A DNA stretch of 64,000 nucleotides from Bacteroidetes bacterium GWF2_33_38. Lineage in GTDB: Bacteria; Bacteroidota; Bacteroidia; Bacteroidales; GWF2-33-38. Shown here piece after piece: positions 1 through 64,000 of the stretch (position 1 is the stretch's first letter; every line of letters starts with the position of its first letter). Position numbers and translations under genes: made by a program. Location: assembly GCA_001769505.1 (NCBI GenBank), contig MEOF01000047.1, forward strand, positions 1 to 64,000, written 5' to 3'. The notes below the pieces were generated by a model. It made no database searches. It saw only the letters and a program-made list of their open reading frames with translations, and had not been told where the DNA came from.

Positions 1-335
1 ATAATCAGAATATTAACAAATTTAAAATACGATATGTTGCTGATTGTTAATAACTTAAACTTTTATTAACACTTGGGGTTATTAGACAGTCTGACGGTTT
101 CTGACTTTGCGTTGGTGGGCTTTTGAAACCGTAAACTGTCTGCCAGCACCAACGTTAATTAATTGCTCAAATGTTTCTATTCGCACTGTCCGCCCACTAA
201 CGCAAAACCCGTGTTAGTAGTTGGACATTTTGTCTTACGTTAATATTCTATAACTGTCCAAATACTCAATATGTCCTTGTTGTCAGTTTTGTCCGCTTGC
301 TCATAGCCTTTACTTTTGCACATTTTTAAACCTAA
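1..335. other. Gene-free end region with nested inverted repeats
   Basis: No convincing gene is present. The stretch holds two interleaved inverted repeats. One has 15-bp arms at 106-120 and 192-206 that pair with a single mismatch. The other pairs roughly 85-101 (ending ACGGTTTC) with 125-140 (beginning GAAACCGT). The two stems cannot form at once without crossing. The block lies just downstream of the minus-strand gene ending at 336, so it could serve as a 3' end or recombination structure. Confidence 0.5.
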
Positions 336-815
336 TTATTTTTTGAAATATCTAAAATCACAATGGTCTGCCCCTTCCATTATTGTCTGACTTCTTTCCA
401 GTTTTATTTCAGGATTAAATCCATCATTGAATGAAAAGTCTCTGTCACACGATAGGCATTTACCGAGCTCTGAAACATTCAGCTTTTTATAAACTTCTAC
501 ATAGCAACATTTGGTAACATTGAAGTGAAATTCGTTTTCGGTTTCCTTTAAAACATCAATTATCATAGCCCCCTCATCACACCATACTTCTCTGATAAGT
601 TTCGATAATTCACTTATGCTATTACCTTTAAATTTATCGGCTAATAAGCGACCAGAATCTATTGCGTCTTTCTCTATTATTTTCGAGAGGATTTCAAGAG
701 TTCTTTCTTTTCCTAATTCTTTAATAAAGCCATTGATTATTGCGGATACGATAGGAGCTTGGATTTCTCTGCGTTTTAAATGGCTTATTTTTTGGGTATT
801 TGTCTCCTTTTTCAT
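336..815 (-). CDS. L-2-amino-thiazoline-4-carboxylic acid hydrolase-like protein
   Basis: The 159-residue product resembles the ATC hydrolase family, whose founding member opens the thiazoline ring of ATC on the way to cysteine. The C-terminal half carries the family-like pattern CLSCDRDF, then GFNPEIKLERSQTI, then GADHCDFRY. These Cys and Asp residues are the best evidence. I start at ATG 815 (MKKETNTQK); the frame stays open upstream to 974, but that extension is low-complexity and would overlap the next gene's end. Many family members are annotated only from sequence, so the substrate is unproven. It appears monocistronic, with 131 bp to the upstream gene. The repeat-rich block at 1-335 follows it. 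Confidence 0.6.
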   Translation of the reverse strand: MKKETNTQKISHLKRREIQAPIVSAIINGFIKELGKERTLEILSKIIEKDAIDSGRLLADKFKGNSISELSKLIREVWCDEGAMIIDVLKETENEFHFNVTKCCYVEVYKKLNVSELGKCLSCDRDFSFNDGFNPEIKLERSQTIMEGADHCDFRYFKK

Positions 816-946
816 GTTATTTATTAATGTTGATTGTCTGTTGATATTTTTGTCTGCGAAGTCAAGTGAGTTGTCTATTGACTTTCTTGTCGTCTGTATT
901 TGTTTGTCACGATGTCGTCTTTTATGCCTTACCGCTAACTGATTAT

Positions 947-1750
947 TTAGTTTTCTAAAATTTCGCAAACACATCTAAACCCAAGCCAATCTGATGGCGT
1001 TTTGTATGTTTTTATTTTTAGCAAATCGTCTTTTGTAATTTCGTCGTTCCAGCTTAAGCCGATGGCTTTTCCTTTTTCAAGGAGCATTTCAGAAACATTT
1101 CCAGGTGTGTACATAAACCATTCAACGTCTTGAGTAAAAATGGGATGAGTAAATGCAGTTCCTTCAACTTCGTAAACAGCATATGCTTCTTCCCATTCTT
1201 TTTGTGTTGGGAGTCGATACTGAAAATTGGTATAGAAAAAAGCTCGTTGTTTTTTGTTTTTAGTGTTCATCGAATACGCTAATTTAACCATGTCGGTTCG
1301 CCATTTGCAATATTCGTTGGCTTGTTCGTACGAAACATTTATAACTGGATGGTATGCGTATTCTTCAGAGTCAAAATACGAAAACATTTTGTCGGAGTCG
1401 TTTGTCCACGATAAATGTTTGAAGTAGTCAAGTTCAATTTGCTTAAGATATTTTTCGTCGGGACCAATTTGGTAAAGATTTTCAAAGAATTTTTTCCATT
1501 TTAAATTATAGAGCGGAATGTTTTGAATTTCTTTTTGTGTTTCGGGCGAGTAGTAATCAGCAACAGTGTACAAAAAATCAGAATAATCGGCATTGGTAAC
1601 CAATACCATGTCGATGTAAATATTATCGTGTAGCCAAACGGTTCCAGGGGGCGACATTTTTAGTTCTTTCAACGAGTCTTGTTGAGCAAATAACATTGAA
1701 GATAAAAATACAAGGGCGATTGATAAAATGATGTTTTTCATAAATGTCAT
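947..1750 (-). CDS. Secreted formylglycine-generating-enzyme (SUMF1)-like domain protein
   Basis: A 267-residue protein with an N-terminal signal peptide (hydrophobic stretch ending LFAQ, about residue 22) and one FGE-sulfatase-type domain. Visible family marks are PVINVSYEQANEYCKWR in the middle, YRLPTQKEWEEA, GNVSEM and the closing GFRCVCE. The usual GG(S/D)W segment is replaced by GLSW, and no paired catalytic cysteines are evident. A sulfatase-activating role is therefore unlikely. Bacteroidota use such domains in GldJ/GldK-type gliding and secretion lipoproteins, but no lipobox is seen here. The ATG at 1750 abuts the sufT stop codon; the ATG at 1741 is an equally good start. It is probably the last gene of the unit led from 5885 on this strand. 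Confidence 0.65.
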   Translation of the reverse strand: MTFMKNIILSIALVFLSSMLFAQQDSLKELKMSPPGTVWLHDNIYIDMVLVTNADYSDFLYTVADYYSPETQKEIQNIPLYNLKWKKFFENLYQIGPDEKYLKQIELDYFKHLSWTNDSDKMFSYFDSEEYAYHPVINVSYEQANEYCKWRTDMVKLAYSMNTKNKKQRAFFYTNFQYRLPTQKEWEEAYAVYEVEGTAFTHPIFTQDVEWFMYTPGNVSEMLLEKGKAIGLSWNDEITKDDLLKIKTYKTPSDWLGFRCVCEILEN

Positions 1751-2071
1751 TTACAATAAACCGAGTTCTAGTTTTGCCTCATCTGAAAGCATGTCTTTTG
1801 TCCACTGTGGCTCGAAAACGAGATTAATATACACATCGTTAACCACGTCGATTGCTCGAACTTTTTCTCGAACCTCAGAAAGTAAATCATCGGCCATCGG
1901 ACAATTAGGAGCTGTCAATGTCATCTCAATTTCAACTTTATTTCCTTCGTTAACTTCGACTTTGTAAATAAGTCCTAAATCGTAAATATTTACTGGTATT
2001 TCGGGGTCGTAAATACTTTTCAATGTGCTTACGATTCTCGATTCTAATGATAAAAAATCTGGTGTTTCCAT
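1751..2071 (-). CDS. sufT: SufT-like / MIP18-family Fe-S assembly protein
   Basis: A 106-residue protein of the DUF59/MIP18 family, which helps Fe-S cluster maturation. The diagnostic motifs are DPEIPVNIYDLGLIY at residues 22-36 and TLTAPNCPM at 51-59, with the conserved Cys57. It sits directly after sufE, 1 bp from that stop, so it probably works with SufE in SUF-type cluster assembly. Other SUF genes (sufBCDS) are not in the window. PaaD, a phenylacetate-pathway relative, is an alternative within the family, but the sufE neighbour favours SufT. Confidence 0.85.
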   Translation of the reverse strand: METPDFLSLESRIVSTLKSIYDPEIPVNIYDLGLIYKVEVNEGNKVEIEMTLTAPNCPMADDLLSEVREKVRAIDVVNDVYINLVFEPQWTKDMLSDEAKLELGLL

Positions 2072-2072
2072 T

Positions 2073-2504
2073 TTATTTTTTCATTTTAGCATCATATGCT
2101 AATGCGTATAATTTCATTTGTTTTAACATCGATACAAGCCCGTTTGAACGAGTGGGTGAAAGGTTTTCTTTTAAGCCGATTTTATCAATAAAAAACATTT
2201 CTGCATCTAAAATTTCTTTCGGAGTTCGTTCGTTCATCACTTTTACAAGCAGGTATACAATTCCTTTTGTGATAATTGCATCGCTGTCGGCTGAAAAATA
2301 AATTTTCCCTTCTTTAAGCTCTGCGTGAAGCCAAACTTTAGACTGACAGCCTTTTATCAGATATTCGTCGGTTTTAAAATCCTCGCTTATCATAGGTAAA
2401 TCACGTGCAATTTCGATAATATGTTCGTATTTGTCGAGCCAATCGTCGAAAATTATAAAGTCCTCTATGATTTCTTTTTGTATATCTTCAATTGATTTTT
2501 TCAT
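2073..2504 (-). CDS. sufE: Cysteine desulfuration protein SufE
   Basis: A 143-residue SufE homologue. It accepts persulfide sulfur from the cysteine desulfurase SufS and passes it to the SufBCD scaffold. The acceptor is Cys53 in the segment LIKGCQSKVW. Downstream RTPKEILDAEMFFIDKIGL and the helix LSPTRSNGL are typical of the family. The length is normal. It is the first of the sufE-sufT pair and starts 6 bp after the upstream phosphatase gene, so cotranscription is likely. Confidence 0.9.
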   Translation of the reverse strand: MKKSIEDIQKEIIEDFIIFDDWLDKYEHIIEIARDLPMISEDFKTDEYLIKGCQSKVWLHAELKEGKIYFSADSDAIITKGIVYLLVKVMNERTPKEILDAEMFFIDKIGLKENLSPTRSNGLVSMLKQMKLYALAYDAKMKK

Positions 2505-2510
2505 TTAATA

Positions 2511-4388
2511 TTAAATTTTAAATCCAAGTATTAAAACATCGTCGGTTTGTTTTTGCTCTCCTTTCCAATTCAAAAATTCTTTTTCGAATAGTTTTTTCTG
2601 CTCTTCCATTGGCTTGTGATGATTTTCGACGATTGTGTTTTCAAGTTTAGCAATGGAGTATTTTTTATCGTTTTTGCCACCAAATTGATCTTGAAATCCA
2701 TCGGTAAACAGATATATACTTAGCCCTTCGGTAAGTTTTATGATTTGGTTCTGATATGTTTTTTTTTCGGTTCTGTTTTCAAATTCGCCGCCAATTGAAA
2801 AAATTGAACCATCGATTTGTTTTAATTTTTCGTTTTCAATTACAATAATAGCCTGATTAGCTGATGCAACATTAATAATTTTTTCGGATGAGTCGATGCA
2901 ACAAATAGCGATATCCATTCCGTCGTTTTGAATTATTTCGCTTCCGCCGCCTTGGCTTAATGCATATATTACACCTCTGTTTAGCTGTGCAAGTATTTCG
3001 TCGGGGCTATAAATTCGTTTCTCGTTTACAATTTCGTTTAGTAAAGCGTTTCCCATCATCGACATAAATGCTCCCGATACACCATGCCCAGTACAATCGG
3101 CAACAGCTATAAAAATTTTATCGTCGTGTTTCGAAAACCAAAAGAAGTCGCCACTTACAATATTTCTTGGCTTATAAAAAATAAACGAGTCGGAAAAATA
3201 GCTTTTGATTAAATCCTCTGAAGGCAAGATGGCTTCCTGAATTCGCTTTGCGTAGTAAATGCTATCGGTTAAAAGATTGTTCGATTTTGCAAGTTGCGTG
3301 TTAACATTCATCAGTAAATCGCTTTGAGCTTGAAGTTCTTCTTTTTGTTGTTTAATTGCTTCTTCTGCTTCTTTTAGTTTCGAAATGTCAGCATCAATTG
3401 CCACAACTTTAACAATTTCGCCGTTTGTTCCAATAATTGGGGTTAAATTAGTTTGAATCCATATGTTTGTTCCATATTTCGTTGGAAGTATTGCGTTGTA
3501 AAAAACAGGTCTTTTAAATTGAAAACATTCCATTACCGTATCCTTTACTGGGCTATTTACTATCATGTCAAACAAACTTTTCCCACGATTTTCAATAAAT
3601 TCATCTAATGTAAATCCATACATTCTCGTAAATCCTTCGTTTACCCATTCGGGGCGTCCTTTTGCGTCGAAAATAACAACTGAATTGTTTGTTTTACTTG
3701 CAACGATTGACAATTTTTCAAGTTCTCGGTTTATGTCTTCAAGTCGCTCGCTTTGAGCAATTATTTCTTCTTTTTGTTGTAAAACCTGATTTATATAAAA
3801 TGATTTTTTTGTATCTGCAATCATAAATGAATGATAGGTTTTTTCCCGAACGGTTTCGAATATATACGTTAAAAAATTACTAACGATAAACGTTGCTACG
3901 AATCTCAATTTAAATACAGAGTTATATTCTGGGGCGTAATCGGGTTTTGTGATAAACACGAACAACACGATTAGAAAAATTGTAATTAAATACAAGCCAC
4001 CTACAATTCTTCCGAGAATAAAAAGAGCAACTACTGGTAAACAATAAAACCAAAGAACTCCTGTCATTTCTTCACCTCCATCAAACAGTAGAAAAATACA
4101 AAGCAAATACATTAAGCTAACGATAATGTGTCCTGAGACGAGAATATTTTTGGTGCGTCGTAGATAAAAAACTAAGGCAATAACTCCAATGAAGAATGAA
4201 AAAAGAGTCATACCAAAAGCAATTCTTCCGCTCAATATACCTTTTAGACCAAAAAGAAATAGGCTTATAAATCCAACAAAAGCAAAAAAGTTAATCAGAA
4301 TTGCCTTTCTAACGTTTTCGGTTTCGTAACTTCCTTCGAATCCAGCAGATAAAAAGTTGAAAATTAAATTTTTTGCTGTTTTTGCCAT
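2511..4388 (-). CDS. Membrane PAS-domain sensor with SpoIIE/PP2C serine phosphatase output
   Basis: A 625-residue protein in three parts. About six transmembrane helices lie between residues 25 and 180. A short coiled coil precedes a PAS domain at about 230-340, and a second coiled coil follows. A SpoIIE-type PP2C phosphatase fills 385-625, with GDFFWFSKHDD, the metal-binding ADCTGHGVSGAFMS and FTDGFQDQFGG. It should dephosphorylate a serine or threonine protein, typically an anti-sigma antagonist, in response to a cytoplasmic signal read by the PAS domain. No anti-sigma partner is encoded nearby. It lies between mlaF and sufE with gaps of 7 and 6 bp, so it shares their transcript without an obvious functional link. 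Confidence 0.85.
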   Translation of the reverse strand: MAKTAKNLIFNFLSAGFEGSYETENVRKAILINFFAFVGFISLFLFGLKGILSGRIAFGMTLFSFFIGVIALVFYLRRTKNILVSGHIIVSLMYLLCIFLLFDGGEEMTGVLWFYCLPVVALFILGRIVGGLYLITIFLIVLFVFITKPDYAPEYNSVFKLRFVATFIVSNFLTYIFETVREKTYHSFMIADTKKSFYINQVLQQKEEIIAQSERLEDINRELEKLSIVASKTNNSVVIFDAKGRPEWVNEGFTRMYGFTLDEFIENRGKSLFDMIVNSPVKDTVMECFQFKRPVFYNAILPTKYGTNIWIQTNLTPIIGTNGEIVKVVAIDADISKLKEAEEAIKQQKEELQAQSDLLMNVNTQLAKSNNLLTDSIYYAKRIQEAILPSEDLIKSYFSDSFIFYKPRNIVSGDFFWFSKHDDKIFIAVADCTGHGVSGAFMSMMGNALLNEIVNEKRIYSPDEILAQLNRGVIYALSQGGGSEIIQNDGMDIAICCIDSSEKIINVASANQAIIVIENEKLKQIDGSIFSIGGEFENRTEKKTYQNQIIKLTEGLSIYLFTDGFQDQFGGKNDKKYSIAKLENTIVENHHKPMEEQKKLFEKEFLNWKGEQKQTDDVLILGFKI

Positions 4389-4395
4389 ATTGCTA

Positions 4396-5148
4396 TTATA
4401 AATTGCGACGAATTTTTTTAACTAATTCTGATGCAAATACAAAGTCGTTTAGTTCGGTGTTTTCCGAAACAAGAATATCTTCTTTACTTCCTTCCCACCA
4501 TTTATTTCCGTGATAGATATAGATAACTTTATCGCCAATTTCCATAACCGAATTCATATCGTGAGTATTTACAACGGTTGTAATATCGTACTCAATCGTA
4601 ATTTCTTTAATTAAATTATCGATTACAATTGCCGTTTTAGGATCAAGTCCTGAATTTGGTTCATCGCAAAATAAATATTTTGGATTTAATGCGATAGCTC
4701 TTGCAATGGCAACTCGTTTTTTCATTCCACCACTTATCTCTGATGGATATAGTCGATTTGCATTTATCAATTCAACTCGTTGTAAACAAAAATTAGCTCG
4801 TTCGAGTTTTTCTTCAAAAGTCATGGTTGTAAACATATCGAGCGGATACATTACGTTTTCTTCAACGGTTTGAGAATCGAATAAAGCTCCTCCTTGAAAA
4901 ACCATTCCAATTTCTTTACGAATTTCTTTTCTTGCTTTGAAATTCATATTTGTAAAATCCCGACCATCGTAAATTATGTTTCCTTCGTCAACTTCGTGCA
5001 AACCAACCAATGATTTTAACAAAACCGTTTTTCCCGAACCGCTTTGACCAATAATTAAGTTGGTTTTTCCTTTTTCGAAAACAATAGAAATATTGTTCAG
5101 AACTTTTTTATCGGGAAATGATTTTGAAACGCTTCTTACTTCTATCAT
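4396..5148 (-). CDS. mlaF: ABC transporter ATPase, MlaF type
   Basis: A 250-residue ATPase with Walker A GQSGSGKT (residues 34-41), signature SGGMKKR (139-145), Walker B LFCDEP (159-164) and the H-loop His196. The GGMKKR form of the signature and the MlaE permease next to it place it in the Mla/Tgt/Mkl lipid-transport group, which moves phospholipids between the inner and outer membranes. It overlaps the permease stop by 4 bp, so translation is coupled. The MlaD-type MCE protein expected with it is not encoded in this window. Confidence 0.85.
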   Translation of the reverse strand: MIEVRSVSKSFPDKKVLNNISIVFEKGKTNLIIGQSGSGKTVLLKSLVGLHEVDEGNIIYDGRDFTNMNFKARKEIRKEIGMVFQGGALFDSQTVEENVMYPLDMFTTMTFEEKLERANFCLQRVELINANRLYPSEISGGMKKRVAIARAIALNPKYLFCDEPNSGLDPKTAIVIDNLIKEITIEYDITTVVNTHDMNSVMEIGDKVIYIYHGNKWWEGSKEDILVSENTELNDFVFASELVKKIRRNL

Positions 5149-5885
5149 GTGAGTATAAGTTGAGTAAGTAATAAGTTGAATAAAAGAATAAGAATGCTAC
5201 TATATACAACCGCTTTTGTACTTGAACGACCAACCTCCAAGGCTCCTCCAGATGTAAAATATCCTTGATATGCCGAAACTGACGTGATAATTAATGCAAA
5301 AACAACGGTTTTAATCAGTGCATACGTTATGTAAAATGCATTAAAACCATATTGAACTCCATAAACAAACTCTTCGGTTGAAACAACTCCGGCAGAAACA
5401 CCACCAAGCCAACCGCCCGAAATACCAACAAACATGCTGACGATTACTAAGAATGGGAAAATGAAAACAGCAGCGATAATTTTAGGCAAAATAAGATAGC
5501 TTGCTGAATTTACGCCCATAATTTCGAGTGCGTCGATTTGTTCGGTTACTCTCATGGTTCCAATTTCTGATGCGATGTTTGAACCAACTTTTCCAGCTAA
5601 AATTAATCCAACAATGGTTGAAGAAAACTCTAACAAGGTAATATCTCGAACCGACAAGCCGATTAAATATTCAGGTAGAAGAGGATTTTCCATGTTATAC
5701 GCAGTTTGAATGGTCATGGCAGCACCCATAAAAACCGAAATAAGAGCAACAATTCCAACAGAGCTAATCCCTACAATATCAAGCTCTTTAAGGGTTTGTT
5801 TTAAATATATTCTTGACTTTTCAGGTCTTGAAAAAACCTTACGCATCAAAATTACATATTGACCTAAGTGAAAAAAAATCTTCAT
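5145..5885 (-). CDS. mlaE: ABC transporter permease, MlaE type
   Basis: A 246-residue inner-membrane protein with about five hydrophobic segments and the MlaE pattern: GAAMTIQTAYN, then LLEFSSTIVGLILAGKVGSNIASEIGTM, then EQIDALEIMGVN. It is the first gene of a minus-strand run (mlaE, mlaF, phosphatase, sufE, sufT, SUMF1-like) and is divergent from the SprT-like gene with 56 bp between starts. It pairs with MlaF as the core of a lipid transporter. Confidence 0.87.
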   Translation of the reverse strand: MKIFFHLGQYVILMRKVFSRPEKSRIYLKQTLKELDIVGISSVGIVALISVFMGAAMTIQTAYNMENPLLPEYLIGLSVRDITLLEFSSTIVGLILAGKVGSNIASEIGTMRVTEQIDALEIMGVNSASYLILPKIIAAVFIFPFLVIVSMFVGISGGWLGGVSAGVVSTEEFVYGVQYGFNAFYITYALIKTVVFALIITSVSAYQGYFTSGGALEVGRSSTKAVVYSSILILLFNLLLTQLILT

Positions 5886-5941
5886 AATTTGCTTTAATAT
5901 GCTAAATTAACAAATAATTTTATGACGTAAAAAATAAAAGC

Positions 5942-6550
5942 ATGAGTTTATTTAATTATTCTTATTTAAATAATTTTCTTTCTCCCGAATCGTTCGATTA
6001 TGTTTCAACTTTTTTGATTGAAAATAAGGTAGATTTCAAAATTACCCGAGAGCGTTTTACAAAATTCGGCGATTATCGATTTTTTCGAAATGGCGTTCAT
6101 AAAATTACGATAAACGGGAATTTGAATACAAATGAATTTTTACTTGTTACACTTCACGAAATTGCTCATATGTTGGTTCAAATTCGAATGAAAAAACGAG
6201 TCAAGCCACACGGCATTGAATGGAAAAGCACATTTGCTGAGTTAATTTTGAGAACTCTTGAATTAAACGGCTTTTCACCTGAATTAGAAAAAGAATTAAA
6301 TAATTATATTTTAAAAGGTTTTACACCATCATCTAAAGTATTGCTTTATAAAAAATTACGAAACGATTCTATTGATGTTGTTTACTTAGAAGACATTCCA
6401 ATAAATTCGACCTTTTCAGTTAAAAACAACAGAACTTTTGTAAAACTTGAGAAATTGCGGAAACGATTTAAGTGTCAAGACACCAAAAATAAAAGAATGT
6501 ATTTGGTGCATCCTCAAACAATAGTTATTGATTATAAGCCAGCTATGTGA
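5942..6550 (+). CDS. SprT-like zinc metalloprotease-domain protein
   Basis: A 202-residue SprT-like protein. The zinc site is HEIAH at residues 72-76, with a further His90 in the HGIEWK motif; this is the arrangement seen in SprT and in the SPRTN/Wss1 proteases. The C-terminal third has basic segments (KKLRNDS, LRKRFKC) but only one clear Cys, so the usual zinc ribbon is degenerate. In bacteria the role of the family is poorly defined; a DNA-protein crosslink protease role is only an analogy. It is divergent from mlaE and convergent with dprA. Confidence 0.75.
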   Translation: MSLFNYSYLNNFLSPESFDYVSTFLIENKVDFKITRERFTKFGDYRFFRNGVHKITINGNLNTNEFLLVTLHEIAHMLVQIRMKKRVKPHGIEWKSTFAELILRTLELNGFSPELEKELNNYILKGFTPSSKVLLYKKLRNDSIDVVYLEDIPINSTFSVKNNRTFVKLEKLRKRFKCQDTKNKRMYLVHPQTIVIDYKPAM

Positions 6551-6926
6551 TATTTTACGCATTGTTTCGGAATACCATTATGATTATACTGATATGGAAT
6601 TACAAAGTAAAAATGGAAATGGTTGCTCATGTCCACATTAAAATAGCAGAAAAATCGAAAAAATTATACCAATTCTATTTCCATATGACACATATGTGAT
6701 TTTTTAGATTCCCTTTTTCAAGGGAATGTGCCTCAAAAAATTACCACATACCCGCAAAAGCGGGTATCTTATTTTTAAATTGTGTCGGTCACATTGAATC
6801 GTAATCTATCTAACTCAAGCATAACCGGCTGATAATTAATTGATTGCAAATTTGTATTTTAGGCTTATTTACTGCTAAACAAAGTTAGAGGCTTATTTCT
6901 AATCTTTATACTATTGGCAATTGGTA
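6551..6926. other. Convergent intergenic spacer carrying a repeat element
   Basis: No gene is visible in this 376-bp gap between the converging SprT-like gene and dprA. About 140 bp of it is the hairpin-rich repeat listed separately. The rest is AT-rich with no further recognisable signal. The hairpins could end transcription from both sides. Confidence 0.6.
6666..6805 (+). repeat. 140-bp hairpin-rich interspersed repeat, copy 1
   Basis: This 140-bp block recurs inverted at 27876-28015 with about five mismatches. It contains three palindromes: a CATATG pair around ACA, an ATTCCCTT/AAGGGAAT hairpin, and ATACCCGC-AAAA-GCGGGTAT (8-bp stem, 4-base loop). Substitutions between copies lie mostly in or next to the middle hairpin's loop and leave its stem closed. 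The ends (ATACCAATTC and the complement of GAATCGTAAT) are only weakly inverted. It could be a MITE or a REP/BIME-like element. Confidence 0.85.
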
Positions 6927-8090
6927 TTAAACCAAACGGAAAACTTTTCCCGGAAGATTTCTAATGATTCCCGAAAACTCAAGATTTAGCAAAAGAGATG
7001 CAACTTGCGACACTGGCATATTTGCGTTACTTGCAATAACATCAATGGTAAGTTCCGATTTTTCTTGCAATAAATTTATTATTTTCTGCTCATCGTCCGA
7101 AAAGTCGAATTTGATTTCACGTTGCTGTTTTTTTGTTTGAGTATTGCTTTCCCATCCCATAATGTATTCAATATCTGAAGCACTTTCAAGCAAAGCGGCA
7201 CGATTTGTTTTGATTAGAAAATTACATCCTTTCGAAAATTCATCTTCGATTCTTCCAGGAAGAGCAAACACGTCGCGATTGTACGAATTTGCTATTTCGG
7301 CTGTGATAAGCGAACCTCCTTTTCTCCCACTTTCGATTACAATAGTAGCGTCGGAAATTCCAGCAACAATTCGATTTCTTTTCACAAAATTTTGCTTATC
7401 GGGATTTGATTCGCTCATAAATTCGGTAATTAAAGCCCCATCTTTTTCAAGAATTTCTTTGGCGTATTTTTTATGAACCGAAGGATACATTTTATCCAAT
7501 CCGTGACCCAAAACTGCTAGTGTTTTTAGATTATTTGCCAATGCGGCTTTGTGCGAATAAATATCAATTCCGTAGGCCAACCCACTAACAATTATTGTTT
7601 CGGGATGTTTTTCGGCTATATCGGCTATAAGTTTTTCGGTAAATGCTTTTCCATAGTCGGTTGCATTTCTTGTTCCTACAATGCTAATAATTTTTTGTTC
7701 GTTGAAACAATTATTTCCTTTAACAAAAAGAATAAGAGGCGAATCGATACAATTTTTTAACCTTTCGGGATAATTTTTATCGGTAAAAAAAACAGGATTT
7801 ATCTTATATCGTTCAATAAATTTCAGTTCTTGCTCTGCTCTTGCAAGAATATCTTGTTTTACAATATTATCAGCAACAACGGAACCAACATCGGGAACTT
7901 TCATTAATTGCGATTTTGTGGATTTAAAAACAGCTTCGATGCTCCCTAAATAAGCAATTAGCTTTTTAGCTGTGATAATTCCAACTCCTGGAAGAAGTCC
8001 TATGCCAATTTTATATATTAAATCTTTATCCAATTTATTCGATGATTTCAAATTTTTGATTTCTTCTCGTGGGAACGAATCCTGCTTCAA
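6927..8090 (-). CDS. dprA: DNA-processing protein DprA
   Basis: A 387-residue DprA/Smf protein that loads RecA on incoming single-stranded DNA during transformation. An N-terminal helix-hairpin-helix region (about 25-85) precedes the Rossmann-like core, with IVGTRNAT (137-144), SGLAYGIDIYSH (169-180), AVLGHGLDKMYP and KRNRIVAGISDA. A winged-helix DprA_WH-type domain ends the protein. The ATG at 8090 would overlap mqnC by 56 bp; a TTG at 8033, just past the mqnC stop, is an alternative start that loses only the first 19 residues. Confidence 0.92.
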   Translation of the reverse strand: MKQDSFPREEIKNLKSSNKLDKDLIYKIGIGLLPGVGIITAKKLIAYLGSIEAVFKSTKSQLMKVPDVGSVVADNIVKQDILARAEQELKFIERYKINPVFFTDKNYPERLKNCIDSPLILFVKGNNCFNEQKIISIVGTRNATDYGKAFTEKLIADIAEKHPETIIVSGLAYGIDIYSHKAALANNLKTLAVLGHGLDKMYPSVHKKYAKEILEKDGALITEFMSESNPDKQNFVKRNRIVAGISDATIVIESGRKGGSLITAEIANSYNRDVFALPGRIEDEFSKGCNFLIKTNRAALLESASDIEYIMGWESNTQTKKQQREIKFDFSDDEQKIINLLQEKSELTIDVIASNANMPVSQVASLLLNLEFSGIIRNLPGKVFRLV

Positions 8091-9123
8091 TAATTGCTTT
8101 TTGTATCCCAGTTTTGTCTAATGAATAATCAGCTCCAGCTGACGATACTACATTTTCCTCAATCATAATTGAACCAAAATCGTTTGCTCCTGCATGTAAA
8201 CATATTTGCCCAACATTAACCCCAACTGTCAGCCATGATGCTTGAATATTTTTGATATTTGGCAACAAAATTCGGCTTATAGCAATAAATCTAACATATT
8301 CGGAAGCCGAAATTGTATTTGTTATTCCAAGTTCCTGCTTCAAAACCGTATTTTTATCTTGAAATGGCCAAGGAATAAAAGAAAGAAACCCAAAACTGTC
8401 GGGGGGCTTTTCTGCTTGCAAATCGCGAATTTTCAGGAGGTGTTCAATTCGTTCTTCTTCCGTTTCATAATGACCAAACATCATAGTTGCCGAAGTTGGT
8501 AAATTAATTTTATGAGCTTCACGCATCACATTTATCCATTCGTCGGCACTACATTTTGCTTTTGAAAGAAACGAACGAACTCTATCTGATAATATTTCGG
8601 CTCCTGCTCCGGGTAAACTATCTAATCCTGATTTTGTAAGCCGAGCAAGTGTTTCGCTGATGGAAATTTTTGCTTTTCTTGCCAAAAAATGAATCTCCGG
8701 CGGACCAAGTGCGTGAAGTTTTAATTTTGGATAAATTACTTTCAGCGATGAGAATAAATCTTCGTAATACGAAAGTCCCAACTTCGGGTGTAAGCCACCT
8801 TGCAAAAGTAGTTGGTCTCCTCCGATTTTTATCAACTCATCTATTTTGCTCCGATATTCTTCAATACTTGTGATATAAACTTCGTTTGAATTTGGCTTGC
8901 AATGAAAATTGCAAAACTTACACTGAACCACACAAGCATTTGTAATATTTACATTTCTATCTATAATCCACGTAACTTGCTTTTGCGGATGATGTAAATA
9001 CCGAATTTCGTTAGCCAAATATATTAAATCGGATAAAGCAGCATTCTTGTACAAAAACATTGCTTCTTCGCGAGTTAGAAATGTTAATTTTTGAGCCTTG
9101 CTTAATATTGAGTTAATTTCCAT
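8035..9123 (-). CDS. mqnC: Cyclic dehypoxanthine futalosine synthase MqnC
   Basis: A 362-residue radical SAM enzyme with the cluster motif C64-x3-C68-x2-C71 in NITNACVVQCKFCNF. The segments LLQGGLHP, FIPWPFQ, IKNIQASWLTVG and GANDFGSIMIEENVVS match MqnC, the enzyme that cyclises dehypoxanthine futalosine in the futalosine route to menaquinone. MqnE is the nearest alternative, but the DFGS-MIEENVVS end favours MqnC. Other mqn genes are not in the window. It overlaps dprA, so the two are probably cotranscribed. Confidence 0.85.
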   Translation of the reverse strand: MEINSILSKAQKLTFLTREEAMFLYKNAALSDLIYLANEIRYLHHPQKQVTWIIDRNVNITNACVVQCKFCNFHCKPNSNEVYITSIEEYRSKIDELIKIGGDQLLLQGGLHPKLGLSYYEDLFSSLKVIYPKLKLHALGPPEIHFLARKAKISISETLARLTKSGLDSLPGAGAEILSDRVRSFLSKAKCSADEWINVMREAHKINLPTSATMMFGHYETEEERIEHLLKIRDLQAEKPPDSFGFLSFIPWPFQDKNTVLKQELGITNTISASEYVRFIAISRILLPNIKNIQASWLTVGVNVGQICLHAGANDFGSIMIEENVVSSAGADYSLDKTGIQKAIIEAGFVPTRRNQKFEIIE

Positions 9124-9204
9124 ACAAGCAAATTTAATGATACCTTTTAATTTTTAGGCTAATCGGATAAAGTTTTTTTATCTTTACAAAAAAGAAAACA
9201 AAAT

Positions 9205-10638
9205 ATGGAAACAAATTTAAATCTTGTAACAAAAGCTAAGCAAACCGATAATCTTGTGATTATTACCTCAAATCTAAAATTTATTGATAAAAATAATTTT
9301 TCTGATTCCGAAACGAAATACATTGAAAAATGTATTAAAAAAGAAGACGAGATAATTTATATAAATCAATATAATAGAAGTGTTTATATTCTTTTTAATA
9401 AAAAAACAAGCTTATCATCGGTAAATTTGGAAAAGACAAGAAAAAATGCCGAAAAACTTTGCACGCAAATTAACAAACATGATATTAAAGAAATCACAAT
9501 CGTTAGTTTTGATTTGCCGAAAGAAACAATAATTGCATTTGCTGAAGGAATTTTGTTGGCAAATTATCAGTTTTTGAAACATCTTACAAAGCTTGATAAA
9601 AAGAAAAATTCTCTCTCAATAATAAATCTACTATCATCTGATTTTAACGAATTATTAATTAATGAATTAAGAAATATTATCGAGAGTGTTTATTTATCTA
9701 GAGATTTGATTAACGAGCCGCTTTCTCATCTTAATGCTGTTGATTTGTCAAACGAAATTTTGAATACATCAAAGAGTGCGGGATTTTCTGCTACCATTTT
9801 TGACAAAAAGAAAATAGAAAAACTTAAAATGGGAGGACTTCTCGCTGTAAACAAGGGAAGTGTTGATCCTCCAACCTTTTCGATATTAGAATGGAAACCC
9901 AAAGAACATAAAAACAAAAAACCGATTGTTTTAGTCGGAAAAGGAATTGTTTACGACACAGGGGGGCTAAGCTTAAAGCCAACTTCAAACAGTATGGATT
10001 ATATGAAATCGGACATGAGTGGAGCGGCGGCTGTTTTAGGCGTTTTCAATGCCATTGCAAAAAACAACCTCCCGTTTTATGTAATTGGATTAATTCCGGC
10101 AACAGATAACCGACCATCGGGAAATGCATATGCTCCTGGCGATATAATTGAGATGTACGATGGAACTACGGTTGAAATGCTTAATGCCGATGCTGAAGGA
10201 CGAATGATTTTAGCCGATGCATTGAGTTATGCAAAAACTTATGATCCCGAAATTGTTATCGATATTGCAACGCTTACAGGAGCAGCTGCAGCTGCAATCG
10301 GAAAATATGGAATCGTTACCATGGGAAACGCTAAAGAAAAAACATTCGATAAACTCGAAAAGGCAGGGCAAAATGTGTACGAACGCATTGTTCGTTTTCC
10401 GTTTTGGGAAGAGTATGATGAATTGTTAAAATCGGATATAGCCGACCTTAAAAATATTGGAGGCTCTCAAGCTGGTGCTATCACGGCAGGAAAATTTCTT
10501 GAGCATTTTACCGACTACGATTGGATTCATTTAGACATTGCCGGCTCGGCATATATGAGTACCAAAGATAGTTACAGAGGTATTGGAGGAACTGGGGTTG
10601 GAGTAAGGTTGTTCTACGATTTTATTAAGAATTATTAA
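9205..10638 (+). CDS. M17 leucyl aminopeptidase
   Basis: A 477-residue cytosol aminopeptidase. The catalytic C-terminal domain has GKGIVYDTGGLSLKP, MKSDMSGAAAVLG, the zinc-binding NADAEGRMILADAL and DIATLTGAA. These are the two-metal site residues of family M17. The N-terminal third is divergent, as usual. It removes N-terminal residues from peptides in the cytoplasm. It is divergent from mqnC (81 bp between starts) and followed after 17 bp by the thiamine-binding-type gene. Confidence 0.92.
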   Translation: METNLNLVTKAKQTDNLVIITSNLKFIDKNNFSDSETKYIEKCIKKEDEIIYINQYNRSVYILFNKKTSLSSVNLEKTRKNAEKLCTQINKHDIKEITIVSFDLPKETIIAFAEGILLANYQFLKHLTKLDKKKNSLSIINLLSSDFNELLINELRNIIESVYLSRDLINEPLSHLNAVDLSNEILNTSKSAGFSATIFDKKKIEKLKMGGLLAVNKGSVDPPTFSILEWKPKEHKNKKPIVLVGKGIVYDTGGLSLKPTSNSMDYMKSDMSGAAAVLGVFNAIAKNNLPFYVIGLIPATDNRPSGNAYAPGDIIEMYDGTTVEMLNADAEGRMILADALSYAKTYDPEIVIDIATLTGAAAAAIGKYGIVTMGNAKEKTFDKLEKAGQNVYERIVRFPFWEEYDELLKSDIADLKNIGGSQAGAITAGKFLEHFTDYDWIHLDIAGSAYMSTKDSYRGIGGTGVGVRLFYDFIKNY

Positions 10639-10655
10639 TTACAAAAAGGATTATT

Positions 10656-10967
10656 ATGTCAGTATTGATGCAATTTGCCATGTTCCCTTCAGACACAGCC
10701 GAAAGTAAAAGCGAACAAGTAAGCAAAATTATTGAAATGATTCGCGATAAAGGCATTCCGTATAAGTTAAATGCTATGTCAACAATCGTTGAAACCGAAA
10801 CAATGAACGAAGCATTGGAGATTCTAAATTCGGCATACGAAGTTCTTGAAAAAAATCACAGTCGAGTATATTCAACCGTAACATTTGACATCAGAAAAAA
10901 CAAGAAAAATAGAATGGATGGTAAAGTTGAATCCATTGAATCGAAAATAGGAAGTGTAAACAAATAA
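10656..10967 (+). CDS. MTH1187/YkoF-family thiamine-binding-type protein
   Basis: A 103-residue protein with the ferredoxin-like MTH1187 pattern: a first strand MSVLMQFAMFP, a helix SEQVSKIIEMI, then YKLNAMSTIVETETMNEAL and VYSTVTFDIRKNKKNRM. Some relatives bind thiamine or its pyrimidine part, but many have unknown ligands. It follows the aminopeptidase closely on the same strand and precedes the DUF3108-type gene by 8 bp. Confidence 0.75.
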   Translation: MSVLMQFAMFPSDTAESKSEQVSKIIEMIRDKGIPYKLNAMSTIVETETMNEALEILNSAYEVLEKNHSRVYSTVTFDIRKNKKNRMDGKVESIESKIGSVNK

Positions 10968-10975
10968 AAATACAG

Positions 10976-11773
10976 GTGAGATTTTTAACCAAACTCATAT
11001 TTATTTTATCTCCAATATTCTCTTTCGGGCAATGCTTTGAAAAAAATATTGCTTTTCAAGAAGGAGAATTAATTACTTACTCTGTTTCGTATAATTGGGG
11101 TTTTTTGTGGGTAAATGCCGGAGAAGCATATTTTAAAGTCGATTCTACTATTTACAATGGACGAAAGGCTTATTTTATTGATAGTTATGGCACAACATTT
11201 AAAGAGTATGATTGGATTTTTAAAGTTCGCGACCGCTACCAAGCGATTGTGGATAAAGAAACATTGCGACCTTTAAAATTTAGTCGAGATGTGTATGAAG
11301 GTGGTTTAAAAATTGACGAAAAATATGTGTATGATTACAGTAAAAATTTAATTTATTCTGACATCGAAAAATCAAAAGAGCCTCGAATTACTGACACTTT
11401 AAAATTATCTCCTTGCACGTTTGATGTTTTATCGATGATTTACTTTGCTCGAAATTTAGATTTTTCGAAGTACAAGGTTGGCGATAAAATCCCTATTAGT
11501 TTAATCATCGACAATAGCGTTTACGATTTGTATATCAGATATCAAGGGAAAGAAATTGTTGAAACTCGCACCGGACAAAAGTTTCCGTGCATTAAATTTA
11601 CACCATTATTAGTTGAAGGTACAATATTTTCTGGAGGCGAAGAAATGACAGCTTGGGTTACCGACGATGATAATAAAATTCCGATTTTTATTGAAGCAAA
11701 TATTTTAGTAGGCTATATAAAAGTTTATATTTCAGGACTTAAAGGTTTGCGAAACAAAGGAAGTAAAAAGTAG
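10976..11773 (+). CDS. Exported DUF3108-type protein
   Basis: A 265-residue protein with a GTG start and a short signal peptide (LTKLIFILSPIFSFGQ). The body is beta-rich and fits DUF3108: an early GELITYSVSYNWGFLWVNAGEAYF, a middle DVLSMIYFARNLDF, and a late AWVTDDDNKIPIFIEANILVG. Family members are periplasmic with LolA-like half-barrel folds and no assigned function. It is placed between the thiamine-binding-type gene and uvrC with 8- and 9-bp gaps, so it is probably in one operon with them. Confidence 0.75.
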   Translation: MRFLTKLIFILSPIFSFGQCFEKNIAFQEGELITYSVSYNWGFLWVNAGEAYFKVDSTIYNGRKAYFIDSYGTTFKEYDWIFKVRDRYQAIVDKETLRPLKFSRDVYEGGLKIDEKYVYDYSKNLIYSDIEKSKEPRITDTLKLSPCTFDVLSMIYFARNLDFSKYKVGDKIPISLIIDNSVYDLYIRYQGKEIVETRTGQKFPCIKFTPLLVEGTIFSGGEEMTAWVTDDDNKIPIFIEANILVGYIKVYISGLKGLRNKGSKK

Positions 11774-11782
11774 TAATTTTAC

Positions 11783-13585
11783 GTGAAAACAAATATCGAA
11801 AGTACCGACTTTTTAAAAATGCTTCCCGAAACGCCGGGAGTGTATGAGTTTTTCGATTCGAAAGGTAAAATTATTTACGTTGGCAAGGCAAAAAACTTAA
11901 AAAAACGAGTAGCATCGTATTTCAAAAAAAATGAATACGAAAACAATAAAACACGTATTCTTGTCGGCAAAATTTTCGATATAAAATACATTGTCGTTGA
12001 AAGCGAGCAAGATGCACTGTTGCTCGAAAATAATTTGATAAAAAAATACCAACCGCAATACAATGTTTTGCTTAAAGACGACAAAACATTTCCTTGGATA
12101 TGTATTAAAAATGAGCGATTTCCGAGAGTTTTTTACACTCGAAATTTAATTAAAGACAAATCTATTTATTTTGGTCCGTACACTAGTGTTTTTATGGCAA
12201 AAACCATTATCGAGCAAATAAAAAGTAGCTATCAACTGCGAACCTGCAAACACAATTTATCGGAACAAAACATTAAAAATAATAGAATAAAACCTTGTCT
12301 GGAATTTCACATCGGGAACTGCAAAGCCCCTTGTATTGGTCAACAAGAAGAAGCCGAATACAACCTCAATATTGAGGAAATAAAAGACATTTTGAAAGGG
12401 AATATTCACAACGTAATCGGATTTTTGAAAAAAATAATGAAAGAATTTGCAGAAGCTTACAAATTCGAAAAAGCACAAAGCATAAAAGAGAAACTCGAAA
12501 CACTCGAAAAATATCAAAGTAAATCGACTATCGTTAATCCTTCTATCAACAATGTTGATGTTTACAGCATTATAAACGATGAGGACTTTGCCTACGTAAA
12601 TTTCTTAAAAGTCGCACAAGGCTCAGTTGTTCAAGCTCATAATATCGAAATAAAAAAGAAACTTTCAGAAACTGATGAAGAACTTTTGTTGTTGGCAATC
12701 ATCGATATTTCGCAAAAATTTAAAAGCATTCCCGACGAAATAATTCTTCCATTTGAAATCGATACAGAATTTATAAATCATAAAGTTATTGTTCCCAAAA
12801 TCGGAGATAAGAAAAAATTACTAGAGCTCTCGTTGCGAAATGCAAAATATTACAGAATCGAACATTTAAAACTTCAAGAAAAAATTAGTGAAAAATCGAC
12901 CAATTCACGACTATTAGAGGTGGTTAAAGCCGATTTGCATTTAAAATCGTTACCTATTCATATCGAATGTTTCGATAATTCAAATCTACAAGGAAGTAAT
13001 CCGGTTGCATCGTGCGTTGTGTTTAAAAACGGAAAGCCAAGTAAAACCGATTATCGGCATTTTAACATCAAAACGGTTGTTCAAATCGACGATTTTGCCT
13101 CGATGCGAGAAATTGTTTTTCGACGATATAAACGACTGCTCGACGAAAGCGAGCCATTGCCACAATTAATCGTTATCGATGGTGGAAAAGGGCAACTCAG
13201 TTCGGCCGTTTCGGCGTTGAAAGAATTAAATATTTACGGAAAAGTAGGAATTTTGGGACTTGCAAAAAAGCTCGAGGAAATTTATTTTCCCGAAGACAAA
13301 ACTCCTTTGTATTTGAATAAAAAATCGGAAACACTGAAATTAATTCAAAGCATAAGAAACGAAGCACACCGATTTGGAATAACTTTTCACCGATTAAAAC
13401 GTTCTAACACTCTTACAAAAAGCGAACTTGACAATATTGAAGGAATTGGCGAAAAAACTCGAGAATTTTTAATGACCGAACTAAAATCGCTTGCCAATAT
13501 TAAACAATCTAGTTTGGAAACATTGACAAAACTTATTGGAGCAAAAAGAGCAACGTTGATTTATTCGCATTTTCATTCAAATTAA
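11783..13585 (+). CDS. uvrC: Excinuclease ABC subunit C
   Basis: A 600-residue UvrC, the nuclease of nucleotide excision repair. The N-terminal GIY-YIG domain shows TPGVYEFFDSKGKIIYVGKAKNLKKR. A UVR motif follows at about 200-235, then the RNase H-like domain with IECFDNSNLQGSNPVAS and LIVIDGGKGQL. The end is a helix-hairpin-helix pair (NIEGIGEKTREFL). The start is GTG. Length and domain order are normal. Confidence 0.96.
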   Translation: MKTNIESTDFLKMLPETPGVYEFFDSKGKIIYVGKAKNLKKRVASYFKKNEYENNKTRILVGKIFDIKYIVVESEQDALLLENNLIKKYQPQYNVLLKDDKTFPWICIKNERFPRVFYTRNLIKDKSIYFGPYTSVFMAKTIIEQIKSSYQLRTCKHNLSEQNIKNNRIKPCLEFHIGNCKAPCIGQQEEAEYNLNIEEIKDILKGNIHNVIGFLKKIMKEFAEAYKFEKAQSIKEKLETLEKYQSKSTIVNPSINNVDVYSIINDEDFAYVNFLKVAQGSVVQAHNIEIKKKLSETDEELLLLAIIDISQKFKSIPDEIILPFEIDTEFINHKVIVPKIGDKKKLLELSLRNAKYYRIEHLKLQEKISEKSTNSRLLEVVKADLHLKSLPIHIECFDNSNLQGSNPVASCVVFKNGKPSKTDYRHFNIKTVVQIDDFASMREIVFRRYKRLLDESEPLPQLIVIDGGKGQLSSAVSALKELNIYGKVGILGLAKKLEEIYFPEDKTPLYLNKKSETLKLIQSIRNEAHRFGITFHRLKRSNTLTKSELDNIEGIGEKTREFLMTELKSLANIKQSSLETLTKLIGAKRATLIYSHFHSN

Positions 13586-13639
13586 AACTGGACTTTCAAT
13601 TTTAAGTTTTATTTATTTTTTTCGCTTAAAAATCAGCAA

Positions 13640-14614
13640 TTAACTTTTTCTATTTTTCAACAAATTTACAAATTCAATAATCGGCGTTTTTCGTTCGGTT
13701 GGAACTGAAATTTTATCGAAATACGAAAACGCTAAATTGTAATATTCTTCAATCTTTTTTTCGGTAATTTGTGGAATATTTAATTGTTGGTAGATTTCTA
13801 AAATTGTGTTTACTTTTTCGGTTCTGTCGAAATCTTTTTTATTGATTTCTGCAATAATTTTTGCTTTGGTTTGGCTGTCAGAAATATTCAACGCTTTTAT
13901 TAAAAGGTATGTTTTTTTGTTTGCAACAATATCGCCACCAATTTGTTTTCCAAATTCTGCGGTGTTTCCAAAACAATCTAAATAATCGTCGCGAAGTTGA
14001 AATGCTAAACCAAGATTTTTGCCAAATTCATACATATTTTCGGCATCTTTTTCATTTGCTCCGCCACAAATTGCTCCAATTTTAAAACAAGCGGCAATTA
14101 AAACCGAAGTTTTAAGTTCAATCATTTTAATATATTCTTGTTCCGAAACTTCCATTTTGTTTTCGAAATTCATATCAAATTGCTGACCTTCACAAACTTC
14201 AATTGCAGTTTTGTTGAAGGTTTTAAATATCGAAATTTGAATTTCAGTGGGCAAATTCATAAAAAATTCGTAGGAATATATCATCATTGCATCGCCCGAA
14301 AGAATTGCAACATTTTCGTTCCATTTTTTGTGAACCGTTGGTTTGTTTCTGCGAATATCGGCTTTGTCCATTATATCGTCGTGAAGCAAAGTGAAATTGT
14401 GAAAAATTTCTAACCCAATAGCTGGGTTAATTGCATTTTGAACATCTTCGCTAAATAAATTTGCTGCTAAAACAGTAAAAAGTGGACGAATTCGTTTTCC
14501 GCCAATCGACAAAATATATTCAATGGGTTGATAGAGTTCCGCAGGATTTTTTGGGAAATATAGTTTTTGAAACTCACTGTCAATTATTTGTTGAAGTTCT
14601 GTTGTTTTGTACAT
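13640..14614 (-). CDS. Trans-isoprenyl diphosphate synthase
   Basis: A 324-residue polyprenyl synthetase that condenses isopentenyl diphosphate with allylic diphosphates. The first aspartate-rich motif is LLHDDIMDKADIRR and the second is FQLRDDYLDCFG; GGKRIRP near residue 45 is also present. Chain length cannot be read from this. I prefer the ATG at 14614 over a TTG four codons upstream. It converges on uvrC with 54 bp between stop codons. Confidence 0.9.
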   Translation of the reverse strand: MYKTTELQQIIDSEFQKLYFPKNPAELYQPIEYILSIGGKRIRPLFTVLAANLFSEDVQNAINPAIGLEIFHNFTLLHDDIMDKADIRRNKPTVHKKWNENVAILSGDAMMIYSYEFFMNLPTEIQISIFKTFNKTAIEVCEGQQFDMNFENKMEVSEQEYIKMIELKTSVLIAACFKIGAICGGANEKDAENMYEFGKNLGLAFQLRDDYLDCFGNTAEFGKQIGGDIVANKKTYLLIKALNISDSQTKAKIIAEINKKDFDRTEKVNTILEIYQQLNIPQITEKKIEEYYNLAFSYFDKISVPTERKTPIIEFVNLLKNRKS

Positions 14615-14738
14615 TTTAGTTTGCAAAGTTCATCAAGTTCATCAAGTTGAATGTCAATTAGCAATTAGTAATTTTCAATTAACAAATTTTTAATTAGCAC
14701 ATTATCACATTAACAAATTATCACATTTTTCTTTTTGC
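14615..14738. repeat. AT-rich spacer with short tandem repeats
   Basis: The gap between the polyprenyl synthase and the epimerase contains a tandem 9-mer (GTTCATCAA twice near 14629-14645) and imperfect repeats of TTATCACATT and AATTAGCA. It looks like low-complexity spacer. No promoter is obvious. Confidence 0.5.
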
Positions 14739-15680
14739 CTATATTGTTAATTCAAACAAACCGTCTTTCAATATTTTTTTCAAGCCGTCTTCTAATTTAA
14801 GAGTAGGCTTTAAAAGTAATTGATCCATTTTCGAAACATCTGGCTGGCGACGAGTCATATCTCCTTCTTCTAAGGGCGGACAAAAAATAATTTTGGAGTT
14901 TGAATTCGTAACATCAATAATTTTTCGAGCTAAATCCAATATGGTAATTTCGTCTGATGAGCCAATATTTACAACATCGTTAACATAAAGATTGTTGTAA
15001 AAAGAATTCAAGCAAGCATCAATATTATCGTCGATGTAACAGAATGTTCGAGTTTGCATTCCGTCTCCATAAATCGAAATATCTTCATTTTTCAACGCAG
15101 AAATCATAAATTTACTGATAACAAAATTTTTGCTTTGTTTTGAACCGTAGGTATTGAAAAATCGGAAAATTGTATATTCCAATCCATATTCTTGAAAATA
15201 CGAACGCATAAATGCTTCTCCAACATTTTTGACAATTGCATAAGGCAATCGTGAGTTTAATGGTGTTGTGTTTTCGTTTTGCGGCAATTCAACCGGTTCG
15301 CCATAAACCTCCGACGACGATGAATAATAAATTCGTTTAACTCCAGTATTTTTCGATAAATTCAAGATATTTTTAATCCCTTCGATATCTTCCAACACAC
15401 TAATCGGATGTTGCAAGGTTCTGATAACTCCAACCACTGCAGCATAATGAAAAACATAATCGAACTTGTACGAAAACATTATTTCGGCAATTTCTTTGTA
15501 ATTGTTTACATCTGCCTTTATAAATTTTATGTTCTTGTGAGAACTCGAAGGAACTTTTTTAATATTTCCTGTAAGTAAATTATCTACAATCACAACAAAA
15601 TTTTCGGGTTTATCCGATAATTTTTTAGCTAGCTCGCTTGCAATAAAACCGGCACCTCCGGTAACTAATATTTTACACAT
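14739..15680 (-). CDS. NAD-dependent sugar-nucleotide epimerase/dehydratase
   Basis: A 313-residue extended short-chain dehydrogenase. It begins with the NAD-binding VTGGAGFIASELAKKL and has the active-site SSSSEVYG (Ser) and YAIVKNVGE (Tyr-x3-Lys) motifs. Substrate is probably a UDP- or dTDP-sugar; the closest well-known groups are UDP-glucose 4-epimerase and UDP-glucuronate decarboxylase, and I cannot separate them by eye. It is isolated, with AT-rich spacers on both sides. Confidence 0.8.
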   Translation of the reverse strand: MCKILVTGGAGFIASELAKKLSDKPENFVVIVDNLLTGNIKKVPSSSHKNIKFIKADVNNYKEIAEIMFSYKFDYVFHYAAVVGVIRTLQHPISVLEDIEGIKNILNLSKNTGVKRIYYSSSSEVYGEPVELPQNENTTPLNSRLPYAIVKNVGEAFMRSYFQEYGLEYTIFRFFNTYGSKQSKNFVISKFMISALKNEDISIYGDGMQTRTFCYIDDNIDACLNSFYNNLYVNDVVNIGSSDEITILDLARKIIDVTNSNSKIIFCPPLEEGDMTRRQPDVSKMDQLLLKPTLKLEDGLKKILKDGLFELTI

Positions 15681-15934
15681 TGTATTAAATCTTATGTCTT
15701 TTTCGCTTCGAGAATTCCCTCGACACGCTCTAAATCTTTATTTGCAAAAACAAGCAACGTGCTTATTTTCATCAAAATTAATAGACGAAATTAACACATT
15801 CTGAGCGAATACCAAACAATATGATGTTTTTTCAACTCCAACAAAAATTTAAAAATCATTATTTTTGACATATTTCATTTTTATCCTTAACAATATTTAG
15901 TAGTTTTAGAGGCTCAAAAAAAACAAAATTTAAA
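15681..15934. promoter_or_regulatory. Divergent intergenic region with a TATTTTTG promoter-like box
   Basis: This 254-bp gap separates the epimerase and the Na/Pi cotransporter, which point away from each other. On the plus strand TATTTTTG at 15860-15867 fits the Bacteroidota -7 consensus TAnnTTTG. No matching TTG was seen 20 bp upstream, so only the -7 box is supported. Otherwise the region is AT-rich and featureless. Confidence 0.3.
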
Positions 15935-17629
15935 ATGAACTATTCTTTACTTGACGGACTTACTCTAATCGGCTCATTGGGACTTTTTTTATATGGGATG
16001 AAGCTAATGAGCGAGGCTCTGCAAAAAATTGCTGGAGATAAAATGCGAAGCATTCTTTCGGTAATGACATCAACTCGTGTTACTGGAGTTTTAACTGGAG
16101 TTTTGATAACTGGAATTATACAGTCTTCTTCTGCAACAACTGTTATGATTGTGAGTTTCGTGAACGCAGGATTATTATCTCTTACACAATCCATTGGAGT
16201 TATTATGGGTGCGAATATTGGTACCACCGTAACAGCTTGGATTGTTTCATTGCTTGGCTTTAATGTTAAAATAAGCGTTATTGCTCTGCCTCTTATTGGA
16301 ATAGGCTTTCCGTTTTTATTTTCGAAAAGTTCAAAAATGAATTCATGGGGCGAATTTATAATTGGGTTTGCTATTTTATTTATGGGACTGGAGTTTTTAA
16401 AAGATTCTGTTCCTGACATTAAAAGCAACCCAGATATATTAGCGTTCTTATCAAACTATACTGATTTGGGATTTGGGTCAACACTAATATTTTTGTTTAT
16501 CGGCGTTATTTTAACGTTAATTATTCAATCGTCGAGTGCAACGGTTGCCCTAACGTTGGTTATGTGTAATAATGGCTGGATTCCTTTTGAACTAGGAGCT
16601 GCAATGGTTTTGGGAGAAAATATTGGAACTACCATTACCGCTAATTTAGCCGCATTAATGGCAAATGTTTCGGCAAAAAGAGCCGCTTTGGCTCATTCCA
16701 TTTTTAATATTTTCGGAGTTATTTGGATGCTGGTTGTATTTCAATATTTTTTACAGGGGATTTCGTATTTAATGGTTCAATCGGGCTCAGCATCTCCGTT
16801 TGAAGATGTGAATGCAATTCCAGTAGCCTTATCTATGTTTCATACTATTTTTAATTTGTCGAATGTTGTTGCTCTTATTTGGTTTGTTCCGTTAATTGTA
16901 AAAACGGTTACTTGGTTAGCTCCTCAGAAAAAAGGATTTGACGAAGAGTATAGGTTAAAATTTATCAGTACAGGAATACTATCTACATCAGAACTTTCAA
17001 TTTTACAAGCTCGAAGAGAAATTGCGGTAGTGGCAAAACGAGCTACGAGGATGCTTCCTTTCATTAACGAAATGTTGAACGATGAAATTAAAACAAAACA
17101 ATTTTCCGAAATCAAAGAACGTTTGGCAAAATACGAGGATATAATTGACCGAATGGAAATAGAGATTGCCAATTATTTAACAAAAGTTTCGGAGTCCGGA
17201 TTAAGTGGAACGGGAGCTATTCGAATTAAATCAATGCTTCGAATCGTTGATGAAATCGAAAGTATTGCTGATATTTTTTACAATTTAGGGCTCAATTTAG
17301 ATAAAAAACGCACCGAAAAAATGGAGTTTTCGCCTATCATGATTGAGAACGTAAAACGAATGTTAAACTTAGTTGATTTAGCCTTGGTCGAAATGAATAA
17401 AAATCTTGATGTTGAATATACAGATGTTACGATTAATAAAGCGATTGAGATTGAAAGTATGATTAACAAATATCGCGACGAGTTAAAAGCGGAGCACCTT
17501 GATAGTATAAAAGATAAGGTTTACACGTATGAAGAAGGAATTGTTTACAACACAATCATTTCGCTCTGTGAAAAACTTGGCGACCATATAATAAACGTAA
17601 ACGAAGCCATTGTTGATTGTAAAGCTTAA
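15935..17629 (+). CDS. Na/Pi cotransporter with PhoU-like C-terminus
   Basis: A 564-residue protein of the NptA/YjbB family. Two inverted transport repeats carry the QSSSATT signature, at about residues 65-70 (GIIQSSSATTVM) and 190-196 (IIQSSSATVAL), each followed by GANIGTT or GENIGTT. The C-terminal 200 residues are helical and PhoU-like. It should move phosphate with sodium across the inner membrane. Its stop codon overlaps the stop of the converging LuxE-like gene. Confidence 0.9.
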   Translation: MNYSLLDGLTLIGSLGLFLYGMKLMSEALQKIAGDKMRSILSVMTSTRVTGVLTGVLITGIIQSSSATTVMIVSFVNAGLLSLTQSIGVIMGANIGTTVTAWIVSLLGFNVKISVIALPLIGIGFPFLFSKSSKMNSWGEFIIGFAILFMGLEFLKDSVPDIKSNPDILAFLSNYTDLGFGSTLIFLFIGVILTLIIQSSSATVALTLVMCNNGWIPFELGAAMVLGENIGTTITANLAALMANVSAKRAALAHSIFNIFGVIWMLVVFQYFLQGISYLMVQSGSASPFEDVNAIPVALSMFHTIFNLSNVVALIWFVPLIVKTVTWLAPQKKGFDEEYRLKFISTGILSTSELSILQARREIAVVAKRATRMLPFINEMLNDEIKTKQFSEIKERLAKYEDIIDRMEIEIANYLTKVSESGLSGTGAIRIKSMLRIVDEIESIADIFYNLGLNLDKKRTEKMEFSPIMIENVKRMLNLVDLALVEMNKNLDVEYTDVTINKAIEIESMINKYRDELKAEHLDSIKDKVYTYEEGIVYNTIISLCEKLGDHIINVNEAIVDCKA

Positions 17630-18612
17630 TCGGCAACCATTAAGTTACAGCCACGAATTTCGGAGTTGTCAATTCGTCCCAATACTTCAAAACTACTATC
17701 GGCATACAATTTACCGATATCTTGTGTTTCGATGAATGAGCATGAATATACATTTGCTAAGTCGATAATATTTATCCCTCCCGATGGGGTTCTATTGTAA
17801 CAGAACGGGTCGTACAAATCGCGAATTACAACTTTTGCCCAAGTCGGAAATCGAAAAATTCCATTACCCGCTGAATATGCCTGACTCAAAAGTTCAGTCA
17901 TACCATATTCTGAATGAATTTCTTTAACATTAAATCCTATTTGTAAAATTTGGTGTAATTCGGATTTTGTCAATTCTTTTCTTCTTCCCTTCATTCCTCC
18001 GGTTTCCATTACAATTGCATTCGGTATAGAAAGTGAATAATTTTCGATTAAATCGAGCAAAGCATAACTTACTCCTATAAGAACGTATTTTTTTTGTCTT
18101 TTTTCGCAGAGGTTTAACTTTTTAACCAATTCGTCGTAATTGTGCAAAAAGAATCCGCTATCGCTGTCTTTCGATAACTCGATAAGCTTTTTAACCATAA
18201 AAACTAGAGAGGAATTACCTTTTTCGAGATAAGACGGCAGTAAAGCAAGAATTGTAAAATCAGCAATATTTCCATACGTTTTTTCGAATCCAGCTACAAA
18301 ACTATGCTCATAAACATCGGTTTCAGCAACATAATGCTTACTTTTGTTTTGAGAAGTAGTTCCGCTACTTTCGAAAATTGTTTTAACGTCGGAACGAGAA
18401 GAATAAATTTTATGTGTTTTAAAAAAAGAAATAGGAAGAAAAGGAATTTGGTCAAGGGTTTTAATTTTCGACTTTTCCAATCCTAATGAATCAATATATT
18501 TTTTATAAATTATATTATTTTCAAGCTGATAATTAAATATATCTAAAGCAATACTTGAAAATTCAGCTTCGGATTTTATGGTAAATATTTTATTTATGAA
18601 TTGAGTATTCAT
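17626..18612 (-). CDS. LuxE-like acyl-protein synthetase / acyltransferase
   Basis: A 328-residue protein of the LuxE branch of the adenylate-forming family. Visible marks are FLPISFFKTHKIYS, the phosphate-loop-like FESSGTTSQNKSKHY, METGGMKGRRKELT and EIHSEYGMTELLSQAY. LuxE activates fatty acids for reduction in bioluminescence, but no lux genes are here, so a role in O-acyl or polyketide-like chemistry is open. It lies 3 bp downstream of the SpoU methyltransferase gene and is probably cotranscribed with it. Confidence 0.75.
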   Translation of the reverse strand: MNTQFINKIFTIKSEAEFSSIALDIFNYQLENNIIYKKYIDSLGLEKSKIKTLDQIPFLPISFFKTHKIYSSRSDVKTIFESSGTTSQNKSKHYVAETDVYEHSFVAGFEKTYGNIADFTILALLPSYLEKGNSSLVFMVKKLIELSKDSDSGFFLHNYDELVKKLNLCEKRQKKYVLIGVSYALLDLIENYSLSIPNAIVMETGGMKGRRKELTKSELHQILQIGFNVKEIHSEYGMTELLSQAYSAGNGIFRFPTWAKVVIRDLYDPFCYNRTPSGGINIIDLANVYSCSFIETQDIGKLYADSSFEVLGRIDNSEIRGCNLMVAD

Positions 18613-18615
18613 ATC

Positions 18616-19407
18616 TTATTTAAATCCTTGTTGGCGTTTTGCTTCAAATGTTAAAATTGCTGCCGATACCGAAACGTTTAACGAATCGTGTTCGCCAAGC
18701 ATAGGTATTTTTATTTGTTCATCGCAAAGCGAAAGCATCTCATCGGTAAGCCCATATGCTTCGCTTCCAAGAACAATTGCCGACGGTTGTTGGTAATTCA
18801 TTTCGTGATAAAATTTGTTTGCCGATAAGGCTGCAGCAAAGGTTTTTATGTTGTTGGCTCTTGCAAACTCAATAGCTTCATTTTTTGTACAAATGATGGT
18901 AGGAACTTTAAAAACGCAGCCAACACTCGAACGTATTACATTGGGATTAAATAAATCGGTTTGTTGATCACACAAAAGCAATGCATCAACATTTGCTGCT
19001 TCGGCAGTACGTAAAATCGCCCCTAGATTTCCTGGTTTCTCGACTGATTCAAGTACAATAAATAAAGCTGTGCTATTTATTTTTATATCGTTGAATGATT
19101 TATATTTAGGAATTGCTATTGAAACAATTCCATCAAAATTTTCACGATACGAAATTTTTTCAAAAACATCAGGACTTAACTCGTAAACTTGTATTGTCGT
19201 TAATTTTGATATTTCTTCTAGCACTTCATGCTTAGCAACACTGGGACAATAATAAACTTGTATTATTTCAAAATTGGCCTCCAAGGCATGTTTCAACTCT
19301 CGGAGCCCTTCAATTATTATCAGGTTTTGAGCTTTACGCTCCGATGATTTTTGAAGTTTTACAATGTTTTTTATCTTCGGATTATTTGTACTGCTTATCG
19401 TTTCCAT
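18616..19407 (-). CDS. SpoU/TrmH-family RNA 2'-O-methyltransferase
   Basis: A 263-residue SPOUT enzyme. The N-terminal substrate-binding domain (NNPKIKNIVKLQKSSERK) is followed by the knotted domain with VLESVEKPGNLGAILRTAEAANVDALLL, IVLGSEAYGLTDEML and IPMLGEHDSLNVSVSAAILTFEA. These three motifs bind S-adenosylmethionine. The likely substrate is 23S rRNA or tRNA; the exact position cannot be read from sequence. Confidence 0.9.
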   Translation of the reverse strand: METISSTNNPKIKNIVKLQKSSERKAQNLIIIEGLRELKHALEANFEIIQVYYCPSVAKHEVLEEISKLTTIQVYELSPDVFEKISYRENFDGIVSIAIPKYKSFNDIKINSTALFIVLESVEKPGNLGAILRTAEAANVDALLLCDQQTDLFNPNVIRSSVGCVFKVPTIICTKNEAIEFARANNIKTFAAALSANKFYHEMNYQQPSAIVLGSEAYGLTDEMLSLCDEQIKIPMLGEHDSLNVSVSAAILTFEAKRQQGFK

Positions 19408-19655
19408 TTTATGTAAAATATCAGTACAAAGATATTTTAAATATCCCGATAAGAAACAGAAATATTATGAAATTTATGAATATGCTAATGTGCTAATTAT
19501 TGAATTTCATTTACCAATCCCCAATTACTGATTGCTTTTTACAAGGTATTTGCCGTTCCTGCGATGTTAATTTTTAAAACTTTTTGCTTTAAACAAATAC
19601 ATATTTTTCAATATTCATTTTTTATGTAACTTAGTCGCCTTTATTACAAAATAGT
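19408..19655. other. Divergent intergenic region upstream of ruvA
   Basis: A 248-bp gap between the methyltransferase and ruvA. It is AT-rich, with no clear hairpin or consensus promoter that I can defend. Both flanking genes must start here. Confidence 0.4.
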
Positions 19656-20237
19656 ATGATTGAATATATAAAAGGCGAAATACATGAAATTACACCCACA
19701 AATGTTGTTGTTGAGGCTTCAAACATTGGGTATTCGATTAATGTTTCACTTAACACTTTTTCGCTGATTAATGATAAAAAAACCTGTAAACTTTATATTC
19801 ACGAAGTAATTCGAGAAGATGCACATGTTCTTTTTGGCTTCGAAAATAAAAAAGAACGTGAAGTTTTTCGTTTATTGATTTCCGTTTCAGGCATTGGAGC
19901 AAATACTGCTCGTATGATTTTATCGTCGATGACGGCTTATGAAGTCGAAAAATCAATTTTGCAAAACGAAGTCGAAACCTTTAATAAAATTAAGGGAATT
20001 GGCATAAAGACAGCTCAACGTGTTATTGTAGATTTGAAAGATAAAGTTGGAAAATCCGATACAGATAATAATATTTTTGCAACGCTAAACAATACAATTA
20101 AAGAAGAATCGTTATCTGCATTAGTTATGCTGGGGTTTAACAAAAAAGAATCAGAAAAACTAGTTGATAAAGTGCTAAAAGAAAAATCCGATATGTCGGT
20201 TGAAGAACTGATTAAGGAAGTCCTTAAGCGGTTATAA
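19656..20237 (+). CDS. ruvA: Holliday junction branch migration protein RuvA
   Basis: A 193-residue RuvA that binds Holliday junctions and recruits RuvB. Domain I begins MIEYIKGEIHEITPTNVVVEA. The helix-hairpin-helix motifs are in SVSGIGANTARMIL and KIKGIGIKTAQRVIVDLKDK. A short C-terminal RuvB-binding domain (SALVMLGFNKKESEKLVDKVL) ends it. RuvB is not nearby. The sprA gene begins 14 bp downstream, a pairing often seen in Bacteroidota. Confidence 0.95.
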   Translation: MIEYIKGEIHEITPTNVVVEASNIGYSINVSLNTFSLINDKKTCKLYIHEVIREDAHVLFGFENKKEREVFRLLISVSGIGANTARMILSSMTAYEVEKSILQNEVETFNKIKGIGIKTAQRVIVDLKDKVGKSDTDNNIFATLNNTIKEESLSALVMLGFNKKESEKLVDKVLKEKSDMSVEELIKEVLKRL

Positions 20238-20250
20238 AAATTCATTACGA

Positions 20251-23200
20251 TTGAAGAATATTTTTAGAAACATATTTGCTATAGTTTTAATAGCCTCACT
20301 CGGAGGTTTTGTTTGGAGTTCAAGTGCTTCGAAACATGGTTTTAATCTTATCGAAAAACCAATTGCACCACCCGATACTACAAAAACCGATTTACCATAC
20401 GAATTCGACGATACCGACGGAAATCCTTACGAAAACAACTCTCAATCGAAGTTGTACATGGAAAATCCATCGAACATTAGTACTGATGTAGAATATAATC
20501 CAGAATCAAACGAATATGTTTTTACAAATAAAATAGGCGATTTCAACTATCGACAACCCCAAGCAATGTCTTTTGAAGAATATAAAGATTATGACTTTAA
20601 TCGTTCAATTCAAAAATATTGGCAACAAAAAGCGAAAGGCGAAAGTTCGCAACAAAAAACATCTTTTATTCCTAAAATAAATGTTCCAGGCGAAGTGTTG
20701 GGAAATATTTTTGGAAGCAACACCATTGATATTAAACCACAAGGTTCAGCCGAGCTTGAATTTGGAATTAAAATAAACAACATCGACAACCCTAGAATAG
20801 CCGAAAAAGAACGTCGAACAACAACTTTTGATTTTCAAGAAAAAATACAAATGAATGTTACCGGTCAAATTGGTGATAAAATGAAATTAAGCACCAATTA
20901 TAACACTGAAGCAACTTTTGATTTCGAAAACAAAATGAATCTTTCATACGATGGCAAGGAAGACGAAATAATTAAAAAAATAGAAGCTGGAGACGTTAAT
21001 TTACCTCTCACAGGAACCTTAATCACAGGAAGTCAAAGTTTGTTTGGTATCAAAACCGAATTGCAATTTGGAAAAATGACCGTTACCAGTGTTTTCTCTC
21101 AACAAAAAGGAAAAACACAAGTTATTGAGGTTGAAGGCGGAGCACAAACAAATTTTTTCGAAGTTGAGGTCGATGATTATGAAGCCAATAAACACTTCTT
21201 TTTGTCGCATTATTTTTACGAACACTATGAAGAAGCTTTGGCTAATTTACCCGTAGTGGTTTCTGGAATTAATATCACAAAAATCGAAGTTTGGGTTACA
21301 AATAAATCACAGAAATACGATCAAGCAAGAAACATTGTCGCCTTTATGGACTTGGCCGAAAAATCAGATAATATTTATGCCAACACCATTTTTTCACAAA
21401 CATCATCAGGGGAATATCCAAGCAACAATTTGAACGACCTGTATAATAAAATGACAACTGATTATATCGCAATCCGGAATATATATGATGTAACTTCTAC
21501 GCTTCAACCTGTTGGACTTAATGTCGGACGAGATTTTGAGAAAATCGAAAATGCGAGAATGTTAGAATCATCGGAGTATAAATTAAATGCTGCTTTAGGA
21601 TATATCTCATTGAACTCAGCACTTAATGCCGACGAAGTTCTAGCTGTAGCTTATGAATATACAATTGGAGGTCAATCTTTTAAAGTTGGTGAATTTTCAA
21701 ACAGCGGAATTGTTGCTCCCGAAGCCTTAATCTTAAAATTAATTAGAGGAACTTCGTTAAAACCAAGTTATCCCAATTGGCGTTTGATGATGAAAAATAT
21801 TTATGCAATTGGTGCATATCAAGTCGAACAAGAAGGATTTGAGTTAAATGTAATGTATCAAAACGACAAGACAGGAAAAGCGATTAATTATATTCCAGAA
21901 GGAAGCATAAATGGGAAAGTTTTATTAAGGGTGTTAAATTTAGATAGATTAAACCAGCAAAATGACCCACAACCCGACGGATTGTTTGACTTTGTTGATG
22001 GATTTACGGTTAATACATCAAATGGGCGAATCATATTTCCAGTTATTGAACCTTTTGGCGAATATTTGAGAAATCAAATTGGAGACGATGGCATTGCCGA
22101 CAAATATGTATTTGAAGAATTATACGACTCAACACAAAGCAGAGCAAGGCAAATAGCCGAAAAAAACAAATTTTTCCTTACCGGAAAATATTCCTCATCA
22201 GCGAGTTCTGAAATCTCGTTAAACGCACTTAATGTTCCGCAAGGTTCTGTAGTCGTTACGGCGGGAGGTCGTCCACTTACCGAAAATCAAGATTACACGG
22301 TCGATTACACCCTCGGAAGAGTAAAAATAACAAACAAAGGACTTTTAGAATCGGGAACTCCTATAAAAATTTCGCTAGAAAGCAATTCGCTTTTTGCTAT
22401 GCAGAGTAAAACTCTTGTAGGCTCGCACTTTGCATATAAAGTTTCAAACGATTTCAGTATTGGCGGAACCGTTTTAAATTTAACCGAACGACCAATGACT
22501 CAAAAAGTAAGCATTGGCGACGAGCCTATTTCAAATACCATTTGGGGGCTTGATGGAACTTATCGAACCGAAGTTCCGATTCTGACCAAGTTGGTTGATA
22601 TGATTCCATTTATCGATACCAAAGAAACCTCGACCATTACAGCAACCGGCGAATTTGCCCATTTAATTCCAGGACATTCCAGTGCCGTTGAAAAAGCAGG
22701 AATATCATACATTGATGATTTTGAAGGAACAAAAACAACCATTGACATTAAATCGTATTCAGGCTGGATAATGGCGAGTACTCCTCAACATCAATCCGAT
22801 TTATTTCCTGAAGGTTCGCTGATTAACTCATTAGAATACGGCTTTAACAGAGCTAAATTTGCTTGGTATTCGATCGACCCTTTGTTTTTAAGAAACAACT
22901 CTGCAACTCCAGCACATATAAAATCGAATCCCGATTTACAATCGAACCACTTTGTTCGAGAAGTGTATGAAAAAGAAATTGCACCGAATAAAGACCCCGA
23001 AAATAATATCCCACAAAACATAGCTGTACTAAACTTAGCATATTATCCCGAAGAAAAAGGTCCATACAATTACGACATTTTACCAAACGATTATTCAGAA
23101 GGAATCGACGAAAATGGAAAACTCCGTCAACCAAAAACTCGCTGGGGAGGAATCATGAGAAGTTTGGAAACCAATGATTTTGAAGAAGCAAATATTGAGT

Positions 23201-26200
23201 ACATCGAATTTTGGATGATGGATCCATTTGTTTACGATACCCTGCATTCTGGCGGAGAATTTTACATAAATCTTGGAAACGTTTCGGAAGATGTGTTGAA
23301 AGATTCGCGAAAATTTTTCGAAAATGGACTTCCTACTCCCACAACCGACAATCCTATTGATACCACAAATTGGGGACGAGTTCCGATTGTGCAATCAATT
23401 GTAAATGCTTTCGACGCTGAAGAAAATTCACGAATATACCAAGACGTAGGTTTCGACGGATTAAGAGACGAGGATGAGACCGTATTTTTTGGTCAAAACG
23501 GAACATTCCCTTATTTAGACTCAATCGCTTCGGTTTTTGGAATAGGTTCATTGGCATTTCAAAAAGCAGCAGAAGACCCATCATCAGATAATTTTCACTA
23601 TTTCAAAGGTTCTGATTATGATCAACAGGAACTTGGAATTATTGAGCGTTACAAAAAATATAATTTACCCGAAGGAAACTCGCCAACCGCTAGTCAGACA
23701 ACTGAAGATTATCAAACAACTGGAACAATTACCCCCGATGCCGAAGATATTAATCGAGACAATACTTTGAGTGAGGCCGAAAGTTACTTTCAATATAGGC
23801 TTTACCTACATCCTGATTATATGGAAGTTGGACAGAATTTTATTACCGATAAATTAGATTACACTGTTACATTTGAAAATAATACGCAAGGAACTGTTTC
23901 TTGGTACCAATTTAAAGTTCCTATTACTGAATACGAAAAAGTGGTTGGAGACATCTCCGATTTCAAGTCGATTCGTTTTGTTCGTATGTTTATGCGAAAT
24001 TTCGAAGATTCAATCATTGTTCGTTTAGCAAAACTAAACCTTGTTCGTGGCGATTGGAGAAAATATACCGAATCGTTTAACGAAGGAGCATCAGGTCTTT
24101 CAATTCCAGAAATAACCGAAGCGGCTTTCGATATTTCATCAGTTAATATTGAAGAAAACGGAAAAAAAATACCAGTTAACTATGTATTACCTCCAGGTAT
24201 CACAAGAGTTATTGACCCAACCAATCCGCAACTTCGCGAATTAAATGAGCAGGCAATTGTATTAAAAGTATGCAACTTAGGCGATGGAAATGCAAAGGCA
24301 GCTTACAAAAACGTTGTTCTTGATGTAAGACAATATAAACGATTGCAAATGTTTATTCATGCCGAAGCTGTCGAAAACGAAGTGCTAAACGATAATGATT
24401 TGTGTGCATTTATTCGAATCGGGTCTGATTATCAAGATAATTTTTACGAATATGAAGTTCCTTTGAGGGTTACCGCTCCCGGAAGTTATTATAATGGAGA
24501 AGATGACAGTCCAGATAGATACAAAGTATGGCCTCAAGAAAACATGATGGATTTTGAATTCGAATTATTTCAAAATTTAAAACTTGCTCGAAACGAAGCC
24601 ATGCGTGCCGAAGGCTCAACGGTATCGTACAATACTTTATATACTGATTACGATGGAAACAACAAGATAAGCATATCGGGAAATCCAAATTTAAGTAATA
24701 TACGCACCGTTTTAATCGGGATTAGAAACCGAAGTAAATTGAACAATAATTTGCCTGCTGACGACGGACTCGAAAAATGTGCCGAAATTTGGATGAACGA
24801 ACTTCGATTAACCGAATTCGACGAACGAGGCGGCTGGGCGGCAAATGCTCGTGTAACCACAAAACTTGCCGACTTTGCAACCGTTACACTATCTGGAAGT
24901 ACGATGAAACCCGGATTTGGAAGTATTGAGAAAAAAGTTAGCGAAAGAAACAAAGAAGAAATCAATCAATTAGATGTTTCTTCAAATGTTGAATTAGGAA
25001 AATTCTTTCCCGAAAAAGCTGCTGTGAGCATTCCTATGTACGTAGGTTATTCGCATGGTGTAAAAAATCCGCAATACGACCCGCTCGACCCCGATATTCC
25101 ATTCGAAGAAACCTTAAATGCAGCTGCAACCGACGACGAGAGAGAAGAAATAAAAGCACGAGCACGAGATTTAACCCTGCGTAAAAGTTTAAACTTTACG
25201 AATGTAAAAGTTGGAAAAGTTGGCACAAAACCACATTTATGGGATGTGTCAAATTTTGCCCTAAACTATTCGTACAGCGAAATATTTTTACAAAACATAA
25301 GTACCGAAAGAAATATAACAAAAAATTTCAGAGGTGGGCTTGTTTATAATTTTTCGACAACGCCAAAAGAGGTTAAGCCTTTCGAAAAATCGAAATTATT
25401 TAAATCGAACGCCTTTCGTCTTATCAAAGATTTTAACTTCTATTATTCGCCTCTGCAGTTATCGGTGCGTACTGATTTAAATCGATTTTACAACGAAACA
25501 CAATTACGTCAACTAGGAACCGACGTAGCTATTGACCCATACTTTAATCAAAACTTTCTGTTTAATCGTTATTACGATTTAAAATACAACATTACCAAAT
25601 CGCTACAATTCGATTTTTCGGCAACAAATCAAGCACGAATCGACGAACCATATGGAATCGTAAACAAAGACAGTATGGATTTTTATAAAAATTGGAAAGA
25701 TACTGTTCTTATGAACTTAGGAAATATGGGGAGAAATACGCAATATCACCATACTTTTAATGTTTCATATACCATTCCTATTAACAAAATTCCTATTCTA
25801 AATTGGGTTTCGGCATCGCTTCGATATGGAGGAAATTACGATTGGATAGCAAGTCCTATTACAGCAGATACTACTATAAAATTAGGAAATACCATCAAAA
25901 ACTCGAATACGACTCAGATAAGTGGAACCTTAAACATGAAAAATCTTTACAATAAAGTAAAGTATTTGAAAACACTTGAACAAGAAAATCAAAAAGGGAA
26001 GTCGTCGAAAAAAGAAAAGAAAACAAAGAAAGTTACTTACGAAGAAAAGGGTTTAAGGCTTAAACCAGAGATTGCAAAAACCATAAACCACAATCTTAAA
26101 ACCGAAGATGTAGAGGTTAAAGCATATAGCAACAAAGGCTCGCCAATCGAAGGAACAACCGAAATTGTGAACGATAAAAAGATTCGATTTACATCGAAAC

Positions 26201-27711
26201 TTGAATTTGAAGATGTAAGGATAGTGATTACTGGAACCAAAGACGATGCCGAAAGTATATTCAAAATTATAGCCGACAATGTGTTGACTATAGCGACAGG
26301 AATCAAGAATGTAAACGTAACATATTCCGGCAACAAAGGCTCCTATTTGCCTGGATTTATGCCACAAGCACGCATTATGGGAGGAGAAAATTTTACTCCC
26401 GATTACGATATGTATGGAAATATGTTCTCGAATAGCTGGGCTCCTGGATTTAAATTCATTTCAGGATTTCAAGACGAAGATTTTGCTCGATATGCTGTCC
26501 GTAACGGCTGGCTAACCAACGATTCGGCTCTTAATGCCGCATTTGCTATGACCAATGCCACCAATATTAGAGGAAAAGTTACGTTTGAACCATTCAAAAG
26601 TTTTCGACTTGATATTACAACCGACCATAGCACTTCGATAAACAAAAGTGAATATTATTATGCCGATGCAAACAACGTATTTGCACCTTACAGCACTATG
26701 CAAAAAGGAACTTTCAGCATGTCGGTAATTTCGTGGAACACCGCTTTCGACAAAATTGGCAAAGATGGTAGTTATACAACCGAAGCATTTGAAAAATTCA
26801 TGGATAATCGAATTATTATTGCACAGCGATTAGCCCAACAACGAGCCGATGTTGAAAATTCGACTTATAACCCCGACGTTGTCGACGAAGATGGTTTTCC
26901 TGATGGATACAGCAGCAGTTCGCAAGAAGTAATGAGCATTGCCTTTTTGGCTGCATACACGAATTTTAATGTTGAAACAATGCCATTAACAATTTTTCCC
27001 GAATTTACGCAGATGCGACCTAATTGGAACTTTACATATAATGGTTTAAACAACATTTCGTTCGTTAAAAAATATATTAAATCGGCAAATATTCGCCACT
27101 CGTATCGATCGTCGTACAACGTTGGTTCTTTTACCAGCAATCTCGATTACAACGAAGAGTCTGACGACGGATTGAGCTACGTTCGCGATTTGGAAGATAA
27201 TTTCATTTCGTATCGTGATGTGAGTTCGGTTTCAATTAACGAACAGTTTAGCCCACTTGTAAGTTTAGATTTAACTTGGACAAACAGTTTAATGTCGAAA
27301 GTTGAACTTAAAAAATCGAGAAATATTACCATGAGTTTGTCAAACAGCCAAATTTCGGAAATGAAATCCACCGAATTTGTTGTCGGTTTAGGTTATAGAA
27401 TTAAAGATGTAGAAATATACATTTCTTCGGGAGGAAACAAAAAACAATATAAAAGCGACTTAAATGTTCGTTGCGACTTGTCGTTTAAAGATAATGTAAT
27501 GGTTACCCATAAAATTGAAGAGACCATTCACCAGCCAACTTCAGGACAGTTACAGGTTTCGTTGAAAAATTCGGCAGATTATGTTTTAAGCGAGCGATTT
27601 AATTTACGAGTGTTTTTCGATTATGTACTTTCCGACCCTATCATTCAAACTTCGTATAAAACATCAACAACCAACTTTGGAGTTAGCGTGAAATTTACCT
27701 TAGCTCAGTAA
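20251..27711 (+). CDS. sprA: Cell surface protein SprA (type IX secretion translocon family)
   Basis: A 2486-residue protein with a TTG start, a signal peptide at residues 1-26, and the length and composition of SprA. In characterised Bacteroidota, SprA forms the giant outer-membrane barrel of the type IX secretion system and is needed for gliding. Features include IPKINVPGEVLGNIFGSNTIDIKPQG near residue 140, repeated paired blocks such as GNIFGS/GFEL, and barrel-like beta segments throughout, ending NFGVSVKFTLAQ. Expression coupled to ruvA is likely. Its presence predicts that other T9SS genes (sov/porV, gldKLMN) lie elsewhere in the genome. Confidence 0.93.
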   Translation: MKNIFRNIFAIVLIASLGGFVWSSSASKHGFNLIEKPIAPPDTTKTDLPYEFDDTDGNPYENNSQSKLYMENPSNISTDVEYNPESNEYVFTNKIGDFNYRQPQAMSFEEYKDYDFNRSIQKYWQQKAKGESSQQKTSFIPKINVPGEVLGNIFGSNTIDIKPQGSAELEFGIKINNIDNPRIAEKERRTTTFDFQEKIQMNVTGQIGDKMKLSTNYNTEATFDFENKMNLSYDGKEDEIIKKIEAGDVNLPLTGTLITGSQSLFGIKTELQFGKMTVTSVFSQQKGKTQVIEVEGGAQTNFFEVEVDDYEANKHFFLSHYFYEHYEEALANLPVVVSGINITKIEVWVTNKSQKYDQARNIVAFMDLAEKSDNIYANTIFSQTSSGEYPSNNLNDLYNKMTTDYIAIRNIYDVTSTLQPVGLNVGRDFEKIENARMLESSEYKLNAALGYISLNSALNADEVLAVAYEYTIGGQSFKVGEFSNSGIVAPEALILKLIRGTSLKPSYPNWRLMMKNIYAIGAYQVEQEGFELNVMYQNDKTGKAINYIPEGSINGKVLLRVLNLDRLNQQNDPQPDGLFDFVDGFTVNTSNGRIIFPVIEPFGEYLRNQIGDDGIADKYVFEELYDSTQSRARQIAEKNKFFLTGKYSSSASSEISLNALNVPQGSVVVTAGGRPLTENQDYTVDYTLGRVKITNKGLLESGTPIKISLESNSLFAMQSKTLVGSHFAYKVSNDFSIGGTVLNLTERPMTQKVSIGDEPISNTIWGLDGTYRTEVPILTKLVDMIPFIDTKETSTITATGEFAHLIPGHSSAVEKAGISYIDDFEGTKTTIDIKSYSGWIMASTPQHQSDLFPEGSLINSLEYGFNRAKFAWYSIDPLFLRNNSATPAHIKSNPDLQSNHFVREVYEKEIAPNKDPENNIPQNIAVLNLAYYPEEKGPYNYDILPNDYSEGIDENGKLRQPKTRWGGIMRSLETNDFEEANIEYIEFWMMDPFVYDTLHSGGEFYINLGNVSEDVLKDSRKFFENGLPTPTTDNPIDTTNWGRVPIVQSIVNAFDAEENSRIYQDVGFDGLRDEDETVFFGQNGTFPYLDSIASVFGIGSLAFQKAAEDPSSDNFHYFKGSDYDQQELGIIERYKKYNLPEGNSPTASQTTEDYQTTGTITPDAEDINRDNTLSEAESYFQYRLYLHPDYMEVGQNFITDKLDYTVTFENNTQGTVSWYQFKVPITEYEKVVGDISDFKSIRFVRMFMRNFEDSIIVRLAKLNLVRGDWRKYTESFNEGASGLSIPEITEAAFDISSVNIEENGKKIPVNYVLPPGITRVIDPTNPQLRELNEQAIVLKVCNLGDGNAKAAYKNVVLDVRQYKRLQMFIHAEAVENEVLNDNDLCAFIRIGSDYQDNFYEYEVPLRVTAPGSYYNGEDDSPDRYKVWPQENMMDFEFELFQNLKLARNEAMRAEGSTVSYNTLYTDYDGNNKISISGNPNLSNIRTVLIGIRNRSKLNNNLPADDGLEKCAEIWMNELRLTEFDERGGWAANARVTTKLADFATVTLSGSTMKPGFGSIEKKVSERNKEEINQLDVSSNVELGKFFPEKAAVSIPMYVGYSHGVKNPQYDPLDPDIPFEETLNAAATDDEREEIKARARDLTLRKSLNFTNVKVGKVGTKPHLWDVSNFALNYSYSEIFLQNISTERNITKNFRGGLVYNFSTTPKEVKPFEKSKLFKSNAFRLIKDFNFYYSPLQLSVRTDLNRFYNETQLRQLGTDVAIDPYFNQNFLFNRYYDLKYNITKSLQFDFSATNQARIDEPYGIVNKDSMDFYKNWKDTVLMNLGNMGRNTQYHHTFNVSYTIPINKIPILNWVSASLRYGGNYDWIASPITADTTIKLGNTIKNSNTTQISGTLNMKNLYNKVKYLKTLEQENQKGKSSKKEKKTKKVTYEEKGLRLKPEIAKTINHNLKTEDVEVKAYSNKGSPIEGTTEIVNDKKIRFTSKLEFEDVRIVITGTKDDAESIFKIIADNVLTIATGIKNVNVTYSGNKGSYLPGFMPQARIMGGENFTPDYDMYGNMFSNSWAPGFKFISGFQDEDFARYAVRNGWLTNDSALNAAFAMTNATNIRGKVTFEPFKSFRLDITTDHSTSINKSEYYYADANNVFAPYSTMQKGTFSMSVISWNTAFDKIGKDGSYTTEAFEKFMDNRIIIAQRLAQQRADVENSTYNPDVVDEDGFPDGYSSSSQEVMSIAFLAAYTNFNVETMPLTIFPEFTQMRPNWNFTYNGLNNISFVKKYIKSANIRHSYRSSYNVGSFTSNLDYNEESDDGLSYVRDLEDNFISYRDVSSVSINEQFSPLVSLDLTWTNSLMSKVELKKSRNITMSLSNSQISEMKSTEFVVGLGYRIKDVEIYISSGGNKKQYKSDLNVRCDLSFKDNVMVTHKIEETIHQPTSGQLQVSLKNSADYVLSERFNLRVFFDYVLSDPIIQTSYKTSTTNFGVSVKFTLAQ

Positions 27712-28071
27712 TCGGCAAAGAAAACTTTGAAATCTTTCGTTTATAAGATAAATGAAAATGGCAAAAGAAAAAGCTAATATTAAGACTTAGACTCTAATCA
27801 AAGAAGAGTAACTTAGTAAAAATAAACCCTTAACTACGACTTGTTTTAGTACAGTTGATTGTTTATGTTATACCTATTACGATTCAATGTGACCGACACA
27901 ATTTAAAAATAAGATACCCGCTTTTGCGGGTATGTGGTAATTTTTTGAGGTGCATTCCCTTATAAAAGGGAATCTGAAAAATCACATATGTGTCATATGG
28001 AAATAGAATTGGTATTATTTCAGAATACCAATAAAAAAATTCTGTGAAATGAAATACAAATTGGGATAATA
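27712..28071. other. Spacer between sprA and rnhB
   Basis: A 360-bp gap. It holds the second copy of the 140-bp repeat and a separate hairpin, TTGGTATT/AATACCAA, at 28009-28031 with a 7-base loop. The rest is AT-rich. No gene is visible. Confidence 0.55.
27876..28015 (-). repeat. 140-bp hairpin-rich interspersed repeat, copy 2 (inverted)
   Basis: This is the reverse complement of 6666-6805, with the same 140-bp length and about five mismatches. The ATACCCGC/GCGGGTAT stem is perfect in both copies. The differences sit mostly around the CCCTT/AAGGG hairpin loop. The copy lies 164 bp after the sprA stop, in a non-coding gap as at the first site. Confidence 0.85.
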
Positions 28072-28671
28072 ATGCTTAAATCATATTACGAAAACGGTAA
28101 AATCGAAGCTGGTTGCGATGAGGCTGGGAGAGGTTGCTTAGCGGGTCCAGTATTCGCAGCAGCAGTTATTCTTCCTGCCAATTTCAAAAACGAAATGCTT
28201 AACGATTCAAAAAAATTAAGCGAAAAAAAAAGATATTTACTTCGAGATATAATTATTAAAGATGCTTTAGCTTGGTCGGTTCAGCAAATTGACAACCATA
28301 AAATAGACGAAATAAATATTCTAAATGCTTCTATTTTAGCCATGCACAAAGCCGTTGACTTGTTGAAAATCGAACCCAATTTATTGCTTATCGACGGAAA
28401 TAGATTTAAACCCTACAAAAATATTGAACATGTTTGCATTATTAAAGGAGATGGAAAATACTCAGCAATTGCTGCGGCTTCGATATTGGCAAAAACTTTT
28501 CGCGACGATTATATGGTAAATCTCAGCTGCGAATTTCCGATTTACGAGTGGCAACAAAACAAAGGCTATCCAACTGACACACACATTAAAAAAATAATGG
28601 CTCACGGACTTTCAATTTACCACCGAAGAAGCTTTCAGCCAAAAGCTCTTCAATTATCATTAAATTTTTAA
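28072..28671 (+). CDS. rnhB: Ribonuclease HII
   Basis: A 199-residue RNase HII that cleaves RNA or single ribonucleotides in RNA-DNA hybrids. The signature GCDEAGRGCLAGPV (residues 14-27) supplies the first two catalytic acids; LLIDGN near residue 107 and KGDGKYSAIAAASILAKTFRD near 125 supply the others. It ends KGYPTDTHIKKIMAHGLSIYHRRSF, as the family does. It converges on the next gene with a 1-bp gap and no terminator. Confidence 0.95.
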   Translation: MLKSYYENGKIEAGCDEAGRGCLAGPVFAAAVILPANFKNEMLNDSKKLSEKKRYLLRDIIIKDALAWSVQQIDNHKIDEINILNASILAMHKAVDLLKIEPNLLLIDGNRFKPYKNIEHVCIIKGDGKYSAIAAASILAKTFRDDYMVNLSCEFPIYEWQQNKGYPTDTHIKKIMAHGLSIYHRRSFQPKALQLSLNF

Positions 28672-28672
28672 T

Positions 28673-30115
28673 TTAAATCAAATTATCAAACTCTCTTTCA
28701 GTGTGTACAATAGCCACTTGAATATTGTATGTGCTTTTTAATTTTGCAAAAAGTTTTTCGGCACAATAAACCGAGCGATGTTGACCACCAGTGCAGCCAA
28801 AATTTATCATCAAATGTGTAAAACCGCGCTCCATATATTTTTCAACTGAAGTCTTTACCATTTCAAAAACATTGTTGTTAAATGTTTCCATCATCGAGTC
28901 GTCTTTGAAAAAATCAATCACTTTTTGGTCTTTTCCTGTCAAATTTTTGTATTTATCTAAACGACCCGGGTTGTTAAGCGAACGACAATCGAAAACAAAA
29001 CCACCTCCATTTCCAGTTTCATCGGCAGGAATTCCACGTCGATACGAAAAACTGTTGATGCTTACCAATAAATTATTTTTAATGTTTTTGTTTAAGGAAT
29101 ATTTTTTTAATTCCTCCGATTCTGTTAGCCCTTTTAAAACTTGCCACAAATGAGGAATATCAATTCCAAGTTGGATATTCTCAATTATCCACGATAAATT
29201 TTCTAATGCGTAAGGAATACTTTGTAAGAAATGTTCGCGTTTTTCGTAAAATCCCCTAAAACCGTAGGCTCCCATGGCTTGAAGAATTCGAATAATTACA
29301 TATCCGTAATAAAAACTTTTAAATTCGTCTTTTTTAACCTCGGTAAGTTTCGATAAAGAATTAATGTAATACTCCAATAATTCATTCCTAATTTCCTGAG
29401 GGATAACCGCTTTTGCATCATAAAGCAAGGAGGCTACATCGTATTGTAAAGCACCTTTTCTTCCACCTTGGTAGTCGATAAAGTAAACCTTATCGTCTTT
29501 CAGCATGATGTTTCTAGACTGAAAATCGCGATACAAGAAATAATCACAATTTGTTTTTAATAAATATTCAGAAAATGCTTGAAAATCTTCTTCTAACAAC
29601 TGTTCATCGAAAGGAACTTTAGCTAATTTCAAAAAATAATATTTGAAATAGTTTAAATCCCACATCATCGACTGTTTGTCGAACTTATCGCGAGGATAAC
29701 ATTTTCCATAATTAATTTTATTGGCTGCTAAAACTTGAAATTTGGGCAGTTCTCGCAAAACTTTTTGGTAAACTGCAACAATCTCATCGGAAAAACCATT
29801 CTTTTTTCGCTCTTCGGTAATGTATTGGAACAAGGTAACATCTCCCAAATCTTCCAAAATGTAAAATTCTTTGCTTTCATTTACAATATAGACTTGAGGG
29901 ACTTTTAAACCCAAAAAGAAGAACTTATCGGAGAAATCTAAAAAAGCATCATTCTCTTTAATGTCGGCATTATATACACCAATAACATTTTTTGTTTTAC
30001 TGTGTAATCTGAAATATTGACGATACGAACCGTGTTGAGGAAGCTCGCTGACATGAATTATTTTCTCGTCTGACCATTCTTCGAAAAGCTTAATTAAATT
30101 CTCTTTTATTACCAT
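28673..30115 (-). CDS. Fusion of an aminoglycoside-phosphotransferase-type kinase with a RapZ C-terminal-like domain
   Basis: A 480-residue two-part protein. Residues about 1-330 form an APH/AmgK-type kinase with YFLYRDFQSRNIML (catalytic loop, Asp) and KVYFIDYQGGRKGAL (metal Asp). Residues about 360-480 match the C-terminal half of RapZ: FVFDCRSLNNPGR, KYMERGFTHLMINFGCTGGQHRSVYCAEKL and VAIVHTERE. RapZ senses glucosamine-6-phosphate and controls GlmS; AmgK phosphorylates N-acetylmuramic acid. A link between sugar recycling and amino-sugar sensing is therefore plausible, but is inferred. Confidence 0.8.
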   Translation of the reverse strand: MVIKENLIKLFEEWSDEKIIHVSELPQHGSYRQYFRLHSKTKNVIGVYNADIKENDAFLDFSDKFFFLGLKVPQVYIVNESKEFYILEDLGDVTLFQYITEERKKNGFSDEIVAVYQKVLRELPKFQVLAANKINYGKCYPRDKFDKQSMMWDLNYFKYYFLKLAKVPFDEQLLEEDFQAFSEYLLKTNCDYFLYRDFQSRNIMLKDDKVYFIDYQGGRKGALQYDVASLLYDAKAVIPQEIRNELLEYYINSLSKLTEVKKDEFKSFYYGYVIIRILQAMGAYGFRGFYEKREHFLQSIPYALENLSWIIENIQLGIDIPHLWQVLKGLTESEELKKYSLNKNIKNNLLVSINSFSYRRGIPADETGNGGGFVFDCRSLNNPGRLDKYKNLTGKDQKVIDFFKDDSMMETFNNNVFEMVKTSVEKYMERGFTHLMINFGCTGGQHRSVYCAEKLFAKLKSTYNIQVAIVHTEREFDNLI

Positions 30116-30501
30116 TTTTGATTGAATTACTAAAATAAGGTGCTAAGGAATAACCCTTTGCGAATTGCTGACAAAATTAATTTAATTTTATATAATTGCT
30201 TTGTTTAAGCCACTTTTTATTTAACATTTGTGTTAGACAAAGATTGGCTTTTATCAATGCTAATGAAAGGTCACAAAAAATTGAAGAATTTGAAAACATT
30301 TTACGATTTCTGGCTGAACAGAAAGGAGAATAAAAGAATATTTATGTTAAATTTTTGTGCTCCTATTTCAGCACTTTTTATCAATAAACTTGTCTTAGAT
30401 AATTCTATTTCGTTTCAGTGTCGCATTGCCAAAAAACAGTAATAAAAATGTTATTCAAGTAGTAATTTTTGATTCCGAATTAAAGCTTGTATCATTTAAC
30501 T

Positions 30502-30633
30502 ATAGTTCGTTCAACTTTGCCAAAGTTGATTTTAAACAAAGTATATCATGTTGATAATCAGCAACATCTCAACCCATTCAAACTTTGGCAAAGTTCTTAA
30601 AATCAGAGACATACAAAAATTAACCGAACTAAT
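30502..30633. repeat. Nested inverted-repeat element upstream of hsdM
   Basis: AACTTTGCCAAAGTT at 30513-30527 is the exact reverse complement of AACTTTGGCAAAGTT at 30581-30595; each copy is itself a near-palindrome. Between them an ATGTTG/CAACAT hairpin sits near 30549-30568. Outside them TAGTTCGTT (30503-30511) faces AACCGAACTA (about 30623-30632). The nested layout looks like a non-autonomous REP or MITE-type element. Its borders are approximate. Confidence 0.6.
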
Positions 30634-30731
30634 GATTTAAAGAGATTATTTAATATTCTTTGGTTAATTCATGCATTCCTTTTGATTATTAGCACAATTT
30701 TCTCTCTCCCAATTGACAAACAAAAAAGATT

Positions 30732-30763
30732 TTTGTACGGCTACGTTAAATTATCTAATTTAG
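30732..30763 (+). promoter_or_regulatory. Putative Bacteroidota-type promoter of hsdM
   Basis: TTTG at 30732-30735 and TAATTTAG at 30756-30763 are separated by 20 bp. This fits the Bacteroidota -33 TTTG / -7 TAnnTTTG layout with one mismatch in the -7 box. The hsdM ATG follows 24 bp downstream. No transcript data support it. Confidence 0.4.
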
Positions 30764-30787
30764 GAGTTTTACAAATAAAATCTTCAT

Positions 30788-32374
30788 ATGTCAGACGAGC
30801 AAAAAAAGCAACTACAACAACAACTTTGGAATATAGCCGACACACTACGTGGCAAGATGGATGCCGATGAGTTTCGTGATTATATTCTTGGCTTCATTTT
30901 TTACAAATATTTGTCCGAAAAAATGCACATTTATGCTGATGAAATCCTTAAAGAAGATGGAATTACGTATATGAGCATTGATGAAAATTCAGCCGATGGG
31001 AAAAAAATTCTCGAAGCAATAAAAGAAGAAGCATTAGGCAAATTGGGTTACTATTTGAAACCTTCCGAATTGTTTAGCGAAGTTGCAAAACGTGGAAACG
31101 CAAATGTTGTTGACGAAAATGCCGAAGTTCAAAGCAATTTTATTCTTCAAGATTTGAAAAAAATTCTTACGTCAATTGAGCAAAGCACGATGGGAACTGA
31201 TAGTGAAGATGATTTCGATAATTTGTTTGAAGATTTAGACCTAACATCTACCAAACTTGGAAAAACCGAAGAACAAAAAAACACCTTGATTTCAAAAGTT
31301 TTGGCTCATCTCGATAAAATTGATTTTCAACTTCAAAACACCGAAATTGATGTGTTGGGCGATGCTTACGAATATCTTATTGGGCAATTCGCATCAGGTG
31401 CAGGAAAAAAAGCAGGAGAATTTTATACTCCGCAAGAAGTTTCAAAAATTTTAGCAAAATTAGTAACCGTTGGAAAAACCAAACTTAAATCGGTTTACGA
31501 CCCAACTTGCGGTTCAGGTTCGTTGTTGTTGCGAGTTGCAAAAGAAGTTGAAAGTGTTTCGAGTTTTAGCGGACAAGAACTAAACCGAACAACTTACAAT
31601 TTGGCTCGAATGAATATGATTTTGCACGATGTTCATTATCGAAAATTCGACATCAAACAAGAAGATACTTTAGAACATCCACAACATTTGAACGAACGTT
31701 TTGAAGCAATAGTTGCAAATCCGCCATTTTCGGCAAATTGGAGTGCAAATCCGCTGTTTATGGGCGACGATAGATTTAGCCAATACGGAAAACTTGCCCA
31801 AAGCAGTAAAGCCGATTTTGCTTTTGTGCAACATATGATTTACCAATTAGCCGAAAACGGAACAATGGCAATTGTGTTGCCTCACGGAGTGTTGTTTCGT
31901 GGCGGAGCAGAAGGTCATATTCGCCAATATTTAATTGAAGATAGAAATTATCTCGATGCAGTTATTGGTTTACCTGCAAATATTTTTTATGGAACGTCAA
32001 TTCCAACTTGCATTTTGGTTTTCAAAAAGTGTAGAGAACAACCAAATAATATTTTGTTTATTGATGCAAGTAATAATTTCGAGAAAGTTAAAAACCAAAA
32101 CGTTTTGCGTGAAGATGATATTGATAAAATTATTGAAACTTATCGTGAACGAAAAACCGAAGAAAAATATTCGTACGTTGCACAAATTGCTGAAGTAAAA
32201 CAGAACGATTACAACCTAAACATTCCACGTTATGTTGATACATTTGAAGCCGAAGAAACAATAAATTTGGAAGCAATTTGTGCCGAAATTATTACCCTCG
32301 ACAAACAACTGATTGCAACCGACAAAACAATTGCCGATTTCTGCAAACAATTAAATATTTCGACACCATTTTAA
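30788..32374 (+). CDS. hsdM: Type I restriction-modification methyltransferase subunit HsdM
   Basis: A 528-residue N6-adenine methyltransferase. The N-terminal HsdM_N domain shows LWNIADTLRGKMDADEFRDYILGFIFYKYLSEK-type sequence. The S-adenosylmethionine site is DPTCGSG (residues 238-244) and the catalytic NPPF is at 311-314. GEFYTPQEVSKILAKL lies just before the core, as in the family. The protein looks complete. It needs HsdS for target recognition; hsdS lies about 900 bp downstream, past a RAYT gene and a decayed hsdS copy, and hsdR is 7.4 kb away. Confidence 0.95.
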   Translation: MSDEQKKQLQQQLWNIADTLRGKMDADEFRDYILGFIFYKYLSEKMHIYADEILKEDGITYMSIDENSADGKKILEAIKEEALGKLGYYLKPSELFSEVAKRGNANVVDENAEVQSNFILQDLKKILTSIEQSTMGTDSEDDFDNLFEDLDLTSTKLGKTEEQKNTLISKVLAHLDKIDFQLQNTEIDVLGDAYEYLIGQFASGAGKKAGEFYTPQEVSKILAKLVTVGKTKLKSVYDPTCGSGSLLLRVAKEVESVSSFSGQELNRTTYNLARMNMILHDVHYRKFDIKQEDTLEHPQHLNERFEAIVANPPFSANWSANPLFMGDDRFSQYGKLAQSSKADFAFVQHMIYQLAENGTMAIVLPHGVLFRGGAEGHIRQYLIEDRNYLDAVIGLPANIFYGTSIPTCILVFKKCREQPNNILFIDASNNFEKVKNQNVLREDDIDKIIETYRERKTEEKYSYVAQIAEVKQNDYNLNIPRYVDTFEAEETINLEAICAEIITLDKQLIATDKTIADFCKQLNISTPF

Positions 32375-32391
32375 ATATTTTAGAAATATTT

Positions 32392-33075
32392 ATGACCGAT
32401 AAATTTCAACATAAATATCGAATTGCTTCTGCAAGATTGCAAAATTGGGATTATAGATGGAATGCTGCATATTTTGTAACCATTTGTACAAAAAATAGAG
32501 ATAATTATTTTGGTAAAATCGTAAATCAAAAAATGGAATTATCGAATGTTGGTTTATTGGCAAATGTTTTATGGTTCGAAATCAATAATCATTCTGAAAA
32601 TATCGAATTGGGCGAATTTGTTGTTATGCCAAACCATGTGCATGGAATTTTAATTTTTAATAATGATATTTCCGATGGTTCCAACGTAGAGACAAGGCAT
32701 GCCTTGTCTCTACAGACCCAAACAATTGGACAAATGCGATTTCAAAATCAAGGAAAAAATTCATTATCATCAATTGTTGGTGCGTACAAATCGGCGGTTA
32801 CAAAACACGCAAACCGATTGGGTTTTGATTTTGCGTGGCAAACACGTTTTCACGACCATATTGTTCGTGATGCGAAATCATTTGAAAAAATTCAACATTA
32901 CATTTACAATAATCCATTAAATTGGACCGACGATAAATTTTTTAATTCAACCGTTGTTGCCAACGTATCGGGCGTTGCCAACGTAGAGACAAGGCATGCC
33001 TTGTCTCTACCACCACCAATGCCACCACCACCAATCAACCAACCGAATAATCAAACAAAAAAACAAAACCAATGA
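32392..33075 (+). CDS. REP-associated tyrosine transposase (RAYT, Y1_Tnp)
   Basis: A 227-residue Y1 transposase. The HUH motif is in VVMPNHVHGIL (His82 and His84), and the catalytic tyrosine is in QHYIYNNPLNW (Tyr170 or Tyr172). These enzymes act on REP hairpins as single strands. Two copies of the island's palindrome lie inside the gene in frame. They add NVETRHALSL peptides at residues 98-107 and 197-206, the first shortly after the HUH motif and the second after the catalytic tyrosine. The start is ATG 32392, 17 bp after hsdM; the frame stays open upstream inside hsdM. The last codon overlaps a truncated hsdS copy. Confidence 0.88.
   Translation: MTDKFQHKYRIASARLQNWDYRWNAAYFVTICTKNRDNYFGKIVNQKMELSNVGLLANVLWFEINNHSENIELGEFVVMPNHVHGILIFNNDISDGSNVETRHALSLQTQTIGQMRFQNQGKNSLSSIVGAYKSAVTKHANRLGFDFAWQTRFHDHIVRDAKSFEKIQHYIYNNPLNWTDDKFFNSTVVANVSGVANVETRHALSLPPPMPPPPINQPNNQTKKQNQ
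32686..32713. repeat. 28-bp REP palindrome A, in frame in the RAYT gene
   Basis: A perfect 28-bp palindrome: half-site GTAGAGACAAGGCA, centre GCATGC, then its complement. It is read in frame as VETRHALSL within the transposase. Four more copies or variants lie between 32983 and 41211. Confidence 0.95.
32983..33010. repeat. 28-bp REP palindrome B, in frame in the RAYT gene
   Basis: Identical to the 28-bp palindrome at 32686 and read in the same frame. It is preceded by the short duplication GTTGCCAACGTA (about 32956-32985). It encodes the start of the proline-rich tail of the transposase. Confidence 0.95.
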
Positions 33076-33188
33076 ACCAAAACAACCAAATACCAAAATT
33101 ACGGTTTCCTGAATTTTCTGATGCGTGGAAAAATAAAAAATTATTTAAAACAAATTGTAAACGAATATATACAAATCATTATAATTGA
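33072..33188 (+). pseudogene. Truncated 5' copy of hsdS
   Basis: A 38-codon frame whose first 23 or so codons (MNQNNQIPKLRFPEFSDAW) repeat the start of the intact hsdS at 33275. The DNA at 33081-33140 and 33284-33343 matches in about 55 of 60 positions. After that the copy diverges and stops at 33186-33188. It overlaps the RAYT stop codon as ATGA, so it could still be translated by coupling. It is most simply the remnant of a duplicated or replaced specificity gene. Confidence 0.75.
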
Positions 33189-33222
33189 CACGAAACGTAT
33201 TTTAATCGTACGTATTACGTCC

Positions 33223-33250
33223 GTAAAGACAAGGCATGCCTTGTCTCTAC
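33223..33250. repeat. REP palindrome C, between hsdS remnant and hsdS
   Basis: The same palindrome with one change (GTAAAGAC for GTAGAGAC). It is intergenic, 25 bp before the hsdS ATG. The hairpin could affect hsdS translation. The ATG inside the palindrome gives a spurious longer hsdS frame. Confidence 0.9.
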
Positions 33251-33274
33251 AGAAAAAAAACAAATAAAACAAAA

Positions 33275-34426
33275 ATGACAACAAACAACCAAATACCAAA
33301 ATTGCGGTTTTCTGAATTTTTTGATGCGTGGGAAAATAAAAAAATTGAAGATTTGCTTCAAATAAAATATGGGAAAGACCAAAAACAGGTTATTTGTGAT
33401 AATGGTAAATATCCAATTTTAGGAACAGGAGGAGAAATGGGAAGAACAAATTCCTTTTTATTTGATAAACCTTCTGTATTAATTGGCAGAAAAGGAACTA
33501 TTGATAAACCAAAATATATGGATACTCCTTTTTGGACAGTCGATACATTATTTTATACCGATATTTTCCAAAATACTTTTCCAAAATGGTTGTTTTATAA
33601 ATTTGAAACGATAAATTGGTATTTATATAACGAAGCATCGGGAGTTCCAAGTTTAAGTGGTTCAACAATATATAAAATTCCTGTTAACATTCCATCACTT
33701 CCCGAACAAACCAAAATAGCAACATTTCTCACAGCAGTTGACGAAAAACTCACACAATTAAAACGAAAAAAAGAACTTTTATCGCAATACAAAAATGGTA
33801 TAATGCAACAAATTTTCTCACAAAAATTGAGATTTAAAGATGATAATGGTAACGATTTTGAAGATTGGGAAGAAAAAAAGCTGGGGGAAGTTTCTGATGT
33901 AAGAGATGGAACTCACGACTCTCAAAAATATATCGAAAAAGGTTATCCTTTTATAACATCCAAAAACTTGTTGAAAAATGGAAATATTGACTTTGAAAAC
34001 GTTAGTTATATAAGTGAAAAAGATTATAAAAAAATAAACGAACGTTCTAAAGTAAATATAAATGATATTTTATTTGGAATGATTGGAACAATTGGAAATC
34101 CTGTTTTAGTTAAAAACGATGGATTTGCAATAAAAAACGTCGCATTAATTAAAGAAAAGAAAGGTTTGCTAAATATATATTTAATTCATTTTCTAAAAGG
34201 GGGTTCAATCACTCAACAATTTTTTGAACAAAATACAGGAGGAACACAGAAGTTTCTATCTTTAAGCGTAGTTAGAAGTTTGTTAATCAATCTTCCTTGC
34301 CTATCCGAGCAAACCAAAATCGCCAATTTTCTATCAGCACTTGATGAAAAAATAAGCAATGCCGAAAATAAAATAACCAAATTGGAACAATGGAAAAAAG
34401 GCTTGTTGCAGAGTATGTTTTGTTAA
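33275..34426 (+). CDS. hsdS: Type I restriction-modification specificity subunit HsdS
   Basis: A 383-residue HsdS with two target-recognition domains and the conserved separating helices. The first conserved region is SLPEQTKIATFLTAVDEKLTQLKRKKELLSQYKNGIMQQIF near residues 145-187, and the second is CLSEQTKIANFLSALDEKISNAENKI near the end. Each recognition domain sets one half of the bipartite DNA site. The start is the ATG at 33275 (MTTNNQIPK); the earlier ATG at 33236 lies inside a REP palindrome. Length is normal. Confidence 0.93.
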   Translation: MTTNNQIPKLRFSEFFDAWENKKIEDLLQIKYGKDQKQVICDNGKYPILGTGGEMGRTNSFLFDKPSVLIGRKGTIDKPKYMDTPFWTVDTLFYTDIFQNTFPKWLFYKFETINWYLYNEASGVPSLSGSTIYKIPVNIPSLPEQTKIATFLTAVDEKLTQLKRKKELLSQYKNGIMQQIFSQKLRFKDDNGNDFEDWEEKKLGEVSDVRDGTHDSQKYIEKGYPFITSKNLLKNGNIDFENVSYISEKDYKKINERSKVNINDILFGMIGTIGNPVLVKNDGFAIKNVALIKEKKGLLNIYLIHFLKGGSITQQFFEQNTGGTQKFLSLSVVRSLLINLPCLSEQTKIANFLSALDEKISNAENKITKLEQWKKGLLQSMFC

Positions 34427-34439
34427 AAAAAGAATAGTT

Positions 34440-35105
34440 ATGAGTAAAACATTTAATATTTATTGTGATGAAAGTTGTCATATTCAAAATGACCACAAAA
34501 AATTTATGCTTTTGGGCAGTGTAAGTTGTGCATATAACCAAGTTAAACGGCATACCGAACGAATAAATGAATTAAAAGATAAGCACAAGTTTAATGCTGA
34601 AATTAAATGGATAAATGCTTCCCCTTCTAAAAAACAATTTTATATAGATTTAATTGATTATTTTTTCGATACCGACCTGCGATTTAGAGCAATAATTATT
34701 GACAAAACTCAGATAAACACTGATGATTATGACGCATTTTATTATAAAATGTACTATCAATTATTAAATCACAAAAAAAATAGTGAGTATAAATACAATG
34801 TTTATTTTGATATAAAAGACACTTTGAGTGCCATTAAGGTGCAAAAATTACGTGATATACTAAATATTAAATATGGTGTTTTTAATAATGTTCAGAATAT
34901 TCACTCGCACGAAAGTATATTAATGCAATTGGCAGATTTAATTATGGGGGCTATTTCTTATAATTTAAATGTAAACAAAAATAATATTTCTCTAACTAAA
35001 AAAAGTATTATTGATAAAATTGCTAAACACAGCAAACAAGAATTAATAAGTAGTTCAACTTTTAATGAAAAAAAATTAAACCTGTTTTTTATTGACTTAA
35101 AATAA
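34440..35105 (+). CDS. DUF3800 protein (RNase H-like fold)
   Basis: A 221-residue protein with the DUF3800 layout: NIYCDESCH at residues 6-14, AEIKW near 50, a middle YFDIKDTLSA and a late SHESILMQLADLIMGAISYN. The acidic residues in these places resemble an RNase H-like active site, and the family often lies in mobile or defence loci without assigned function. It begins 13 bp after hsdS. The BECR-like gene starts 1 bp after its stop, so both appear to be in the hsd operon. Confidence 0.8.
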   Translation: MSKTFNIYCDESCHIQNDHKKFMLLGSVSCAYNQVKRHTERINELKDKHKFNAEIKWINASPSKKQFYIDLIDYFFDTDLRFRAIIIDKTQINTDDYDAFYYKMYYQLLNHKKNSEYKYNVYFDIKDTLSAIKVQKLRDILNIKYGVFNNVQNIHSHESILMQLADLIMGAISYNLNVNKNNISLTKKSIIDKIAKHSKQELISSSTFNEKKLNLFFIDLK

Positions 35106-35106
35106 T

Positions 35107-35613
35107 ATGCCATTAAATCTGCTTAAAAAATATAATCAATTACTCGAATTAACTTCATTTGGAGAACGAGATAGAACAGCATCTTTATTGGGAATTTTTA
35201 ATAGAGATATTGCCACAAACAATTATTTCAAATTTGAGAATAAAGAAATTAAACCAACTCCTTTGGATGGCGAAATTAAAATGAGTACATTGTTTTCTCA
35301 TTTAACCACCGAAATTGTTGACAAAGAAACAAGAAAAAGAGAATTCGACATACATCGCTCATCTCGTTTGCATTGGGTTAAATATCACATTGACAAATCG
35401 AAAAAAGATAATATGTTAATTTTTTCAGTTGATGAACCCGAAGGAATTAGAACATATATTTATGATAAAGATGAAAAATATGTTGTTGTTTTAGAACCTT
35501 TAAAACACCTCGATGAATATTATTTGTTAACCGCATATCACATCAGAGGAAAAGATGCACAAAGAGATAAATTTATAAAAAAGTATAAGCGGAAATTAAG
35601 CAAAGTGTATTAA
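35107..35613 (+). CDS. BECR/PBECR-type nuclease-like protein
   Basis: A 168-residue protein. The C-terminal half, about residues 78-160, has HRSSRLHWVKYHIDK, then IRTYIYDKDEKYVVVLEPLKHLDEYYLLTAYHI. This resembles the barnase-EndoU-colicin E5/D-RelE (BECR) fold of phage-related nucleases and toxins, where a final YLLTAY strand and nearby Arg and His residues are typical. I cannot name catalytic residues with certainty. It follows the DUF3800 gene with a 1-bp gap. It may be a toxin or effector coupled to the restriction system, or a partner of the DUF3800 protein. Confidence 0.55.
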   Translation: MPLNLLKKYNQLLELTSFGERDRTASLLGIFNRDIATNNYFKFENKEIKPTPLDGEIKMSTLFSHLTTEIVDKETRKREFDIHRSSRLHWVKYHIDKSKKDNMLIFSVDEPEGIRTYIYDKDEKYVVVLEPLKHLDEYYLLTAYHIRGKDAQRDKFIKKYKRKLSKVY

Positions 35614-35787
35614 ACGCAAAAAACGCAGAGCATCAAGGCTTGCGTTCTTCGATTTCCTTCTATCAACTGACAGATGAACTTGATGCAAATATACTAAAGC
35701 AGGTAGTTATTATGCAAATATTATGAGTTCATTTTGACGAAATGTTTATTTTTACATACTAAATGTATATTTTCATATATAAAAGTT
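35614..35787. other. Spacer before the IS element
   Basis: A 174-bp gap. AACGCAA at 35613-35619 and TTGCGTT at 35640-35646 could form a weak hairpin just after the BECR-like gene, but no T-run follows. TAAAAGTT at 35780-35787 is the left target duplication of the IS element. Confidence 0.45.
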
Positions 35788-35898
35788 CGCACTTATCCCT
35801 TTAAGTACAGTAAATTTGATTAAAGTTACTGTATTTCAATTTATTACGTCTTTTAAAAACAAATTACTGACATTTTGGCAAAGTAACGTCTTGAGATG

Positions 35899-36183
35899 CT
35901 ACAATATTTCGATAGTAAGAATATCATCACCATTAATTAAAGTTGAAAATTCAATAGCCGTATTTGTTTTATCTTTTTCATCCTGTATTCTCGATTTTCT
36001 ATATTTTTCGTTATTATTATTTTCAACTACTCTCCAAAGATTTTTTTCTTTTAGTTCTTTTTTATCATTGAAACTTTCAAAATATCCAACTTTAAAAGAT
36101 TTATCATTAAAAGTTATTTTACATGAATTTGTAGTTGTTGGATGCTCAATTTCTACAATTCTAATAATTTGTAATTTTTCCAT
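35899..36183 (-). CDS. IS passenger, small protein of unknown function
   Basis: A 94-residue protein on the strand opposite to the transposase. It is soluble and charged, with MEKLQIIRIVEIEH at the start and a middle basic segment NNNNEKYRKSRIQDEKDK. I recognise no family. Its ATG at 36183 faces the start of the next ORF at 36208 across 24 bp, so the two would share a divergent promoter region. It ends 86 bp from the left inverted repeat. Confidence 0.55.
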   Translation of the reverse strand: MEKLQIIRIVEIEHPTTTNSCKITFNDKSFKVGYFESFNDKKELKEKNLWRVVENNNNEKYRKSRIQDEKDKTNTAIEFSTLINGDDILTIEIL

Positions 36184-36207
36184 TTTTTAATATTAAATTA
36201 ATAATTT

Positions 36208-36528
36208 ATGTCAGTAAAAGTAGATGTTATTTTAACAGCCCCAGATTGGGTAACAGCAACAGTATCTCTCACAAGTTCATTTAGATTATCATTTGTTCTC
36301 GCAAATGCACTAAAATTATATACAGAATGGTGTATGAAAGAGTATGATTCACTTTCTGATGAACAAAAAGGATATTCTTTATTGAAAGAGATAGAATATC
36401 CATTAGCTAAAGAAATGTATGATTCTTTAATAGAAAAATATAATGAAAAATTTCCAGAATCTTTAGGAAATATTAAATCTGACATATCATTAACTTCTTT
36501 TAAAAAATCAATCAAATATACAGATTAA
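36208..36528 (+). CDS. IS passenger, small protein of unknown function
   Basis: A 106-residue protein 18 bp upstream of the transposase and in the same direction. No domain is recognised. It is helix-rich after residue 25 (VLANALKLYTEWCMKEYDSL). The opposite strand is also open for 105 codons, but that frame runs against the transposase and has no good start context. I favour the plus-strand frame because of its spacing to the transposase. Confidence 0.5.
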   Translation: MSVKVDVILTAPDWVTATVSLTSSFRLSFVLANALKLYTEWCMKEYDSLSDEQKGYSLLKEIEYPLAKEMYDSLIEKYNEKFPESLGNIKSDISLTSFKKSIKYTD

Positions 36529-36546
36529 TTCTAAATAATTAACAAC

Positions 36547-37509
36547 ATGAATATCCCAGACATACATAAAAAGTTTAATACAAGAAACAGATGTATTTTA
36601 TATTTAGAAACTCTGAAATGGAATAAGAAGCCTGTTTGTCCTTTCTGTGATTCTGAAAAGGTTTATAAAAGAATGTTGTCAATAAAGTATCATTGTAATA
36701 GTTGTAATAAAGACTTTACTGTATTGCACGATACTATATTTGAAGAAAGTAAATTGCCATTATCAAAGTGGTTTGTTATTATTGGTTTAATGTTAAACGC
36801 AAAACAAGGTATTTCAGCAAAAGAGATACAGCGTAATGTTGGAACGACATATAAAACTGCTTGGTATTCTGCTATGCGAGTTCGATGTGCAATGATAGAC
36901 CATTGTAATATTGAACTTGAAAATGTTGTCGAAATGGACGAAACCTATGTAGGAGGAAAGCCTAGATACAAGTATTCTAAAAAAGACAATGAACCAAATC
37001 TATCAAAACTAACATCGAAACGAGGTCGAGGCACTTCAAAAGTTCCTGTTGTTGGTATTGTAGAAAGGAAAAACAAGATTGTTTTAAAAGTAGTTGATAG
37101 ACTTACTTCTAAAAATCTTGTTGGTATGTTAAAAGAGTTCGTTAATACAGACACATCAATTGTCGTAACAGATGAATTTAAGAGCTACAAAGCCTTTGAT
37201 GAAATTGTACAGCATTACACCGTTAATCATTCAAAGAAAGAATATGTTAAAGGAATGATGCACACAAATACAATTGAGGGCTTTTGGAGTATTGTAAAGA
37301 ATAGCATTAAGGGAAATTACAAAGCAATAAGCAAAAAGTATTTGCCTTTTTATTTAGTTCAAGCACAATACAATTACAATCACAGAAATTATAGTGCGAA
37401 TTTATTTGAGAAGTTTTTAAAACAGGCGTTAGAAACTGATAAACCTATGATTGGCTATAAGCCTGTAAAAAATGTTAATAAGATAGTTTACAAAACTTGT
37501 AAAAAATAA
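36547..37509 (+). CDS. IS1595-family transposase (ISXO2-like)
   Basis: A 320-residue transposase. An N-terminal zinc ribbon has CPFC (residues 31-34) and CNSC (50-53). A helix-turn-helix-like stretch NAKQGISAKEIQRNVGTTYKTAWY follows. The ISXO2-like catalytic domain has EMDETYVGG (Asp131), VTDEFKSY, and HTNTIEGFWSIVK near the end, consistent with a DDE-type site. Length is normal and the frame is intact, so it may be active. Confidence 0.93.
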   Translation: MNIPDIHKKFNTRNRCILYLETLKWNKKPVCPFCDSEKVYKRMLSIKYHCNSCNKDFTVLHDTIFEESKLPLSKWFVIIGLMLNAKQGISAKEIQRNVGTTYKTAWYSAMRVRCAMIDHCNIELENVVEMDETYVGGKPRYKYSKKDNEPNLSKLTSKRGRGTSKVPVVGIVERKNKIVLKVVDRLTSKNLVGMLKEFVNTDTSIVVTDEFKSYKAFDEIVQHYTVNHSKKEYVKGMMHTNTIEGFWSIVKNSIKGNYKAISKKYLPFYLVQAQYNYNHRNYSANLFEKFLKQALETDKPMIGYKPVKNVNKIVYKTCKK

Positions 37510-37544
37510 GTCATATATTTGAGTAAATTTAATACTCAAATATT

Positions 37545-38063
37545 ATGAAAAAATTTGCATCAACAACATTAGGAATTTACGTTTTGTCGTTCTTTCCTTT
37601 CTTATTAGCAGTAATATCATTTTTCTTTTTAGACATATTCGGAATAATTCAAACATTTAAAACAATAATTATGAGACCAATTTATATTCCCTTTTTAATC
37701 GTCAGCATTTTGTCATTTTCAATATTTTTAATTCTTTATATAAGAAAAATATTTATAGATAAAGATAATGAATATAAGAACAAAACAGAGGCGTTGGATA
37801 AGTATATAGACGAGCGAGTTGATTCTTTATTCATGTTAACTCAATACTCTAAACAAAAAACAAATGAGCAATTCCAATTATTTTACAATGCAATCCTTAA
37901 ATTATCAAACGAGACTATTAAGGTTAAAAAAGTTAATATAACAGAAGCAGAAAAGGCTCTTTTTGATAAATTAACTAAGTATGAAAAGCATAAAATGAAT
38001 GAAATATATAGCTTGTTTAATAATTCGTTCAGCCATAATGAAACACATGACAAACAGTCATAA
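37545..38063 (+). CDS. IS passenger, two-helix membrane protein
   Basis: A 172-residue protein with two transmembrane helices (about residues 8-33 and 46-66), followed by a cytoplasmic or periplasmic coiled-coil-like region that ends in a His- and Gln-rich tail. No family is recognised. It starts 35 bp after the transposase and ends 9 bp before the right inverted repeat, so it travels with the element. A role in transposition or as cargo is unknown. Confidence 0.65.
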   Translation: MKKFASTTLGIYVLSFFPFLLAVISFFFLDIFGIIQTFKTIIMRPIYIPFLIVSILSFSIFLILYIRKIFIDKDNEYKNKTEALDKYIDERVDSLFMLTQYSKQKTNEQFQLFYNAILKLSNETIKVKKVNITEAEKALFDKLTKYEKHKMNEIYSLFNNSFSHNETHDKQS

Positions 38064-38105
38064 AAACAAAACTACTGTACTTAAAGGGATAAGTGCGTAA
38101 AAGTT

Positions 38106-38297
38106 AATTAAAGTTGTTTAAAATGACTTTTAAAAATACGTTTAAAAATAAACTGTATTGTTGAAATTAAAGAATATTGTTATTTAATTGTTTGTAATAA
38201 ACACATCATTTATTGCATTTTATATCAATAAAAATTGTTATTTTGTCAAATAGATACAAAAAAATTGTTAAAAAAAGTAAACCTATAGGTTGATTTT
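38106..38297. promoter_or_regulatory. TAC operon upstream region with palindromic operator candidate
   Basis: A 192-bp AT-rich region between the IS element and the TAC operon. AACCTATAGGTT at 38280-38291 is a perfect 12-bp palindrome just 6 bp before the first ATG. HTH-type antitoxins commonly bind such sites to repress their own operon, so this is a reasonable operator candidate. No clear -7 box was found. Confidence 0.4.
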
Positions 38298-38834
38298 ATG
38301 AAAATCGTTCGTATATTCGCAGAGAAATTATTTTCATTTCATTTCGATGGAGAAACTGAAAATGAATTAGAACGAGTATTAAACCTATGGAACGACACCA
38401 ATTATTTATTCAAATTTGCAAAAAAAAATATTCCCAATATTGATTTAAGTAAATATATTCAAGATAGAATTGATGATGTTGAACAGATAAATAATATTAT
38501 TGATGAAATTTCAAATAATGACCAAACAAATTTAAGTACATTTTTTGAGCCACTTAAAACAACAGATTTTGGATTAAAATTATTAACTCTACAAAAAGGT
38601 AAAACAAGACAACAAAAAAGAAGTAATCATTTGCGAATTTACGCAATAAAAATTGATGAAAATTGCTATGTAATAACTGGTGGAGCAATTAAGTTAAGTC
38701 AAAAAATGCACGACCACCCAACGACATTAATTGAATATGAAAAGTTAGTTAAATGTCGAGAATTTTTAAGAGAAAATGGAGTTATTGACGATGAATCTTT
38801 TTTTGAACTAATAATAGAACTAAATGAACAATAA
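38298..38834 (+). CDS. Putative RelE/HigB-like toxin of a TAC system
   Basis: A 178-residue protein. The C-terminal half, about residues 110-175, has RSNHLRIYAIKIDENCYVITGGAIKL, then a conserved IEYEKLVKCREFLRENGVIDD. The basic strand followed by LRIYAIKI and an invariant-looking GGAIKL resembles RelE/BECR folds seen beside HTH antitoxins in Bacteroidota. The N-terminal half is not recognised. The next two genes, an HTH protein and a SecB-like protein, make it the toxin position of a toxin-antitoxin-chaperone cassette. The toxin call is from position and fold resemblance only. Confidence 0.6.
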   Translation: MKIVRIFAEKLFSFHFDGETENELERVLNLWNDTNYLFKFAKKNIPNIDLSKYIQDRIDDVEQINNIIDEISNNDQTNLSTFFEPLKTTDFGLKLLTLQKGKTRQQKRSNHLRIYAIKIDENCYVITGGAIKLSQKMHDHPTTLIEYEKLVKCREFLRENGVIDDESFFELIIELNEQ

Positions 38835-39291
38835 AGAAAAATTTTTAGCTTTAGTATCAAACGAAAAAACCGATACACTTGCTAAAATCAAAGAAAGAGT
38901 AAAAAACATAGCAATGTTACGAGAATCTCAAACAATTGCTTTGAAAGTTTTATTGAAATTAGATGAGCTTGGTTGGTCTCAAAAAACATTGGCTGAAAAA
39001 ATGGAAGTTAGCCCCCAACAAATAAGTAAAATTGTTAGTGGAAAAGAAAATTTAACCATTGATACACAAGTTAAACTTCAAAAATTGTTAGATATTCCAA
39101 TTTTGGCTTCGTACTATGAAAATAATACAAGTCAGTATGTAGCAACAACAACAATTTCGTCAAAACGACTTGGTTATAAGCATCATCAACCTATTCAAAA
39201 AGAAAGCGAACCTGCGATTATAAATAACATAACAAGTTCTCTTCGGGTTTCATATAATAGTTTTAATCCCGAACAAAAAGAAGTAGCATAA
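38824..39291 (+). CDS. HTH antitoxin with C-terminal extension (HigA-like)
   Basis: A 155-residue protein with an XRE-type HTH at about residues 50-95: LDELGWSQKTLAEKMEVSPQQISKIVSGKENLTIDTQVKLQKLL. After residue 100 a 55-residue unstructured-looking tail follows. In known TAC systems such a tail is the chaperone-addiction (ChAD) segment that the SecB-like partner must cover. It overlaps the toxin gene by 11 bp and the chaperone start by 1 bp. It probably represses the operon at the palindrome at 38280. Confidence 0.75.
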   Translation: MNNKEKFLALVSNEKTDTLAKIKERVKNIAMLRESQTIALKVLLKLDELGWSQKTLAEKMEVSPQQISKIVSGKENLTIDTQVKLQKLLDIPILASYYENNTSQYVATTTISSKRLGYKHHQPIQKESEPAIINNITSSLRVSYNSFNPEQKEVA

Positions 39292-39731
39292 TGAATAAAA
39301 ATAATGTAAAATTTGGGTTGCGAAAAATTTCAACCGTTCAATTTGCAACATTTGATTCTGTTGATATTAAAGAGGAAACAATAAAGTTAAATGTTGGCTT
39401 TGGATATGGTTTAAATGCAGGTCAAAAAATATTAGGTTTACATACTCGATTTGAGTTTTTGTCGAACGAAACACCATTTATTATTTTAAATTGCGTTTGC
39501 GATTTTGAAATTGACTCTAAAACTTGGGATAGCTTTATAAATATTGTGTCTAACACCTTAACAATACCACACTCATTGGCGATTCATTTAGCAATGATTA
39601 CCGTTGGAACTGCAAGAGGAATTTTGCATAGTAAAACAGAAAATACAAAATTTAACACGTATTTTTTACCAACAATTAATGTTGCCGATTCTATTAAAAC
39701 GAACATCGTTCTCGAATTACAAAAACAATAA
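39291..39731 (+). CDS. SecB-like chaperone of a TAC system
   Basis: A 146-residue protein with a SecB-like pattern. It has alternating beta strands in the first 95 residues (IKLNVGFGYGLNAGQK, LHTRFEFL, FIILNCVCDFEI). A late helix HSLAIHLAMITVGTARGILHSK follows, with the R-G-I-L turn and a closing FLPTINVADSI. SecB keeps precursors unfolded; TAC-type SecB-like proteins instead stabilise the antitoxin. Placement directly after an HTH gene with a 1-bp overlap supports the TAC reading. A structural comparison would settle it. Confidence 0.65.
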   Translation: MNKNNVKFGLRKISTVQFATFDSVDIKEETIKLNVGFGYGLNAGQKILGLHTRFEFLSNETPFIILNCVCDFEIDSKTWDSFINIVSNTLTIPHSLAIHLAMITVGTARGILHSKTENTKFNTYFLPTINVADSIKTNIVLELQKQ

Positions 39732-39759
39732 ATATAAAATGTTTAAATTATAAAAATAC

Positions 39760-39804
39760 ACCTCCCTTACCTCTCAATGAAGCACACTTGGGAGGTCTTT
39801 TTTT
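39760..39804 (+). terminator. Terminator after the TAC operon
   Basis: ACCTCCC (39760-39766) pairs with GGGAGGT (39790-39796) and is followed by a T-run to 39804. The loop is long (23 bases), so strength is uncertain. It sits 28 bp after the SecB-like stop and just before hsdR, so hsdR probably has its own start or relies on readthrough. Confidence 0.6.
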
Positions 39805-39821
39805 ATTTTGAATAATTCATA

Positions 39822-42695
39822 ATGACATTTCAACCTGAAGCAACATTAGAAAATAATTTTGTAACTCAACTCGATAGTTTGGGTCATAAATTTGTTGCTA
39901 TAACTTGCGAGGCGGAATTGTTGGCAAATTTAAAATCTCAACTCGAAAAACACAATCAAATACAAATTTCCGATAAAGAATTTGAAAAAATTCTCAATCA
40001 TCTAAACAAAGGAAATGTATTTGAAAGAGCCAAAATTTTACGAGATAAAATGCACCTTTTGCGTGATAATGGAGAAAGCACATACATCGAATTTTTGAAC
40101 AAAGAGCATTGGTGTCAAAATCAATTCCAAGTTACTCGCCAAGTATCAGTTGAGGGAAAGTATCTTAATCGCTACGATGTTACAATTCTTATCAATGGTT
40201 TGCCGTTGGTTCACATCGAGTTAAAACGTAGAGGAGTAGAACTGAAAGAAGCCTTCAATCAAATAAATCGTTATCAACGCCATTCGTTCAGTTCATCGCA
40301 CGGATTGTTCAATTACGTTCAAATATTTATAATCAGTAACGGAGTAAACACTAAATATTACGCAAACAACAAAACTCAAACCTTTAAGCAAACCTTCTAT
40401 TGGGCAGATGTTGAGAACAGTAAAATTACCAATCTCGAACAATTTGCATCAGTATTTTTAGAACCTTGCCACGTTTCAAAAATGATTTGTCAATACATTG
40501 TTCTGTCAGAAGTAGATAAAATTTTGATGGTGCTTCGTCCGTATCAATATTATGCAACCGAAGCAATAATTGAACGAGTTAAACACAGCCGAAAGAATGG
40601 CTACATTTGGCATACAACAGGTTCGGGCAAAACATTAACATCGTTCAAAGCAAGTCAAATTTTGAAAGATTTGCCAAAAGTTCACAAAGTTGTTTTTGTT
40701 GTTGACCGTAAAGATTTAGATTATCAAACCACAAAAGAATTTAATAGTTTCTCGAAAGGAAGTGTTGATGGAACTGATAATACTCAAACATTGGTAAATC
40801 AACTTTCTGACGATACAAAACTAATTGTAACAACCATTCAAAAACTGAATACTGCAATAAGCAAAAAAAAGTATTTGTCAAAAATGGAGCAGTATAGACA
40901 AGGCAGTGCCTTGTCTCCACGAATAATATTCATTTTCGATGAGTGCCACCGTTCGCAATTTGGCGAAACTCACAATAGAATTAAATCATTTTTCAAAAAC
41001 CCACAAATGTTTGGCTTTACAGGAACGCCAATATTTGCCGAAAACGCTGTGAAAAATGAATTAGGAATGCGAACAACCAAAGAACTTTTCGACGAATGTT
41101 TGCACAAATATGTAATTACCGATGCAATCAGAGATGATAATGTTTTGAAGTTTTCAATCGAATATGTTGGTCGTTATCGCCGTAAAGACAAGGCAAGCCT
41201 TGTCTCCTTACCAAGCGAAATTGATATTGAAGTTGAAGATATTGATAAAGAAGAATTGCTAACATCTCCTGAGCGATGCGGAAAAATTGCCGATTACATA
41301 ATTGCAAATCACAGTCGCAAAACTCACGGAAAAGAATTTACAGCAATGTTCTGTGTTAGTAGTGTTGATGCACTTATCCAATATTATAACATTTTTAAAA
41401 AGAAAAAAGAAAACGGAGAACATAAATTGAAAATTGCAACCATTTTTAGTTACAACTCCAACGAAGATGATAAAGATGCAACAGGATTTATTCCTGATGA
41501 TTTAGATATGGTTGCAGAACCACAAGCCGAATATGGTTTGCACCAACATAGCCGTGAAAGTTTAGACGATTTTATTGAAGATTACAACCAAATGTTCAAT
41601 ACCAAATTCTCGACCAAAGACAGTCAATCGTTCTATAATTATTACAACGACATTGCAAAAATGGTTAAGAACAAACAAGTTGATATGCTTTTGGTTGTAA
41701 ATATGTTTTTAACAGGCTTTGACAGCAAATTTCTCAATACGTTGTATGTTGACAAGAATTTAAAATATCACGGCTTAATTCAAGCCTTTTCACGCACAAA
41801 TAGAATTGTAAACGAACAAAAATCGCAAGGAAATATTGTTTGTTTCCGAAATTTAAAACAAAACACCGACGATGCAATTGCATTGTTTTCAAACAAAGAT
41901 GCAAAAGATGTAATTTTAATGCAACCGCTCGAAGATTACATCGACAAGTTTAATGAAGCATTACAAAAATTAAAAGAAATTACGCCTTCCGTTGATAGCG
42001 TTAACAACTTGCCAAGCGAAACCGAAGAATTTGAATTTGTAAAGGCTTTTCGTGAATTGATGCGTTTAAAAAATACGCTTACAACATTCTCCGATTTCAC
42101 TTTCGATGCTTTGGAAATGGAAGAACAGGAGTTTGAAGATTACAAAAGTAAATATCTTGATATTCACGATAAAGTTCGCAAAGTAAAAGAAAAAGTTTCA
42201 ATTCTTGATGATGTTGATTTTGAATTAGAACTTATTCATCGTGATGAAGTAAATGTTGCTTACATATTGAATTTGCTTATCAAAATGAAATTGGCAAATC
42301 CTGAAGAAAAAGACACTAAACGAAAAGAAATAAGCGACTTATTATCGGGCGAAGCACAGTTAAGGAGCAAACGAGAACTGATTGAAAAATTCATCGAAGA
42401 GAACCTTTTACACATAACTGAAATTGAAAATGTTCCCGAAGAATTTGAAAAGTTTTGGGGCGAAGAACGCAAAAATGCTTTAATCAAACTTAGTGAAGAA
42501 GAAAATCTCGTTCCTGAAAAATTACAATCTATTATCGACAACTATCTGTTTACCGAACGCAAACCACTAAACGATGAAATTGTAGATTCTCTAAAATCTA
42601 AACCCAAAATTCTTGAACGAAAAAACATCGTTGAAAGAATAATTGATAAAATAGTGAATTTTGTCGATACTTTTGTTGAGGGAATGGCGGGGTGA
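39822..42695 (+). CDS. hsdR: Type I restriction endonuclease subunit HsdR
   Basis: A 957-residue HsdR. The N-terminal nuclease has LPLVHIELKRRG at about residues 127-138. The helicase core has Walker A HTTGSGKT near 263-270, DECHRSQFG (DEAH box position) at 373, and later motifs GFTGTPIF, LLVVNMFLTGFDSKFLNTLYVDK and IQAFSRTNR. The length and motif order look complete. Two REP palindromes are inserted in frame at about residues 357-367 and 453-463, at surface-loop positions between helicase motifs. It cleaves DNA far from the HsdMS target after translocation. Confidence 0.94.
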   Translation: MTFQPEATLENNFVTQLDSLGHKFVAITCEAELLANLKSQLEKHNQIQISDKEFEKILNHLNKGNVFERAKILRDKMHLLRDNGESTYIEFLNKEHWCQNQFQVTRQVSVEGKYLNRYDVTILINGLPLVHIELKRRGVELKEAFNQINRYQRHSFSSSHGLFNYVQIFIISNGVNTKYYANNKTQTFKQTFYWADVENSKITNLEQFASVFLEPCHVSKMICQYIVLSEVDKILMVLRPYQYYATEAIIERVKHSRKNGYIWHTTGSGKTLTSFKASQILKDLPKVHKVVFVVDRKDLDYQTTKEFNSFSKGSVDGTDNTQTLVNQLSDDTKLIVTTIQKLNTAISKKKYLSKMEQYRQGSALSPRIIFIFDECHRSQFGETHNRIKSFFKNPQMFGFTGTPIFAENAVKNELGMRTTKELFDECLHKYVITDAIRDDNVLKFSIEYVGRYRRKDKASLVSLPSEIDIEVEDIDKEELLTSPERCGKIADYIIANHSRKTHGKEFTAMFCVSSVDALIQYYNIFKKKKENGEHKLKIATIFSYNSNEDDKDATGFIPDDLDMVAEPQAEYGLHQHSRESLDDFIEDYNQMFNTKFSTKDSQSFYNYYNDIAKMVKNKQVDMLLVVNMFLTGFDSKFLNTLYVDKNLKYHGLIQAFSRTNRIVNEQKSQGNIVCFRNLKQNTDDAIALFSNKDAKDVILMQPLEDYIDKFNEALQKLKEITPSVDSVNNLPSETEEFEFVKAFRELMRLKNTLTTFSDFTFDALEMEEQEFEDYKSKYLDIHDKVRKVKEKVSILDDVDFELELIHRDEVNVAYILNLLIKMKLANPEEKDTKRKEISDLLSGEAQLRSKRELIEKFIEENLLHITEIENVPEEFEKFWGEERKNALIKLSEEENLVPEKLQSIIDNYLFTERKPLNDEIVDSLKSKPKILERKNIVERIIDKIVNFVDTFVEGMAG
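40892..40920. repeat. REP palindrome D, in frame in hsdR
   Basis: A variant of the island palindrome: AGACAAGGCA-G-TGCCTTGTCT at 40896-40916 with degenerate GTAT/CCAC flanks. It is read as RQGSALSPR just before the DEAH-box segment IIFIFDECHRS. The surrounding protein continues normally, which suggests an in-frame insertion into a loop. Confidence 0.88.
41182..41211. repeat. REP palindrome E, in frame in hsdR
   Basis: A second variant in hsdR: AGACAAGGC-AA-GCCTTGTCT at 41186-41205. It is read as KDKASLVSLP between VGRYRR and SEIDIEVEDID. The reading frame is kept. Confidence 0.88.
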
Positions 42696-42705
42696 TTTTG
42701 TTGTG

Positions 42706-42740
42706 AAAAAAAACAGCTAAATCAATGTAGCTGTTTTTTT
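42706..42740 (+). terminator. Intrinsic terminator after hsdR
   Basis: AAAAAACAGCTA pairs with TAGCTGTTTTTTT across an 8-10-base loop. The downstream T-run completes a classic hairpin 11 bp after the hsdR stop. It closes the restriction island. Confidence 0.8.
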
Positions 42741-42779
42741 GTGAAAAGGAGAATCATTTTCTATACATCTTTAAAACAA

Positions 42780-42814
42780 AAAACCACTGAACACGTTGTA
42801 TATTCAGTGGTTTT
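42780..42814 (-). terminator. Terminator of tRNA-Ser
   Basis: AAAACCACTGAA (42780-42791) pairs with TTCAGTGGTTTT (42803-42814). On the minus strand a T-rich run follows the stem, so it fits as the terminator of the tRNA-Ser gene reading leftward. It lies 23 bp past the tRNA 3' end. Confidence 0.7.
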
Positions 42815-42837
42815 CATTATTTTGCCTTTTGACTATG

Positions 42838-42925
<88 letters not shown>

Positions 42926-43024
42926 AAACAGATATACAAACCTACGCAAAATAATTTAAGTACACATAGTCATTCTGTTTAAAAAAGAAAAATATTTAAG
43001 ATTCGATTAGAGAAAAAAAACGAT

Positions 43025-43032
43025 TATTTTTG
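43025..43032 (+). promoter_or_regulatory. TATTTTTG promoter-like box
   Basis: An exact match to the Bacteroidota -7 consensus TAnnTTTG, 29 bp before the ATG of the DUF2179 gene. No upstream TTG was found at the usual distance, so this is only a candidate. Confidence 0.3.
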
Positions 43033-43061
43033 CTTTTCAAAAATCTTAAAAAAAACAAGCT

Positions 43062-43643
43062 ATGAGTTTTACTAGCCCCGACACATTTACGTATATTGTA
43101 TTGCCTATTTTAATATTTTTTGCTCGAATTTTAGATGTTTCTGTCGGCACACTAAGAATAATTTTTGTGTCGAAAGGTAAAAAATATATTGCCCCTTTGC
43201 TTGGTTTCATCGAAGTGTTTGTTTGGATTCTGGTTATCGGTCAAATAATGGAAAATGCCGATAATATTATTTGCTACATCGCTTATGCAGCTGGATTTGC
43301 AACTGGAAATTATGTGGGAATGATTTTGGAAGAAAAAATTGCATTAGGAAATGTGATTATTCGCATAATTACCCAAAAAGACGCATCGGAACTTATAATC
43401 GCAATGAACAATCAAAATTATGGAGTTACAAGTGTTGAAGCAATCGGAAGCAAAGGAGGAGTTCATATTCTTTATACAGTTATTAAGCGATCGGCAATCA
43501 ACGATGTTGTTGAAATAATTCAACAGCTTAATCCAAAAGCCTTTTATACTATTGAAGATGTTCGATTTGTAAGCGAAGGTATTTTCCCAAACAATAAGCC
43601 ATCATGGTCAATTCTTAACCCTCATCGTCGAAAAGGAAAATAA
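43062..43643 (+). CDS. UPF0316/DUF2179-type membrane protein
   Basis: A 193-residue protein with three or four N-terminal transmembrane helices. It includes FFARILDVSVGTLRIIFVSKGKKYIAPLLGF, the UPF0316 signature. A cytoplasmic DUF2179 domain follows from about residue 110, with ITQKDASELIIAMNNQNYGVTSVEAIG. The same small domain occurs in DUF2179 transporters and may bind a nucleotide, but function is unknown. It stands between two tRNA genes on the opposite strand. Confidence 0.85.
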   Translation: MSFTSPDTFTYIVLPILIFFARILDVSVGTLRIIFVSKGKKYIAPLLGFIEVFVWILVIGQIMENADNIICYIAYAAGFATGNYVGMILEEKIALGNVIIRIITQKDASELIIAMNNQNYGVTSVEAIGSKGGVHILYTVIKRSAINDVVEIIQQLNPKAFYTIEDVRFVSEGIFPNNKPSWSILNPHRRKGK

Positions 43644-43701
43644 TATTCGCATTTATCAAACTCTTTTTTGTTGGCTAAATGTTGCACAAATGACAAAATA
43701 A

Positions 43702-43732
43702 AAACCGCTAACATTTTGAATATTAGCGGTTT
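43702..43732 (-). terminator. Terminator of tRNA-Gln
   Basis: AAACCGCTAA (43702-43711) pairs with TTAGCGGTTT (43723-43732) with an 11-base loop. On the minus strand it follows the tRNA-Gln gene by 14 bp and is followed by T residues. Confidence 0.75.
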
Positions 43733-43746
43733 AATTTTTTATTTTG

Positions 43747-43818
43747 TTGACCGACAAGGACTCGAACCTTGAATGACAGAACCAAAAACTGTAGTGTTGC
43801 CAATTACACCATCGGTCA
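43747..43818 (-). tRNA. tRNA-Gln (TTG anticodon)
   Basis: A 72-nt minus-strand tRNA. The acceptor stem is TGACCGA paired with TCGGTCA, with discriminator A. The T-arm has AAGGTTCGAGTCCTT, and the anticodon stem-loop CAGTTTTTGGTTCTG places TTG, giving glutamine. The structure is typical. Confidence 0.95.
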
Positions 43819-43916
43819 ATTCGATGGCAAAAGTAACAAAAAATATTTTATCACAACAATTTTATAATAAAAAAATATTCGTGTCGATATAAGAACAATA
43901 TATTTTCACAATTTTT

Positions 43917-43924
43917 TATCTTTG
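43917..43924 (+). promoter_or_regulatory. TATCTTTG promoter-like box
   Basis: TATCTTTG matches the Bacteroidota -7 consensus exactly and lies 16 bp before the ATG of the M23 peptidase gene. No -33 TTG is evident. Confidence 0.4.
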
Positions 43925-43940
43925 TCGTGATTTGAAAATT

Positions 43941-44807
43941 ATGGCAGAAAAAAAGAAAGAAACATTTTTCACAAGGCTAAAATATAAGTATCGCCTAATT
44001 CTATACAACGACAATACTTACGAAGAAGTTTTGAATTATCGATTGTCGCGACTAAATGTATTGAATTTTACAATCATTTTTTCGATACTTATGATTTTAC
44101 TCACAACTTTTGTCATTGCATTTACTCCTTTGCGTAAGCTTATTCCGGGATATCCAAATTCTTCAACACAACGAGCCATTATTCGAAATGCCATTTTAGT
44201 CGATTCGCTCGAATACGAACTAAATTTAAGAGATGGTTATTTGCAAAATCTCAAAAGTATAATCGAAGGCGAGTTGCCCAAAACTCATCAAGTTCAATCT
44301 GACACAAGCATTCGGTACGCTGATATAAAATTTACAGTGTCAAAAGAAGATTCTATACTACGAGCTCAAGTAGAAGAAGAAGAAAAGCTAAATCTTTCGT
44401 TAAATAATAAAAGTTCAAATACAAACGAACAAATTTATAATCTTCAATTTTTCCCTCCTGTTAAAGGAATGATTACAAACACATTCAATCCAAACGAAAA
44501 TCATAATGGTACCGACATTGTTGCTTCGCCAAACGAAGTAGTAAAATCCGTTCTAGACGGAACGGTTACGCTAGTTACGTGGTCGCCAAACACCGGAAAT
44601 ATTATTCATATTCAGCATAGACACAATTTGGTTTCTATTTATAAACATGTTGCTGAAATTTTGAAAAAAGAAGGTCAAAAAGTAAAGGCCGGAGATGCTA
44701 TCGCAGTTTTTGGAAATACGGGAGAATATTCATCGGGACCACATTTACATTTTGAACTTTGGCACAACGGAAAGCCCGTCAACCCCGAAGATTATATTGC
44801 ATTTTAA
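43941..44807 (+). CDS. M23 family metallopeptidase (LytM domain)
   Basis: A 288-residue inner-membrane-anchored protein. One transmembrane helix lies at about residues 38-62, a coiled-coil-like linker follows, and the M23 domain is at 170-285. Zinc-ligand motifs are FNPNENHNGTDI and SGPHLHFELWHNGKPVNP. Family members cut peptidoglycan cross-links or, when inactive, activate amidases. I start at ATG 43941 because the TTG nine bases upstream is weaker. The dxr gene follows after 2 bp. Confidence 0.88.
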   Translation: MAEKKKETFFTRLKYKYRLILYNDNTYEEVLNYRLSRLNVLNFTIIFSILMILLTTFVIAFTPLRKLIPGYPNSSTQRAIIRNAILVDSLEYELNLRDGYLQNLKSIIEGELPKTHQVQSDTSIRYADIKFTVSKEDSILRAQVEEEEKLNLSLNNKSSNTNEQIYNLQFFPPVKGMITNTFNPNENHNGTDIVASPNEVVKSVLDGTVTLVTWSPNTGNIIHIQHRHNLVSIYKHVAEILKKEGQKVKAGDAIAVFGNTGEYSSGPHLHFELWHNGKPVNPEDYIAF

Positions 44808-44809
44808 CC

Positions 44810-45964
44810 ATGAAAAAACGAATAGCAATATTAGGCTCAACAGGCTCAATTGGGGTTCAATCGCTTGAAGTAATTGAAAAGAATCTAGAGCTATTTTCCG
44901 TAGAAGTTCTTACGGCAAATAACAATAGCGAACTTCTTATAAAACAAGCCATAAAATTTGAACCGAATGTTGTTGTAATTGCAAACGAAGAGAAATACAA
45001 GGAGGTATCGTCAGCTCTTGCAAAATTTCCAATAAAAGTATATTCAGGAGAAAATTCCATTCAGCAAGTTGTCGAAATGGACACAATTGATATAGTAATT
45101 ACGGCAATGGTTGGATTTTCAGGCTTAAAGCCAACGATAAACGCTATAAAATCGAAAAAAAATATTGCCCTTGCCAATAAAGAAACCTTAGTAGTCGCCG
45201 GAGAACTCATAAAAAATTTATGTGTCGCTAACAAAGTAAGCATTGTCCCTGTTGACTCAGAGCATTCAGCAATATTTCAATGTTTGGTCGGAGAACAATA
45301 TAATCTGGTAGAAAAAATTTATTTAACCGCTTCGGGCGGACCATTTAGAGAAAAAGACTATAATTTTTTGAAATCTGTAAAAAAAGAACAAGCCCTAAAA
45401 CACCCCAATTGGAATATGGGAAACAAAGTAACAATTGATTCTTCTTCGCTTATGAATAAAGGACTTGAAGCTATTGAAGCCAAATGGTTATTTAATTTGA
45501 AGCCCGAACAAATTGAAGTGATTGTTCACCCACAATCCATTATTCATTCAATGGTGCAATTTGAAGATGGTTCTATCAAAGCCCAAATGGGATTGCCCGA
45601 CATGCGATTGCCGATTCAATATGCTCTTTCATTTCCCGATAGAATATTTTCACATTTCGAACGTTTCGATTTTATGAAATATCCGACACTTTCGTTTTCA
45701 AAACCCAATACAGATTTGTTTCGAAATTTAGCTCTCGCTTATTTTGCCATGAAAAAAGGAGGAAATATGCCTTGTATATTAAATGCGGCAAACGAAATTG
45801 TTGTGGAAGCTTTTTTACAAGACAAAATCGGATTTTTAGAAATGCCTGAAGTAATCGAAAAAACAATGAATAAAATTAATTTTATTAAAAATCCAAGTCT
45901 AGACGATTATATAGAAACAAATAAAGAAGCACGAGACGTTACAAAAAAAATGATAAAAAAATAA
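44810..45964 (+). CDS. dxr: 1-deoxy-D-xylulose-5-phosphate reductoisomerase
   Basis: A 384-residue DXR of the MEP isoprenoid pathway. The NADPH-binding start is IAILGSTGSIGVQSLEV. The active-site segments are ALANKETLVVAGELI, VPVDSEHSAIFQCL, ASGGPFR and MNKGLEAIEAKWLF. The start at ATG 44810 lies 2 bp after the peptidase stop; the frame upstream is open only inside that gene. rseP follows after a repeat. Confidence 0.96.
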   Translation: MKKRIAILGSTGSIGVQSLEVIEKNLELFSVEVLTANNNSELLIKQAIKFEPNVVVIANEEKYKEVSSALAKFPIKVYSGENSIQQVVEMDTIDIVITAMVGFSGLKPTINAIKSKKNIALANKETLVVAGELIKNLCVANKVSIVPVDSEHSAIFQCLVGEQYNLVEKIYLTASGGPFREKDYNFLKSVKKEQALKHPNWNMGNKVTIDSSSLMNKGLEAIEAKWLFNLKPEQIEVIVHPQSIIHSMVQFEDGSIKAQMGLPDMRLPIQYALSFPDRIFSHFERFDFMKYPTLSFSKPNTDLFRNLALAYFAMKKGGNMPCILNAANEIVVEAFLQDKIGFLEMPEVIEKTMNKINFIKNPSLDDYIETNKEARDVTKKMIKK

Positions 45965-45970
45965 AAAAAC

Positions 45971-46040
45971 ATTCGTCATTTCGAGTTTACTGCAAGAAAT
46001 CTCAAATCAGATTTCTCGTCGTTACTCACTCCGAATGACT
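45971..46040. repeat. Intergenic palindromic repeat
   Basis: A 70-bp palindromic block between dxr and rseP. The core stem is AGAAATCT (45995-46002) paired with AGATTTCT (46009-46016); the outer arms are ATTCGTCATTTCGAG and CTCCGAATGACT. The pattern CGTCATTTCGAG near AGAAATCT is one I associate with dispersed repeats in Bacteroidota. Only one copy is in the window. Confidence 0.6.
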
Positions 46041-46076
46041 AACAAAAAATGAAACAAAAAACAAAAAATATAAAAA

Positions 46077-47399
46077 ATGGAAATATTAACCAAAACCTTA
46101 CAATTTATTTTAAGCATTTCGATTCTTGTAATTCTCCACGAAGGAGGACATTTCTTTTTTGCAAGATTATTTAAAACTCGTGTCGAAAAATTCTATTTAT
46201 TCTTCGACCCTTGGTTTTCGATATTCAAATTCAAAAAAGGCGACACAGAATACGGCATCGGCTGGCTTCCCCTTGGTGGATATGTAAAAATTTCGGGAAT
46301 GATTGACGAATCGATGGACAAAGAGCAGATGAAACAAGAGCCACAACCTTATGAATTTCGCTCAAAAAAAACGTGGCAACGATTGCTAATAATGCTCGGC
46401 GGAATTATGGTTAACTTTTTAACCGCTTTTGTTATTTATATTTTAATCCTTTTTACTTGGGGCGAAAGTTACTTACCAACCGAAAATGCTAAATACGGTG
46501 TAATGTGCGATTCAACAGCACTAGAAATGGGAATGAAACATGGAGATAAAATTTTATTGGTTGATGGTGAAAAAATCGAAAATTTCAATAAAATAACTCA
46601 CGATGTAATAATGAACAGTGCCAAAACAATTACCATCGAAAGAGACGGTCAGCAAATTACCTTAGATGTTCCTACTTCATTGGTGGCAAAGCTAATCGAA
46701 AAACAAATGCAATTTGTTTCTCCACGTTTTCCATTTATTATCGAGCAAGTTAGCGATACTTCAATTGCTAAAAAAGCAGGATTTATGTCAGGAGATAAAA
46801 TAATCGGTTTTGATTCACTTCCTATTCAGTTTTACGACCAAGTTCGCGAAGCCTTAATCACAAATAAAGGATCTGAAAAAGTTTTTACGATAATGAGAGG
46901 TGTAGATACATTAAATCTTGTTGTTGCCATTCCTCAATCGGCAACACTTGGAGTAACTGTAAATACAAATTTTGGAGATTTTTTCGAATTTAAAACATTA
47001 GAATATGGTTTTTTTGAATCCATTCCTGCTGGATTTAATAAAGGATACGAAAGTACTACCAGTTATTTAAAACAATTTAAGTTGATGTTTAAGCCTGAAA
47101 CGAAAGCCTATGAACATCTTGGAGGTTTTATTTCAATTGGAAATTTTTTCCCTGCAACTTGGGATTGGCGAATTTTTTGGAACATGACCGCATTTTTGTC
47201 CATCATATTAGCCATTATGAATGTGCTTCCTATTCCTGCCTTAGACGGTGGTCATGTAATGTTCTTGTTTTACGAAATTATTACCGGAAAAAAACCAAGC
47301 GATAAATTCTTGGAATACACACAAATAGCAGGCATGATTTTAATTTTAGGTTTAGTATTGTTTGCCAATGCTAATGACGTAATTAAATTGTTTAAATAA
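46077..47399 (+). CDS. rseP: Site-2 protease RseP (M50)
   Basis: A 440-residue intramembrane zinc protease. The active site is VILHEGGHFFFARLF (HExxH form HEGGH) in the first transmembrane helix near residue 21. A PDZ region lies in the middle, with AKKAGFMSGDKIIGFD, and the late IMNVLPIPALDGGHVMF supplies the third zinc-ligand Asp. It cleaves membrane anti-sigma factors or signal peptides. The dxr-rseP order is common. Confidence 0.94.
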   Translation: MEILTKTLQFILSISILVILHEGGHFFFARLFKTRVEKFYLFFDPWFSIFKFKKGDTEYGIGWLPLGGYVKISGMIDESMDKEQMKQEPQPYEFRSKKTWQRLLIMLGGIMVNFLTAFVIYILILFTWGESYLPTENAKYGVMCDSTALEMGMKHGDKILLVDGEKIENFNKITHDVIMNSAKTITIERDGQQITLDVPTSLVAKLIEKQMQFVSPRFPFIIEQVSDTSIAKKAGFMSGDKIIGFDSLPIQFYDQVREALITNKGSEKVFTIMRGVDTLNLVVAIPQSATLGVTVNTNFGDFFEFKTLEYGFFESIPAGFNKGYESTTSYLKQFKLMFKPETKAYEHLGGFISIGNFFPATWDWRIFWNMTAFLSIILAIMNVLPIPALDGGHVMFLFYEIITGKKPSDKFLEYTQIAGMILILGLVLFANANDVIKLFK

Positions 47400-47497
47400 A
47401 TGTTTGATTTCATAATATAGCTCATTGATTGAAGATTAACGAAGTAAAAAATCTAAAATCGTTTATCATTTTTCGATATTCGTAATTCAATTTTAAA

Positions 47498-47983
47498 ATG
47501 TCACAAAATATAACCATATATACCGACGGAGCAGCTAAGGGAAATCCTGGTCCGGGTGGTTATGGAACGGTCTTAATTTCAGGACCCCATCGTAAAGAGC
47601 TTTCTGAAGGTTTTGAATTGACAACAAACAATAGAATGGAACTTTTAGCCGTTATTGTTGCATTAGAATCATTAAAAAACGAAAATTCAATAGTTACCGT
47701 TTACACCGATTCAAAATATGTTGCCGATGCGGTTGAAAAAAAATGGGTTTTCGATTGGGAGAAAAAGGATTTTAATAAGAAAAAAAATCCAGACCTATGG
47801 AAACGATTTTTAATCGTTTATCGAAAACACAAAGTCAATTTTGTATGGATAAAAGGACATGCAAATATTAAAGAAAATGAGCGGTGTGATCAACTGGCCG
47901 TTCAGGCTTGTAGCAAAAATAATTTATTGATTGACTACGGATATGTTGCACAAGAAAAAAATAATCAATTATCGTTCGATTAA
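47498..47983 (+). CDS. rnhA: Ribonuclease HI
   Basis: A 161-residue RNase HI that degrades RNA in RNA-DNA hybrids. Motifs are ITIYTDGAAKGNPGPGGYG (first Asp), NNRMELLAVIVAL (Glu), VTVYTDSKYVADAV (Asp) and WIKGHANIKENERCDQLA (His and Asp). The catalytic set is complete. Its 3' end overlaps the OmpA-type gene by 41 bp. Confidence 0.95.
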   Translation: MSQNITIYTDGAAKGNPGPGGYGTVLISGPHRKELSEGFELTTNNRMELLAVIVALESLKNENSIVTVYTDSKYVADAVEKKWVFDWEKKDFNKKKNPDLWKRFLIVYRKHKVNFVWIKGHANIKENERCDQLAVQACSKNNLLIDYGYVAQEKNNQLSFD

Positions 47984-48836
47984 TAGAATTTTATTCCTAT
48001 TAATTTTTATGTTTTCTTCTTTTACATTCTTTTCTCAAGAAAAGAAAGATTCTATTTTTGTTCATTTCGATTACAATAAAAGCTCACTAGAATCTTCTGA
48101 GATTCAAAAAATAAATCGTTTCGTTGAGACATTTATTCAAGACTCTATTTTAAACATCTTTATTGAAGGGCATTGCGACAATTCTGGAACCGACGAACAT
48201 AACCATAAACTTTCAGCTTTTAGAACAAATACTGTTTCTGATATTTTATTACAAAGAATCAATAAAACAAATCTTATTTCTAATTCATTTGGCGAAACAA
48301 AACCCATTGCCTCTAATGAAACGGAGCAAGGAAAGGTACAGAATCGAAGAGTATTAATTGTTTGTAATCATATTGAAAAATTAGCCGAACCCGCTATTGT
48401 TACGCCGATAGTTAGTGCAGATACTTCGAAAAAAGAAGTAAAAATAAATGGAGAAAAAATAGAAATTGGCAAAAATATAGTAATTAAAGATTTAAATTTT
48501 ATCGGAGGTCGACATACTCTTGTACAAACAAGCGAATACGCACTTGAAAAACTATTAAGTGTTATGAAAGATAATCCAACATTAGAAATTGAAATTCAGG
48601 GACATATATGCTGTTCTCCCCCCGATGAAGATGGCTGGGATTCCGACTCTCAAGACAATAATCTTTCAGTAAACCGAGCAAAAGCCATTTACGATTATTT
48701 GGTCGACCATGGCATCGATTCAAATCGAATGTCGTATAAAGGAATGATTGCTCGTTTCCCTCTTGTTAAGCCTGAATTAACAGAGTCTGACCGAAATAAA
48801 AATCGTCGCGTTGAAGTTAAAATTTTGAAATATTAG
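47943..48836 (+). CDS. Exported protein with two OmpA-like peptidoglycan-binding domains
   Basis: A 297-residue protein. After a hydrophobic signal stretch (INRILFLLIFMFSSFTFFS) two OmpA-type domains follow. The first, about residues 35-140, has FIEGHCDNSGTDEHNHKLSAFRTN and QNRRVLIVC. The second, about 190-295, has IEIQGHICCS, LSVNRAKAIYDYLVDHGIDSNRM and NKNRRVEVKI. The second binding loop has a Cys pair and an acidic insertion. It should bind cell-wall diaminopimelate in the periplasm. I start at ATG 47943 inside rnhA. Confidence 0.8.
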   Translation: MLHKKKIINYRSINRILFLLIFMFSSFTFFSQEKKDSIFVHFDYNKSSLESSEIQKINRFVETFIQDSILNIFIEGHCDNSGTDEHNHKLSAFRTNTVSDILLQRINKTNLISNSFGETKPIASNETEQGKVQNRRVLIVCNHIEKLAEPAIVTPIVSADTSKKEVKINGEKIEIGKNIVIKDLNFIGGRHTLVQTSEYALEKLLSVMKDNPTLEIEIQGHICCSPPDEDGWDSDSQDNNLSVNRAKAIYDYLVDHGIDSNRMSYKGMIARFPLVKPELTESDRNKNRRVEVKILKY

Positions 48837-49264
48837 GCATTTATTTCTCTAATGATGTACACATCGTAATCGCCAAGATATCCAAAACCATATTTTTTAT
48901 AAAGCCCTATTGCATTTTTATTGTTTCGATGAACTTCTAGTTTTATTTGCATTTTCTTCTGCTTTGCAATTTTCAGCGATTCTTCAACCAATGGCTTCGA
49001 ATATCCTTTTCCTTGATATGCCGGGTCGATTCCAAAATGATGCAAATACAATCTTCGTCCATCATTCGTAAGCCATGATGTTCCTATCAATACACTTGTT
49101 TCGACATCGTACATTACAAGTAAAAAACCACCAAATTTAATCGTTTTTAAAATTGTTTCTAAATTATCGCCTCTTTCGGGTTTTCCCAAATCAGTTTGTT
49201 TCCACAAGTCAATAACATCTTGATAATCTGACTCAATAAAGTTTCGAACAATATAATTTTTCAT
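48833..49264 (-). CDS. GNAT-family N-acetyltransferase
   Basis: A 143-residue GNAT protein. The acetyl-CoA loop is GIDPAYQGKGYSKPLVEESL near residues 77-96, followed by the usual helix and NAIGLYKKYGFGYLG. Substrate is unknown; RimI-like or small-molecule acetylation are options. It overlaps the upstream DUF1289 gene by 4 bp. Its stop codon overlaps that of the converging OmpA-type gene. Confidence 0.85.
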   Translation of the reverse strand: MKNYIVRNFIESDYQDVIDLWKQTDLGKPERGDNLETILKTIKFGGFLLVMYDVETSVLIGTSWLTNDGRRLYLHHFGIDPAYQGKGYSKPLVEESLKIAKQKKMQIKLEVHRNNKNAIGLYKKYGFGYLGDYDVYIIREINA

Positions 49265-49455
49265 TTGTAAAATCGTTTTTCTTCGTATTTAAGTTCATCT
49301 AATATCTTAAGCTTTTCTTCGTTTGTAAATTTTGACCAATTTCTCTTTTCTTCAACAGTTCGATAACATCCTATGCAATATTTTCTATCAACATCTAATT
49401 GACATATATTTTTGCATGGAGACAAGGTTTCTAAATAAATATTTGTATCTGCCAT
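49261..49455 (-). CDS. Small DUF1289-type protein
   Basis: A 64-residue protein with four cysteines in LSPCKNICQLDVDRKYCIGCYRTVEEKRNWSKF, the DUF1289 pattern, which probably binds metal. I use the ATG at 49455 (MADTNIYLE); the open frame extends to 49692 but would run across the divergent GSCFA promoter and gene. It is coupled to the GNAT gene. Confidence 0.75.
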   Translation of the reverse strand: MADTNIYLETLSPCKNICQLDVDRKYCIGCYRTVEEKRNWSKFTNEEKLKILDELKYEEKRFYK

Positions 49456-49561
49456 AAATCTTTCTTTCGTAATGTAAAAGTAAAAATTATTGAGGGCAAA
49501 CATAGACTCTTCAAAATGTTTTCTAAAAATTAATACTAAATTCGTTTTAAAATATAATACC

Positions 49562-50545
49562 ATGAACTCATTCAGAACAATTGTTGAAACGCCTAAATAC
49601 AAAATTAACATCTCGCATGACTCAAATATACTGATGTTAGGGTCGTGCTTTACCGAAAATATAGGGAGTAATTTGCAAAAATTATTGTTCAAGGTTGAGA
49701 TTAATCCTTTCGGAATAATTTACAACCCTATTTCGATAAAGAATAGTTTAGAAATTCTAATCGAAAATCAAAAATTTACTAACTCGGATTTAAAATTCTA
49801 CAACGAGAGGTGGTTCACTTATTTTCATCACAGCCGTTTCTCAAACGCCAACGCAGAAGATTGCTTATTAAATATAAATCAAGCGATTAATGCTGGAAAT
49901 GAAGTTCTTAAAAAAGCCGACATTTTGCTTATTACTTTTGGAACCGCTCGTGTTTATCGATTAATCGAATCGGGAAATATTGTATCAAATTGTCACAAGC
50001 AACCGGCAAGTTTATTCTCAAACGAATTGCTACGTGTTGAAAATATTATTTCTGAATATTCGCAGTTGATAGTATCGCTAAAAAAATTTAACCCCAATAT
50101 TAATATTATTTTTACGATAAGTCCTATTCGACATTGGAAAGATGGAGCTCACGAAAATCAAATTAGTAAATCAACTCTTTTTCTTGCAATATATAATTTA
50201 ACTAAAAGTTTTAACAATATCATTTATTTTCCTGCTTATGAGATTTTTATGGACGATCTTCGCGATTATCGTTTTTACGCCGAAGATATGCTTCATCCGA
50301 ACGAAATAGGAATTAAATATGTTTGGGATATTTTTTCAAAAGCATTTTTAAGCGGATCAACTCAAAAAATTATATCTGAAATCGAAAATCTTAATCAAGC
50401 GGCAAATCATCGCCCATTTAACACAAAATCAGACAAATACAAAACATTTATTTCCAATAATATAAAGAAAATTACAGAACTAGAAACATCAAATCTTGAT
50501 ATTGATTTTGAACCTTTGAAATCCCAATTTATAAATTTGCTTTAA
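49562..50545 (+). CDS. GSCFA-domain protein
   Basis: A 327-residue GSCFA-family protein named for the motif in NILMLGSCFTENIG near residues 22-34. The SGNH-like features continue with LLITFGTARVYR, FTISPIRHWKDG and a closing DMLHPNEIG (Asp-x3-His). The family is probably a hydrolase or transferase acting on polysaccharide, but its substrate is unknown. ATG 49562 is chosen; the frame is open 24 codons further upstream. Its start is 106 bp from the divergent DUF1289 gene. Confidence 0.85.
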   Translation: MNSFRTIVETPKYKINISHDSNILMLGSCFTENIGSNLQKLLFKVEINPFGIIYNPISIKNSLEILIENQKFTNSDLKFYNERWFTYFHHSRFSNANAEDCLLNINQAINAGNEVLKKADILLITFGTARVYRLIESGNIVSNCHKQPASLFSNELLRVENIISEYSQLIVSLKKFNPNINIIFTISPIRHWKDGAHENQISKSTLFLAIYNLTKSFNNIIYFPAYEIFMDDLRDYRFYAEDMLHPNEIGIKYVWDIFSKAFLSGSTQKIISEIENLNQAANHRPFNTKSDKYKTFISNNIKKITELETSNLDIDFEPLKSQFINLL

Positions 50546-50738
50546 TTCTGCTAAAAAACATATTGCAATTGTATTTTAGGATATTATTTTTGAAAAAAAT
50601 GAAAGAAGAAACAATTGAAAGATATTGTAAATAAAAAAATAGGAAAAATGGAAATAAGGTTATGCGGAAATAAATTAAGAAACAATTTCTTTTACTTATA
50701 CCTCTAAATTCTATTTACATTCTAAACTTTAAACTAAT

Positions 50739-51188
50739 ATGACAAAAAGAGAAAGCATAAACGATTTTTTGAATGCAAAAAAGTTTGCAATGGTTGGTGT
50801 TTCAACCAATAAAAATAAATTTGGATATGTAATTTTTAAAGAATTGCGTGAAAAAGGATTTGAAATTTGTCCAATTCATCGCACAGCAACTGAAATTGAT
50901 GGAGTAAAATGTTACAAATCGGTTGATGAAATTCCTTCGGATTTTGAAAAATTGTATCTGTTAACTCAAAAAACTCAAACCAACGAAATTTTAACTCAAG
51001 CAAGCCGAAAAGGATTGAAACATATTTGGGTTCAACAAATGTCGCACACAGCTGAAACCGAGAAAATTGCAAAAGAAAACAATGTGAATTTAATTCATAA
51101 ATCTTGCATTTTTATGTTTGCAAATCCTGTTCACATTCATAAATTTCATCGAAATATTATGAGTTTTTTCGGAAAATTACCAAAGTAA
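50739..51188 (+). CDS. CoA-binding Rossmann protein (YccU-like)
   Basis: A 149-residue protein of the CoA_binding_2 family: FAMVGVSTNKNKFGYVIFKELREKGFEICPIHRT at the start and KGLKHIWVQQMSHTAE in the middle. It ends in KSCIFMF. The fold binds CoA or a nucleotide in relatives, but function is unknown. It sits alone between the GSCFA gene and the LolA-like gene. Confidence 0.85.
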   Translation: MTKRESINDFLNAKKFAMVGVSTNKNKFGYVIFKELREKGFEICPIHRTATEIDGVKCYKSVDEIPSDFEKLYLLTQKTQTNEILTQASRKGLKHIWVQQMSHTAETEKIAKENNVNLIHKSCIFMFANPVHIHKFHRNIMSFFGKLPK

Positions 51189-51233
51189 AGTTCGATTGGA
51201 AGATTAAAAGATTTGAAGATTGAAATACAAATC

Positions 51234-51270
51234 AAATTCCCTCTTGGAGAAGAGGGTTAGGGAGATTGAA
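51234..51270 (+). repeat. CCCTCTT/AAGAGGG interspersed repeat, copy 1
   Basis: A 37-bp block containing CCCTCTT-GGAG-AAGAGGG followed by TTAGGGAGATTGAA. Nearly identical blocks occur at 53685-53726 and 55102-55145. The stem is a short hairpin. It lies upstream of the LolA-like gene. Confidence 0.8.
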
Positions 51271-51310
51271 TAAAGTAACTCGGACATTCTTGTCCGATAA
51301 AAATTAAAAT

Positions 51311-52054
51311 ATGAAAAATTTAACATTAACATTCATTTTCATTGCATTAGCAATTGTAACACAAGCACAAACTGCAACAGAAATCATAAAAAAATCGGAA
51401 GATAAAGCTCGTGGCGAAAGTAGCATAATGTCAATGACAATGAAAATTGTTCGTCCAACTTATGAGCGTTCGGTTTCGTTCAAATCGTGGGGAAAAGGTT
51501 TAGAATATTCGATGACTTTGGTTACCGCACCTGCAAAAGAAAAAGGTCAAACTTTTTTGAAACTTAAAAACGATTTATGGAGTTGGAACCCAACTATTGC
51601 AAGAATGATAAAACTTCCATCATCAATGATGTCGCAAGGTTGGATGGGTTCTGATTTCACGAATGATGATGTGATGAAAGAAACTTCCATTGTAGTTGAT
51701 TACGAACCAACTTTGGTTGGAACCGAAACCGTTGCTGGAAAATCGTGTTACAAAATCAAACTAAAAGCAAAAGAAAACGCAGCTGTGGTTTGGGGAAGCA
51801 TTATGATTTGGATTACAAAAGACACATATCTTCAACTAAAAACTCAATATTTTGATGAAGATAATGAACTTATAAAAACCGAAATTGCATCAGAAATTAA
51901 AAAAATGGACGACCGCGAAATTCCTACAAAATTTGAAATAATTCCCGAAGATAACAAAGGAAATAGAACTATTGTAACTATTGATGCTGTTGATTTTAAT
52001 GTTCAAATTGAAGATAGTTTTTTCTCACAACAAAAAATGAAAAGTGTGAGATAG
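51311..52054 (+). CDS. Exported LolA-like outer-membrane lipoprotein-sorting-type protein
   Basis: A 247-residue protein with a signal peptide ending TQAQT near residue 20. The mature part is a LolA/LppX-like beta half-barrel: SIMSMTMKIVRPTYERSVSF, then GKGLEYSMTLVTAPAKEKGQTFLKL, then a late DDREIPTKFEIIPEDNKGNRT. Such proteins carry lipids in the periplasm. It starts a same-strand set of two permeases, an ATPase and an outer-membrane protein, so it probably serves that transporter. Confidence 0.75.
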   Translation: MKNLTLTFIFIALAIVTQAQTATEIIKKSEDKARGESSIMSMTMKIVRPTYERSVSFKSWGKGLEYSMTLVTAPAKEKGQTFLKLKNDLWSWNPTIARMIKLPSSMMSQGWMGSDFTNDDVMKETSIVVDYEPTLVGTETVAGKSCYKIKLKAKENAAVVWGSIMIWITKDTYLQLKTQYFDEDNELIKTEIASEIKKMDDREIPTKFEIIPEDNKGNRTIVTIDAVDFNVQIEDSFFSQQKMKSVR

Positions 52055-52134
52055 AAAGAGAAGAACTAAAAGTGAAAAGTTAAAAAATCAATTCAACATT
52101 TCAACTTATCAACCTATAAACTCATAAACCAAAA

Positions 52135-53556
52135 ATGAACTTTATAAACTTACGTTTAGCTTGGCGAAACATTTGGCGAAATAAACGACGAACAATTATA
52201 ACCGCTTCGTCAATTATGTTTGCAATATTTTTTGCATTAATAATGCGAAGTCAACAGCTTGGTGCTTACCAAAATATGACCGATAGTATTGTGAAAACCT
52301 ACACCGGTTTTATTCAAATTCACGCAAAAGGATTTTGGAAAGACAAAACTCTTGAATATTTGTTCGAAAACGACGAGAAATTATTGAACAAAATTTCAGA
52401 AAATGAACACGTTACAATGCTTGTTCCACATTTCGAAAGTTTTGCATTAGCGTCGGCAGGTTTACAAACAAAAGTTGCTTTGGTTACCGGAATTGATGCC
52501 GAAAAAGAAAACCAAATGAACAAATTAAGTGAGAAAATTGTAAAATTTCGAATTACAAAATCAATTTTCGAAAAACTTTCAAAAAATGGAATTCCACAAA
52601 ATATTTTAAAAACTATTGAAGAAAGCCGTAGAACTTCGTTTGTGAGCGAAATTGATGCAGAAAAACGTTTGACAAAATCGATTGGCGAAGAAGCCACTAA
52701 AAAATATTTGAAACAAATTTTAAAAGCATCAAAAATTGAAAGCAATTATTTCAAAAATTCCGATAAAGGCGTTTTGGTTGGCGACCGTTTAGCAACTTTT
52801 TTGAAATTGCAAGTTGGCGACACGCTTGTGCTTATGGGACAAGGATTTCAAGGCGTAAGTGCAGCAGGAGTTTTTCCAATTTTAGGAATTGTGAAAATTC
52901 CAAATCCCGAATTAGATAATCAAATGATTTATATGCCATTACAAGCTTGTCAGGAATTTTATTCGGCTGAAAATTTATTGACTTCAATTTCTATAAACAT
53001 CGATAATTCATCAAATATGGATGAAGTGAAAACTCAAATTTCGAGTTTTATGAATTCCGATAAATATGAAATTATGACTTGGAAAGAAATGCTGAAAGAA
53101 TTGGTGCAACAAATTGAAAGTGATAATTATAGCGGATTAATTATGCTTTGGATTTTATATTTAATTGTTGGATTTGGAGTTTTTGGAACTGTTTTAATGA
53201 TGACTGCCGAACGTCAAAAAGAATTTGGAGTAATGGTTGCACTTGGAATGCAAAAACGAAAATTAGTTGTCATCGTTTTCATCGAACTTTTAATTCTTGC
53301 ATTTATCGGAATTTTGGCAGGAATTTTATTGAGTTTGCCAATAATTCGCTTCTATGTTGTAAACCCAATTGAACTCACAGGCGAAATGGCCGATATGATG
53401 GAAAGTTATGGAATGGAAGCAGTTATGCCTTTTGCTTGGCAAGTCGATTATTTTGTAAAACAAAGTATTTCAGTCACTTTCGTGATATTATTAGCCATAA
53501 TTTATCCTTTGATAAAAATTTTGGGAATAAATACAATGAAAGCTTTACGGGGTTAG
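52135..53556 (+). CDS. ABC transporter permease (FtsX/MacB type), first
   Basis: A 473-residue LolC/MacB-like permease. An N-terminal transmembrane helix after FINLRLAWRNIWRNKRRTIITASS is followed by a large periplasmic domain with VLVGDRLATFLKLQVGDTLVL. Three C-terminal helices include LIMLWILYLIVGFGVFGTVLMMTAERQKEFGVMVALGMQKRKL, the FtsX signature. It pairs with the second permease at 53794 and the ATPase at 55169. Confidence 0.85.
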   Translation: MNFINLRLAWRNIWRNKRRTIITASSIMFAIFFALIMRSQQLGAYQNMTDSIVKTYTGFIQIHAKGFWKDKTLEYLFENDEKLLNKISENEHVTMLVPHFESFALASAGLQTKVALVTGIDAEKENQMNKLSEKIVKFRITKSIFEKLSKNGIPQNILKTIEESRRTSFVSEIDAEKRLTKSIGEEATKKYLKQILKASKIESNYFKNSDKGVLVGDRLATFLKLQVGDTLVLMGQGFQGVSAAGVFPILGIVKIPNPELDNQMIYMPLQACQEFYSAENLLTSISINIDNSSNMDEVKTQISSFMNSDKYEIMTWKEMLKELVQQIESDNYSGLIMLWILYLIVGFGVFGTVLMMTAERQKEFGVMVALGMQKRKLVVIVFIELLILAFIGILAGILLSLPIIRFYVVNPIELTGEMADMMESYGMEAVMPFAWQVDYFVKQSISVTFVILLAIIYPLIKILGINTMKALRG

Positions 53557-53793
53557 TTGAAAGTTTGTAAAGTTTTAAAGTTTATAAAGTTGGGGAAAGA
53601 AATCAGGAGACAGAATTCTGAATTCAGAAGTTGGAAATTAGAAGTTAGACTTTAGAAATTAGAAAAATATTAAATTGAAAATGAAATCTAATTCCCTCTT
53701 GGCGAAGAGGGTTAGGGAGATTGAAAAACATTAAAATTGAAAACAAAACCTTAAAAATATTTAACTTTATGGACTTTATAAACTTTTAACTTT
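53557..53793. other. Repeat-bearing spacer between permeases
   Basis: A 237-bp gap. It holds near-repeats of GAATTCAGAAGTTGGAAATT and the CCCTCTT/AAGAGGG repeat at 53685-53726. Very similar sequence is at 55021-55145, so the spacers appear to be duplicated. No gene is visible. Confidence 0.65.
53685..53726 (+). repeat. CCCTCTT/AAGAGGG interspersed repeat, copy 2
   Basis: A block with CCCTCTT-GGCG-AAGAGGG and TTAGGGAGATTGAAA, nearly the same as at 55102-55145. Confidence 0.85.
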
Positions 53794-55020
53794 ATGATTA
53801 ATAGTATTTCTTGGAAAAATATATGGCGAAACAAACTTCGTAGTTTGGTAATAATCACCGCAATTGCATTTGGAGTTATGGCGGGAGTTTTTTCAGCTGC
53901 AATGACAAACGGAATGTTCGATAGTAGAATTGCATCGGCAATTGAACTCGAAAGTTCTAATATTCAAATTCATAACTCAAAATATCTCGAAAATAAAGAA
54001 AGTTATTATTTCATAGAAAATGCAGATAGTATTTTAGAAGTTGTGAAACAAAATCCGAATGTAAAATCTGCTTCAAAAAGAATAAAAATCACAGCAATGG
54101 CAAACACTTCAGCTTCGGGAGCAGGAGTTATGCTTTATGGAATTGAACCCGACATTGAAAAAAATGTTACCAAAATATCCGAAAAAATTGCAGATAGTTT
54201 AGGAACTTATTTTAAAGCAAAAAGTAAAAATCAAATCGTAATTAGTTCAAAATTAGCCGAAAAGCTGAAAGTTAAATTGAAATCAAAAATTGTGTTAACT
54301 GTTCAATCTTTAGACGGAACAATGGTGAATTCGGCATTTAAAGTGGTTGGAATTTTCAAAACAAGCAATTCTGCTTTCGACGAAATGACAGTTTTTGTAA
54401 AATATCAAGACATTGCAAATATCATAAATTTAGATGCAACAAAAGCTCACGAAATAGCCATTTTACTTAAAGAAAATCAAAAATCTGACGAAGTTGCAAC
54501 ACAACTAAAAAGCAAATTCAAATCACTAAATGTGATGACTTGGAAAGAAATTCAGCCCGAAGTTGGAATGGTTGCCGAAATGTTGAATTTTTCGCTATAC
54601 ATTTTTATGATAATAATTCTGTTTGCTTTGGGGTTTGGAATTGTAAACACAATGTTAATGGTTGTTCTTGAGCGAGTTAAAGAAATTGGAATGTTGATGG
54701 CAATTGGAATGAACCGAATGCGAGTTTTTAAAATGATTATGTTAGAAACCGTATATCTTTCGCTCACAGGCGGAGTTGTTGGAATGATTTTGGGTGCAGG
54801 AATTATTAATTTCTTTGGAAAAACTGGAATTGATTTATCAATTTATGCAGAAGGTTTGAACAATATTGGATATGCTTCGATAATTTATCCATCAATTGGC
54901 TTTGATTATTATATAAATACTGTAATTATGGTTATTTTAACAGGAATTATTGCATCGCTTTATCCTGCTAGAAAAGCTTTGAAATTAAACCCTGCCGAAG
55001 CAGTTAGAACGGAAATTTAG
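53794..55020 (+). CDS. ABC transporter permease (FtsX/MacB type), second
   Basis: A 408-residue permease. It starts MINSISWKNIWRNKLRSLVIITAIAFGVMAGVF and has a periplasmic domain with VISSKLAEKLKVKLKSKIVL. Its C-terminus has three helices with GFGIVNTMLMVVLERVKEIGMLMAIGMNRMRVFKM and ends ASLYPARKALKLNPAEAVR. It is a LolC/LolE-like partner of the 52135 permease. The ATPase gene lies 148 bp downstream, past the repeated spacer. Confidence 0.87.
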   Translation: MINSISWKNIWRNKLRSLVIITAIAFGVMAGVFSAAMTNGMFDSRIASAIELESSNIQIHNSKYLENKESYYFIENADSILEVVKQNPNVKSASKRIKITAMANTSASGAGVMLYGIEPDIEKNVTKISEKIADSLGTYFKAKSKNQIVISSKLAEKLKVKLKSKIVLTVQSLDGTMVNSAFKVVGIFKTSNSAFDEMTVFVKYQDIANIINLDATKAHEIAILLKENQKSDEVATQLKSKFKSLNVMTWKEIQPEVGMVAEMLNFSLYIFMIIILFALGFGIVNTMLMVVLERVKEIGMLMAIGMNRMRVFKMIMLETVYLSLTGGVVGMILGAGIINFFGKTGIDLSIYAEGLNNIGYASIIYPSIGFDYYINTVIMVILTGIIASLYPARKALKLNPAEAVRTEI

Positions 55021-55101
55021 GAAAGAATTCAGAATACAGGAGACAGAATTCAGAAGTTGGAAATTTGAAGTTAGAAATTTGAAAAAATAAAAATTGAAAT
55101 C

Positions 55102-55145
55102 GAAATCTAATTCCCTCTTGGCGAAGAGGGTTAGGGAGATTGAAA
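55102..55145 (+). repeat. CCCTCTT/AAGAGGG interspersed repeat, copy 3
   Basis: The third member of the family, again with CCCTCTT-GGCG-AAGAGGG and TTAGGGAGATTGAAA. It lies just upstream of the ATPase gene. Confidence 0.85.
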
Positions 55146-55168
55146 TGAAAAGTTAAAATATTGAAAAT

Positions 55169-55852
55169 ATGAAAGTAATTGAAATTAAAAATTTGCACAA
55201 AATCTACGACGAAAAAACAGTTCCTGTTCACGCAGTTGATGGAATTGATTTGACTTTCGAACAAGGCGAATTTGCTGCGATTGTTGGACCTTCGGGTTCA
55301 GGAAAAACCACATTATTAAATATGATTGGAGGTTTAGATAAACCAACTTCGGGCGAAATAATTATTGCCGATACCGATATAAAAACTTTATCGGCTTCAA
55401 AAATGATTGATTTTAGAATGAAAAATATTGGTTTTGTGTTTCAATCATACAATTTAATTCCAGTTTTAACCGCTGGCGAAAATGTCGAATTTATTATGCA
55501 TTTGCAAGGAAAACCGAAAGAAGAACGCAAAGCAAGAATTAAAGAAATGTTGGAAGCTGTTGGTTTAGGAGATAGAATTAATTCACGTCCAAACAAACTT
55601 TCGGGCGGTCAACAACAACGAGTTGCTGTGGCAAGAGCTTTGGCTTCGAAACCAAAATTTATTTTGGCCGATGAACCTACTGCAAACCTCGACTCAAAAT
55701 CGACAGAAACGCTTTTAGAAATTATGGAAAAACTTAACCGTGAAGAAAACATAACATTCATTTTTTCTACACACGATGCAAGAGTTATGAAAAAAGCTCG
55801 CAGAGTTATAACGGTTGAAGATGGAAAAGTAATTAGCGATGAAAGAAAATAA
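55169..55852 (+). CDS. ABC transporter ATPase, LolD/MacB type
   Basis: A 227-residue ATPase. Walker A is GPSGSGKTT near residues 40-48, the signature LSGGQQQRVAVARALA near 142-157, Walker B FILADEPTANLDS near 164-176, and the switch His is in FSTHDARV. It should power the two FtsX-type permeases. The outer-membrane protein gene overlaps it by 14 bp. Confidence 0.92.
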   Translation: MKVIEIKNLHKIYDEKTVPVHAVDGIDLTFEQGEFAAIVGPSGSGKTTLLNMIGGLDKPTSGEIIIADTDIKTLSASKMIDFRMKNIGFVFQSYNLIPVLTAGENVEFIMHLQGKPKEERKARIKEMLEAVGLGDRINSRPNKLSGGQQQRVAVARALASKPKFILADEPTANLDSKSTETLLEIMEKLNREENITFIFSTHDARVMKKARRVITVEDGKVISDERK

Positions 55853-57005
55853 GTTCATATTTTTCATTTTATTGATTTCGTTGAGTTTTTCGCTAAAAGC
55901 ACAAGAAAAAAAGCTCGATATTCAATCATATTTAACAGATATGCAATCGGTTATGTTCGATAGCGTTCAAAACTATTGGATTAACGATAATTTATTGCAT
56001 AATCGTGTGAACATAAAATATTATCCGAATGAAAAAATTACGGCAAATCTCGAATTTCGAAATCGTTTTATGTGGGGACAATCCATACAATTAAATCCGT
56101 TTTATGCTCAAAATGTGAGTGTTGACAATGGAATTGTTGATTTATCGTGGAATTTATTAAAAGGAAATTCATTTTTATTAAACACATCCATTGACCGAGC
56201 TTGGGTTCAATATTCGCAAGAAAAAATTGATATAAAACTTGGTCGCCAACGCATAAATTGGGGACAAACTTTTGCGTGGAACCCAAACGATATTTTTAAT
56301 AGTTCTTCGTTTTTTGATTTCGATTATACCGAAAAACCTGGAAGCGATGCATTGCGAATTCAATATTATCCAACATCGACCACAACCATTGATTTTACTA
56401 CAAAAATTGATGCAAACGAAAAAATAACTTCGGCACTTTTGTATCGTTTCAACAAATGGAAAACCGATTTCCAATTTATGGGCGGAGTTTTAAATCAAGA
56501 AGATGCTTGTGTTGGCTTTGGTTGGTCGGGAGCAATTAAAAATGTTAGTTTGCGTGGCGAAGCTTCATTTTTTCAACCTTTGGATAATTTAACCGACACT
56601 CTTGGATTGGGAATTATTTCAATTTCAGCTGATTATTCATTCAAAAACGAATCAATGTTAATGGTTGAAGCAATGTATGGAAATTTTCCAAAAATTTCGA
56701 GTTCTGGATTTTTAGATTTTTATTCAGCTCCGTCTTCTGTTAAAAATCTTTCGGTAACGAGATATAATTTTATGGCTCAATATTCTTACAAATTTTCACC
56801 TTTGTTAAACGCTTCTTTTGCAACTATGGTTATGCCCGAAATTTTGGGTTTTTATGCTGGACCAACACTTTCGTATTCATTAAAAGAAAATCTCGAATTA
56901 TCAGTAATTGCTCAAGTTTTTTCCGGCGAATTTCCGAATGCTTTAGGAAAAATTGCTCGCCAAAATTTTTATATGGGATTTTTAAAATTGAAGGGGGATT
57001 TTTAA
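55839..57005 (+). CDS. Outer-membrane beta-barrel protein of the ABC cluster
   Basis: A 388-residue protein with a signal peptide (MKENKFIFFILLISLSFSLKAQ) and many amphipathic beta strands, with aromatic-rich turns such as RQRINWGQTFAWNPNDIF and NFMAQYSYKFS. It ends in FLKLKGDF, an aromatic C-terminus typical of barrels. It resembles DUF1302-type barrels that often sit next to LolA-like proteins. Overlap with the ATPase gene makes it the likely exit pore or lipid acceptor of that cluster. The role is inferred. Confidence 0.7.
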   Translation: MKENKFIFFILLISLSFSLKAQEKKLDIQSYLTDMQSVMFDSVQNYWINDNLLHNRVNIKYYPNEKITANLEFRNRFMWGQSIQLNPFYAQNVSVDNGIVDLSWNLLKGNSFLLNTSIDRAWVQYSQEKIDIKLGRQRINWGQTFAWNPNDIFNSSSFFDFDYTEKPGSDALRIQYYPTSTTTIDFTTKIDANEKITSALLYRFNKWKTDFQFMGGVLNQEDACVGFGWSGAIKNVSLRGEASFFQPLDNLTDTLGLGIISISADYSFKNESMLMVEAMYGNFPKISSSGFLDFYSAPSSVKNLSVTRYNFMAQYSYKFSPLLNASFATMVMPEILGFYAGPTLSYSLKENLELSVIAQVFSGEFPNALGKIARQNFYMGFLKLKGDF

Positions 57006-57031
57006 AACTAAACTAATTCGGTTCATTTTTG

Positions 57032-57039
57032 TAAATTTG
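57032..57039 (+). promoter_or_regulatory. TAAATTTG promoter-like box
   Basis: TAAATTTG fits TAnnTTTG and lies 16 bp before the TTG start of the glycosyltransferase. No -33 TTG is visible. Confidence 0.35.
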
Positions 57040-57055
57040 TAGAAATCTAATCAAC

Positions 57056-58240
57056 TTGCAAAAGCAAAAAAAAATATTGTTTTATGTTTCAGCAACCGTT
57101 CCAAGAAGTGCCGGAGATGGAAAAAGTGCTTTTAATTTCGCAAACGCAATTCAAAATTTAGGATTTAAAACAACCCTACTTACACTGAATAAAAATAGGA
57201 TTCTTCATTCTAAAGAAACCATTGAAGATATTGACATTGTTAGAATTCCTTATTTTAATCAAACTGTTTTTCAAAAAATTTATTCGAGATTTATTGCTTT
57301 GCCATACTTTATTTCTAATATTTTGAAGCACGACTTAGTTATTATTTATGGAAGCGTAATGAGTCATCGGCTGCTTATTATTCTGGCAAAACTATTCGGT
57401 AAAAAAATTATATTTCGCTCTACATTAATTAATTACGACGATTTTAATTTTTTATTAAATGTAAATTATATATCGAAAATATATCGAAAATTTGTTTACA
57501 CTCGTATCAATGGTTATTTTGCAATTAATCCTTCTTTTTCGAATATATATATCGAATTTTTTGGTCAGAATCGTATGATTTTTAAATCGGCACAAGGTGT
57601 TGATATTAATTTATTTAACGACATTAATTTAAATAATAAAAAGAACCTAAAAAACAGATTACGTATTTCGCCAGATAAAACAATAATTATTTCTATCGGT
57701 ATGTTAATCCAACGAAAAGGCTACCGTGAAATTTTTGAAACACTACAATCGTTAAATCAAGATTTTCAATATCTAATTATTGGTCATTTTGAAGATACAG
57801 AGGATTACTTTTCCAAAGATATTCAAGCTGAAATGACCGAATTGTATAATCTTGGAAAAGAAAAGCTTGGTGATAAGATCTGTTTCCTTGGTCCAAAAGA
57901 AAATATTGCTGAATATTTACAATGTGCCGATATTTTTCTTCATAATTCGAATCAGGAAGGGACTCCAAATGTCTTGCTCGAAGCCATGGCCTGTGGAATT
58001 CCCTCGGTTGTCAGAAGTCTTGATGGAATAGATAATTACATCGTTAAAAACGGAGTTGATGGGTTCATTTTTAAAAATGAATTTGAAATGATTCTGCAAA
58101 TAAACGATTTGATTTCAAATAGCGAATTAAGATCAAAAATTGGAGTAAATGCACAAAAATATATTCAAGAAAATTTTGATATAAATATCGTAGCCCGAAA
58201 ATTCGTGAATCAATTTATATACAATATATTAGAAGAATAA
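57056..58240 (+). CDS. Glycosyltransferase family 4-like protein
   Basis: A 394-residue GT-B glycosyltransferase. The N-terminal domain starts LFYVSATVPRSAGDGKSAFNFANAIQNLG. The C-terminal Rossmann domain has IISIGMLIQRKGYREIFETL, YLQCADIFLHNSNQEGTPNVLLEAMACGIPSV and a late VDGFIFKN. This E-G-x-P-N-V-x-x-E-A pattern marks the donor site. The start is TTG 57056; no ATG is available near it. Sugar and acceptor are unknown. Confidence 0.87.
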   Translation: MQKQKKILFYVSATVPRSAGDGKSAFNFANAIQNLGFKTTLLTLNKNRILHSKETIEDIDIVRIPYFNQTVFQKIYSRFIALPYFISNILKHDLVIIYGSVMSHRLLIILAKLFGKKIIFRSTLINYDDFNFLLNVNYISKIYRKFVYTRINGYFAINPSFSNIYIEFFGQNRMIFKSAQGVDINLFNDINLNNKKNLKNRLRISPDKTIIISIGMLIQRKGYREIFETLQSLNQDFQYLIIGHFEDTEDYFSKDIQAEMTELYNLGKEKLGDKICFLGPKENIAEYLQCADIFLHNSNQEGTPNVLLEAMACGIPSVVRSLDGIDNYIVKNGVDGFIFKNEFEMILQINDLISNSELRSKIGVNAQKYIQENFDINIVARKFVNQFIYNILEE

Positions 58241-58264
58241 AAAACAAAAAAATAAGCTCTTGCA

Positions 58265-59071
58265 TTAATCTTCAATATTTGTACTTCCATTTTCAGGAAA
58301 ATATCCTTTCATAATACCTCTGCTAGAATTTCGTATAAATTGAATAATTTCGTCTCGTTCGGGAGATGCTTTTAAGTGAGTTTCGATAAATTCAAGAGCT
58401 TTTGTATTATTATTTCCTTTTAAATAAAGGATTCTATATATTTCTTGTATTTCGGCTATCACTTCATTTGACAAACCTCGTCGTCTTAAACCGACAGAAT
58501 TAACACCAACATACGACAATGGTTCTCGAGCAGCTTTTACATAAGGCGGGACATCTTTTCTTACTAATGAACCTCCTGAAATAAAACTGTGTTCTCCAAT
58601 ATGAACAAACTGGTGAATTGCTGACAATCCTCCAATGATAGCCCAATCATCAATCACAACGTGACCACCTAAAGTTGCTACATTTGCAAGTACACAATTG
58701 TTCCCTATGACGCAATCGTGAGCTATGTGAACATAAGCCATTAATAAACAATTACTTCCAACCTTTGTTTTAAACGAAGCTTTAGTCCCTCTATTTATGG
58801 TTACCGATTCGCGAATTATGGTATTGTCTCCTATTTCAACTATTGTTTCTTCACCATCAAATTTTAAATCTTGTGGAATTGCTCCTATTACAGCTCCTGG
58901 AAATATTTTACAATTCTTTCCTATTCGAACTCCTTCCATAATCGAAACATTTGGACCAATCCAAGTTCCTTCGCCGATTACAACATTTTTGTCAATTGTT
59001 ACAAAGGGTTCAACCACAACATTATTTGCAAGTTTTGCTTCCGGATGAATATAAGCTAAGGGTTGCTTCAT
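58265..59071 (-). CDS. lpxA: Acyl-ACP:UDP-N-acetylglucosamine O-acyltransferase LpxA
   Basis: A 268-residue left-handed beta-helix enzyme that makes the first acyl transfer in lipid A synthesis. Hexapeptide repeats run through residues 8-190, and the catalytic His is in MAYVHIAHDCVIGNN. The C-terminal region NSVGLRRRGLSNEVIAEIQEIYR is LpxA-specific. It follows lpxC/fabZ with a 1-bp gap. Confidence 0.96.
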   Translation of the reverse strand: MKQPLAYIHPEAKLANNVVVEPFVTIDKNVVIGEGTWIGPNVSIMEGVRIGKNCKIFPGAVIGAIPQDLKFDGEETIVEIGDNTIIRESVTINRGTKASFKTKVGSNCLLMAYVHIAHDCVIGNNCVLANVATLGGHVVIDDWAIIGGLSAIHQFVHIGEHSFISGGSLVRKDVPPYVKAAREPLSYVGVNSVGLRRRGLSNEVIAEIQEIYRILYLKGNNNTKALEFIETHLKASPERDEIIQFIRNSSRGIMKGYFPENGSTNIED

Positions 59072-59072
59072 T

Positions 59073-60473
59073 TTAAATATTTTTTGAGATTTGAGCTAAT
59101 AGTTCTCCTTCAGCAACAAGAGAGTCGCCAACAAATGCCTGCCCTCTCATATTAGCCAAGCCACGACGTAAAGGCGAAATAAATTCAAGTTTAAAAACAA
59201 GCGTATCGCCAGGAACAACTTTTCTTTTAAATCTTACGCCGTCAATTTTTAAAAACAATGTTGTATAATTTTCAGGGTCAGGAACAGTGCTTAACACGAG
59301 TATTCCGCCAACCTGAGCCATTGCTTCAATTTGTAAAACTCCTGGCATAACGGGTTCTTTTGGAAAGTGTCCATTAAAAAATTCTTCGTTTCCTGTAACA
59401 TTTTTTACTCCTATTACAGTAGTATCTGTCATTTCAATAATTTTATCGACCAAAAGAAAGGGATATCGATGTGGCAATAATTTTTTGATTTGAGTAATAT
59501 CCATTATTGGAGGAATATTTATATCGTAGAAAGGAGCATTGGTTTTCAAATTTTCTTTTTTGATAACTTCGCGAAGTTTTTTTCCAATCTGGACATTAGA
59601 ATTATGTCCTGTTTTCTTTGCAATTATTCTACCTTTTATGGGTTGTCCAAGTAAAGCTAAGTCGCCTAGAATATCTAGGATTTTATGTCTTGCTGGTTCG
59701 TTTGGATAATTTAATTGTGAATCGTTTAAAATTCCGTTTTTGATGTCTTCGAGTTTTTTGGTTCTTTCACCAAATAATTTAGCAATTCTATCCAACTCTT
59801 CTTGGTTAACTTGTTTGTCTAGAATTACTACAGCATTGCTAAGATCGCCACCTTTGATTAAATTATTTTTAAGTAAAATCTCTAATTCACTCAATAAAAC
59901 AAATGTTCTGCAATTTGCAATTTCATTTTTAAAGTCAGATAGTTTCGATAAATAAGCATGTTGTGATAATACTATTTCTGAATCATATTCGATAACAACA
60001 TTGACATTTAATTTTGAGTCCGGAATAATAACAATCTCAGCATCATTATTTTCATCGGTATAAATTACATTATTCTTAATCGTATAATACTTTTTATCTT
60101 CGTTTTGCTCAGTTATTCCAGCTTCTAATAACTTTTCGACAAAAAGTTTAGAACTACCGTCCATAATAGGAACTTCTTCGTTGTTGAGTTCTATTAAAAT
60201 ATTATCGATTTCGAGTCCATAAATAGCCGCTAAAACATGTTCAACAGTGATAACTTTCGCACCCTTTTCTTCAATCGTAGTTCCACGAGACGTGTCAACA
60301 ACATTTTCCAACAATGCGTTTACAATCGGCTGACCTTCAATATCAACTCTTCTAAATTTATACCCATGATTTTCAGGAGCTGGTTTAAACGTAAGCTCAA
60401 CTTGTTTTCCTGAATGCAATCCCTTTCCGCTGATTTTTATTTCCTTTTGGATTGTTTTTTGTTTGTCTGACAT
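59073..60473 (-). CDS. lpxC/fabZ: Bifunctional LpxC deacetylase / FabZ dehydratase
   Basis: A 466-residue fusion. The LpxC half, about 1-300, has GKGLHSGKQVELTFKPAP, VEHVLAAIYGLEID, PIMDGSS and HKILDILGDLALLG. The FabZ half, about 318-466, has LLPHRYPFLLVDKI and NGHFPKEPVMPGVLQIEAMAQ, with His and Glu as catalytic residues. Fused LpxC/FabZ is known in Bacteroidota. It links lipid A deacetylation with hydroxyacyl-ACP supply. Confidence 0.96.
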   Translation of the reverse strand: MSDKQKTIQKEIKISGKGLHSGKQVELTFKPAPENHGYKFRRVDIEGQPIVNALLENVVDTSRGTTIEEKGAKVITVEHVLAAIYGLEIDNILIELNNEEVPIMDGSSKLFVEKLLEAGITEQNEDKKYYTIKNNVIYTDENNDAEIVIIPDSKLNVNVVIEYDSEIVLSQHAYLSKLSDFKNEIANCRTFVLLSELEILLKNNLIKGGDLSNAVVILDKQVNQEELDRIAKLFGERTKKLEDIKNGILNDSQLNYPNEPARHKILDILGDLALLGQPIKGRIIAKKTGHNSNVQIGKKLREVIKKENLKTNAPFYDINIPPIMDITQIKKLLPHRYPFLLVDKIIEMTDTTVIGVKNVTGNEEFFNGHFPKEPVMPGVLQIEAMAQVGGILVLSTVPDPENYTTLFLKIDGVRFKRKVVPGDTLVFKLEFISPLRRGLANMRGQAFVGDSLVAEGELLAQISKNI

Positions 60474-60546
60474 AATTCACTATTTTTTATCTTAAGGGTC
60501 GTAAAATTAAAAAAATAATCTTTAAAAGATTCTAATACCCTTATTA

Positions 60547-61596
60547 TTATTGATGTAAATGCGTTTTAAGTTTGTTAATCTCTTTTTCTAATTCGTCGAT
60601 TTTTGTTTTTAAAGCAGGAAGCTTCTTATAAATTACATAAGACTTTTGATAATCCTTAATATTATATGCCGGCGACCCCTGAACGATTTCTCCAATATTT
60701 TTAATGCTTGCTCCAACCCCTGATTGAGCTGCAATTTTAACTTCGTCGGCGATTGTAATATGTCCTATAATTCCGACTTGCCCACCAATCATACATCTGT
60801 TTCCGATTTTTGTAGAACCTGATAATCCTGTTTGTGCCGCAACAACAGTATTTTCACCAATCTCTACATTATGAGCAATTTGAACTAGATTATCAATTTT
60901 AACTCCTCGTTTTATTAATGTCGAACCAATGGTTGCTCTATCAATCGTAGAATTTGCTCCAACCTCAACATCATCTTCTAAAATAACATTTCCAATTTGT
61001 GGAACTTTCTTATAATTGTTTTCTGCTCCGGGAGCAAAGCCAAAGCCATCGCCGCCAATAACTACTCCTGCGTGAAGTATGCAATTTTTTCCGATGTTGC
61101 AATCTCTATAGATTTTTACACCTGAATAAATAATTGTATTATCCTTAATTTCGGCATTATCTCCAATGTAAACTTGAGGATAAATTTTTACATTTTTTCC
61201 AATTTTTACATTTTTTGATATATAAGAGAAGCCTCCTAAATACAAATTTTCGCCTATCGTTGCAGTAGTATCTATAAAAGTATTTGGCTCAACTCCAACT
61301 TTTTCTTGGAGTACACTTTCTTCGTATAGCTTAAGTAAAGATGCCAATGCCTGATAAGCATCTGGGACTCTAATCAATGTTGATTTTATGGGTTTTTCGG
61401 CAATAAATTCATTATTTACCAAAACAATTGATGCCTCGGTTTCATAAATATATTTCAAATATTGTGGGTTTGCCAAAAACGATAGTGTTCCTGATTTTCC
61501 TTCTTCAATTTTGGAAATAGAACTTACTGAAATATTTGCGTCTCCATCTACCTTACCATTCAAATAATCAGCAATTTGTTGTGCCGTAAAATTCAT
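60547..61596 (-). CDS. lpxD: UDP-3-O-acylglucosamine N-acyltransferase LpxD
   Basis: A 349-residue LpxD that adds the second acyl chain in lipid A synthesis. The N-terminal LpxD domain runs to about residue 100 with [15 protein letters not shown]. The hexapeptide helix has [14 protein letters not shown] and the catalytic His in [17 protein letters not shown]-terminal coiled-coil helix ends it. The lpxD-lpxC/fabZ-lpxA order is typical. Confidence 0.96.
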
Positions 61597-61608
61597 TTAT
61601 TTTTTACT

Positions 61609-62862
61609 CTATATTTTGTAATAACAAAGATAATTTTTTTTAACAATTTTTGATAAAACAGAAACATTCAACACATCAGAAGCCTCAGCAATATCAAGCA
61701 AAGTTCCATCTTTGTACAGAATATTTATTTTATCGTCATCAATACTGTATGTATTGCTGATAATTTCTCCACTAAAAACAAAATATTTTAGCTCTGAGTC
61801 GTTTAATAATAAATTATTCTGTACATCATTTTTCACTTCTAAGATTACGTTTTCGTCGAAAGGTTGCTTTTGAATTTTAATTTTTAGCAACTTTCTGTTT
61901 AAAAATAATTTACATAGCATTGACAATGGCTTATCATCAGAATATGTCCATGCTTTTAATGACGAAATGATATCATAATCATCAAGTTCTGCAAAAAAAT
62001 CCAATGATGACTTTTCAAGACTTTTTGAATTTGCGAAGTTTTCTTTGTCTATTTTGTTGTATAAAAAATATTTCAAAGCTGGTGTTGCAAATAAATCAAT
62101 ATTATTGTTTGATAAATATTTTGCTCTTTCTAAAATCTTAACTAGCATTTGTTCAGCAGCTATAACTGTTTTATGTAAATAAACCTGCCAATACATAAAT
62201 CGTCTAGAAATCAAGAATTTTTCTATCGAATAAATCCCTTTAGCTTCGATAACTAAATTATCATTCACAACATTTAACATTTTAATAATTCTATCAGAAC
62301 CTATAGCACCTTCGGTTACTCCTGAAAAATAGCTATCTCTGCGGAGATAATCAAGTCGATCAACATCTAATTGGCTCGAAACTAATTGGTGTAAAAATGT
62401 TTTTTTATATTTATTTTGAAAAATTTGTATGGCTAGTGAAATTTTCCCTTCAAATTCTTCATTTAGTTTATTCATGAATATGAGCGATATTTCTTCGTGA
62501 TTAATTCCATGGACAATCGTTTTTTCTAATCCATGTGAGAATGGGCCATGTCCAATATCATGCAAAAGAATTGCAATTAGAACGGCTGTTGATTCTTCTT
62601 CGGTAATTTTATGCCCTTTATTTCTCAACACCTCTATTGCAGAATTCATTAAATGCATTGCTCCAAGTGCATGTTGAAAACGCTTGTGAATGGCTCCCGG
62701 ATAAACTAAATAGGTTAAGCCTAGTTGTTTAACTCTTCTTAATCGTTGAAAATAAGGATGTTCTACTATATCATATATTAAACCATTCGGAATATCTATA
62801 AAACCATAAACGGGATCATTAACTATTTTCTTTTGGGGCAATTTTGAATCTTTTATATTCAT
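61609..62862 (-). CDS. HD-domain phosphohydrolase
   Basis: A 417-residue HD protein. Metal-binding motifs are RRVKQLGLTYLVYPGAIHKRFQHALG (first His), AILLHDIGHGPFSHGLEK near residues 96-113 (HD and HH) and LDVDRLDYLRRDSYFSG. These match dNTPase/SAMHD1-like YdhJ relatives rather than RelA/SpoT. The product is probably a nucleotide phosphohydrolase. It starts the lpx run on this strand, 12 bp before lpxD. Confidence 0.85.
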   Translation of the reverse strand: MNIKDSKLPQKKIVNDPVYGFIDIPNGLIYDIVEHPYFQRLRRVKQLGLTYLVYPGAIHKRFQHALGAMHLMNSAIEVLRNKGHKITEEESTAVLIAILLHDIGHGPFSHGLEKTIVHGINHEEISLIFMNKLNEEFEGKISLAIQIFQNKYKKTFLHQLVSSQLDVDRLDYLRRDSYFSGVTEGAIGSDRIIKMLNVVNDNLVIEAKGIYSIEKFLISRRFMYWQVYLHKTVIAAEQMLVKILERAKYLSNNNIDLFATPALKYFLYNKIDKENFANSKSLEKSSLDFFAELDDYDIISSLKAWTYSDDKPLSMLCKLFLNRKLLKIKIQKQPFDENVILEVKNDVQNNLLLNDSELKYFVFSGEIISNTYSIDDDKINILYKDGTLLDIAEASDVLNVSVLSKIVKKNYLCYYKI

Positions 62863-62898
62863 TATTTATTTTTCATTATAACAATATTATAAAATAGT

Positions 62899-64000
62899 TT
62901 ATATGAACTTGAAGTTTAACACATCGAATAATCCTTTATCGGTAATTTTTATTTCAGGAATTACTGGCAAGGACATAAACGATAAGGTCATAAACGGAGA
63001 AGTTAAATTGCATTTTAATTCCTTCACTGCTTCTACCATCTTTAAATATTTAGCCGCCGTTTCGGACATTTCTGATTCGGTCATTATTCCCCCTATCTCA
63101 AGTGGCATGTCAATTAATGTATCTCCACTGCAAACAACAATTCCTCCTTTATTGTCAATTAATTTATTAATCGCCTTTACAATTAATTTATCATCAGACC
63201 CAACTGCAACAATATTATGACTATCATGTGCCACACTTGACGCAATTGCTCCATTAGTAATATTAAAATTATAAATAAGTCCGACCGATGGTGCTGAATT
63301 AACATATCGGTTCAACACAACAATTTTGTTAATATTTAGTGATTTAAAATCATTTAACTCTTGTGGAACAGAAACTTTCTTAACCTTCGTTATTAACTCT
63401 CCATCAATGACTTCAATTACATAATTATATGGTTTTTCTTCTAAAATTTGAATCTCCTGTTGAATAATTTTTCTAGCATTAAAATTATTTAATGGTGTCG
63501 ATTTTGAGATTCTAAAATTTGTTTTATTGTTCGCAAAAACTTCAACTCCGTTTATTACCGTATAAATAATCTTAAAATTCTCGGGGTTATCAATTATAAT
63601 AAAATCTGCCTTATCGCCCTCTCGAAGTAGTCCCACGTTCAAATTATAATGCAAAACAGGATTTAATGTTGCCACCTTTAATATGTCAAAAAAAGATATT
63701 CCTTGCTTTTTTCCCAAGACAAAAAATTTATTGATATGCCATTTTAAAAGCTCTTCTGGGTGTGAATCGTCAGTACACAACATAACCGATTCATTATGTG
63801 TAGTAATTAATGTATATAAGTTAGCGAAATTTTTAGCTGCACTTCCTTCACGGATTTGAATTTTAACTCCTAGTTTTATTTTTTCGATTGCTTCATTTAT
63901 AGTTGAACACTCATGATCGGATGTGATTCCCTCCTCTATATATTTTTTTAAATTTTCACCCGACAAAGAAGGGGCGTGTCCATCGATTCTTTTTTTATAT
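62899..64000 (-). CDS. ade: Adenine deaminase (partial, 5' end outside window)
   Basis: About 367 C-terminal residues of an adenine deaminase. The frame runs to the window edge, where it reads RIDGHAPSLSG, so the start is beyond 64000. Further motifs are the early ITSDHECSTINEAIEKI, LCTDDSHPEELLKWHINKF, ADFIIIDN and HDSHNIVAVGSDDKLIV. The protein converts adenine to hypoxanthine in purine salvage. A TTG at 63966 is not a true start. Confidence 0.9.
   Translation of the reverse strand, partial: YKKRIDGHAPSLSGENLKKYIEEGITSDHECSTINEAIEKIKLGVKIQIREGSAAKNFANLYTLITTHNESVMLCTDDSHPEELLKWHINKFFVLGKKQGISFFDILKVATLNPVLHYNLNVGLLREGDKADFIIIDNPENFKIIYTVINGVEVFANNKTNFRISKSTPLNNFNARKIIQQEIQILEEKPYNYVIEVIDGELITKVKKVSVPQELNDFKSLNINKIVVLNRYVNSAPSVGLIYNFNITNGAIASSVAHDSHNIVAVGSDDKLIVKAINKLIDNKGGIVVCSGDTLIDMPLEIGGIMTESEMSETAAKYLKMVEAVKELKCNLTSPFMTLSFMSLPVIPEIKITDKGLFDVLNFKFI

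Follow-up and report, generated by a model that had tools for sequence, protein, structure and literature searches.

Two palindromes inside a type I restriction gene of a Bacteroidota genome: probable decayed copies of a REP from a RAYT gene in the same locus

Introduction

Two palindromes, one of 29 and one of 30 nt, lie in frame inside the hsdR gene of a type I restriction-modification locus of Bacteroidetes bacterium GWF2_33_38, and they raise the question of where such sequences come from and how an intact gene takes them up. The stretch of DNA that was analysed, here called the window, comprises 64,000 nt (positions 1 to 64,000 of contig MEOF01000047.1, or C47) of a 3.93-Mb, 70-contig genome, and its proteins have their relatives mostly in the Bacteroidota. 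RAYTs (REP-associated tyrosine transposases) cut and join REPs (repetitive extragenic palindromes) in vitro. To our knowledge no REP transposition event has been caught, and how REPs move is still an open question.

One class of these systems is of particular relevance here. In the available text of Quentin et al. 2018 (PMC6006769), the REPtrons of subclass 2.4 are described as typical of Bacteroidetes and Cyanobacteria, with “double foot” REPs of the form GT[AG]G...C[TC]AC and with in-frame REPs in the RAYT genes themselves, between the HuH and Y motifs. The same text also places REPs in “a variety of unrelated genes”.

Results

A RAYT gene with its own palindromes

The type I locus runs in the order hsdM, RAYT, hsdS, several cargo genes and hsdR. 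Its first part holds the following features:

30788-32374, + strand: hsdM, type I modification subunit
32392-33075, + strand: RAYT (TnpA_REP) gene, Y1_Tnp, between hsdM and hsdS, with motifs NHVH, WQ and YIYNNP
32686-32713, + strand: double-foot REP GTAGAGACAAGGCATGCCTTGTCTCTAC, perfect, read in frame by the RAYT gene as VETRHALSL; falls in the loop that separates the HUH and W/Y motifs
32983-33010, + strand: another perfect REP, likewise read in frame as VETRHALSL, within the C-terminal extension of the RAYT ORF
33223-33250, + strand: REP copy with one mismatch, shortly before the likely start of hsdS
33275-34426, + strand: hsdS, type I specificity subunit, likely start 33275

Judged by its motifs, the RAYT is a TnpA_REP of subclass 2.4. 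It matches Pfam Y1_Tnp, and its segments MPNHVHG, FAWQTRF and HYIYNNP fit the key motifs NH[IFV]H, WQ and YIxNNP given for that subclass in Table 1 of the available text of PMC6006769. The second mark of the subclass, a variable, REP-containing in-frame insertion between the HuH and Y motifs, is present as well. Against the NCBIfam model NF047646 the protein scores 57 bits (E 2e-15, with positions 9-132 of the 146-position model matched), below the curated cut-off of 80, as is expected of a divergent subclass. The palindromes at 32686-32713 and 32983-33010 are perfect over 28 nt and run from GTAG to CTAC, with both feet of the double-foot pattern (5′ GT[AG]G and 3′ C[TC]AC).

The hsdS start at 33275 is favoured over the ATG at 33236, which lies inside a REP and belongs to the listed ORF, because the former matches the duplicated 5′ copy of the gene; the two 88-nt hsdS-start copies in the window are 83% identical. 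Directly downstream of hsdS is a gene for a DUF3800 protein (34440-35105), and an IS1595-type transposase gene (36547-37509) lies between hsdS and hsdR. A pair of small genes at 38298-39291, encoding a 178-aa unknown protein and a helix-turn-helix protein, resembles a toxin-antitoxin system by layout only.

Palindromes in the RAYT loop are common among relatives of this gene. An in-frame palindrome between the HUH and Y motifs, with many different cores, occurs at 25 of 40 RAYT loci, a count made with a strict perfect-stem test and excluding L138 as well as one uncertain call (L170). Translation of the loop uses more than one frame, giving peptides such as VETRHALSL or VETQNFASL in one and RDAMHCVST or RDAINRVST in another, and the retention of its palindrome in two different frames argues that the DNA recurs and not the peptide. 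The RAYT genes L107-L136 keep the outer arms GTAGAGAC and GTCTCTAC in the loop after the HUH motif, while the cores and the reading frame vary. Within the order, palindromes of the family GAGAC-NNN-GCATGC-NNN-GTCTC are patchily distributed, occurring in 52 of 295 genomes, and the control pattern gave zero in every genome listed.

Two palindromes inside hsdR

The distal part of the locus holds the restriction gene and the two palindromes in question:

39822-42695, + strand: hsdR, type I restriction subunit of the EcoR124I type, 957 aa, complete, all domains matched
40892-40920, + strand: REP copy at hsdR site 1, 29 nt, GTATAGACAAGGCAGTGCCTTGTCTCCAC, with foot GTAG changed to GTAT and one extra nt in the centre
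41182-41211, + strand: REP copy at hsdR site 2, 30 nt, GTAAAGACAAGGCAAGCCTTGTCTCCTTAC, with feet GTAA...TTAC and two extra nt

A preliminary description of this DNA had reported the two hsdR palindromes as in-frame REPs adding the peptides RQGSALSPR and KDKASLVSLP, and its coordinates, reading frame and peptides proved correct when the sequence was read again. Across site 1, HsdR reads ..QYRQGSALSPR.., of which (Q)YRQGSALSP(R) belongs to the element, and across site 2 it reads ..RKDKASLVSLP.., of which KDKASLVSL(P) does; site 2 is read in a different frame from site 1. Three further copies, those at 32686-32713, 32983-33010 and 33223-33250, lie beyond the coordinates covered by that description, and the link with a transposase went unmentioned in it.

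The copies at both sites differ from the RAYT's own REP, GTAGAGACAAGGCATGCCTTGTCTCTAC, by two substitutions plus one or two extra bases over 28 nt. Their feet are GTAT...CCAC (site 1) and GTAA...TTAC (site 2), in place of the intact feet of a double-foot GTAG REP. By sequence, the hsdR palindromes are decayed copies and not intact members of that class. A canonical REP would place a TAG stop in the frame of site 1, and the GTAT foot found there removes it. Single-strand folding of the two copies is still strong (z -5.4 and -3.7). Any substitution of GTAG ends binding and cleavage in the E. coli system, and other RAYTs tolerate some (PMC8266576); by analogy with E. coli, both hsdR copies, having no GTAG foot, are probably fixed fossils.

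One explanation would be coincidence, with ordinary HsdR residues encoded by DNA that happens to be palindromic. Searching with GAGACAAGGCNNGCCTTGTCTC at up to 3 mismatches gave 4 matches across the window against 0.00 expected, and a fuzzy search with the 28-nt consensus GTAGAGACAAGGCATGCCTTGTCTCTAC at up to 6 edits found exactly 5 places in the real window and none in 20 simulated windows. Moreover, the match is to the arm sequence of a multi-copy family and not to symmetry alone, and the residues of site 1 are missing in 53 homologues. The preliminary description had named, as the finding that would undo its reading, homologues carrying the same residues without the palindrome; nothing of the kind appeared in the alignment of those 53. 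With these results both that possibility and a chance origin were rejected, the latter having next to no probability left.

Copies across the genome

The genome holds at least seven copies in its 3.93 Mb. Five of them lie within an 8.5-kb stretch of this locus, and two are on contig C40, next to an orphan hsdS. The 16-nt core (GACAAGGC...GCCTTGTC) occurs six times, five at this locus and once beside that second hsdS, and the seventh copy, a diverged one, also lies beside it. Four of the five window copies are inside coding sequence. This is not the high-copy, mostly extragenic distribution of classical REPs, and the idea of a genome-wide REP family in this organism was rejected because the copies are so few.

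No HsdM or HsdR match is found within the 14 kb surrounding the C40 orphan hsdS. The succession of REP, truncated hsdS-start copy, REP and full hsdS is common to window positions 32983-33343 and to L137 6741-7137 on C40. The orphan HsdS (L137 5741-6883) shares 65.5% identity between its second half and residues 9-181, the first half, of the window HsdS (33275-34423); by this match, target-recognition domains seem to have changed position. A second RAYT of the genome, on contig C27 (44% identity), has a palindrome core of its own, GTAGGGACAGGTCGCGACCTGTCCCTAC, with one copy in frame (L138 8825; C27 60824-60851).

The host protein

HsdR has kept its nuclease, motor and C-terminal domains, with HSDR_N, SWI2/SNF2 motor, domain 3 and EcoR124_C all present in Pfam, PADLOC, PDB and Foldseek matches. 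Nearly all residues of its motifs TGSGKT, DECH and QAFSRTNR are invariant in 25 sequences. From the open frame and the intact motifs we infer selection to keep HsdR, as the preliminary description had proposed. The HsdR of EcoR124I (PDB 2w00, 4be7 and 6h2j) shares family and fold with it (HMMER E 1e-178) and is its top structural match, the top Foldseek matches having 35-38% identity; where the window protein has its two inserts, EcoR124I HsdR shows gaps.

The same absence is seen among closer relatives. Five extra residues at site 1 are absent from 53 of 53 HsdR homologues with 56-71% identity, and at site 2 the window protein exceeds its nearest relatives by 5-6 residues, in a loop whose length in this alignment varies even where there is no REP. 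The nearest relative, G001 (64% HsdR identity), has no inserts, no RAYT match and no GCATGC-type palindrome among those searched. An AlphaFold model, used for local context alone because its mean pLDDT is 69.6, places site 1 in a coil that follows helix 349-358 and precedes strand 368-372, the strand running into D373-E374 of the DECH box, and site 2 within coil 454-465, where pLDDT is below 50. The comparison with homologues that had been proposed earlier thus found the segments absent from relatives and both sites in predicted loops. The preliminary description had put one palindrome immediately before the DEAH-box strand, and in the model site 1 is indeed flanked by a helix on one side and by the Walker-B (DECH) strand on the other. 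Its central reading, that the palindromes are REP elements acquired in frame, is likewise supported: homologues lack them, and the hsdR of the window is open with all domains intact.

The position of site 1 beside the Walker-B strand, together with the fact that restriction subunits of several genomes bear such inserts, could be taken to mean that HsdR makes use of the peptides, or of the mRNA or DNA hairpins, perhaps to tune restriction or to switch it reversibly on and off. The peptides vary with site and frame, however (YRQGSALSP against KDKASLVSL), the sites show no conservation, and the peptides are missing from most homologues. The palindrome of the RAYT genes, kept in one loop in two frames, likewise speaks for recurrence of DNA rather than of peptide, and a functional role must be considered improbable.

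Restriction genes of other genomes

RAYT relatives lie near restriction genes more often than expected. Of 40 RAYT regions (0.57 Mb), 8 contained Hsd homologues, and of 40 control regions taken from those genomes (also 0.57 Mb), none did (Fisher p = 0.005); in this comparison the RAYT query itself came from such a locus, and the controls were contig starts, some of them short. A RAYT lies just upstream of hsdR at three of 59 named HsdR-homologue loci (L043, L071 and L074). This position differs from that in the window, which suggests that RAYTs reached restriction loci separately. REP-type palindromes inside the HsdR gene were found at none of the 59; with a RAYT nearby at just three, a general rule that HsdR proteins of this family carry REPs was rejected.

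In-frame REPs do occur in the HsdR of G099, G084 and G115, where they share the peptide VQTHG[RH]ASQ. They also occur in the HsdM of G115, which is 20 aa longer than its homologues, and in the HsdM of G084, a protein with 74% identity to the window HsdM. A sample chosen by the palindrome alone comprised 58 regions with 68 REPs, 51 of them away from contig ends. Of these 51, five lay in frame within genes other than RAYT genes: one for a type ISP/IIG enzyme, one for a type IIG enzyme, two for type IX-secreted proteins and one for a caspase-SUMF1 protein. Two of the five being restriction enzymes is, in so small a sample, suggestive of a preference for restriction genes. The preliminary description had held that functional genes rarely accept REPs. 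This is only half right: intragenic REPs are on record in the accessible text of PMC3733652, and the five copies of this sample are further cases.

Another HsdR (L167/L237 around 8446, in G099) has a GAGACGATTCATGAATCGTCTC palindrome after its DEAH box, and its relative L238 (G084) has the right half only; the palindrome was set aside as a case of clean insertion because of that half. The right arm, ATTCATGAATCGTCTC, is present in L238 and the left arm is missing there, which looks like completion of a palindrome by template switching. The same process might be invoked for the window, replication having perfected native near-palindromes on the spot with no mobile element involved. Template switching gives symmetry but not double identity to a distant element, whereas both hsdR sites share the arm sequence of the RAYT's REP, and perfect REPs are present in the same locus. 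We regard such a local origin at the hsdR sites as very unlikely.

Net gains shorter than the element

An element of 28 nt is not a multiple of three, so that its clean insertion would shift the frame and call for a compensating change. Where homologues fix the unoccupied length, the gains are smaller. Codon alignment puts the net gain at +15 nt for hsdR site 1 (element 29 nt) and at either +15 or +18 nt for site 2 (element 30 nt). The HsdM of G084 has gained +18 nt relative to 39 homologues, all of equal length there. A perfect 28-nt REP in the type IIG gene L280/L302 corresponds to only +3 nt, measured against a 77%-identical paralogue from the same genome and 20 other homologues, and the type ISP/IIG gene L272 has gained about +3 nt. 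The type IIG case, with its net gain of one codon, is located at L280 782-4612 and at L342 (genome G174). Wherever the unoccupied state is clear, net gains are 3-18 nt and never +28.

A net gain smaller than the element implies that 10-25 nt of host sequence were replaced, and REP copies appear to overwrite rather than simply insert. The frame-preserving insertion that the preliminary description had proposed stands as to the frame but needs correcting as to insertion: +15 nt at site 1 and +15 to +18 nt at site 2 fall short of the 29-30 nt of the element, so that host sequence was replaced as well as interrupted. Gains in multiples of three would follow from selection for frame; this does not explain the amount of host sequence that is missing. 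Because the feet of the hsdR copies are mutated, the original junctions are blurred, and homologues of 56-71% identity are too distant for the pre-insertion sequence to be rebuilt base by base.

It is conceivable that the footprint arose in two steps, the RAYT first making a simple insertion of 28 nt and separate deletions beside it later bringing the gene back into frame. The arithmetic allows it, as +15 and +18 are 28 minus 13 and 10, and a clean insertion would need some compensating change. At L280/L302, however, a 25-nt deletion would have had to abut a perfect REP and yet spare it, and the homologue segment is only 3 nt shorter. Two steps are quite possible even so, if not what we expect; replacement during the copying step is preferred to insertion with adjacent deletions as the putative cause. 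The single-strand chemistry of the RAYT enzyme family is described in PMC8266576 and in the available text of PMC6006769. More speculatively, and with considerable doubt, a single-stranded REP freed by RAYT may anneal at a partly matching lagging-strand template and replace 10-25 nt there, with restriction-modification genes, near which these RAYTs often lie, as favoured hosts. Such overwriting of the lagging strand would resemble the action of a natural recombineering oligonucleotide.

Discussion

Taken together, the hsdR palindromes very probably descend from the double-foot GTAG REP of a RAYT of subclass 2.4 in the same restriction-modification locus, as old copies that have since decayed. 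The observations behind this reading are the shared sequence family, a RAYT with in-frame REPs of its own, local clustering, absence from homologues, the kept frame, location in loops and short net gains. The RAYT of the window is the most likely source of the hsdR copies; the 8 kb between that source and the copies counts against it. As the known chemistry of the enzyme family would have it, RAYT would cut and rejoin its own REP as single-stranded DNA. The released strand could then be copied into nearby genes, with 10-15 nt of host sequence replaced at hsdR. Only events that left the frame open and landed in loops would survive in a working hsdR, and the copies would afterwards be passengers, having lost the GTAG feet needed for recutting.

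How far is this arrangement known? The window REPtron matches those in the available text of Quentin et al. 2018 (PMC6006769) in its NHVH, WQ and YIYNNP motifs, in its GTAG/CTAC feet and in its REPs within the RAYT gene, and that the REP-in-RAYT arrangement might be new was rejected on account of this publication. It differs from the cases described there in lying within a type I restriction operon, in having few REPs and in having two of them in hsdR; the main text of that paper makes no mention of restriction loci, and the word “restriction” is absent from it. Another precedent, in the accessible text of Di Nocera et al. 2013 (PMC3733652), is that of GTAG/CGTC REPs wholly inside ORFs, in frame and sometimes two per gene, which resemble the window copies in these respects; many intragenic REPs are reported there in DNA repair and replication genes. 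The GTAG families of that text are from Proteobacteria, Cyanobacteria, Chloroflexi and the PVC superphylum, with Bacteroidetes given for CGTC repeats only, and its accessible parts hold neither the term “restriction-modification” nor a replacement footprint. Rickettsia palindromic elements (RPE), as cited in the same text, are also in-frame palindromes in functional genes, with sequences that differ from those of the window; intragenic RPE-4 and RPE-6 are described there as CGTC repeats without association with a transposase gene.

Since in-frame genic REPs and REPs in subclass 2.4 RAYT genes are both published, the window is a case of a known kind of element in an unusual setting, with a replacement footprint whose cause we infer. 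In the accessible open-licence literature, the restriction-locus setting, the recurrent copies in restriction subunits and the footprint itself were not found.

The wider meaning is twofold. Copies in coding genes with many homologues give before-and-after footprints, and those described here are too short for clean insertion, which constrains any mechanism by which REPs move. A RAYT settled in a restriction locus and leaving palindromes in the subunit genes would also represent a small-scale route by which defence genes may gain short peptides.
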